Of a stretch of DNA of 34,486 nucleotides, positions 1-34,486 are shown one piece after another. A program made the position numbers and the translations under genes. The DNA is from an uncultured Xenococcaceae cyanobacterium (GTDB lineage: Bacteria; Cyanobacteriota; Cyanobacteriia; Cyanobacteriales; Xenococcaceae), in the NCBI GenBank assembly GCA_937996665.1, contig CALKUU010000349.1, positions 1 to 34,486 on the forward strand. The letters are read 5' to 3'. The notes under the pieces are model-generated. The model did not search any database, was not told the DNA's origin, and worked only from the letters and a program-made list of their open reading frames with translations. The stretch's first letter is position 1. Each line of letters opens with the position of its first letter.

Positions 1-75
1 GAAGGTAAAGCGAAAAAACTTTGGGATCTCAGCTCAAAATTAGTTGGGTTAAATCAGCCTGTAGCTACTAGTTAG
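1..75 (+). CDS. por: Protochlorophyllide oxidoreductase, C-terminal fragment (cut by window start)
   Basis: The window opens in frame with 24 codons reading EGKAKKLWDLSSKLVGLNQP... and ending at TAG (73-75). The core KKLWDLSSKLVGL matches the very end of the light-dependent NADPH:protochlorophyllide oxidoreductase family, which typically closes with a K(K/R)LW(D/E)xSxKLVGL segment. That enzyme, a short-chain dehydrogenase fold, reduces ring D of protochlorophyllide to chlorophyllide in chlorophyll synthesis. Only the C-terminal helix is visible, so cofactor and catalytic motifs (TGxxxGxG, YxxxK) cannot be checked. The call rests on this short tail and general knowledge of the family. It is fairly likely but not certain. 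Confidence 0.7.
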   Translation, partial: EGKAKKLWDLSSKLVGLNQPVATS

Positions 76-160
76 ATTTTTAAAGTTAGTCAATAATTTG
101 CTAGAGATGGATATTGTAATGATGTCCATCTTTTTTGATGAAATTAGACAGTCGCTTTAA

Positions 161-343
161 CAATAGTTCGGACATATTTAATCTTTTCAAGGGTCTAATT
201 CCCCGTCCGCTTGCGGCGAGGATAGGGATTTTAGCGACTCGAAAATTTACTTTCTAAACGAGAGAATAGGGGTATGGGAGCTTTGGCTTCAACAAGAAAT
301 TAATGGTTTTCAGGCTCTTTATAAAAAACTGTCCGAAGTATTG
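161..343. repeat. MITE-like element with 14-bp terminal inverted repeats
   Basis: The left end CAATAGTTCGGACA (161-174) and the right end TGTCCGAAGTATTG (330-343) are inverted copies with one mismatch. Immediately outside lie direct copies of TTTAA (156-160 and 344-348), themselves bounded by GC, as expected for a target-site duplication or a preferred AT target. The 183-bp interior has no open frame and contains a GC-rich hairpin (CCGC-TT-GCGG, about 203-212). This is the architecture of a non-autonomous miniature inverted-repeat element. The parent insertion sequence is not identifiable here, and no second copy was seen in the window. Confidence 0.6.
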
Positions 344-350
344 TTTAAGC

Positions 351-983
351 TCGGGATAAAGAATTGTTTTTGACTGTGATTTCTAGTTGCTTCAAGGTAT
401 TATATATCGTTGCTGTTCCGTGCTTTGGTAGATTTGCTCACTTCGTTCTGCCAGGGTTGCGTCCTTATTCGCTGCTATTCGCTTAGTTAGGATTGCTCAA
501 TGCTCTTCTTGGAGCTTTGGTAAAGCCTAGTTCAATTTAACTTTCGAAGTTACTTGCTCAATTTTTGAATCAAGCTTTTATCTACACTAAATTGTTGTCA
601 AAATTTCTTTATGAAATTACTTCTCTGTCATAGATATCGAATATGTTTTTATTGCAAATCTCTTAACTATGCTTTATTAATTGAGCATATTGGTTTGTAG
701 TTGCTTATCACTATATAACTTGTGATGTACTTTGATTTCCTTAAAAAGGCTATATCCAAAAGGTCTAATTAATTACTAACTCGACAGAGAAAATCGTAAA
801 AATTTAATATCTAAAACATAGTATTTAAGACTCTTTTAACCCTTTTTGAGATTGGTAATTTATTTTTTTTACATATAGATATAACTTTTGAGTTTATTTA
901 GGGAACTCTATCTGATATGGGGTGGTATTAAGTATTAGTCAAATACGATCGAAATCATTTCAATTTTAGATAGGAAACTTTCA
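351..983. other. Gene-free AT-rich leader of the chemosensory operon
   Basis: No convincing coding frame is present. A more GC-rich stretch (about 410-530) contains a small hairpin GCTTT-ggt-AAAGC (514-526). It also has a 35-codon minus-strand frame without a start codon, which looks like non-coding repeat material. From 750 to 983 the sequence is very AT-rich and must hold the promoter of the downstream operon. A TTGAGA at 846-851 followed by TACATA or TATAGA about 20 bp later is the only weak promoter-like pair I noticed. AGGA lies 10 bp before the ATG at 984. Confidence 0.4.
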
Positions 984-2183
984 ATGACGACTGTCAAAAA
1001 TGGAATTAGTAATACTCGTAAACGAATTCCACAATTCAACGCTAGTAAGCAACTCGAGTTTTTTGAGTCTTTAAAAAACACTAAATTTAGTGGTCAATTG
1101 GCGATCTCGGACTCTAACGATAATTCTTGGATGTTTTATTTATATCTGGGAAGGATTGTTTATGCTACTGGAGGAATTCACCCGACTAGGCGTTGGCGAA
1201 GGAACTTAGTTTCCTATTGTCCTCAAAGGTTAGCCCATTTTGATGAGATTCAAGAAGAATTATTGAAAGTTCCTGAAGAAGCTTGTCGTATTTCTTGGGA
1301 ATACAAACTTTTATCCTTATGGATTGATCAAAATAAGATTACTAGAGAGCAAGCTGCAAGAGTCATTAAAGCTCATGTCATAGAGATTTTATTTGACGTG
1401 ACTCAGACTATGGAAGTGTATTGTGAGACGATCAAAAATAATTTAATTTCTACTCGTTTAATTTTGATTGAGCCAGAGCCAGTGATAAATGAGGCTCATA
1501 AACTTTGGCAGTCATGGCAATCTGCAAAGGTTGCAGATCGCTCACCTGACAGTGCCCCAATTATTCGTCAACCAGAAGCTTTAAGGCAAAGAACTTCTCC
1601 TCAGGTATTTCAGAATTTGAGTCAACTACTTGATGGCAAACAGTCTTTACGAGATCTCAGCATTAGAATGAGACGTGATTTTGTCACTGTTACTCGATCT
1701 TTACTACCTTATATTCAGTTAGGTCTAGTTCAGTTGATTAAGCTTGATGATATTAGTTCTCCTGTTTCCCCTATTATTGCTGATCGATTTTCCAAAAATG
1801 ACAATTCGAATAGAGTTTTAATTGCTTGTATCGATGATAGTCCTGCAATTTGTCAGACTATGGAGCAAATTGTCATCTCGGCTGGATACAAGTTTATTAG
1901 TGAAATGGATGGTTTAAGAGCGATCGCTGTGTTGTTGAGTCGGAAGCCAGATCTGATTTTTTTAGATCTAATTATGCCTAACACTAACGGCTACGAAATT
2001 TGTACCCAGCTTCGTAAACTTTCATTTTTTAAAAATACTCCTATTGTGATCGTGACTGGCAATGACGGTATTGTTGACCGAGTTCGTGCCAAAATGGCTG
2101 GTTCTACGGATTTTATTAGTAAGCCAATCAATAGTGAAATTGTCATTAATACTGTTAATAAATATTTGAAGAAAAAAGCATGA
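984..2183 (+). CDS. PatA-type response regulator (PATAN/DUF4388 + receiver), PixG/PilG-like
   Basis: A 399-residue protein. The N-terminal part (about 1-120) is a PATAN/DUF4388 effector domain, with SGQLAI followed by WMFYLYLGRIVYATGG, the typical turn in this family. A helical middle region follows. The C-terminal part (about 275-399) is a CheY-like receiver with the acidic pair in ACIDDSP, phospho-acceptor Asp328 in IFLDLIMP, and the conserved lysine in ISKPI. In cyanobacteria, PatA-type proteins head the Tax/Pix, Pil and Hmp loci and link phosphotransfer to type IV pilus motility, probably through PATAN interactions with the pilus motor. It is first in a seven- or eight-gene same-strand operon. 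Family is confident. Whether it is the ortholog of Synechocystis PixG or PilG is not resolved. Confidence 0.9.
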   Translation: MTTVKNGISNTRKRIPQFNASKQLEFFESLKNTKFSGQLAISDSNDNSWMFYLYLGRIVYATGGIHPTRRWRRNLVSYCPQRLAHFDEIQEELLKVPEEACRISWEYKLLSLWIDQNKITREQAARVIKAHVIEILFDVTQTMEVYCETIKNNLISTRLILIEPEPVINEAHKLWQSWQSAKVADRSPDSAPIIRQPEALRQRTSPQVFQNLSQLLDGKQSLRDLSIRMRRDFVTVTRSLLPYIQLGLVQLIKLDDISSPVSPIIADRFSKNDNSNRVLIACIDDSPAICQTMEQIVISAGYKFISEMDGLRAIAVLLSRKPDLIFLDLIMPNTNGYEICTQLRKLSFFKNTPIVIVTGNDGIVDRVRAKMAGSTDFISKPINSEIVINTVNKYLKKKA

Positions 2184-2328
2184 TTTTTAACTGACAATAT
2201 TTTCGGTTGTATGACAGGTATCTTGATTTGTTAGTTACCAAGAACCAAAAGGGAACTATAAGTATTAATGAAATGAATCGAAACTTATAGAGTCCAACAA
2301 AAAAAATTTCTTATAGGTTGAAAAAATT

Positions 2329-2700
2329 ATGATGGGAAATGCCCTGATTGTTGATGATTCTGCGACGGAAAGAGCGATATTAGCTAGTTGTTTAAAAGAA
2401 CTTGGTATTAATGTTTCTTTAGCAAAAAGTGGAGAAGAAGCCTTAGAAAAAATTGCGATAGGACTACCTGACTTAATTGTTTTAGATATTGTTTTGCCTG
2501 GTCGAAGCGGATTTGAAATATGCCGAGAACTTAAAGGAGCAGAAAATACTCATAATATTCCAATTATTCTTTGCTCTACTAAAGATACTGATATGGATAA
2601 ATTTTGGGGAAAGAAACAAGGTGCTGATGCTTATTTACCCAAACCAATTAATCAAGAAGAATTGGTTGAAAAGGTTAAGCAACTCATGAAAAGTATCTAG
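2329..2700 (+). CDS. CheY-like single-domain response regulator (PixH/PilH-like)
   Basis: A 123-residue stand-alone receiver. Residues visible are the acidic pocket in LIVDDSATERA, phospho-acceptor Asp53 in LIVLDIVLPGRSG, a Ser/Thr switch in IILCSTKD and the lysine in YLPKPI. There is no output domain, so it acts by docking after phosphorylation by the operon's CheA. The start is one of two adjacent ATGs (MMGN). It lies 145 bp after the PatA-type gene and 59 bp before the CheW gene on the same strand, the second position in Pix/Pil-type loci. The 145-bp gap is the second largest in the operon and could allow an internal promoter or processing. Confidence 0.92.
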   Translation: MMGNALIVDDSATERAILASCLKELGINVSLAKSGEEALEKIAIGLPDLIVLDIVLPGRSGFEICRELKGAENTHNIPIILCSTKDTDMDKFWGKKQGADAYLPKPINQEELVEKVKQLMKSI

Positions 2701-2759
2701 CTATATTTATATTTTATAGCTATTTGACAATATATAAAAAATATTTTTAATTTTATTCT

Positions 2760-3290
2760 ATGTCGTCAGAATCCAATAATTCTGCTTTAGCAATAAAGCA
2801 TAAAAACAAACAAAAAAAACAATTTTTACGCTTTTGTTTGGAGCCAGAAACTACAATTATGTTGCCAATTGATCAGGTAACTGAAGTATTAAAAATTCCT
2901 CTCAAAAAAATTGTACCAATCTCACAAATGTCGGTCTGGACAATGGGGGTTTATAATTGGCGCGGCGAAGTATTGTGGATGGTAGATTTGGGACATTTAC
3001 TTGGCTTGGGTACTTGGCAAGAGCAACAAATTAATCATGCTGACGCCACTGCTATTATTTTATCTTCTCCTTCTGGTTCAAAGGCTCAGGGGTTGCAAAG
3101 AAAAAGTATCGGACTAATTATTAACAAAGTGGACGATATTGAGTGGTGCGATCCCGAAGAAATAAAATTTGATCTTCCTTCTACTATTACTCCAACCTTG
3201 AAATCTTTCTTAAATGGATATTGGTTAAAACCTGAACAAGGAATTATTTTTATTGTAGATGGACAAGCGATTTTTCGCTCTATCTCTTAA
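2760..3290 (+). CDS. CheW-like scaffold protein (PixI/PilI-like)
   Basis: A 176-residue protein with one CheW domain from about residue 20 to the end. The signature IVPISQMSVWTMGVYNWRGE (49-68), followed by WMVDLGHLLGLG, is the hallmark of cyanobacterial PixI/PilI/HmpC proteins. CheW couples receptor signalling tips to the CheA kinase in the membrane array. The N-terminal 20 residues are polar and lysine-rich. It precedes the first receptor gene by about 130 bp. A second, more divergent CheW gene lies at the operon end (12555-13070), so two adaptors may serve the two receptors. Confidence 0.92.
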   Translation: MSSESNNSALAIKHKNKQKKQFLRFCLEPETTIMLPIDQVTEVLKIPLKKIVPISQMSVWTMGVYNWRGEVLWMVDLGHLLGLGTWQEQQINHADATAIILSSPSGSKAQGLQRKSIGLIINKVDDIEWCDPEEIKFDLPSTITPTLKSFLNGYWLKPEQGIIFIVDGQAIFRSIS

Positions 3291-3423
3291 TCCTAATTAG
3301 GTTTTCTTCTAGATATTAAAATCAATATTTTAAATTTTATTTTTTTGCTATTTGAATAATATTTATTCGATTTCTCCTGTATAGAAAAGTATCAACCTAT
3401 TGTTTCAGATAAGTGACATTACT

Positions 3424-6180
3424 ATGCTTAATCAACAGTCTTCTCAAGTAAAAAAACTTTATCGTATTCCTCTCAATTCTAAAACTAATTTCATTTCTTG
3501 GTTTAGTGTCGGAGCCTTAGCTTTTGTTGTTTGTTCTGGCGGTTTAATTCTGCGTGAGAGTTTACAAAGGCAGTTAGACGAGCAGGTAAGTTCTCAACTC
3601 TCAGTTGCTGATATTCAATACAATATCAAAATTGACCAAATGGGTTTTGGATTTAGAGGTCAGTCTGATAATGCTGCGATTATTGCTGCGACTCGTGATC
3701 ATAAGCGAGGAAATAAGATATCTGCTGATTTGAGAAAACAAATAAAAAGCATATTGGGCAATGAACTGACAGCCCGCGAAATTGAGTATGCGACTTTGGT
3801 CGGTAATGACCGCAGAATTATTGTCAATGCTAATCAAGAACGTGTCGGTCAACTTTTTGACCCCAATGGTTTGGTGACTCAGGCATTTAAGACAGGATTA
3901 CAAGTTAAGAGTAGTGAAATAATTAATTGGTCAGAGATTTCCCAGGAAAATCCACCCTTAATCGAAAAATTGCAGCAGGGAGATAACTTAATTCGCTATA
4001 CGGTTACTCCTGTTAAGGATAATCAAGGTAAGGAAATTATTGGGGCTTTAATTTCTGGAGATGTCGTTAATGAAAAGTCTTCTATCGTCGTTGATTCTGT
4101 TCGAGCCTTCAATGATAAAGATGGTTATAGTGCCGTTTATTTGAAGGGTTCTACTGGTGAATTCAAATTGGCAACTTCTTTTCTCGAAACCGAAGAAGAG
4201 GGGATTGGGACACAAATCTCTTTGTCGGATCAAAAGATTTTAGATAAGGCGATCGCCGATGTTGATGGAATTGCCATATCTCAAACTGAAGTCAATGGGA
4301 ACAAGTATATTCTTGCTGCTAAAGCGATTACTAATAGTAAGAATGAAGCTATTGGGGTGATTATGTATGGCACACCTGCTAGCTCGTCTATTTTGAATAA
4401 AAGTATTTTAGCTCAAGTAATCTTGGCTTTAATTGCTATGGTCGTCACCTTATGGCTAACTCGTTTGTTAACCAGGGCAATTTCTGAGCCAATTCAAGAG
4501 TTGCAACAAATTACTCAAGAATTTTCTGAAGGTACTATTTCAGCTAGAGCTAAGGTTTATTCCCACGATGAAGTCGGTTTATTGGCTTCGACTTTTAATG
4601 GTTTGGCTGATTCGATTGAAATGAGTAAAGAGCAATTAAACAATGAAGTAAAACGCTCTCATATTCTCAAGGAAATTGCTCTAAACGCTGGGGAATCTAG
4701 TGATAAAGAATCAATCTTTCAGATTATGGTTGATAGTGCGAGAAAAGCCGTTGATTGCGATCGCGTTATCTACTGTAAATTTGATGATGGTCTAGACGGT
4801 ACCGTTATTGCTGAGTCTCTTGATGAGCACTTAAATTCTGCTTTAGGTTCGGAAATACAGCAGTCTTATCTAATTGAGAATTCACCTGAAGATTATCAAC
4901 AAGAAATGATTAAGGTGGTCTCTGATCTTGAATCTTCAGGCTTAAGCGATGCAGAAATTGGCTACTTAGGGTCACTTTCTATTCAATCTTATGTAGTTAT
5001 TCCCGTTTTTGAAGGAGACGAATTATCTGGGTTGCTAATTGTTTGTCAATGCAATCAAGCAAGAACTTGGGACGAGAATGATACTAGTATCCTAGAACAA
5101 ATAGCTCAGCAATCTGGTACTTCACTAGAGAAATTTGATTTGTTGCAGAAACAAAAATTGGTACAAATCAAGGAGCGAAAAGCAAGAGAGAATTTACAGC
5201 AGCGAGCCTTAGAATTGTTGATGGAAGTTGATCCTGTTAGTCGTGGCGATTTGACCATTCGTGCTCAGGTTAAAGAGGATGAAATTGGTACTATTGCCGA
5301 TTCTTATAACGCTACTATCGAAAGTCTGCGGAAGTTGGTTAATCAAGTAAAAACTTCAGCTAGTTTAGTTTCTACTACTACCAGTGAAAAAGAGACCTCA
5401 ATTCAAGAGCTTTCTCAAGGTGCTTCTGAGCAAACCAAGGAAATTGGAGCGGCAATTGAAAGAATTAATTTAATGGCAACTTCGATTAAAGCTGTAGCCG
5501 CCAATGCAGAGGAAGCTGAAGATGCAGTTCGCCAAGCCACCGAAACAGTTAAGGCTGGGGATCAGGCGATGGATCGTACGGTAGAAGGTTTTAAAGCAAT
5601 TCGAGAGACCGTAGCCGAAACCGCTAAAAAGGTTAAACGACTTGGTGAGTCATCTCAAAAAATATCTAAGGTAGTTAACTTAATTAGTAGCTTTGCCGAT
5701 CAGACTAATCTGCTTGCCTTAAATGCTTCGATTGAGGCTGCTCACGCAGGAGAAGAAGGACGAGGTTTTGCTGTTGTTGCCGATGAAGTCCGTTCTCTGG
5801 CAAGACAATCGGCAGAAGCTACTGCTGATATTGAATCCTTAGTAGCAGAAATTCAGTCGGAGACAAATGAAGTGGTTGCGGCTATGGAATCAGGTACAGA
5901 ACAAGTTGTAGCCGGGACAAAACTAGTTGATGAAACTCGTTCTTCTTTGACTCAGATTGCCGATGTGAGTGCCCAAATTGATGCCTTGGTTAGGGCGATC
6001 GCTGAAGCCACTGTAGAACAATCTCAAGATTCAGAAATTGTGAGTAAAACCATGACTCAAGTTGCTAGTATTTCTCACAAAACGGCAACGGAGGCGGAGG
6101 AAGTTTCTGTTTCTTTCAAAGAATTATTAATGGTTGCTCAAATCCTTCAAGAAAGTGTTGCCAAGTTTAAGGTGAACTAG
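3424..6180 (+). CDS. Methyl-accepting chemotaxis protein 1: Cache-like sensor, HAMP, degenerate GAF, HAMP, MCP domain (PixJ/PilJ-like)
   Basis: Residue numbers here count from an in-frame TTG at 3400. The first ATG is at 3424 and is my chosen start, giving 918 residues; neither start has a clear ribosome site. Order: TM1 (34-52), a periplasmic region of about 280 residues resembling Cache-type ligand sensors, TM2 (336-357), HAMP (358-410), GAF (420-580), a second HAMP-like segment with [21 protein letters not shown], and the MCP coiled coil (660-926). The hairpin tip [20 protein letters not shown] is intact. In bilin-binding cyanobacteriochrome GAFs a Cys-His pair lies in LSxCHxxYL; here the aligned residues are Ala518-Glu519 (LSDAEIGYL). 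No other bilin cysteine is apparent, so this GAF probably binds no chromophore. It is 52 bp upstream of a paralog. Confidence 0.93.
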
Positions 6181-6232
6181 TCTTGATTGTTTCTCTTTTT
6201 GTTATAGCTATCATCCTTAATTTCGCAAACTC

Positions 6233-8290
6233 ATGGCTAAAAAATTTCCTCAACAAAGCTTACAAAATCAGGATTTGGCAGCTTCTCTTAATCAATCTCA
6301 ATTCTTAATTAGTCAATCTAAAGCAAATTGGTGGCGAAAAATTGGTATTCGTTGGCAAACTATTATTTTGGCGATCGCTATGGGAACTCTTCCCGTAGCT
6401 ACATTAGGTTTACTTTCCTATCGTGTTGCCAACAAATCAGTTACAGATCAAGTCGTCACTATTAAAGAGACTTTAGCTATCGAGCCGCAGAATAATCAAA
6501 AGCTAGTTGTTGCACCCCAAAGACAACTTGCTCTTACCTATTTGTTGGTAACGTCACTAACTTCTGTTTTGGTTGGAGTGATCGCTTATTTTCTGGCTAA
6601 GTTGATGACTCGCCCAATTTTGAAAAATGCTACGACCTTAGCTGAAATTGCTTCGGGAAACTTGAAAGCTCGTGTTGCAATTGAAGGGCATGATGAGCTG
6701 GCTCAACTAGCTAACAATGTTAATCAGGTAGCCGAGCAACTAGAAAAATTGTCTGTGAGTCAAGATCTATTGGCAAAACAGGCTCAGCTTTTACAGCAGA
6801 CTGTTCTCGCTTTAACCGAAATAGATGATCCAGAAGCGATTTGGTTGGTTGTTCTAGATAAGATCAGAATTGGTTTAAAAGTTGCTGGGGTTAGTTATTT
6901 TAGCTATGAACTGAATCAAATTACGGAAGAGTCATTAGATCCTGGTGCAACTTCCGTGCTAGGAGAAGAAATTTTTAATCGTAATGTTCTTGGCGCTTTT
7001 AGACAATCAGGGAATGAAGCTATTTGTGCCTTTAATGACTTTGCCGATGTTGATTTATCTTCTCCTCAATTAGCTAAGTTTGATGCTAATTCGATTGAAT
7101 CCTGTGCGATTGTCGAAATTGAGCAGCAAGAAACTCCTCGTGGTTTACTCATCGCTCATAACAAACTATCTTCTGAGCCTTGGTCAGATTCTCAACTTGA
7201 TTTTCTGCGGCAAATGGCTACGCAAATTAACTTTACTTTGAACCGACTAGATCTTTCTCGACAACAAAAGAACATTCAACTCAAGGAAAAACAAGATAAG
7301 GAGCAACTGCAAAGAAGCGCATTAGAGTTATTACAGCAAGTTGAGCAACTTAACCAAGGAGATTTAACGATTCGAGCTGTTGTTACCGAAGATGAAATTG
7401 GCACAATCGCCGATTCTTATAATTCGACAATCTACAATCTTCAAAAGCTAGTCACACAGGTTAAAAATGTTGCTTATGAGGTGGAACAAAACGTTGGCGA
7501 TAATCAAGAAATTATTAATAAATTAGCCACTGAAGAAATTCAGCAAGCTCAATCGATCAATCAGACGATGGAACAAATTGAGAGCATGAATGCTTCTATT
7601 CATGAGGTTTCTCAAAGTGCATCCCAAGCAGAACAAATTGTTAAACAAGCTAATTTAACAATACTTGATGGTGATCACAAGATGAATCAAGCTGTGACTC
7701 AGATAAGTGCTTTGCAGAATACTGTTGAACAGACCGAGCAAAAAGTTAAGTTACTGGGTGAATCTTCTCAGGAGATTTCTCAAGTTGTTAATTCGATTGG
7801 TCGTTTTGCCGCTCAAACTCATTTGCTGGCGCTAAAAGCTTCCATCGAAGCTGCTCGGGCTGGAGATCAGGGTAAGGGTTTTGCCACCATTGCTGATGAA
7901 GTTCGATCTCTAGCTACTCAATCGGCAACTGCAACTGCTGATATTGAAAACCTTGTTGCCAGGATTCAACTAGAGACCAATGAGGTTGTTGCGGCTATGG
8001 CAGAGGGAACTAAGCAAGTTAGTAGTGGTACTCAATTAGTTCAGCAAACTCGTCAGGGTCTTGATCAAGTGACCCAAGCCAGCAATGAGATTAGTCTTTT
8101 AATTGAGGCGATCGCTAGTTCTGCACAGGGACAATCAGATATTTCTGATCAAGTAAGCCAAAATATGTCCCAGGTAGTAGCTAAAGCCAAAGTTAATTCT
8201 GAGTCGGCAACTCAGATATCGAGTAAAATCGAAAATCTTTTGGCAGTAGCCAATAAGTTACAAACTAATGTTGATCAATTTAAAACCTAG
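6233..8290 (+). CDS. Methyl-accepting chemotaxis protein 2 with minimal periplasmic loop and atypical signalling tip (PixJ2-like)
   Basis: A 685-residue receptor. TM1 is about 42-66 and TM2 about 99-122, with only about 32 residues between them, so no periplasmic ligand domain. HAMP (123-175), a GAF-like segment (about 187-345), a second HAMP-like segment with [21 protein letters not shown] (376-396), and the MCP coiled coil follow. The last two modules are close paralogs of the upstream receptor, so the pair arose by duplication with sensor divergence. The tip reads QTHLLALKASIEAARAGDQG: His530 and Lys535 replace the two Asn of the near-invariant QTNxLALNA core that contacts CheW/CheA and neighbouring receptors. 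It may therefore be a modified or auxiliary array component. Only 18 bp separate it from the CheA gene. Confidence 0.92.
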   Translation: MAKKFPQQSLQNQDLAASLNQSQFLISQSKANWWRKIGIRWQTIILAIAMGTLPVATLGLLSYRVANKSVTDQVVTIKETLAIEPQNNQKLVVAPQRQLALTYLLVTSLTSVLVGVIAYFLAKLMTRPILKNATTLAEIASGNLKARVAIEGHDELAQLANNVNQVAEQLEKLSVSQDLLAKQAQLLQQTVLALTEIDDPEAIWLVVLDKIRIGLKVAGVSYFSYELNQITEESLDPGATSVLGEEIFNRNVLGAFRQSGNEAICAFNDFADVDLSSPQLAKFDANSIESCAIVEIEQQETPRGLLIAHNKLSSEPWSDSQLDFLRQMATQINFTLNRLDLSRQQKNIQLKEKQDKEQLQRSALELLQQVEQLNQGDLTIRAVVTEDEIGTIADSYNSTIYNLQKLVTQVKNVAYEVEQNVGDNQEIINKLATEEIQQAQSINQTMEQIESMNASIHEVSQSASQAEQIVKQANLTILDGDHKMNQAVTQISALQNTVEQTEQKVKLLGESSQEISQVVNSIGRFAAQTHLLALKASIEAARAGDQGKGFATIADEVRSLATQSATATADIENLVARIQLETNEVVAAMAEGTKQVSSGTQLVQQTRQGLDQVTQASNEISLLIEAIASSAQGQSDISDQVSQNMSQVVAKAKVNSESATQISSKIENLLAVANKLQTNVDQFKT

Positions 8291-8308
8291 AATCGGTTTA
8301 GCCTAATC

Positions 8309-11300
8309 ATGTCTCTCAATCCCGAAATTCGCGATCAAGCCTACCAATTTTTTATTGAAGAAGCAGGAGAACTTCTACAAGTCCTCGAGGATGGTTTAGT
8401 AACTCTCAAGGAGGATCATAGTACTTCCAAAGTTCACGAATTAATGCGGGCAGCTCACTCTCTTAAAGGTGGAGCTGCTAGTGTTGAATTGGACACGATT
8501 AAATTAATTGCTCATCGTCTTGAGGATTTTTTTAAGGCTCTTTACAGCGATCAGGTTAATTTTGATAATCAGCTAGAAAGCTTATTTCTGAAAGCTTTTG
8601 ATGGTCTTAGAGATCCCCTTGTTGAACAGATGGAGCAGGGTGAGTTTGATGAGGAAGAAGCCTTACTCAATGTCGCACCTGTTTTCGATGAATTGGAGGA
8701 AATTTTAGGAGAGGCGCTTAAGGAAGCTGATAGTTATATTCCTAGCGCTACTGATTTGGGTGTCGATATTGTTGAATCTATTTTTGATATTGATGTTCAA
8801 CAATCATTAGAACACCTCGTTTCTGTAACTAATAATCCGTCACTTTTTGATATCGCTCAAGAACTACAAGCGCAGCTTGAAGTATTGAGTGGATTTGCTG
8901 AGCTTTTTAATTTACCTGGATTTGGCGAGATTATTGAGCTGGGAACTATTGCTGTAAGTACTGCACCGCAACGGGCATTAGAAATTACTCAAATTGTGAT
9001 CGATGATTGTCAGCAATCTAGAGAACTTGTTTTGGCTGGCGATCGCGCTCAGGGAGGGTCACCTTCTCCAGCTTTGATCTTAATTTCTAGAGGTGAGTCT
9101 ACCGAATCTGAGTTAAATTCTACCGAATTAACTGCAGATGAATTAACAAATGCAGACGAAAATATCTTGGATGTTTTTGGTTCAATCGAGGTTGCTGATT
9201 CCAATACTGTTGATATTGCTGAGAGTTCAGAGCCGGCTGAGGCAATCGAGGATTTATTTGGTAACGATTTCACTGCAAATACTGTCTCTGGTAAAGAGAA
9301 AATAGATGACATGACTTTGAGTAGGATCTTTTCTCATGAAGGTCTTTTTGGCGAGTCTGAGTCAGCTAATTCAGCAAGTATGGATTCTGAAGAAGAAGCC
9401 TATTTTTCTGAGGATGGGGTGAATTGGCAAGATGATGAGGCGATGGTTTGGTCTGAAGCTGAAGAGAATGTCGAAAATTTGTCTGAAGATCAAAGTGTGT
9501 TCTCTAATTTTGCTGAAGATGAAAAAGATGCTGTTATTGATTGGGGTGACATTTCTTCAGAAGATCCTAACTCCCAGTCTAATGAAGCTGGAGATGTAGC
9601 AATCCTAGATAATTTGGGTTTATCTGAAAATATTTTTGAAGATATTCCTGATCATGATTCTGTGGATGATTCTGAAGCTAAAGTTCTGGCTTTAGGTGCC
9701 AAAATCCTAGATGGTAAAGTTGCTCCTTCTTCCTCAGAATTTTCTACAGACTTTACAGATAATCTCGACGAAGTTATCTCTTTTGAGAAGGAGCTTGTCA
9801 ATACAGAACTAGAAGCTGATAAAGAAGAAGATCCAATAATTAGTGAAGATATCCAGCAATCTCAAGTTAAATTAGAAGTAGAAGAATCATCTACATTTAC
9901 CGCTCCAGAAAATCTTGAAAATGCTCTCAATTCAATTCCCGAAATTTTTGAGCAACTACCTTCTGCTGATGCTGATCAGATTTTAAAAAGTGGGTTGTCA
10001 AAATCTGTAGAGGCTTTAGCTCAAAAAGCTAATCGTTCTAAATCTAAAGCGAAATCGGCTAAAAAAGCTCCTTTGGGTAATCAATTAAGTGTCCGTGTCG
10101 ATTTAGATCGTCTGGAACGGATGAATAATTTGATTGGTGAGTTGGTGATCAATCGTAATAGTTTGGCTTTGCAAAACGAACAGTTACAACTCAATGTCAA
10201 AAATCTATCCAAGAAATTTATTCGTTTTCGAACTGTAACGAGTAAACTGCGGGAGATTTCTGATCGGATGTTGGTAGAGTCGGAATCTTCTATCGATAAG
10301 TCTTTTTCTCCAGAAAATACAGAGTTTGATTCTTTGGAGATGGATAGTTATAACCTTCTACAATTGGCATTGCAAGATATTCTTGAGGAAATTGCTCAGT
10401 TAGAAGAAGGTGCTGACGATATTTTCTTGTTTGCTAAGCAGTCTAGTCAGACTGTCGCTAACCAGAGCCAAATGCTTGGTCAAATGAGAGATGAGTTAAT
10501 GTGGGCGAGAATGTTGCCTTTGGAGCAAATTCTGAAAAGATTTCCTCGTACTTTAAAAAATCTTTCTAATGAACATAACAAGCCTGTTGAGCTTGATTTG
10601 ATAGGTACTAGTGTTTTAGTTGACAAGGCGGTTTTAGAAAAGCTGTATGATCCATTGTTGCATCTGCTCCGCAACGGTTTTGATCATGGAATAGAACCAT
10701 CCTCAATTAGAAAAGCACAGGGCAAGCCTGAAGTTGGTAAAATTTCAATTCATGCTTACTATCAAGGAAATCAAACTGTTATTGAAATTAGTGATGATGG
10801 CAAGGGTTTAGATACCAGCAAAATTATCCAGAAAGCTGTAGAAAAAGGCTTGGTATCGGCTGATGATATCGCTAGTTTCTCTCAGGAACAAGTGTTTGAT
10901 CTAATCTTTGAACCAGGATTTTCTACCTCAGAGAAGGTGAGTGAGATTTCTGGTCGAGGTATCGGAATGAATGTGGTGAAAGAGCAAATTGAGTTCTTAA
11001 AAGGCAGAATTTCGGTGGCATCGACTCCAGGTCAAGGAAGTGTTTTTACTCTGTCTTTACCTTTGACTTTGACCATTGCCAAATTATTAGTTGTTTCTTT
11101 GGGCGAAACGGCTTTTGCTCTTCCTTCTGATGGTATTGAGGAAATAATTGTTCCGAAATCCGATCAGATTAAATTGGCAGGCGGACAGAAATATTTGCAT
11201 TGGAATGGAAATCTGGTTTCTATTTATAATTTAAAAGAAATCTTAGAATACAATTGCACAATTATTCCTATCGATAACAATAGTAAGGTGTTTGCTTCTG

Positions 11301-12526
11301 TGAATGCTCCTCAAGATTGGGCTTTTCCATTGTTGCTCTTGAGAAGAGGTAAAAAGTTTTTTGCTTTGGAAATTAATCGTCTTATTACAGAGCAGGAATT
11401 GGTTGTTAAACCATTTGGTAAGACCTTGACTCCTCCGAGCTACACCTATGGTTGCACAATTCTTGGTGACGGGACTCTGATTCCTGTAATTAATGGTGTC
11501 TCACTAATTCAGGATTTCTTAGGCGATTCTGATTCTGTGGCTAGTTCTGGGCGATCGCAGCCACAGTTAAATCTTGCTGTTGAAACATTAGGATCAGATT
11601 TGGCTGCTCCTCTCGATGTCAATCAGTCAAAGGTTGACGAAACCGTTGCAGACCAAAAAACTTTTAAGTCAGATAACTATCAACAAGTTATTGATAAAAG
11701 CACTGCCTCAATATCTGTAAAAACAATAATGGTTGTTGATGATTCAACCGCTTTAAGGCGAACAATGGCTTTGAGTTTGGAAAGGAAGGGTTATCGAATT
11801 ATTCAAGCTAAAGATGGTCGAGATGCTCTGGAGCAACTTCGACAAAACTCCGGGGTGGATTTAATTGTTTGTGACGTAGAAATGCCCCATATGAATGGAT
11901 TTGAATTTTTGGGAGTGAGAAGGAGAGATTCTGCACTTAAAGAAATTCCTGTAATTATGCTTACTTCTCGAAGTGGTATTAAGCATCGTAATTTAGCTGG
12001 TCAACTTGGCGCAGATGGTTATTTTACTAAGCCTTATGTTGAGGTTGATTTCTTGAAAGAACTGAGCAAAATTTTGAATGGTAAAGTTGCTTCTCAGCCA
12101 CCAAAAAGATCTCCGTCTCAAGCACGAAAACTGGATCATAAAGATATTATTCTGATCGTTGATGATTCTTCTGCTTTGCGTAGAACAATGGCTTTGAGTT
12201 TAGAGCGCAAAGGATACCATGTTCTAGAAGCTAGAGATGGAGAAGAAGGTTTGGAGCAAATGAATCAAAACCCTAATATCGGGTTGGTAATTTGCGATAT
12301 TGAAATGCCCAAAATGAATGGTTTCGATTTGCTCCGCGCTCGTCAAAAAAATTCCCACCTTCAAAAAATTCCCGTCGCTATGCTTACTTCTCGTAATAGC
12401 GAAAAACATCAAAATGTAGCTTTTGAGTTGGGAGCGAATGCTTATTTCACAAAACCTTATGTCGAGGATCCTTTTATTGCTGCAATTAAAAAATTAATTA
12501 AAAAAGATACGGTTAATGTGTTTTAG
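8309..12526 (+). CDS. Hybrid CheA histidine kinase with two tandem C-terminal receiver domains (PixL/PilL-like)
   Basis: 1405 residues. HPt domain first (about 5-110) with phospho-accepting His50 in RAAHSLKGGAAS. A very acidic, low-complexity linker (about 260-590) contains spaced VFG/LFG motifs. The dimerisation helices begin with LERMNNLIGELVINRNSL. The ATPase domain shows HLLRNGFDHGIEP (N box), DDGKGLD (G1) and GRGIGMNVVKEQIEFLKG (G2). A CheW-like regulatory domain follows (about 965-1110). Two receivers end the protein, with acceptor aspartates 1189 and 1330, exactly 141 codons apart, and a 17-bp identical DNA repeat (11762-11778 and 12185-12201). It phosphorylates the CheY- and PatA-type regulators of the operon; the attached receivers probably act as phosphate sinks. 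Only one HPt is obvious. Confidence 0.95.
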   Translation: MSLNPEIRDQAYQFFIEEAGELLQVLEDGLVTLKEDHSTSKVHELMRAAHSLKGGAASVELDTIKLIAHRLEDFFKALYSDQVNFDNQLESLFLKAFDGLRDPLVEQMEQGEFDEEEALLNVAPVFDELEEILGEALKEADSYIPSATDLGVDIVESIFDIDVQQSLEHLVSVTNNPSLFDIAQELQAQLEVLSGFAELFNLPGFGEIIELGTIAVSTAPQRALEITQIVIDDCQQSRELVLAGDRAQGGSPSPALILISRGESTESELNSTELTADELTNADENILDVFGSIEVADSNTVDIAESSEPAEAIEDLFGNDFTANTVSGKEKIDDMTLSRIFSHEGLFGESESANSASMDSEEEAYFSEDGVNWQDDEAMVWSEAEENVENLSEDQSVFSNFAEDEKDAVIDWGDISSEDPNSQSNEAGDVAILDNLGLSENIFEDIPDHDSVDDSEAKVLALGAKILDGKVAPSSSEFSTDFTDNLDEVISFEKELVNTELEADKEEDPIISEDIQQSQVKLEVEESSTFTAPENLENALNSIPEIFEQLPSADADQILKSGLSKSVEALAQKANRSKSKAKSAKKAPLGNQLSVRVDLDRLERMNNLIGELVINRNSLALQNEQLQLNVKNLSKKFIRFRTVTSKLREISDRMLVESESSIDKSFSPENTEFDSLEMDSYNLLQLALQDILEEIAQLEEGADDIFLFAKQSSQTVANQSQMLGQMRDELMWARMLPLEQILKRFPRTLKNLSNEHNKPVELDLIGTSVLVDKAVLEKLYDPLLHLLRNGFDHGIEPSSIRKAQGKPEVGKISIHAYYQGNQTVIEISDDGKGLDTSKIIQKAVEKGLVSADDIASFSQEQVFDLIFEPGFSTSEKVSEISGRGIGMNVVKEQIEFLKGRISVASTPGQGSVFTLSLPLTLTIAKLLVVSLGETAFALPSDGIEEIIVPKSDQIKLAGGQKYLHWNGNLVSIYNLKEILEYNCTIIPIDNNSKVFASVNAPQDWAFPLLLLRRGKKFFALEINRLITEQELVVKPFGKTLTPPSYTYGCTILGDGTLIPVINGVSLIQDFLGDSDSVASSGRSQPQLNLAVETLGSDLAAPLDVNQSKVDETVADQKTFKSDNYQQVIDKSTASISVKTIMVVDDSTALRRTMALSLERKGYRIIQAKDGRDALEQLRQNSGVDLIVCDVEMPHMNGFEFLGVRRRDSALKEIPVIMLTSRSGIKHRNLAGQLGADGYFTKPYVEVDFLKELSKILNGKVASQPPKRSPSQARKLDHKDIILIVDDSSALRRTMALSLERKGYHVLEARDGEEGLEQMNQNPNIGLVICDIEMPKMNGFDLLRARQKNSHLQKIPVAMLTSRNSEKHQNVAFELGANAYFTKPYVEDPFIAAIKKLIKKDTVNVF

Positions 12527-12554
12527 ATTTGCTTTATAGTCGCTGGTAATAGTT

Positions 12555-13070
12555 ATGAATAATCAAACCTTAGTAAATGCTAACTCGGAACTCAATGTTT
12601 CTTCTCGCGAAGATTCTGCGATTAGGTTGTTGGTTTTCTCAATTGATAAGTTAACCTTGGCTTTGCCTGTTCATCGGGTCAGAAAAGTTACTAAGTATTC
12701 ACCTCTGTACGGTAGTGGATTGAGTCATGTGAATCTTACTCATTTTGGGGATCAGGAATTAACGGTTATCGATCTGCATCAAAAACTATTTAATTGTAGT
12801 CAAGATGATTTGAATCCCGATGGGGGCTATTTTATTGTGGTCAAATCCGATCAGACTCCTAATTCTGATCTGGAGGATGATTATTTAGGGATTAGAGCAA
12901 TTGATGCACCAATTTTAATGGATGTTAGTTTGGAACATCTTAGAAGTTTACCGAAGAGCTATCGCTATGCTGATACTCTAGAGATTGCAAGTCATGTTGC
13001 AATTATTCCTGGAGACGATAATTCATCTAGTCAAACGATTTTTGTGCTTGATTTGGACTGTTTAATTTAA
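12555..13070 (+). CDS. Second CheW-domain protein of the operon
   Basis: 171 residues. A single divergent CheW domain spans about 24-171, beginning IRLLVFSIDKLTLALPVHRVRKVTKY and containing a conserved-looking LTVIDLHQKLF strand-turn. It lies 28 bp after the CheA gene and 24 bp before the DUF1802 gene. It lacks the VWTMGVYNWRGE signature of the first CheW, so it may dock to a different receptor or to CheA's own CheW-like domain. The family call is good from pattern and context. Its specific partner is inference. Confidence 0.82.
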   Translation: MNNQTLVNANSELNVSSREDSAIRLLVFSIDKLTLALPVHRVRKVTKYSPLYGSGLSHVNLTHFGDQELTVIDLHQKLFNCSQDDLNPDGGYFIVVKSDQTPNSDLEDDYLGIRAIDAPILMDVSLEHLRSLPKSYRYADTLEIASHVAIIPGDDNSSSQTIFVLDLDCLI

Positions 13071-13094
13071 GATCGGTTGCAATTGGAGTAATTA

Positions 13095-13667
13095 GTGAGT
13101 GGTCAATTTCTGTTAACAAAAGCTTTAAAAGAGTGGGCGATCGCTGTTTCTGCTCTTGCTGCTGGGGAAACCATTTTGTTATTGCGTAAGGGTGGTATTA
13201 GAGAAGAGGGTAAGAAGTTTAAAGTTGCCTCCCAAAAACTTTGGCTTTATCCTACCTACGAGCATCAAAAAAGCCAATTACTGAAGTCTGAATATAGTTC
13301 TCAGGTTAGGGAAGTTCCTGTTGGTTGGCATCCCGAAAAGATTGCAATTCAAAGTTATGCAGAGATTACTCATACTTTAAGTGTTGAAAATTTAGTAACT
13401 CTTGAGAAAATATCACCTCATCATATTTGGACTCAGGAAATGTTGAGCGATCGCTTTAAATGGAAGCCTCAGCAACCTTTAACTGTTTTATTGCTTAAAG
13501 TTGCCAATTTAAATAGCCCAATAACTTTACCTTACGATCAGAGTTATGGTGGTTGTAAGTCTTGGATCGATCTGCAAGTACCTATTTGTACTCAAGATGT
13601 TATTCCAGTTTTAACGGAAGAAGCTTATCAGCAAGAAGTGCAGAAAATTATTGGGCTGCTTGATTAA
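13095..13667 (+). CDS. DUF1802 family protein
   Basis: 190 residues with the DUF1802 opening LKEWAIAVSALAAGETILLLRKGGIREEGKKF and the later LYPTYEHQKSQLL stretch. The biochemical role is unknown. The start is GTG at 13095, supported by GGAG at 13085-13088 with 6-bp spacing. It is 24 bp after the second CheW gene and is probably the last gene of the chemosensory transcript. Its link to motility is only positional. Its last 20 bp overlap the 3' end of the opposing FAD oxidase gene. Confidence 0.85.
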   Translation: MSGQFLLTKALKEWAIAVSALAAGETILLLRKGGIREEGKKFKVASQKLWLYPTYEHQKSQLLKSEYSSQVREVPVGWHPEKIAIQSYAEITHTLSVENLVTLEKISPHHIWTQEMLSDRFKWKPQQPLTVLLLKVANLNSPITLPYDQSYGGCKSWIDLQVPICTQDVIPVLTEEAYQQEVQKIIGLLD

Positions 13668-14997
13668 TTACAAAGCCACGCATTTTGCCTGGATTGAGCA
13701 ATCCGTGTGGATCAACTTTGTGTTTAAAAGCGACTTTTTCTGGGTCTATTTGTTTATTTCCACCATCTTCGATCGTGTACTTATGGGGATCCGCTACAAA
13801 CGCCCCATTTGTCTCATGAAAGTCAATAATTTCTTGTAGTCTTTGGGGCGTGGTGAATTTAAAGAGTTGTAACCCTGCTGGAATAACGCTTCCCCCTGAT
13901 TTGAGAAATTCTAGATGAATCGCAATTTCATCCCCAAAATGCTCATACATTTGTTCGACTTTGGCGATTGAGAAGTAAAATGTTTGCAAATAGGTGAAAC
14001 TGGGATCGACGCTACGAGCATGAAGGGTTGTATGATTCCAACAAAATTCTAAGAGGCTGGTACTTTTGGCTGCTTCTGCTGCGGTTTTGCTGTAAGTAAT
14101 TGAACCTCCAAACTCTGATACTAAATCTCGACAAGATTCTAGATCGTATTCGGAAATCATTAATAAAGCACAATGTTTATTTGAGGGTAGATGTGCTTGG
14201 AGCGACTTGAAATAACTAGGAATCGGTGTGCTATGGATGCTAACTAGTTTTTTGACGATCCCATTGCTATTACTTAACGCCTGTCCAAATTTGGCAGCGT
14301 TTAGGAAATCATCAAAAACAACGATCAGTTCTTGCCAAGGATAGGTTGGCGCTAGGGCGATTTCTAATTCTGTAATGATGCCTGTCGTGCCATAACCATG
14401 AATGACTTTTTGGACTTCATCTCCCTGTAATTCTAGAATTTGGGGCTTTGCCTCCATGGTAATTAAACGTACTGAGCGTAAATTACCGCGATCGCTAATT
14501 TGTCCGTAATTAATCGAGCCCATCCCTACACTTCCACCTGCTACAAAGCCACCAATAGTAGCTGTTCGATAAGTTGATGGTGCCATTCTTAGTTCCCAGC
14601 CACTTGTTCTTGCCTGTTTGTCAAAAGCAGCCATTTTTACTCCTGGCTCGACACAAGCACTACCTGCCTTGATCCATTTAATGCGATTCATTTTGCTGAG
14701 GTCGAGAATTACTCCCCCTTGCAAGGGAATACATTGACCATAGTTTCCTGTCCCTGCGCCTCTAATTGTTAAAGGAATGTTGTGGCTTACACAGGCTTTG
14801 ACTACTCGGATAATTTCTGCTTCTGAGGTGGGCAGAATAACTAATTCACCTCTTTTATCTTCAAGTTGAGCCTGAAGAATGGGACTAAAATGGTAATAAT
14901 CTAAAGAGAGTTTGGTGACCTGATTGCGATCGCTAATAATTTCTAAATCGGCAAGTGCAGTCGTTAAGTCTGCATAGATACTAATTTTGTCTTTCAT
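13648..14997 (-). CDS. FAD-binding oxidoreductase, GlcD/PCMH-type (FAD_binding_4)
   Basis: 449 residues. The PCMH-type FAD fold covers about 45-220, with the pyrophosphate-binding turn IRGAGTGNYGQCIPLQGG, then LDLSKMNRI, and APSTYRTATIGGFVAGGSVGMG. The C-terminal part ends DPHGLLNPGKMRGF, as in glycolate/lactate oxidases of the GlcD superfamily. It is shorter than typical GlcD and has no iron-sulfur motif. The substrate (a 2-hydroxy acid or an aldonolactone-like compound) cannot be told from sequence. Transcription converges on the Tax operon with a 20-bp 3' overlap. It stands alone on its strand, with a 110-bp gap from the lipoprotein gene downstream. Confidence 0.85.
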   Translation of the reverse strand: MKDKISIYADLTTALADLEIISDRNQVTKLSLDYYHFSPILQAQLEDKRGELVILPTSEAEIIRVVKACVSHNIPLTIRGAGTGNYGQCIPLQGGVILDLSKMNRIKWIKAGSACVEPGVKMAAFDKQARTSGWELRMAPSTYRTATIGGFVAGGSVGMGSINYGQISDRGNLRSVRLITMEAKPQILELQGDEVQKVIHGYGTTGIITELEIALAPTYPWQELIVVFDDFLNAAKFGQALSNSNGIVKKLVSIHSTPIPSYFKSLQAHLPSNKHCALLMISEYDLESCRDLVSEFGGSITYSKTAAEAAKSTSLLEFCWNHTTLHARSVDPSFTYLQTFYFSIAKVEQMYEHFGDEIAIHLEFLKSGGSVIPAGLQLFKFTTPQRLQEIIDFHETNGAFVADPHKYTIEDGGNKQIDPEKVAFKHKVDPHGLLNPGKMRGFVINQAAQ

Positions 14998-15107
14998 AAC
15001 CTGAGGTGCTAGCTATTTCAATCTAAAAAATATCACGACCTTAATCTTAAAGTCATGACAAAAATTATGTTGCCCCAATTGAGCTATTAAATGTGTTTGG
15101 AAAAAAA

Positions 15108-15710
15108 CTAGGGATCGTTTCTATCTATCGGCAGCGATAACCTAGTTCCCAATCCCCGATCATAAATTTCAATATTCCATTGTCCAGAGCGGTTACTTTC
15201 AAAAGCAATTAGCTTACCATTACCACTAATGGTTGGATTGCGAACCTGACCTAAAATGTTTTTGCTAATATTCTTACTTTTCTGAGCAGTCCGATCATAA
15301 ATAAAGATCTGTGGTCTGCCTAATTGTTCAGATACATAAACTATATATCTACCATCAGCACTAATGCTTGGCTGTGACTGCATGCTAGAAGGAAAATTTA
15401 GGCCTGGTAGGGGGAGCAGACGACGTTTCTTAGTATCAAAAAGGAAAACGCTGCGAGTTCTTTGGCGATCGCTACTAAAAACTAAGTAATGACCATCATA
15501 GGAAAAATTAGGCTGAATTTCCGCAGCTTTTGTATTTAGAGTAGATCCCAAAGAAGGTGGTGGTGTTATGTATCCAGCATTTTTGCAGCTAACCAAGGAA
15601 ATCAAAGCCATTACCAGCATTAATTGCGGAAGCAATCGGTAAGTGCTCTTGTGATTGTCGAGTAAATGACAATTAGGCTTTTTTTTCCTAAGTAATTTCT
15701 GTGGAAACAA
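15108..15710 (-). CDS. TolB-like/PD40 beta-propeller lipoprotein
   Basis: Up to 200 residues. A hydrophobic segment ends in the lipobox LVSC (Cys42 from the TTG at 15710), indicating a lipid-anchored envelope protein. After it come three TolB/PD40-type blades: IQPNFSYDGHYLVFSSDR, QPSISADGRYIVYVSE and NPTISGNGKLIAFESNRSG. Three blades are fewer than a full propeller, so it may oligomerise or be a shortened family member. The TTG start is uncertain. An ATG at 15620 would give only MLVMALISLVSC as leader, without the basic n-region, so a start upstream of it is preferred. It does not resemble a full-length TolB. Confidence 0.75.
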   Translation of the reverse strand: MFPQKLLRKKKPNCHLLDNHKSTYRLLPQLMLVMALISLVSCKNAGYITPPPSLGSTLNTKAAEIQPNFSYDGHYLVFSSDRQRTRSVFLFDTKKRRLLPLPGLNFPSSMQSQPSISADGRYIVYVSEQLGRPQIFIYDRTAQKSKNISKNILGQVRNPTISGNGKLIAFESNRSGQWNIEIYDRGLGTRLSLPIDRNDP

Positions 15711-15776
15711 TTTAGGTGCAAAAATTAGAATTGAATCGGTAATTGCTTAAGGTTAACTTATTCGCAACATTAGACC

Positions 15777-16076
15777 TTATTCAACTCTAACTCCTTTTTT
15801 AGTTAGATCATGCTCTTGGTCTTGGTACTTAATTGCACAACAATTGACTTCATCTAAGCAAACTTTTCCCCACTGTAAAGCCCAGCGAACTAACTCAACT
15901 CGATTGCCAACTCCAGTTTTTTTGAGAATATTGCTGATGTGATTGTCGACTGTTCTTTTGCTAATTTCTAATTGATTTGCAATTTTGAGGTTACTCAACC
16001 CTCTAACTACCAACTCAAGTATTTGCAATTCTCTCGATGACAATAATGCGGGGTAGTCAAATTTATTAGTTTCCAT
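15777..16076 (-). CDS. pedR: PedR-like small LuxR-type redox regulator
   Basis: A 99-residue protein that is nearly all LuxR/GerE helix-turn-helix: SSRELQILELVVRGLSNLKI, then EISKRTVDNHISNILKKTGV. There is no receiver domain. The tail WGKVCLDEVNCC carries three cysteines. I chose the ATG at 16076 over an upstream TTG at 16082; with it the cysteines fall at 73, 79 and 80. In Synechocystis PedR (ssl0564), a thioredoxin-responsive regulator of photosynthesis genes, Cys80 is the redox-active residue. Position and family match, so orthology is likely. A trxA gene lies 2.4 kb away. Without the PedR parallel one would call it only a LuxR-type regulator. Confidence 0.75.
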   Translation of the reverse strand: METNKFDYPALLSSRELQILELVVRGLSNLKIANQLEISKRTVDNHISNILKKTGVGNRVELVRWALQWGKVCLDEVNCCAIKYQDQEHDLTKKGVRVE

Positions 16077-16391
16077 GAGCAATCATTACTTATGTATATA
16101 TACTTAATTGTGTCATCAATTACCAAAATTATCTCTTGAGATTAGATTGGTACCAGTTTGTTGGAGTAAGAGGAAAGAAAGACCTAATCCCTATCCTGGA
16201 CATAGATAAGCGAGAACTTTGGGTATAAATCAGGACTACGAATCTTCATCTTTCGTATTGATTAAAGTTCAAAAAATCTCTCAGGTTAACGTCACCGTAA
16301 TAAAAGGGATTATTCGTAACTTGTTTATATTTACCTTGATATGCCAAAAAAACATTACTTCTTACGTTTATTTATATATTGTATTTTTTGC
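16077..16391. other. Gene-free interval upstream of the PedR-like gene
   Basis: AT-rich. A 79-codon plus-strand frame running out of this interval (16219-16458) starts at a non-ATG codon, has no family resemblance and overlaps the end of the opposing DUF2079 gene, so it is not called. The part next to 16077 must carry the promoter of the PedR-like gene. I see no convincing repeat, RNA or terminator. Confidence 0.5.
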
Positions 16392-18047
16392 TTACAAAAG
16401 AATTTGTTTCTTAACCTTGTCTCGGTATTGTCGCCATCTTGTAAGACTTTGGGATTGAGATCTAGCTGATTTTTGACAGAGAATGACACCCTCTTCAAAG
16501 CCAATTACTCCATATTTATTTTGCTTGATTAGATCGTCTAATAAGTTAGTAATTGACTCTAACTCTAGGCGCTCTGGTTCAAAGGCAATTTGATAGCGAG
16601 CTAAATGACCAAGATCAGCGATTAAATACTCTGCTCGATTTGTTTGTTTTTGATCGTTGGTAAATTCTAATCTCGGTAACCTAATAATTTCTCGACGACT
16701 CGACAGGTGGGGAATGAGATAGGTTGTGGCTGAAACGCTGGCATCATTGGGAATACGACTTAAGAGATTGCGAATGCTTGGTACTCTTTGCCATTGCTGT
16801 GGTGCAGAAACGTGAACCCATGGCTGAATTGAGTTAGGAACCAGAAAATAAAGCGTCCAACTAGGATTAGAGGTAATAGTAAAAATGACTGAGAGACAAA
16901 TACAAAATACCCACAACTGACGAAACTTAGGGCTTAGTTTTCTTGACTGACAATTAACTAGCTGACTTTTGAAATTTCCAAATCCTTGTCCTGCCCACCA
17001 CAAAATAGCTCCATAAAATAGTCCAGGCGTAACACTCATGGCGTAGCGAATCGAAATTGATAAGACTGATTGTCCTTTGCCTAACAGTAATTTGAGTATA
17101 GGAAAACCTGCGATCGCCCAAGAAGCAGGTGCAAAAATAGGGACAAAGGCTAGAGGTAGCCACTGACCGAGCAAGTAATTGATTGTTTTCCCTACTGGTG
17201 TAATTAACTCTATGAATAATCGCCCAGGATTACTAATCATTCCCCAAATAATATCTAGGGTAGAAGCTGATTCTCCTGAAGCAAATTGACCGAATCTTTC
17301 CAGCATAAAGCGTCGAGAAATATCATCGGAAAACAAGGGCATGATGATATTGGTTAGTGCCAACATGTAGGTAAAACTTAGTCCACATACTCCTAGTCCA
17401 ATTTTGGGATAACGACGACTAACTATTAGATAGACCCCAACTCCAAATAAAGTAATTCCACTATCTTCTCTTACGGCTAGGATACAAATAGCTAGCACCC
17501 AAAATAGCCACCAGCAACGTTTTTCCATTGCCAGTAAGAGACCGAACACAAATAGGGGGATTTGGGAGATGTCATGAAAATTTGCCAAGCTTGGTCCTAG
17601 AACGGCATTAGCGCAGTAAAAACTGATAGTAATTAATATAGCGATCGCTGGCTCTAAATAAGTACGAGCCAATACATATAAGACTAATCCTGCTGTAGTG
17701 ATAAAAATTGCTTGTAAAACAGTTAATGTCGCTGGATTAGGAAAGAGAAAGTAAACAGGTAACCAGATTAAAAGAGCTGGTGTAAAGTGTTGTCCTAAAC
17801 GATGATAATTGACCTGTGGAATTTCTCCATTATGGACGACGTTTGTTGATAGTTGAGAAGATAAAGTACTTTGAAAAAAGTTGCCATGGATTCCATTCCA
17901 AAAGACTTGGTTGAAAATTCCTTGGTCATAGGAGGAATAAAAAGTAAAGTGTCGATGAAGTGTTAAGCCTAAAGTCAAAACAAAAAAAGCAATTGCTGCA
18001 ATTGCTAGCCACTGAAAACCTTGTTTATTTGTTAACCTAAATGACAT
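16392..18047 (-). CDS. DUF2079 family polytopic membrane protein
   Basis: 551 residues from the ATG at 18047; a TTG at 18113 would add 22 polar residues. It has about ten hydrophobic segments, beginning with WLAIAAIAFFVLTLGLTL. The family signature YSSYDQGIFNQVFWN follows the first helix, as in DUF2079 proteins, a group with a GT-C-like membrane fold. A soluble C-terminal stretch after about residue 400 contains a conserved-looking SAPQQWQRVPSIRNLLSRIP and STTYLIPHLSSRREIIRLP. A role as a lipid-linked glycosyl transferase is possible from fold, but no substrate is known. It is divergent from the Yfr1-trxA region. Confidence 0.82.
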   Translation of the reverse strand: MSFRLTNKQGFQWLAIAAIAFFVLTLGLTLHRHFTFYSSYDQGIFNQVFWNGIHGNFFQSTLSSQLSTNVVHNGEIPQVNYHRLGQHFTPALLIWLPVYFLFPNPATLTVLQAIFITTAGLVLYVLARTYLEPAIAILITISFYCANAVLGPSLANFHDISQIPLFVFGLLLAMEKRCWWLFWVLAICILAVREDSGITLFGVGVYLIVSRRYPKIGLGVCGLSFTYMLALTNIIMPLFSDDISRRFMLERFGQFASGESASTLDIIWGMISNPGRLFIELITPVGKTINYLLGQWLPLAFVPIFAPASWAIAGFPILKLLLGKGQSVLSISIRYAMSVTPGLFYGAILWWAGQGFGNFKSQLVNCQSRKLSPKFRQLWVFCICLSVIFTITSNPSWTLYFLVPNSIQPWVHVSAPQQWQRVPSIRNLLSRIPNDASVSATTYLIPHLSSRREIIRLPRLEFTNDQKQTNRAEYLIADLGHLARYQIAFEPERLELESITNLLDDLIKQNKYGVIGFEEGVILCQKSARSQSQSLTRWRQYRDKVKKQILL

Positions 18048-18280
18048 CTTTTTACTTTTAAAAAATATTGTTCTTGTTGCTTTGTGCTTTATTTGAATTT
18101 TATTAATCCGCAAAAAGTAGATTACTTTAAGGAAGAAAATCGTAAAAAAATAAGCATAAAGTATTAATTGCTAACGATGAATTTTAATTAATTAGGGTTC
18201 TTTTGTAGACTTGATTGAAAATGTTTGCAACGTAATTTAAAAAAAACTGTCAAAACTGAAGTTCTATTCTAGAATGAAGA

Positions 18281-18352
18281 GGGCGGAGATATTATGTTTC
18301 CGTTCACTCCTCACACCACACTCCGCCCTCAAGATTTGCGGGCGGTTTTCTC
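18281..18352 (+). ncRNA. yfr1: Yfr1 small regulatory RNA
   Basis: The segment contains ACTCCTCACACCACA (18306-18320), which includes the ultra-conserved single-stranded motif of cyanobacterial Yfr1. It sits between two hairpins as in the known structure: a 5' stem CGGAGA/TTTCCG (from about 18284) and a 3' terminator CCGCCC-loop-GGGCGG followed by TTTTCTCTTT. Position just upstream of trxA is also the classic locus. Yfr1 base-pairs through this motif with mRNAs of outer-membrane and transport proteins. A TATTCT at 18265-18270 could be its -10 box. Ends are estimated from structure. Confidence 0.9.
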
Positions 18353-18525
18353 TTTATGTGATTTCACCTAAGAAGCTAGCACCGTTTCTTGTTTGCCCAG
18401 AGATCATTCTTGTTTCTTAAGCAATTCTCTATGTTTTAAGGCTATCGGAACTAGGTTAGATCTTCTGAGAATCTTGTATTATTAAGTAGAAAATTCGATA
18501 AACTTATTAGTAAGGAAATATAGGC

Positions 18526-18849
18526 ATGTCTTCAGCCTCCCCAGTAACAGATGAAAGTTTTAAAGATGATGTTTTAGAATCTGCGGTTCCCGTCCTAGTG
18601 GACTTTTGGGCTCCGTGGTGCGGTCCTTGTCGGATGGTTGCTCCTGTTGTCGATGAGATTGCCGAGCAGTACGAAGGACAGATAAAAGTTGTCAAATTGA
18701 ATACTGACGAGAATCCACAAGTGGCTAGTCAGTACGGGATTAGAAGTATTCCAACTCTGATGATCTTTAAAGGTGGACAGAGAGTTGATATGGTTGTTGG
18801 TGCAGTTCCTAAAACTACTCTTGCTAACACTCTAGAAAAGTACCTCTAA
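18526..18849 (+). CDS. trxA: Thioredoxin
   Basis: 107 residues, full length for thioredoxin. The active site is [13 protein letters not shown] with Cys32 and Cys35. The cis-proline loop reads [12 protein letters not shown], and the fold closes with [21 protein letters not shown]. It is a cytosolic dithiol reductant that in cyanobacteria relays photosynthetic reducing power to enzymes and regulators such as PedR. An AAGGA lies 11 bp before the ATG. The gene follows Yfr1 by about 170 bp and is closed by a strong hairpin (18905-18940), so it is probably monocistronic. The m-type is likely but subtype is not proven. Confidence 0.97.
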
Positions 18850-18904
18850 AGAAATTAGTATTTATCTTTGCTTGTCCAATTAATTAGTGTTTTTTGGTTG
18901 TAAT

Positions 18905-18950
18905 CTGCTTCAGTCGTCCTTTGAATGGAGACTGGAGCAGGTTTTGGTTT
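18905..18950 (+). terminator. Rho-independent terminator of trxA
   Basis: CTGCTTCAGTC (18905-18915) pairs with GACTGGAGCAG (18930-18940): 11 pairs including one U-G, loop of 14 bases. The stem is followed by GTTTTGGTTT. It lies 55 bp after the trxA stop codon. Confidence 0.75.
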
Positions 18951-19039
18951 GACTTGATTAAGTGTGAATCCTAGATTGTTTAGTTACTGATTTACTGAAA
19001 TTATTTGCTAGTTTGGGTAAATACTTTTGAGTAATCACT

Positions 19040-20083
19040 ATGGCTATGAATCTGGATCCTGAACTAATTGCAAAACTCGATAGTTTGTCTACTCATCAAC
19101 ACCAGCAATTGATCTCTAGAGCTTTAGATGTGATTTTGCGAATGAGTGTCGAAGAATTAGATCGTTTGGATTGGAAGATATTGACTGCGTCTTTAGAAGA
19201 TTTGGAACGAGGATTTGTCACCTTTTCTCCCTATCAGCACATTCGAAAAATTGCTGTTTTTGGTTCAGCAAGATTTGAGCCAGATGCTCCTGAATATAAG
19301 ATTGCTGCTGAGTTTGCTCGTCGAATTGCTGAAGCTGGTTTTATGGTTATAACTGGTGCTGGCGGCGGCATAATGGCGGCAGGAAATGAAGGAGCTGGTC
19401 GCGATCGCTCTTTTGGTCTAAATATTCAACTGCCTTTTGAGCAAAGTGCTAATAGTTTTATCCAAGACGATCCTAAATTAATTGATTTTAAATACTTTTT
19501 TACTCGTAAACTGTTTTTCTTGAAGGAAAGTGATGCGATCGCTCTTTTTCCTGGCGGTTTTGGTACTCAAGATGAAGCTTTTGAAACGCTTACTCTGTGT
19601 CAAACCGGCAAATTTGGACCTGCTCCCCTTGTTTTAATAGATAGACCAGGAGGCGATTATTGGCATACTTGGAATGAATATGTTTGTAAGCATTTAGCGC
19701 AGAGGGGTTTAGTGAGCAGTGACGATCCTAGTCTTTATACAATTACTGATGATCTAGACCATGCTTGTCAAATAATTGCTGATTTTTATCGCGTTTATCA
19801 CTCCAGTCGTTATGTCGATAAAAAATTGGTAATTCGGACTAGGTGTGAGTTGTCAGACCAAGAAGTCGATCAACTAAATCAAGAGTTTGCCGACATTTTG
19901 ACTCAAGGTTCAATTACTAAAAGCAATGCTCTGTCAGAAGAGAAAGATGAGTCTATTACTAAACTCCCTCGCTTAGTTTTGCACTTTAATCAAAAAAATC
20001 TAGGTCGTCTATATCAGATGATTGCCATGATCAATAAATCGGGAAAATTGCTCAAAGAAGAAGAGCATCCAGAAATTAAGTAA
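19040..20083 (+). CDS. LOG family protein (TIGR00730-type, nucleotide monophosphate phosphoribohydrolase-like)
   Basis: 347 residues. The Rossmann-like LOG domain spans about 68-260. It has VFGSARFEPDAPEY, the phosphate-binding loop TGAGGGIMAAGNEGA (105-119) and the catalytic-type motif PGGFGTQDEAFE (171-182). LOG proteins release free base from nucleoside 5'-monophosphates (cytokinin-activating in plants) and are often mis-annotated as lysine decarboxylases. This longer cyanobacterial form has a helical N-terminal extension of about 60 residues and a C-terminal tail of about 80 residues of unknown role. Stand-alone gene downstream of trxA, behind a terminator. Confidence 0.88.
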   Translation: MAMNLDPELIAKLDSLSTHQHQQLISRALDVILRMSVEELDRLDWKILTASLEDLERGFVTFSPYQHIRKIAVFGSARFEPDAPEYKIAAEFARRIAEAGFMVITGAGGGIMAAGNEGAGRDRSFGLNIQLPFEQSANSFIQDDPKLIDFKYFFTRKLFFLKESDAIALFPGGFGTQDEAFETLTLCQTGKFGPAPLVLIDRPGGDYWHTWNEYVCKHLAQRGLVSSDDPSLYTITDDLDHACQIIADFYRVYHSSRYVDKKLVIRTRCELSDQEVDQLNQEFADILTQGSITKSNALSEEKDESITKLPRLVLHFNQKNLGRLYQMIAMINKSGKLLKEEEHPEIK

Positions 20084-20752
20084 AGTCAGAATCTCAATAA
20101 AGTGACTGGCTGAGTTAGATAAATATCAAGATAGCCAACAAATATCTCTATATAAGGCTTGTTCTTAAAGTTTCGACTTTGATGGAGGGAGCGTAATATT
20201 TGAGAAACTTGTATTGCAAGACGTTTGAAGTAACTACTCTAAACTTGTAAGTAAGTGTCATTAATTTTCTTAGGAATCTCGATATTAATTTCTTAAGAGC
20301 TAATCTAATTTATTCTTGACTTGTTTAAATGTGAGAATGGAAAACCTTTCCTTAATTTTTTTGAGTGAGCTTGGCAAATTTTAGAAGTGAAATATTCTTG
20401 TCAGCTTCTTACTTCCTTAGTCTATATTGCTAGTAATTTTAGTCTGAAGAATTAATATCTCAAGACTCAGACTTAGTTTCTAACAAACAGAAATTTTGTT
20501 CATTATTTTGGAAACTGTGACCTTAATTATTCTTGATTTTTAAATAATCTAATTATCTAGCTGATGATTATCTAAGCTATTAAAGAATTCTCTTAATACT
20601 CAAGCTGGCAAAATTCAGACAACAATAAATTATCTCTACAGAGATCATCTTAATTGAGTGATTTTTGTGGTTATATAGATTCTAGAATGCAAAAATATTT
20701 TAATGGTTTTGCATTAATTACCTAGTAAAAATCAAGCTAGCTATATATTAAA
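20084..20752. other. 670-bp AT-rich gene-free interval
   Basis: No coding frame or known RNA was recognised. It contains several short self-complementary stretches: ATCTCT-ac-AGAGAT near 20632-20645, and the 9-bp hairpin at 20686-20715 listed separately. The length is unusual between a LOG gene and a 59-codon gene, so it may be a long leader or an eroded gene. Confidence 0.45.
20686..20715 (+). promoter_or_regulatory. Perfect 9-bp hairpin before the small five-cysteine gene
   Basis: AATGCAAAA (20686-20694) and TTTTGCATT (20707-20715) are perfect inverted repeats with a 12-base loop, 37 bp before the ATG at 20753. There is no following U-run, so it is not a simple terminator. It could be an operator or a leader structure for the small gene. 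Confidence 0.4.
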
Positions 20753-20932
20753 ATGGCAAGTAAACAAGTTAATGTTAAAGCTCATATAAGAGTAATACAC
20801 ACTAGAGTTTATAAATTTGTGTGTAAAAGTTGTGAAAAGAAAGTTGAGAGAGAAACTTATGCGACTATTTGTCCTCTCTACTGCGATAAGTGTAAGAACA
20901 AAAGACACACCGTAAAACACTATGTCAATTGA
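20753..20932 (+). CDS. Small zinc-ribbon-like protein, 59 residues, unknown function
   Basis: An ATG at 20753 opens a 59-codon frame that reads MASKQVNVKAHIRVIHTRVY and continues with FVCKSCEKKVERETYATICP, then LYCDKCKNKR. Cysteines fall at 24, 27, 40, 44 and 47, forming CxxC and CxxxCxxC knuckles, a typical zinc-ribbon spacing. The protein is strongly basic (many Lys, Arg, His), so binding to nucleic acid or ribosome is plausible. I do not recognise the family. Codon use and patterned cysteines argue that it is real. It is flanked by long non-coding DNA upstream and is 90 bp before the next gene on the same strand. Confidence 0.7.
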   Translation: MASKQVNVKAHIRVIHTRVYKFVCKSCEKKVERETYATICPLYCDKCKNKRHTVKHYVN

Positions 20933-21022
20933 TCGACTTGTCTTTGTTGGCGATGTATAGCGTTAATAGCTTTCTGGTTTTTTGTATGTATAAATTAATA
21001 GACTTGATAACCTCATTAACTC

Positions 21023-21877
21023 ATGTGGATTGAACCTCCCCCTAAACCTTCGTTAGAAACTGAACAAGCTCTTAGACAATTAGCCAATTATTATCGCCAA
21101 CTAATCGCTTATCATCAGCAGTCCGCAGCGATCGCTTCTTCTAAACTATTGCAGACCGAGACTCTGCTGAGCGCAGGTACTTTTGGCAACAACGAATCTT
21201 GGTCAATAGGAGGTTCAATCGATAACTTTTCTCCTCCACAGCAATTTAATTCTGGTGAAATCATCGCCGAATTGGAAGAAACTAAAAGTCTCCCAGAAGT
21301 TAAGCTGCCACCTACCGAAATTTTAAGCCAAACCTTACAAACGATTTTCAAGGCGAATAAGGGTAAAATGCTTCGCTTAGACTACTTGTCTCTTGATGTT
21401 GGCGAAAAGCTGAGAATATTTCCTCTTTATCAACCTCAATTAAAAATTCAACTCAATCAAATTTTAGAGCAGGGTAAGAGTTTTGGTTTGTGGGCGAAAG
21501 TTCCTGACTCTCCTGAATGTTGGACTGCTGATCTTGCTGATTTTCCCGAGTTTGCGAAAAATAATGTTGCCAGTCGGACTAAAACTAGAAGACAAACAAG
21601 AGTTAGTAAGAAAAAGCCCTATAATTTATCTCGTTTGCCTGACTGTGCCAAGCTCGATGAGTATGGAACTTTGACTGGGACAATTCGCGCCTGTCTTAGT
21701 CACTTTGCACCGCAGCCATTAGATGCTCATCAAGTTATGGCTTGGATGTTTCCTGATGGCTTAAGCGAAAAAGATAAGGCAAAAGCTTATCAAGCAGTTA
21801 GTGATGGTTTAAATAAAGGCTGTTCTCGCAAACATTGGCAGCGGGTAGAAGTAGGAGTCTACACCAGTAATGATTAA
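21023..21877 (+). CDS. Uncharacterised cyanobacterial protein, possible winged-helix-like C-terminus
   Basis: 284 residues, no family recognised. The N-terminus (about 8-50) is helical and coiled-coil-like (LETEQALRQLANYYRQLIAY). A linker of about 50 residues follows, then a segment at about 105-165 (LPPTEILSQTLQTIFKANKG, LRIFPLYQPQLK) and a basic patch SRTKTRRQTRVSKKKP near 185-200. The C-terminal 75 residues (GTIRACLSHFAPQPLDAHQV, then WMFPDGLSEKDKAKAYQAVSDGLNKG) have a winged-helix-like helix-turn pattern. No signal peptide or membrane segment is visible. It is 21 bp upstream of the pseudouridine synthase gene and likely co-transcribed. Confidence 0.65.
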   Translation: MWIEPPPKPSLETEQALRQLANYYRQLIAYHQQSAAIASSKLLQTETLLSAGTFGNNESWSIGGSIDNFSPPQQFNSGEIIAELEETKSLPEVKLPPTEILSQTLQTIFKANKGKMLRLDYLSLDVGEKLRIFPLYQPQLKIQLNQILEQGKSFGLWAKVPDSPECWTADLADFPEFAKNNVASRTKTRRQTRVSKKKPYNLSRLPDCAKLDEYGTLTGTIRACLSHFAPQPLDAHQVMAWMFPDGLSEKDKAKAYQAVSDGLNKGCSRKHWQRVEVGVYTSND

Positions 21878-21898
21878 TGGATAAACATCTGTAAATCA

Positions 21899-22507
21899 AT
21901 GAAATGTGTTTTATTTTATAAGCCTTATAATGTGCTGTGCCAATTTACCGATCCTGACCAAAATTCGGCTAGAAAGACGCTAAAGAATTATATTTCTCTC
22001 CCTAATGTTTATCCTGTCGGTAGATTAGATTTAGATAGTGAAGGCTTACTTCTTTTAACTGACAATGGTCAACTGCAACATCGTTTAGCTCATCGTCGCT
22101 TTGCTCATGCCAGGACATATTGGGTGCAAGTAGAGAGAATTCCCGACCAACCAGCTTTGGCTAAATTGCGCCAGGGAATAAAAATTAAAGATTATGTTAC
22201 TCGCCCAGCTAAGGTAAATTTTTTAGCAACCGAACCATTATTATTCCCCCGCACTCCACCTATTCGGTTTCGTAAGAATGTACCTACTTCTTGGTTAGAA
22301 ATTACCTTAACCGAGGGGCGGAATCGTCAAGTTAGAAGAATGACTGCGGCGATCGGTTTTCCGACTCTTAGACTAGTTAGGGTCGCAATGGAAATTACTA
22401 ATTCTCGTACTAAAAAAAATCGTCAACTGCGATTAGGTGGATTAGAACCAGGTCAATGGCGAGAGCTAGGTCAACAAGATCGACAATGGCTACAAAAGTT
22501 ACTCTAA
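21899..22507 (+). CDS. Pseudouridine synthase, RluE/RsuA family
   Basis: 202 residues. The family motif is [18 protein letters not shown], with Asp44 in GRLD as the catalytic nucleophile. N-terminal [16 protein letters not shown], and later [27 protein letters not shown], are standard for this group. There is no N-terminal S4 RNA-binding domain, and length resembles RluE, which modifies 23S rRNA. Subfamily assignment (RluE versus RsuA/RluB/F) is by length only. The start is ATG at 21899, 21 bp after the previous gene. The stop codon falls inside an 8-bp inverted repeat ACTCTAAC/GTTAGAGT (22501-22508, 22526-22533) that could be a weak terminator. Confidence 0.9.
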
Positions 22508-22594
22508 CTTCTCGAAAGTTTTGTGGTTAGAGTTGATTAATTCGAAATATTGGGTGAGATCATTTGAATGAAATGAGTAAAGTAAGGAAAAATA

Positions 22595-24097
22595 TTAGCC
22601 AACAATATTTGTGAGCTGTTGTGGAAATTCTAGTTCGATAGTTGTACCTGCATTTTCTTCACTAGCTATGCTGATCGTCCCTCGCTGCAAGTCTACTGAT
22701 CTTTTCACGATCGCTAATCCTAATCCTGTTCCTGCTACTTCTCCAACATTATTTGCACGATAGAAAGAATCAAATAAATATTTTTGAGACTCTTTGGGAA
22801 TGCCAATTCCGCGATCTCTAATTGTTATTTTTACAGATGAAGCTAAATCGTTAAGCTCGACCTTAAAGTCTACTGGCGTTTCTTCAGGTGAGTATTTTAA
22901 GGCATTAGATAATAGATTCGTAAAAACATGCCAGAGCAATTTTTGATCTCCCTCAAAATCGAATTTCTGGGAAGGTACTTGCAGATCAATTATTCTCTCC
23001 GGATAATTTAGCTGTAGTTCGCGAATAATGCGATCGCAAAAATCGGGTAAATCAAAGTTACTAGTAACTAACTTTTGTTTGCCTGCTTCTGCCTTACTCA
23101 AGACTAAAATATTTTCGAGAATGGACTTGATATTAAGTGCTGAGTCCTTGATCAGTTTGAGGTAAAAATTTTGCTCGGTTACCGGCAACTGATTGTCTTT
23201 TTCTTGAGACAAAAGATCTGTACAAACTAGAATGCTGCTCAAGGGATTGCGAAACTCATGAGATGCCATTGATAAAAATCGAGATTTTAATTGTCTGAGT
23301 TCTTTTTCTTTTTCGACCGTTGCTCGCATTTCTCTTTCTGCTTTTTTGCGGATTGTGATGTCACGACCTATCAAAACGCAATTATAAATTTGAGGAATGT
23401 CCGTAGGAGCACGGAAACAATTAAATTCGATCTCTATTTCTTTTTCCTCTTTAGACAAAAAACAAATTTCTAATTTTTTGACTATTTTGGGGTTTGCACA
23501 TATGGACTGATAAAAATTCAGATTTTTAAGTTCATGATGATTAAAAATTTCGCTTAAAGAAAAATTGATTAATTCAGATTTATGAAGATTTAAAATTTTC
23601 TCGGCAGCGCTATTAATTCTTTCGATTAGACCTTCTGAGCTGGTAATTAACAAGATATCTTCCATCGAGTTAATTATTTTATTTGTGCAATACTCAAACC
23701 TTTGTAATGCATTTAAGGCTAGTTCAGCTTCATTAGCTTTTTGAATAAAAGATTGCCTTAGTTGAATCAACTCAGTTGTATCGATGAAGAATAAAATCAG
23801 TTTGTCATTAGATTTGTGAAAGCGAATGTCAAAATAAATGAGTTGTCCATCATTTTTTTCTCTCGCAACTGATTTTAGTAAAAATTCAGTTTGTTTTTCT
23901 GTGAGAATTTCTGTACATATTTTTTCTAGCCCAGTTAATTCGGGAATACTTTCCCGAGCATCCTCTCCTAAATTAACTAAGGCAAACTCGGGAATATACT
24001 GCTGTAAAAGTTGGGATACCTTCGTGATTTGGAATTCAGGGTTGATAACTATGTACGGTAGATAATCTTTTTCCTCAACAGTCATTACTTGATTCAC
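22595..24097 (-). CDS. Soluble PAS-domain sensor histidine kinase
   Basis: 500 residues from a GTG at 24097; an ATG four codons later (24085) is equally possible. There are two PAS-like regions (about 10-110 and 135-250), then a HisKA domain with His280 in MASHEFRNPLSSIL. The HATPase domain shows HVFTNLLSNALKYSPEE (N box), DRGIGIPKESQKYLFDSFYR (G1/F) and GTGLGLAIVKRSVDL (G2). No membrane segment is present, so it senses an internal signal; no cofactor ligand is obvious in the PAS segments. No response-regulator gene is adjacent, so it is an orphan kinase. It is convergent with the pseudouridine synthase gene, 87 bp between ends. Confidence 0.92.
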   Translation of the reverse strand: MNQVMTVEEKDYLPYIVINPEFQITKVSQLLQQYIPEFALVNLGEDARESIPELTGLEKICTEILTEKQTEFLLKSVAREKNDGQLIYFDIRFHKSNDKLILFFIDTTELIQLRQSFIQKANEAELALNALQRFEYCTNKIINSMEDILLITSSEGLIERINSAAEKILNLHKSELINFSLSEIFNHHELKNLNFYQSICANPKIVKKLEICFLSKEEKEIEIEFNCFRAPTDIPQIYNCVLIGRDITIRKKAEREMRATVEKEKELRQLKSRFLSMASHEFRNPLSSILVCTDLLSQEKDNQLPVTEQNFYLKLIKDSALNIKSILENILVLSKAEAGKQKLVTSNFDLPDFCDRIIRELQLNYPERIIDLQVPSQKFDFEGDQKLLWHVFTNLLSNALKYSPEETPVDFKVELNDLASSVKITIRDRGIGIPKESQKYLFDSFYRANNVGEVAGTGLGLAIVKRSVDLQRGTISIASEENAGTTIELEFPQQLTNIVG

Positions 24098-24741
24098 GGC
24101 AGATATCTTTAATATCGTATGTATTTAAAGTTAGTTCATTTAATAAATATTATCTCTTATTGATGTAAAATATCGAACAATCTTGACTTCAAATTAATAA
24201 GTATTGACAAAAAAAGTGATGCTTGATGATCAAGCATTTATTAAATTAGAAGTTAGAAATACTCTCATTAAGAGGAAAATGGGTTTTGAAGTGACTTTTT
24301 TTTGATAATGTAAGAGTTTTAGCCACTTTAAGAAGCCTGATTCTTTAGTCGCTAGTTACGATCAGGTAAGCTGTCTTTTTCTTGAATGTCAGTCAAAGAG
24401 TATCAAGTCTGTATACTAAACCTAATAACTATACTTTTGACCCTCAAGTTTAATTTTACTGACTTATCCACAAAAGAGATGAGCTTAGGCTTATAGTTCT
24501 GGTTATTGATTTTGATCGGGGGGATATTCACAAAAAATTTTTGAAGCAACCATGATTGATTGATTTTAGCCATAAAAAATGACCGCTACAAAACATTTGA
24601 CAATAGCGATCAATCTTCAATTTGGATGGCATCAATACTAGATGCAAAGGTAATGAATTAATTAATTTCAATAAAAAAAAGCCATTTAGAAGCTGATTTA
24701 ATTAATTTTTTTGTCATTACAACTTACCAAGAAATAGCAAT
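24098..24741. other. Gene-free interval between the kinase and rpsU
   Basis: No coding frame or tRNA recognised. It holds the distal rpsU terminator (24573-24612), a small GCATC/GATGC hairpin near 24628-24646, and presumably the promoter of the kinase on its left side. Confidence 0.5.
24573..24612 (-). terminator. Rho-independent terminator downstream of rpsU
   Basis: Read on the minus strand, TGATCGCTA pairs with TAGCGGTCA over nine positions (one U-G) around a 15-base loop, followed at once by TTTTTTA. It is 130 bp after the rpsU stop, giving the transcript a long 3' untranslated tail. Several orphan hairpins fall in that tail. Confidence 0.65.
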
Positions 24742-24918
24742 CTAACGGTAACGTTTCTTGCGTCTCGCAATAGCTTTGCGCTTTTGCTTTTCAATGGGAG
24801 TTTCGTAGTGACGACGACGCTTAATATCTGCGAAAATACCTGCTTTTGATACTTGACGCTTAAAGCGACGTAAAGCTGATTCTATATTTTCATTTTGTCC
24901 CACAACCACTTGGGTCAT
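24742..24918 (-). CDS. rpsU: Small ribosomal subunit protein bS21
   Basis: 58 residues, full length for S21. It begins [20 protein letters not shown], then [19 protein letters not shown], and ends with a basic tail [13 protein letters not shown]. This is the bS21 family, which sits near the 3' end of 16S rRNA and helps mRNA selection during initiation. A strong ribosome site AGGAGG (24929-24934 on the plus strand as CCTCCT) lies 10 bp before the ATG. The gene is monocistronic, with a terminator 130 bp downstream. Confidence 0.97.
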
Positions 24919-25047
24919 TAAGTTCTAGCCTCCTAAATTGCAAAAAAGTTTTTGATCTGTTTACCATCATGGCGTAGTCAAACTCTTATTATAATGCTAA
25001 TTTCCCAAAATAAAAAATATTGTGTTGGCGGCTAAAAAGTTCTTATT

Positions 25048-25554
25048 TTAAATCGTTTTTCCTAGAATAATCAGATCTTGATTTTGGTGAGCAAGCTTAG
25101 CTACTTGTGGGAGTTTTCCCCATTGAGCGAAATTGTATTTTTGAAAAAGTCTTAAACTAGGCTCGTTGTGGGCAAAAATAAATCCTAATAAGATCTTAAT
25201 CTGTAGCTGGGGACATGTGGCGATCGCCTGCTGTAGTAAATAACTCCCAAGTCCTTGCTGCCTATTTTCTGGTGCGATATAAATACTCAGCTCTGCTGTC
25301 TGTTGATATGCAGGGCGACCATAGAAATCGTTAAAACTTAGCCAGCCTAGAATAGGTGAACCTTCCTGACTCTGTTTTTGCTTCTCTATTACCCAGACAG
25401 GGCGAAATCGAAAGTCACGATTTTTAAGCCAATCTACCCGACTTTCGACTGTAATCTCTCTCAGGTCTGCCGTTGCCATGTGAGCTGAGATCGTGCTGTT
25501 ATAAATGTTTACGATCTCGATCAAGTCCTTGCTTAAAGCATTACGAATATGCAT
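25048..25554 (-). CDS. GNAT family N-acetyltransferase
   Basis: 168 residues. GNAT fold: N-terminal IRNALSKDLIEIVNIYNSTI, and the acetyl-CoA loop ENRQQGLGSYLLQQAI (96-111) that matches the Q/R-x-x-G-x-G/A motif. The opening and the LGWLSFNDFYGRPAYQQTAELSIY strand resemble the phosphinothricin/YncA-type subgroup. The substrate is unknown. Monocistronic-looking, 130 bp upstream of rpsU on the same strand. Confidence 0.88.
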   Translation of the reverse strand: MHIRNALSKDLIEIVNIYNSTISAHMATADLREITVESRVDWLKNRDFRFRPVWVIEKQKQSQEGSPILGWLSFNDFYGRPAYQQTAELSIYIAPENRQQGLGSYLLQQAIATCPQLQIKILLGFIFAHNEPSLRLFQKYNFAQWGKLPQVAKLAHQNQDLIILGKTI

Positions 25555-25687
25555 GTAGTGTTATGTAGATTTAAAAACGAATTCTCAAGCTATTTTAAAT
25601 TTAAGGTTATAGTCTCTACTTTCTTGTACAAAATAAAAGAGTTTGTGGCTGTTGACTAATAACCTTAAAATAGCCGTTTTGACTTAG

Positions 25688-25933
25688 CTAATTACAAAGG
25701 TGCGGGAGCAATGATTTTGGTTGCCGCTTTTCTGTGGCTAGACACAACTCAACATTATTATTGACCAACTTAAGTCGAGATATTTTTTCACCTTGACCAT
25801 CACCGCTTGTTCCGTTGCTAAAAATAATTGTCCAAAATGAGTCAAAAACTGTTGTGGTTTTGAGATTAATTTTTACTTCTAGAGAAGCGCAGTTATAATT
25901 TGCATATTTCCTTTGCCATAGTAATGCTTTTTT
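25688..25933 (-). pseudogene. 81-codon minus-strand open frame without a start codon (possible gene remnant)
   Basis: Between stops at 25934-25936 and 25688-25690 there is an uninterrupted minus-strand frame, reading KKALLWQRKYANYNCASLEV, then INLKTTTVFDSFWTIIFSNG, and ending KRQPKSLLPHLCN. Its amino-acid make-up looks protein-like and it has no ATG, GTG or TTG near its 5' end; the first TTG lies well inside. An ATG in a neighbouring frame (about 25914) stops after 8 codons, so a frameshift is possible. I do not recognise the family. It could equally be chance in a 386-bp gap. Confidence 0.3.
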
Positions 25934-25940
25934 CTATCTA

Positions 25941-27350
25941 ATGAAGCACCAGATCCGTAAATTATATGAGAGCTTTGCTGATAATTTAGTCGAGTTCAGT
26001 CGTCAACATGGAGCTAGATCCTGGTTGGTCTTTCTTTTTGTCTTTGCACTTATTGTGGCGATGTCCTCGTCTGGATTATCGACAGAAATGACTCTTGTTC
26101 ACGAGATTTCGTCTACTCCAGAAGCATTTACTGAGATTAATGTCTCCTCTGCTCCAGTTTCCCCCCAGTCAGAACCTGAACTCAGCCAGGACAGATTGCC
26201 AAAGCCCACTTCCCCTTATTTGAAAACTGTTCAACAATGTGACCGAAATCAGGAGACAAGGGGCGTTTGGTTGACGAATGTTGATAGTGATGTTTTGTTT
26301 GCGAAGAAAAATACGCGTCAAGCGATCGCCAATCTAGCAAGGCTTAATTTCAATACTCTTTACCCTGCTGTTTGGAATTGGGGTCATACTCTCTATCCTT
26401 CTCCTGTGGCTGAGGCTGTTACTGGGATCAAAATAGATCCTCATCCTGGGTTTAAAAATCGTGATGTTCTTCAAGAAATTGTCGAGGAAGGTCATGCTGC
26501 TCAAATGAGTGTAATCCCCTGGTTTGAGTTTGGGTTTATGGCTCCGGCAGATTCTACGTTGGCAACACTTCATCCTGAATGGTTGGTCAAAAAAAGTAAT
26601 GGCAGCACAATCTGGTGGGAAGGAAAGACTCACAAGCGAGTCTGGCTCAACCCTCTTCACCCAGAAGTTCAAAAATTTATTACCGATTTAGTGGTGGAAT
26701 TAGTCGCTAACTATGATGTCGACGGCATTCAAGTAGACGATCATTTTGGCTACCCTGCCGAATTTGGTTACGACGATTATACTGTTGCTTTATATCAACA
26801 AGAACATCAAGGAAAACAACCACCGAGTGATGCCAAAGACCCCGATTGGATTAGGTGGCGTGCTGATAAAATCACTGCTTATATGAAGACTCTATTTACT
26901 GCAATTAAAGCTTCTAATCCTGATGCCATCGTGTCTGTTTCTCCAAATCCCCAAAAATTTTCTCTCAATTCTTTTTTGCTTGATTGGAATACTTGGCGGA
27001 AAAAAGGCTTGATTGAAGAATTAATAGTCCAAGTATATCGACCAAATCAGACTAGTTTTATTCATGAATTATCTCAGCCAGAAATGATTGCAGCCCAAAA
27101 ACACATTCCGGTTAGTATTGGCATTCTTTCTGGATTAAAAGGGCGTCCTGTTTTGTCTGGACAGCTTAAACGACAAGTTCAAATTGCTCGCGATCGCAAA
27201 TTTGCAGGAGTATCTTTTTTCTTTTATGAAAGTCTCTGGAATCTTGCTCGCGAGTCTCCCGAATCCAGAAAAGAAACTCTGTCTGGTCTTTTTAAACAAC
27301 CTGTTGGTCGGCAGCAACAATCTTGCCGATTCATCTCTCATCATCAATGA
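25941..27350 (+). CDS. GHL10/glycosyl hydrolase family 10-like protein, membrane-anchored
   Basis: 469 residues. A hydrophobic segment (about 28-47) acts as a signal peptide or anchor, then a Ser/Pro-rich linker. From about 100 the GHL10 (PF02638-type) TIM-barrel begins with RGVWLTNVDSDVLF, then FNTLYPAVWNWGHTLYPS, VIPWFEFGFMAP, VWLNPLHPEVQKFITDLVVE, and VDGIQVDDHFGYP, whose Asp pair is in the position of the family's catalytic acids. It ends with FAGVSFFFYESLW. Role: hydrolysis of an envelope or exopolysaccharide glycan; substrate unknown. The stop is 27 bp before the cNMP-methyltransferase gene, likely the same transcript. Confidence 0.88.
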   Translation: MKHQIRKLYESFADNLVEFSRQHGARSWLVFLFVFALIVAMSSSGLSTEMTLVHEISSTPEAFTEINVSSAPVSPQSEPELSQDRLPKPTSPYLKTVQQCDRNQETRGVWLTNVDSDVLFAKKNTRQAIANLARLNFNTLYPAVWNWGHTLYPSPVAEAVTGIKIDPHPGFKNRDVLQEIVEEGHAAQMSVIPWFEFGFMAPADSTLATLHPEWLVKKSNGSTIWWEGKTHKRVWLNPLHPEVQKFITDLVVELVANYDVDGIQVDDHFGYPAEFGYDDYTVALYQQEHQGKQPPSDAKDPDWIRWRADKITAYMKTLFTAIKASNPDAIVSVSPNPQKFSLNSFLLDWNTWRKKGLIEELIVQVYRPNQTSFIHELSQPEMIAAQKHIPVSIGILSGLKGRPVLSGQLKRQVQIARDRKFAGVSFFFYESLWNLARESPESRKETLSGLFKQPVGRQQQSCRFISHHQ

Positions 27351-27377
27351 TTCTTTGCTCTCAATTTCTAGTAACTT

Positions 27378-28838
27378 ATGGAAAGTAAATTAAAATTTCT
27401 CACCGCTGAAGATTACAACCTTTTAAGGGAGAAAGGGAAGATTGCTGTTTTTCATAAAAATGAAATTCTGATCAAGGAAGGCTCTTCTCCGCAATCGATT
27501 TATATTTTGCAGAAAGGAATGGTTCGCCTCGAAAAAGCAACCATTGGCTCAGGAGTGGCGATCGCAATCTTGGTTCCTGGGGATGTTTTTGGCGAGATGT
27601 CTTTTCTCGAAGAAGAGATTAAAAGTGCCAAGGTTGTTGCCCAAGATCGTGCGGAAGTAATGATTTTGGAGCAAAATCAACTCTACTCATTATTAGTTTC
27701 TGTTCCTGGTTTATCGGCTCGTTTCTACCAATCAATTGCCTACAATCTTTCTTGGCGTTTGCGCGAGACAAACTCTTTAATTGCTTCTTTAACTAGAATA
27801 ATTAGTTCTTCCCCTCACCCCGAACCAAGAAGAACTAGTGATGAGGGTCAAGAGCGAATTCCTCCTGAACTGATTGGCGAAATAGAATTGTTTAAGCATG
27901 ATCTTTTGGAAGTCGAAAAGAATTTACGAGCTAAGGTCATTACCGAAGAAGTTGCCCAGGAAACAGTTAATCGAGTCTGTGGAATGGTGGCAAATTCTCT
28001 GCGTGAGCAAATTATTCATCATCAAGATATTGAAAAAGCGATCGGCACATACATTTTTCGAGAGTCGTTTCCGTTTTTTATGCTCAGTAGCTTTATTGAT
28101 TTAACTTTTCGTCAACCTCGTAATTGTGGCAATGATTCTTATGTTGTCGAAGTTTTATCTCAAAATGAACCAGAAGGGGATGGTCATTTAGGGGTTTATA
28201 TAGATCATTGGATTCGTTCGATTCCTACTTGTTTGGCACTCAAAAATCGTGGGGGGATTATCACTGCTACTTTGAAAGAGTTAGCTAGTAACTGGAATGG
28301 GGAAACACCGATGCCAGTTACTAGTCTAGCTAGCGGTGCGGCGACAGAGATTTTGGATTTATTTTTGAATGCTCAACCGCCCAATGTTCATGTGAGTTGT
28401 ATTGATATCAACCATAAACATCTGCACTATGCAGCTAATTTATCTCGTAAACTCGGTTTTCAAGAATATTTAACCTGTATTCAAGATAATATTTTTCTAA
28501 TTGCTCAAGGTCATAGCTGTGTTCACTTGTCTCCCCAGCAAATGATTTACAGCGTTACCCTAGGTAATTATTTGAGCGATCGCGAATTTATTGCTGTTCT
28601 AGATTGGATTTACGATCACTTATTGCCCAACGGAACAGTTATTCTGGGTAATTTTCATGCCTCGAATCCAGATCGACTGCTGCTAGAACATATTCTAGAG
28701 TGGCATTTAATTTATCGCTCGGCAGAACAGTTAGAAAAACTTTTTGGTCGCTCAAAGTTTCGATCTTTACCTGTCACAATTGAGTCGGATGAGTTTGGGG
28801 TCGAGCTGTTTGCAGTCTGCACCAAAACCTGGGCTTAA
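27378..28838 (+). CDS. Cyclic-nucleotide-binding domain fused to a PhcB-like SAM methyltransferase
   Basis: 486 residues. Residues 8-125 form a Crp-like cNMP-binding domain, with the cassette FGEMSFLEEEIKSAKVVA (71-88). Glu73 is kept, but the canonical Arg of RSA is Lys82, so cAMP affinity is doubtful. Residues 143-163 are a Pro/Ser/Arg stretch whose DNA contains nested inverted repeats. A central helical region follows. The C-terminal 200 residues are a class I methyltransferase: VTSLASGAATEILDLF (motif I), CIDINHKHLHYA (acidic ribose ligand), then NYLSDREF and LLPNGTVILGN. The region resembles the 3-hydroxypalmitate methyl ester (PhcB-type) synthase group. There is no DNA-binding HTH. It is probably an operon with the upstream GHL10 gene. 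Confidence 0.8.
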   Translation: MESKLKFLTAEDYNLLREKGKIAVFHKNEILIKEGSSPQSIYILQKGMVRLEKATIGSGVAIAILVPGDVFGEMSFLEEEIKSAKVVAQDRAEVMILEQNQLYSLLVSVPGLSARFYQSIAYNLSWRLRETNSLIASLTRIISSSPHPEPRRTSDEGQERIPPELIGEIELFKHDLLEVEKNLRAKVITEEVAQETVNRVCGMVANSLREQIIHHQDIEKAIGTYIFRESFPFFMLSSFIDLTFRQPRNCGNDSYVVEVLSQNEPEGDGHLGVYIDHWIRSIPTCLALKNRGGIITATLKELASNWNGETPMPVTSLASGAATEILDLFLNAQPPNVHVSCIDINHKHLHYAANLSRKLGFQEYLTCIQDNIFLIAQGHSCVHLSPQQMIYSVTLGNYLSDREFIAVLDWIYDHLLPNGTVILGNFHASNPDRLLLEHILEWHLIYRSAEQLEKLFGRSKFRSLPVTIESDEFGVELFAVCTKTWA

Positions 28839-28854
28839 AGCTTTTTTTCGTTAA

Positions 28855-28889
28855 GAACTTCGAACTTCGAACTCCTAATTCCTAATTCG
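28855..28889. repeat. Heptamer tandem repeat (STRR type), five units
   Basis: GAACTTC GAACTTC GAACTCC TAATTCC TAATTCG: five 7-base units with drift from one sub-motif to another, just after a CTTTTTTTCG run. It lies between convergent genes. Short heptamer repeats of this kind are common in cyanobacterial intergenic DNA. Confidence 0.7.
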
Positions 28890-28921
28890 TCAACTTCTCA
28901 CCGTTACTCTCAACCCCACAA

Positions 28922-29572
28922 CTAGGAGTCTTGAGGTGCCAACACACCGTGTAAAAAGATATCAGCAATTCCCTCTGCCATTTCTTGCATTGCTTTGGGA
29001 GATGCCTGGGGATCGATGATCGTTGACTCTGAAAATCCAGCGATCGCAAACATGCCCAAAAATACCTGTGCCACAATTCTTGGATTGGTGCGACGATAAA
29101 TTCCTTTGTCCATAGCCGTTTCAAAAAAAGCTTCTGCCACACCTGTCATTTTACTGATGACTTCAGATTGAATTTTTTCTCTTAATTCAGGATGATATTG
29201 AGCTTCAAAAAAACAAACCTTAAGTAAATCAGCGTTGGCATGCATGTTGAGCATTCTTCGTTTCATCATCTGAGAGATTGCCTTACAATCACCCATTTCA
29301 CTTAGCTCGGTGAGCAAATCGGTCAGAATCTCAATCCAACCTTCGGTGGCAACTTCAATCAGAATTGCTTTCTTGTTGGAGAAATATCGAAAAAGGGTTC
29401 CTTCGGCAACTTTCGCTTGACTCGCTAGGTCTTTGGTGGTTGTGCCATCGTAACCTCGACGGGCAAATAACTTTCTTGCCGCTTTTAAAATGCGCTCCCT
29501 GACATCTTCTTCAGATGACTTTGATTTCTGAAGGGAGCATTTTTTAAGGTTTCGCCGAGAGAAAACTTGCAT
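28922..29572 (-). CDS. TetR/AcrR family transcriptional regulator
   Basis: 216 residues. N-terminal TetR helix-turn-helix (about 25-70): VRERILKAARKLFARRGYDG then TKDLASQAKVAEGTLFRYFSNKKAIL. The C-terminal ligand domain is helical, with CFFEAQYHPELREK and a conserved-looking IVAQVFLGMFAIAG. It is a homodimeric repressor with unknown ligand. Divergent from the M16 peptidase gene with 188 bp between starts, an interval containing two inverted repeats. Autoregulation and control of the peptidase gene are plausible. Confidence 0.9.
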   Translation of the reverse strand: MQVFSRRNLKKCSLQKSKSSEEDVRERILKAARKLFARRGYDGTTTKDLASQAKVAEGTLFRYFSNKKAILIEVATEGWIEILTDLLTELSEMGDCKAISQMMKRRMLNMHANADLLKVCFFEAQYHPELREKIQSEVISKMTGVAEAFFETAMDKGIYRRTNPRIVAQVFLGMFAIAGFSESTIIDPQASPKAMQEMAEGIADIFLHGVLAPQDS

Positions 29573-29642
29573 AATGGTAAGGGGTAATTAAAAAAGATTC
29601 TAGTGAAGATCATCTAAAAAAAGCTAATTAACCCATTACCTA

Positions 29643-29658
29643 GTTTGACTAGTTAAAC
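29643..29658. promoter_or_regulatory. Candidate TetR operator palindrome
   Basis: GTTTGACTAGTTAAAC is a 16-bp near-perfect palindrome (centre ACTAGT, one mismatched pair at the G/T position). It lies between the divergent TetR and M16 genes, 71 bp from the TetR start and 103 bp from the peptidase start. Size and symmetry suit a TetR dimer site. Binding is inference. Confidence 0.5.
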
Positions 29659-29688
29659 CGTTATTAATTAATCACTTCCTTAATAACG
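29659..29688. promoter_or_regulatory. Perfect 9-bp inverted repeat next to the candidate operator
   Basis: CGTTATTAA (29659-29667) and TTAATAACG (29680-29688), perfect inversion with a 12-bp spacer, abutting the previous palindrome. It could be a second operator or an RNA hairpin in one of the two divergent leaders. No U-run follows. Confidence 0.45.
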
Positions 29689-29760
29689 AGGTGTGCTTTT
29701 TGCAAAGATGTTTCCTGGGATATTTTCTCGTTTGTGATGTAACTCTGACTTTTTTAGAAT

Positions 29761-31341
29761 ATGTTGAATCGGCAACAAAAATCAATTTTTAGGCACTTCA
29801 TTAAGTTTTTGATAGTTTTGGTGGTTATAGGGGCTAGTTCTCTACTTTTGCCAGTTAGAGCTTGGGCAGATGAAAGCGTTAAGCAAAATTCTGTTATTAC
29901 AGCAGAAACAAGATCGATTGAACAGTATTTGGAAAATTTCAGCGATCGCATTCATGAATTTCGCTTAAAAAACGGCATGAAATTTATTGTGCTCGAAAAT
30001 CATGATGCGCCAGTCGTTTCTTTTGTAACCTATGCCAACGTTGGTGGTGTCGATGAACCAGATGGGCAAACTGGAGTCGCTCACTTCTTAGAGCATTTAG
30101 CCTTTAAGGGAACTCCATTAATTGGTACGAATAATTACCAGGCTGAAAAACCTCTTTTAAAGCGCCTTGATAATATTTTTGAGCAAATTAAAGTTGCTGA
30201 GGAAGAAGGCGATCGCAAACAACTCAAACAACTGCAATCAAGATTTAAAAGTTTGCAATCTAGTGCCAGCAGTTTTGTGAAGCAAAATGAGTATGGTCAA
30301 ATCGTCGATACCGCAGGAGGCGTGGGCTTAAATGCAGCCACTTCTGCTGACTATACCAGTTACTTTTATAGCTTTCCCTCTAACAAACTTGAATTGTGGA
30401 TGTCTTTGGAGTCAGATAGATTTTTAGAGCCAGTCTTTAGGGAGTTTTATCAAGAGAAACAGGTAATTCTCGAAGAAAGACGCCTGCGAACTGATAATTC
30501 GCCAATCGGCAAGATGATTGAACAATTTTTGGGTACTGCTTTTACCGAGCATCCCTACAAAAGACCCACCATTGGTTTTGAGGAAGATATTAGAAACCTA
30601 TCGAGGAGTAATGTTCGCAAATTTTTTAATAAATATTACACTCCTAGCAACCTTACCCTTGTTATTGCTGGAGATGTTAACCCGAAGCAGGTTACTAAGT
30701 TGGCAAAAACCTATTTTGGGCGCTTTTCCGCTGGCAAAACACCCCCTCAAGTTCAATTAATTGAGCCAACTCAACCCAAAAGTAAAGAGTTTGTCTTGCA
30801 ATTGCCCACTCAACCGTTATATCTAGAGGGCTATCATATTCCTGGGGTTAGTAGTCCTGACTATCCAATTTATGAAGTGATGTCCAATTTACTGAGTAGT
30901 GGCAGAACTTCTCGCCTCTATCAGTCCTTAGTAGAGAAACAGCAAATTGCCCTGTCTGCCCAAGGATTTAGTGGTTTCCCTGGAGATAAATATCCTAATC
31001 TCATGCTCTTTTTTGCTTCGACGGCTCCTGGTCACACGGTTGAAGAAGTAGCGATCGCTTTGGATCAAGAAATTGATCTTCTAAAAACCCAACCGGTTGC
31101 GACAGAGGAGTTAGACCGAGTCAAAACTCAACTCAAAGCAGGCTTAATTCGGAGTCTTGATTCTAATATTGGGATGGCAAGAACTTTGGCGGAATACGAG
31201 GGAAAAACGGGATCTTGGCAAAAACTATTTGAGGACTTACAAACGATTATTGATGTAACTCCCCAAGATATTCAAAGAGTTGCCAAAGCTACTTTCACCG
31301 AAAATAATCGCACAGTTGGAAAATTGTTATCTAGTCGTTAA
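29761..31341 (+). CDS. M16 family zinc peptidase (insulinase/processing-protease type), exported
   Basis: 526 residues. A signal peptide (about 12-36, PVRAWA cleavage-like end) sends it to the periplasm or lumen. Inverted zinc motif HFLEH (His108, Glu111, His112) in TGVAHFLEHLAFKGT, with a downstream Glu in the EFYQEKQVILEERR helix. An extra charged helical insert of about 60 residues (125-185) separates the motif from GGVGLNAATSADYTSYFYSFP. The C-terminal inactive-type M16 half is present (RTSRLYQSLVEKQQIALSAQ). Family members degrade or process peptides. Divergent from TetR, and 63 bp upstream of recQ on the same strand, so co-transcription is possible. Confidence 0.92.
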   Translation: MLNRQQKSIFRHFIKFLIVLVVIGASSLLLPVRAWADESVKQNSVITAETRSIEQYLENFSDRIHEFRLKNGMKFIVLENHDAPVVSFVTYANVGGVDEPDGQTGVAHFLEHLAFKGTPLIGTNNYQAEKPLLKRLDNIFEQIKVAEEEGDRKQLKQLQSRFKSLQSSASSFVKQNEYGQIVDTAGGVGLNAATSADYTSYFYSFPSNKLELWMSLESDRFLEPVFREFYQEKQVILEERRLRTDNSPIGKMIEQFLGTAFTEHPYKRPTIGFEEDIRNLSRSNVRKFFNKYYTPSNLTLVIAGDVNPKQVTKLAKTYFGRFSAGKTPPQVQLIEPTQPKSKEFVLQLPTQPLYLEGYHIPGVSSPDYPIYEVMSNLLSSGRTSRLYQSLVEKQQIALSAQGFSGFPGDKYPNLMLFFASTAPGHTVEEVAIALDQEIDLLKTQPVATEELDRVKTQLKAGLIRSLDSNIGMARTLAEYEGKTGSWQKLFEDLQTIIDVTPQDIQRVAKATFTENNRTVGKLLSSR

Positions 31342-31404
31342 TTATTTGTTGGCGACTTATGTAGTGGCTAATTTTTGTCCATTATCTCAAGGAAATTACA
31401 GGAG

Positions 31405-32844
31405 ATGGATCGGCAGACAATTATCTCAACCTTGCTTGAAGTTTGGAGTTACTCGGATTTTCGTCCACCCCAATTTGAGGTCATTACTTCTTTGCTTGCA
31501 GAGCAAGATACCTTGGTCGTTATGCCGACAGGTGGCGGCAAATCACTTTGTTTTCAATTGCCAGCACTATTGCAGTCAGGTTTAACAATCGTGGTTTCGC
31601 CCCTGATTGCTCTGATGGAAAATCAAGTCCAACAACTTGAACAACTCCAGAATCGGCAATTAAAAGCTTGTCTACTTCACAGTCAACAAAGCAAAAGCGA
31701 TCGCCGCTCAATTTTAGGTAATTTAAATCAGTTTAAGCTCCTCTATATTGCTCCTGAAACTCTACTCAGTCCTCCTGTTTGGCAAAAACTAATTCAACCA
31801 GATTTGGAGATTAACTATCTAGTGGTTGATGAAGCTCATTGTCTGGTGCAATGGGGTGCAACTTTTCGCCCTAGCTATACGCGACTGGGAGCAATTCGCA
31901 ATTCTCTGCTAACTCACAAGCCAACAGGATCTAAGCTAACTCTGGCTGCTTTTACTGCTACTGCCGATCCCTTGACACAAAGAAAAATTACTCAGTCCTT
32001 AGGATTAAAAAAACCGCAAAGATTTGTTTTTAGTCCCTATCGTTCTAATCTCAACCTCCAAGTACAAACTATCTGGACTCCTCGTCAGCGCAAAAATAAA
32101 ACCCTGCATTTTGCCCAGCAACATCAGAAACAAGCGGGTCTAATTTATGTCCAGTCGCGCCGAACCAGTGAAGAGCTGGCAGCTTATCTACAAGCGCAAC
32201 AATTAAAAGTAGCAGCCTACCATGCCGGTTTGCTTAGTAGTCGCAAAAGAGCGATCGAATTAGATTGGCTCAGAGGCAAACTCCCCATTGTGATTTGTAC
32301 CTCGGCTTTTGGGATGGGCATAGACAAGAAAAATTGTCGGTGGGTCTTGCACTATCAAGTCCCTGGGTTACTAGCTGAATATATTCAAGAAGTTGGGCGT
32401 AGTGGTAGAGATGGTAATTTGGCTGATGGTTTAGCTTTAGCTAGCGAACCAACAGGTTTACTTGAACCGAGCGATCAGCAACGGATTAAATTTAGACAAA
32501 AACAACTTCAGCAGCAAAACTTAAAAGCACACAAAATCTTTGCTCAATTGCCAAACCGAGGCAATATTTTAGAAATGAGGCAGCAAATACCCGAAATTGA
32601 TTTATCATTGGGAGTTCTCCAAAATCAAGGCTTAATTCGCTGGCAAGATCCTTGGCATTTTCAGAAAAAAAGTAATCTCGTCAAAAAAACTGGATTGTCG
32701 CTTCAGTCAACATCCTCACAAATGTCTAAATTTCTCAGCACAAAAACCTGTCGTTGGCGTTTTATTTTGTCCGCCTTTGGTTTTCAGCAACAAGCTCAGA
32801 ATTTTAATTGCGGTCATTGCGATCGCTGTTTAGGCAAAAAATAA
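31405..32844 (+). CDS. recQ: RecQ-type ATP-dependent DNA helicase, short form
   Basis: 479 residues from the ATG at 31405; a TTG at 31375 would add 10. Helicase motifs: VVMPTGGGKSLCFQLPA (Walker A), VVDEAHCLVQWGATFRPSY (motif II; usual His after WG replaced by Ala), TAFTATAD, VYVQSRRTSEELA-like motif IV region, YHAGLLSS and QEVGRSGRDGNLADG (motif VI). The C-terminus ends with Cys in KTCRWR and the cluster CGHCDRC, the zinc knot of RecQ. No HRDC domain and a reduced winged-helix region. It unwinds 3'-5' DNA at stalled or broken forks. AAGGA lies 11 bp before the ATG. Confidence 0.88.
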   Translation: MDRQTIISTLLEVWSYSDFRPPQFEVITSLLAEQDTLVVMPTGGGKSLCFQLPALLQSGLTIVVSPLIALMENQVQQLEQLQNRQLKACLLHSQQSKSDRRSILGNLNQFKLLYIAPETLLSPPVWQKLIQPDLEINYLVVDEAHCLVQWGATFRPSYTRLGAIRNSLLTHKPTGSKLTLAAFTATADPLTQRKITQSLGLKKPQRFVFSPYRSNLNLQVQTIWTPRQRKNKTLHFAQQHQKQAGLIYVQSRRTSEELAAYLQAQQLKVAAYHAGLLSSRKRAIELDWLRGKLPIVICTSAFGMGIDKKNCRWVLHYQVPGLLAEYIQEVGRSGRDGNLADGLALASEPTGLLEPSDQQRIKFRQKQLQQQNLKAHKIFAQLPNRGNILEMRQQIPEIDLSLGVLQNQGLIRWQDPWHFQKKSNLVKKTGLSLQSTSSQMSKFLSTKTCRWRFILSAFGFQQQAQNFNCGHCDRCLGKK

Positions 32845-32955
32845 ATTCAACCAATTTTCTATCTAGAAATGATCAAAAATTAGTTATCTGAATTGCTGAA
32901 TTTTTAAATATCCAAGATCCAACTAAACTCCCAAGAGAATTGAATTTTTTTAATT

Positions 32956-32983
32956 CAGAACTCAGAACTCAGAACTCAGAATT
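32956..32983. repeat. Heptamer tandem repeat (STRR type), four units
   Basis: CAGAACT repeated three times, then CAGAATT, in the gap between the convergent recQ and cupin genes. The seven-base unit is like the repeat at 28855-28889 in period but not in sequence. Confidence 0.75.
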
Positions 32984-33015
32984 CCCACAACATCTATAAA
33001 AAAATTGACAGATCA

Positions 33016-33474
33016 CTAGCTATATTCTTGACCTTCTTTGTTGCTAAAAATCCAACCTCTATCACTATCTGTGGCAATTAAATCATCGTCAGGGTAAGTA
33101 ACGAAATCACCTTTGGTGCGATCTCCGATCTCTAGATACTGGGCTATTTGCTCAGATTTATTAATGAGATGATGACCATTTGCTTCTCCTCCAGGAAAAC
33201 CAGCACAATCTCCAACACCTAATTTTTGTTCTCCCTCATTAGTAACCAAAGTAATTTCTCCAGCTAAAACATAGATAAATTCGTCTTGCTTCAAATGCCA
33301 ATGTCTCAGAGCCGAACTACTTCCAGGGGCAAGAGAAACCAAATTTACCCCAAAATTAGTTAGTCCTGCTGCATTACCTAGCTTTTTTTTACTGCGACCT
33401 TTAACCACTGATTGAAACTGCTTAGGATAACTACTGTTATTTTTGCTAGGAACTGAATGAGGATCAATAATCAT
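33016..33474 (-). CDS. Cupin-domain protein
   Basis: 152 residues. A single cupin barrel: metal ligands His58, His60 and Glu65 in LRHWHLKQDEFIYVL, and His101/102 in GHHLIN. A C-terminal tail YPDDDLIATDSDRGWIFSNK extends past the barrel. Family members are diverse, with sugar epimerase-like or dioxygenase-like roles, and the substrate cannot be stated. It is 30 bp after the symporter gene's stop, on the same strand, so the pair may form one transcript. Confidence 0.85.
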   Translation of the reverse strand: MIIDPHSVPSKNNSSYPKQFQSVVKGRSKKKLGNAAGLTNFGVNLVSLAPGSSSALRHWHLKQDEFIYVLAGEITLVTNEGEQKLGVGDCAGFPGGEANGHHLINKSEQIAQYLEIGDRTKGDFVTYPDDDLIATDSDRGWIFSNKEGQEYS

Positions 33475-33504
33475 GATGTTTTGCGTTTGAGTAGATATGA
33501 CGTT

Positions 33505-34486
33505 TTAAGGTATTTCGGTTTCTAGGGCATTTTTTAACTTCATCTGTAACCAGTAATTCTGTAAATCCTTCGCAACCAGATTCGATAATAAGATACAGCC
33601 CAAAATATTTGGTAATGCCATCATTAGCAGCATCATGTCGCTGAATTCAATTACCAAATCAAGTTTAATCACTGCGCCTAAAACGATACAGCCGAGAAAA
33701 AGGAGTTTGTAAAGGAAACTATATTGATCTCCAAATAAATAAATCCAAGCCTTCTCGCCATAGTAGCTCCAGGTAATTGCTGTCGAAAAACCAAATAAAA
33801 CGACAATGCCCGCTAAAACAGGAGGAAACCAATTAATTACTTGAGCAAATGCTAGAGCTGCTAATTGTGCGCCATTAACATCTGAAGCGATATTGTCTCC
33901 ATAGGTACCTGTAAGGACGATTACTAGGGCTGTGAGATTACAAATGATGATTGTATCTATAAACGGTTCTAGGGTCGCGATAATTCCTTCTTTAACTGGA
34001 TTATCGGTTTGTGCTGCTGAATGAGCGATCGCTGCTGTACCCAAACCTGCTCCATTCGAAAAGGCACTTCGACGCACTCCCACAATTAGAATGCCGATCA
34101 CACCACCGCCGAGAGCGCTACCAGTAAAAGCTTCTTGGAAAATAGCCATCATGGCGGTTGGCACCTCTGAAATACTGTTCCCAATGACCCAGAAACAAAC
34201 AGCTAGATAAATGCTCACCATTAGCGGAACAAGTTTACTAGTGAACTCACCAATACGCTTAATTCCACCGAAAATAACTAGAGCAACAGAGATCGCAACC
34301 ACTAAGCCAAATAGCCAGTCATAATCGGCTAGTCTCGGAAAAACATAGGCGATCGCCACAAAAGACTGGTTAACCTGAAACATATTGCCTCCACCGAAAG
34401 AAGCGCCAACGCAGAAAATAGCAAAAATGATACTGATTACTTTGCCAAATTTTGCCATCCCGATTTCGGCTAATCCTGCTGAGAGA
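33505..34486 (-). CDS. Sodium:alanine/glycine symporter (AGCS family), N-terminus outside the window
   Basis: The frame remains open to the right edge and reads SAGLAEIGMAKFGKVISIIF upstream of the first internal Met, so that Met (34458) is not the true start. Signature segments: FGGGNMFQVNQSF, VRRSAFSNGAGLGTAAIAHS, LEPFIDTIIICNLTALVIV and GFSTAITWSYYGEKAWIYLFG, all typical of AlsT/DagA-type carriers. About eight membrane helices are visible. It takes up alanine or glycine with sodium. Roughly 140-170 N-terminal residues are missing because the window ends, not because the gene is broken. The cupin gene follows 30 bp downstream. Confidence 0.93.
   Translation of the reverse strand, partial: LSAGLAEIGMAKFGKVISIIFAIFCVGASFGGGNMFQVNQSFVAIAYVFPRLADYDWLFGLVVAISVALVIFGGIKRIGEFTSKLVPLMVSIYLAVCFWVIGNSISEVPTAMMAIFQEAFTGSALGGGVIGILIVGVRRSAFSNGAGLGTAAIAHSAAQTDNPVKEGIIATLEPFIDTIIICNLTALVIVLTGTYGDNIASDVNGAQLAALAFAQVINWFPPVLAGIVVLFGFSTAITWSYYGEKAWIYLFGDQYSFLYKLLFLGCIVLGAVIKLDLVIEFSDMMLLMMALPNILGCILLSNLVAKDLQNYWLQMKLKNALETEIP

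Follow-up and report, generated by a model that had tools for sequence, protein, structure and literature searches.

The gene at positions 27378-28838 of the window encodes a protein that joins an N-terminal Crp-type cyclic nucleotide-binding domain (CNBD) to a C-terminal methyltransferase of the PhcB superfamily. The window is the whole stretch of DNA analysed here, 34,486 nucleotides of contig CALKUU010000349.1 (assembly GCA_937996665.1) from an uncultured Xenococcaceae cyanobacterium. This domain combination is real and is found in several phyla. Our preferred reading, to which we assign a probability of about 0.5, is that the protein is a SAM-dependent methyltransferase gated by its Crp-type domain, which would no longer be a canonical cAMP receptor.

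Domain organization and predicted fold

The coding sequence is on the + strand, as are all features of the protein given below. It starts with ATG and specifies 486 residues, followed by a stop codon. The CNBD (residues 24-106, positions 27447-27695) matches Pfam family PF00027 above its cut-off (E 2.4e-17). The class I SAM-dependent methyltransferase domain (residues 221-486, positions 28038-28835) was assigned from homology and from the AlphaFold2 model, which shows the sheet of a class I methyltransferase at residues 312-482. The model also predicts a long C-helix for the CNBD (residues 112-142, positions 27711-27803) and a set of helices linking this domain to the methyltransferase (residues 163-234, positions 27864-28079). 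It was computed from 33 aligned sequences (alignment A5) and has a mean pLDDT of 84.3 and a pTM of 0.65, with pLDDT values below 50 for residues 137-151. The PF00027 match and the modelled methyltransferase fold bear out the fusion claimed in the original prediction. Its claim that a DNA-binding domain is lacking also holds, as the Pfam listing for the protein contains no helix-turn-helix (HTH) or other DNA-binding family; the C-terminal HTH of Crp/Fnr factors is absent.

None of the Pfam methyltransferase models exceeds its cut-off on the window protein. Methyltransf_20 (PF12147) is not listed at E 0.1 for this protein, L002 or L027, and no match to it is listed for L044, L084 and L124. The cut-off of this family is passed by L003, L047, L058, L061, L063, L064 and L069, and failed by L062.

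Structures in the Protein Data Bank (PDB) were ranked by a second-look alignment of 999 chains, in which rows no more than 1 Z apart are tied. The best match to residues 218-485 is 3ocj (Z 19.6, rmsd 3.3, 243 aligned residues), and that to the CNBD is Xanthomonas CLP (3iwz; residues 8-140, Z 18.1, rmsd 2.2, 133 aligned residues). The fold match to CRP covers residues 9-141. Due to the ties, neither 3ocj nor 3iwz names a function; the matches to the C-terminal domain support a class I methyltransferase fold. The 3ocj entry, a putative exported protein of Bordetella parapertussis, is also matched by profile A6 (E 8.4e-5), which has no other PDB chain below 0.001. The aligned part spans residues 29-302 in a chain of roughly 300 residues, so that a CNBD would not fit, unlike in the window protein.

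Phosphate-binding cassette and methyltransferase active site

The phosphate-binding cassette of the CNBD, FGEMSFLEEEIKSAK, is located at residues 71-85 (positions 27588-27632). The Arg residue that contacts the phosphate of cAMP (equivalent to Arg209) is replaced by Lys82 (positions 27621-27623), and the alignment confirms this predicted position. The Arg is absent from all 21 family members, with Thr in 16 of them and Lys, Pro, His, Ala and Ser in one each. A fixed role for Lys82 is ruled out, as the window protein is the only member with Lys. The Gly residue that co-evolves with this Arg (equivalent to Gly169, in the β2-β3 loop) is also missing from all 21, being replaced by Ser (15), Cys (four) or Pro (two, including the window protein). 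The cassette Glu is retained in all of them. Among the other CNBD-methyltransferases (L003 and L061-L079), the Arg is present in four of 20 (L063, L065, L067 and L073) and the Gly in none of 20, with one gap. The co-evolution of the cassette Arg and Gly is described in PMC2246266, where it is also stated that non-canonical cassettes can occur with ligands of a different kind, such as heme or a chlorophenolic acid, and that the Arg to Lys change in PKA causes a nearly ten-fold loss of cAMP affinity.

The window genome has 14 PF00027 places, which gave eight distinct aligned CNBDs besides that of the window protein; four places (L177, L182, L183 and L184) have no row in the alignment, and L176 and L181 both correspond to a single CNBD in a protein that contains two. 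One of the eight, L171, has both the Arg and the Gly, and L172 has an aligned Arg without the Gly. The genome also has one match to the cyclase family PF00211 and, together with the L171 cassette, this indicates that a canonical cAMP route may exist in the cell. By its sequence, the CNBD of the methyltransferase is unlike this canonical-type CNBD. Its ligand is most likely something other than cAMP bound in the canonical way, because both the Arg and its co-evolving Gly are lost throughout the family and L171 retains the two. The control by a nucleotide that had been predicted is weakened by these losses, but the CNBD-cyclase fusions in three Myxococcota-side genomes (see below) keep a nucleotide link in play.

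In the methyltransferase domain, SAM motif I, VTSLASGAATEI, was placed at residues 314-325 (positions 28317-28352) from its position in the fold. Asp343 (positions 28404-28406), at the end of the second strand, is presumably the acid that binds the ribose of SAM, following the general pattern of class I methyltransferases. The residues of the expected SAM site are present, with Gly320 and Glu324 of motif I, Asp343 and other core residues being invariant in 33 aligned proteins. Lys173 in the linker helices is nearly invariant across 33 aligned proteins.

Other conserved motifs have changed. The GYAGD motif of the relatives is NCGND here (residues 249-253, positions 28122-28136), with Asp253 kept. 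In the four rows of the window family in alignment A6, GYAG is lost, the Asp of GLxDY is Asn, and the second Arg of NRR is Gly, while all three features are kept in each of the 11 other rows. By eye, the four-domain proteins L219 and L220 (see below) also deviate at these places. The altered motifs suggest a changed substrate or chemistry in the window family and are the main reason to doubt a plain PhcB-like activity. The best plasmid match of the C-terminal part is from Enterobacter ludwigii (L047:5598-8735; E 2e-25, 29.8%), where a methyltransferase of the superfamily ends a type I polyketide synthase, after a carrier domain. This match may be a faint hint of acyl-type substrates.

Distribution, selection and gene neighborhood

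The C-terminal part of the window protein has matches at E <= 0.001 in 21 of the 27 genomes of its family, its own included, and in 19 of the 22 that are at least 90% complete. The 20 other family members are 54.8-80.7% identical to the window protein over the full length, except for L033, where the alignment begins at residue 7, and L043, which is masked beyond residue 349. For all 22 recovered open reading frames (ORFs), those of the 21 family members plus L003 as a more distant one, the alignment extends over the CNBD (query start 1, 4 or 7). A single-protein search with the C-terminal part finds three of the 292 genomes in the phylum samples. Profile A6 finds 19 of 386 phylum genomes, with strong matches in two genomes of the window family and four of another family (f25), and E values of 1e-20 to 6e-7 for the rest. 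Relatives of the window protein were not found in viral contigs.

In addition, 84,980 species were scanned with two conserved patterns, which miss relatives that lack them, and the best 80 of 150 relatives were kept. Among these 80, the nearest named relative is from Hyella patelloides LEGE 07179 (83% in the methyltransferase), and a CNBD is recognized by a local HMM in 29 of the 32 top loci (L048-L057 and L061-L079). The three loci that lack it (L058-L060) are all from Mycolicibacterium, and the weakest CNBD matches are in L074 (3.7e-5) and in L073, which is cut at its 5' end. The records of the CNBD-methyltransferases are labeled Cyanobacteriota, Acidobacteriota, Planctomycetota, Myxococcota, Thermodesulfobacteriota, Nitrospirota and others, and are mostly metagenome-assembled genomes. 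Two nearly identical loci, L070 and L071, are labeled Rhodobacteraceae and Planctomycetota, so that at least one of these bins is probably mislabeled. A description of CNBD-methyltransferase or cyanobacterial PhcB combinations was not found in the open-licence literature, a weak absence. The main text of PMC2246266 does not contain the word methyltransferase, and its Table 1 covers 30 families without describing such an enzyme for any of them.

The window gene is under purifying selection. For L056 and L057, the only unsaturated pair of the four computed, dN is 0.011 and dS is 0.131 over 489 codons, with similar constraint across the CNBD, the linker and the methyltransferase; dS is roughly 1.8 or more for the other three pairs. 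In all seven pairs with the window protein, conservation is higher in the methyltransferase (64-83%) than in the CNBD (47-79%).

A glycoside hydrolase-like protein of the GHL10 type (PF02638, E 4.4e-100; positions 25941-27350, + strand) is encoded directly upstream, 27 bp before the ATG. It is found at this place in all ten family loci (in pieces in L053), and a GNAT gene on the opposite strand accompanies seven of the ten. The TetR and M16 genes downstream of the window gene have matches in none of the ten, with L050 and L054 ending 0.2 and 1.1 kb after the gene; this count ignores ORFs of L049, L052 and L056 that match other ORFs of the window. Relatives of GHL10 (59-66%) are also present in all three near-complete (90-100%) family genomes that have no match to the methyltransferase (G297, G298 and G300), and a methyltransferase remnant was not found in the 2.2-2.3 kb after GHL10 in G298 and G300. 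The glycan hydrolase proposed as the partner gene is therefore a conserved neighbor, but an obligate partnership is weakened by its persistence in these three genomes. The pair represents conserved synteny, perhaps a transcription unit, which is no proof of a shared function.

A link to lipases was considered and rejected: a CNBD-patatin gene is located downstream in L071, but the intervening ORF has no family match and looks spurious. Besides L071, L078 and L086, patatin relatives were not found beside the searched loci, the other listed matches being the CNBD-methyltransferases themselves. Elsewhere in the window, positions 984-12526 contain a chemotaxis-type cluster, with a DUF4388-response regulator protein, a response regulator, CheW, an MCP (HAMP and GAF domains) and a CheA-like hybrid kinase of 1405 residues; the domain scan of this cluster excludes the ORF at 6233-8290.

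Relation to PhcB-type systems and proposed control of the methyltransferase

The window protein has remote homology to a phc-like protein on a plasmid of Paraburkholderia graminis (L044; tblastn 2e-4, 24.7%). The operon on this plasmid encodes the methyltransferase, an ATP-binding protein and two response regulators, in an order that resembles phcB, phcS, phcR and phcQ as described for Ralstonia solanacearum (PMC8578825). The locus is called PhcB type here because of this order and a matching Arg22; the label rests on these two features, R. solanacearum PhcB itself being outside the comparison. Among the best 80 of 150 relatives, 46 loci (L080, L082 and L084-L127) are on the PhcB side, and the broken or cut L081 and L083 are outside both the PhcB-side and the CNBD-side counts. 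An N-terminal domain of about 100 residues is found in 44 of the 46, the two misses (L107 and L110) being cut at the 5' end. A PhcS-like kinase follows the methyltransferase in 45, usually with response regulators, and L123 reaches the contig end. Outside the betaproteobacteria, such phcBS(RQ)-like sets carry the labels Verrucomicrobiota, Acidobacteriota, Planctomycetota, Myxococcota and Candidatus Obscuribacter.

The methyltransferase of the window protein is 23-29% identical to those of the PhcB-side loci. A quick tree of 50 domains separates the PhcB side, by a branch with support of 100, from a side that includes the window family, which is itself grouped with support of 100 on a long stem branch (1.18). 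This tree omits L045, L046, L083, L099, L107 and L070 (a near-copy of L071) from the 56 domains of the first tree, and many PhcB-side loci are in neither tree. The AU test rejects neither of two groupings: joining the window family to the PhcB side gives a p-AU of 0.56, with a likelihood slightly above that of the free tree, and joining it to the other CNBD proteins gives 0.39. We favor the placement on the CNBD side because of the higher identity (29-37% versus 23-29%) and the shared architecture. Judged on these sequence comparisons, the window protein is a remote homolog of the PhcB-type enzymes and not an ortholog of PhcB, the synthase of a 3-hydroxy fatty acid methyl ester. The predicted likeness to PhcB thus holds at the level of the superfamily, but orthology is not supported, as PhcB types have a different N-terminal domain and an adjacent PhcS-like kinase.

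The N-terminal domain of the PhcB type (L044:4359-4680; L084:5386-5700) matches Pfam families unconvincingly, yet it holds Arg22. A by-eye likeness to PilZ is supported neither by Pfam (16 members) nor by a profile search of the PDB, and the domain is left unnamed. In PMC6989110, the R22C substitution of PhcB is described as affecting signal synthesis without inactivating the enzyme. It is outside the methyltransferase domain, at a residue stated there to be conserved in Ralstonia, Cupriavidus and Paraburkholderia homologs. This residue coincides with Arg22 of L044 and L084, and Arg is found in 14 of 16 aligned N-terminal domains (Asn in L124, Ser in L116). As R22C falls in the N-terminal domain, these published observations suggest that the N-terminal modules of the PhcB superfamily tune catalysis.

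A PhcS-type sensor HMM was built from the N-terminal part of 27 neighboring kinases. It also matches the N terminus of L061 (Polyangia), the kinase of L073 and, in three Desulfobacteraceae loci, the product of the gene that follows the CNBD-methyltransferase gene. The remaining 28 of the 33 sources, including the window and its ten family loci (L048-L057), have no match. With the profile, the sensor was found in none of the 27 genomes of the window family, in 13 of 194 phylum genomes (weak, 2.4e-11 to 7e-6), and in one of eight hand-picked genomes holding CNBD-side relatives, a set that includes the CNBD-less L058 and excludes L063, L065, L067 and L073, where the sensor is next door. The absence from all 27 counts against a Phc-type quorum circuit. 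A methyl-ester signal circuit is therefore unsupported in the window organism, and the protein probably has no place in a Phc-type loop there. In L063, L065 and L067, the sensor that follows the CNBD-methyltransferase carries an HD domain (PAS, HD and an HD-GYP-like motif are shown for L065), which suggests a link to c-di-GMP in Desulfobacteraceae.

L061:3862-6801 is a single ORF for a PhcS-type membrane sensor, a class III cyclase (PF00211), a CNBD and a methyltransferase. Four-domain proteins of 967-979 residues are found in three Myxococcota-side genomes (L061, L219:352-3252, and L220 on the - strand). Their CNBDs lack the Arg, with Ala in its place (by alignment for L061, by eye for L219 and L220). 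The complete sequences from genomes G475 and G630 repeat the four-domain order, with the cyclase recognized by its likeness to that of L061, so the L061 fusion is no assembly accident. In the sample of the L061 phylum, the methyltransferase is found at E <= 1e-30 in 85 of 329 genomes. Among the 30 loci listed from this sample, the CNBD is present in five and the cyclase as well in three (one being the L061 gene), and a sensor ORF is located inside the short flanks of 21.

In the preferred reading, the CNBD of the window protein would probably bind a small molecule other than cAMP or cGMP in their canonical binding mode. By analogy with Bd1971 (see below), it would probably regulate catalysis, with the long C-helix and the linker helices relaying ligand binding to the methyltransferase. 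The substrate might, more tentatively, be a carboxylic acid of acyl or polyketide-like type, or a similar compound. This would parallel PhcB, but the two substrates probably differ because the window family has altered otherwise conserved motifs. On the other hand, the fusion of an Arg-less CNBD to a cyclase would be unexpected for a domain that never encounters a cyclic nucleotide, and the Arg is kept in a fifth (4/20) of the more distant CNBD-methyltransferases. The Arg-less CNBD could still bind a cyclic nucleotide made by the genome's own cyclase, giving a methyltransferase switched by cAMP or cGMP, as the three Myxococcota-side ORFs, the universal cassette Glu and the PF00211 match of the window genome would allow. 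We consider such a switch unlikely, since the Arg and its co-evolving Gly are lost in every family member and the CNBDs fused to a cyclase have no Arg either.

The motif losses could also mean an altered enzyme or a non-catalytic SAM binder, a degenerate domain with a sensing or scaffolding role under the CNBD. The losses are specific to the family among the compared rows, its stem branch is long, and L219 and L220 deviate as well. The invariant Gly320, Glu324, Asp343 and other core residues, and a methyltransferase that outconserves the CNBD in every pair, make this account improbable. A true PhcB-like synthase, producing a fatty-acid methyl ester that is also sensed by the cells, would be consistent with the homology to the methyltransferase of phcBSRQ-like operons and with the PhcS-type sensor domains that accompany many relatives elsewhere. 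The missing sensor in the window family, its scarcity in the phylum and in the chosen CNBD-side genomes, the low identity to PhcB-type loci and the changed motifs render it quite improbable.

A broader and rather unlikely scenario is a second multi-phylum branch of Phc-like signaling, in which the methyltransferase that makes the signal is under the intracellular control of a Crp-type domain with a new ligand specificity. Its fullest form would be the single polypeptide of Myxococcota, with the PhcS-type receptor, the cyclase, the Crp-type domain and the methyltransferase, and the Pleurocapsales family of the window would be an offshoot without the sensor and with a re-tuned active site. If the preferred reading is true, a Crp-type domain would control a methyltransferase directly, bypassing transcription, and would recognize a so far uncharacterized ligand within a very large domain superfamily. 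The comparison also suggests a role that can be tested for the so far unexplained N-terminal part of PhcB, the site of R22C, namely that of a regulatory module swapped for a CNBD in other lineages. With the receptor-cyclase-CNBD-methyltransferase protein, one chain would suffice to test how a diffusible signal is coupled to a second messenger.

The closest relatives outside the window family, the picocyanobacterial and other-phylum CNBD-methyltransferases (L003 and L061-L079), have the same domain order and an Arg-less cassette in 16 of 20. In contrast to the window family, those in alignment A6 keep GYAG, GLxDY and RR, and their methyltransferases are 29-37% identical to that of the window protein. 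The PhcB type shares with the window protein a homologous C-terminal methyltransferase, an N-terminal module of about 100 residues and an intervening stretch. Its module is the unnamed domain with Arg22, however, and the window protein has the CNBD in that place. The PhcB type also has a PhcS-like kinase alongside, whereas the window gene has GHL10 upstream and TetR on the other strand downstream. For the gating of an enzyme by a CNBD, the parallel is Bd1971 of Bdellovibrio, which was also found here by sequence as a CNBD match. In the description of this protein (PMC6717892), the CNBD binds cAMP and cGMP and acts on an EAL phosphodiesterase domain through a linker helix. In comparison, the CNBD of the window protein lacks the Arg, and its output domain is a methyltransferase.
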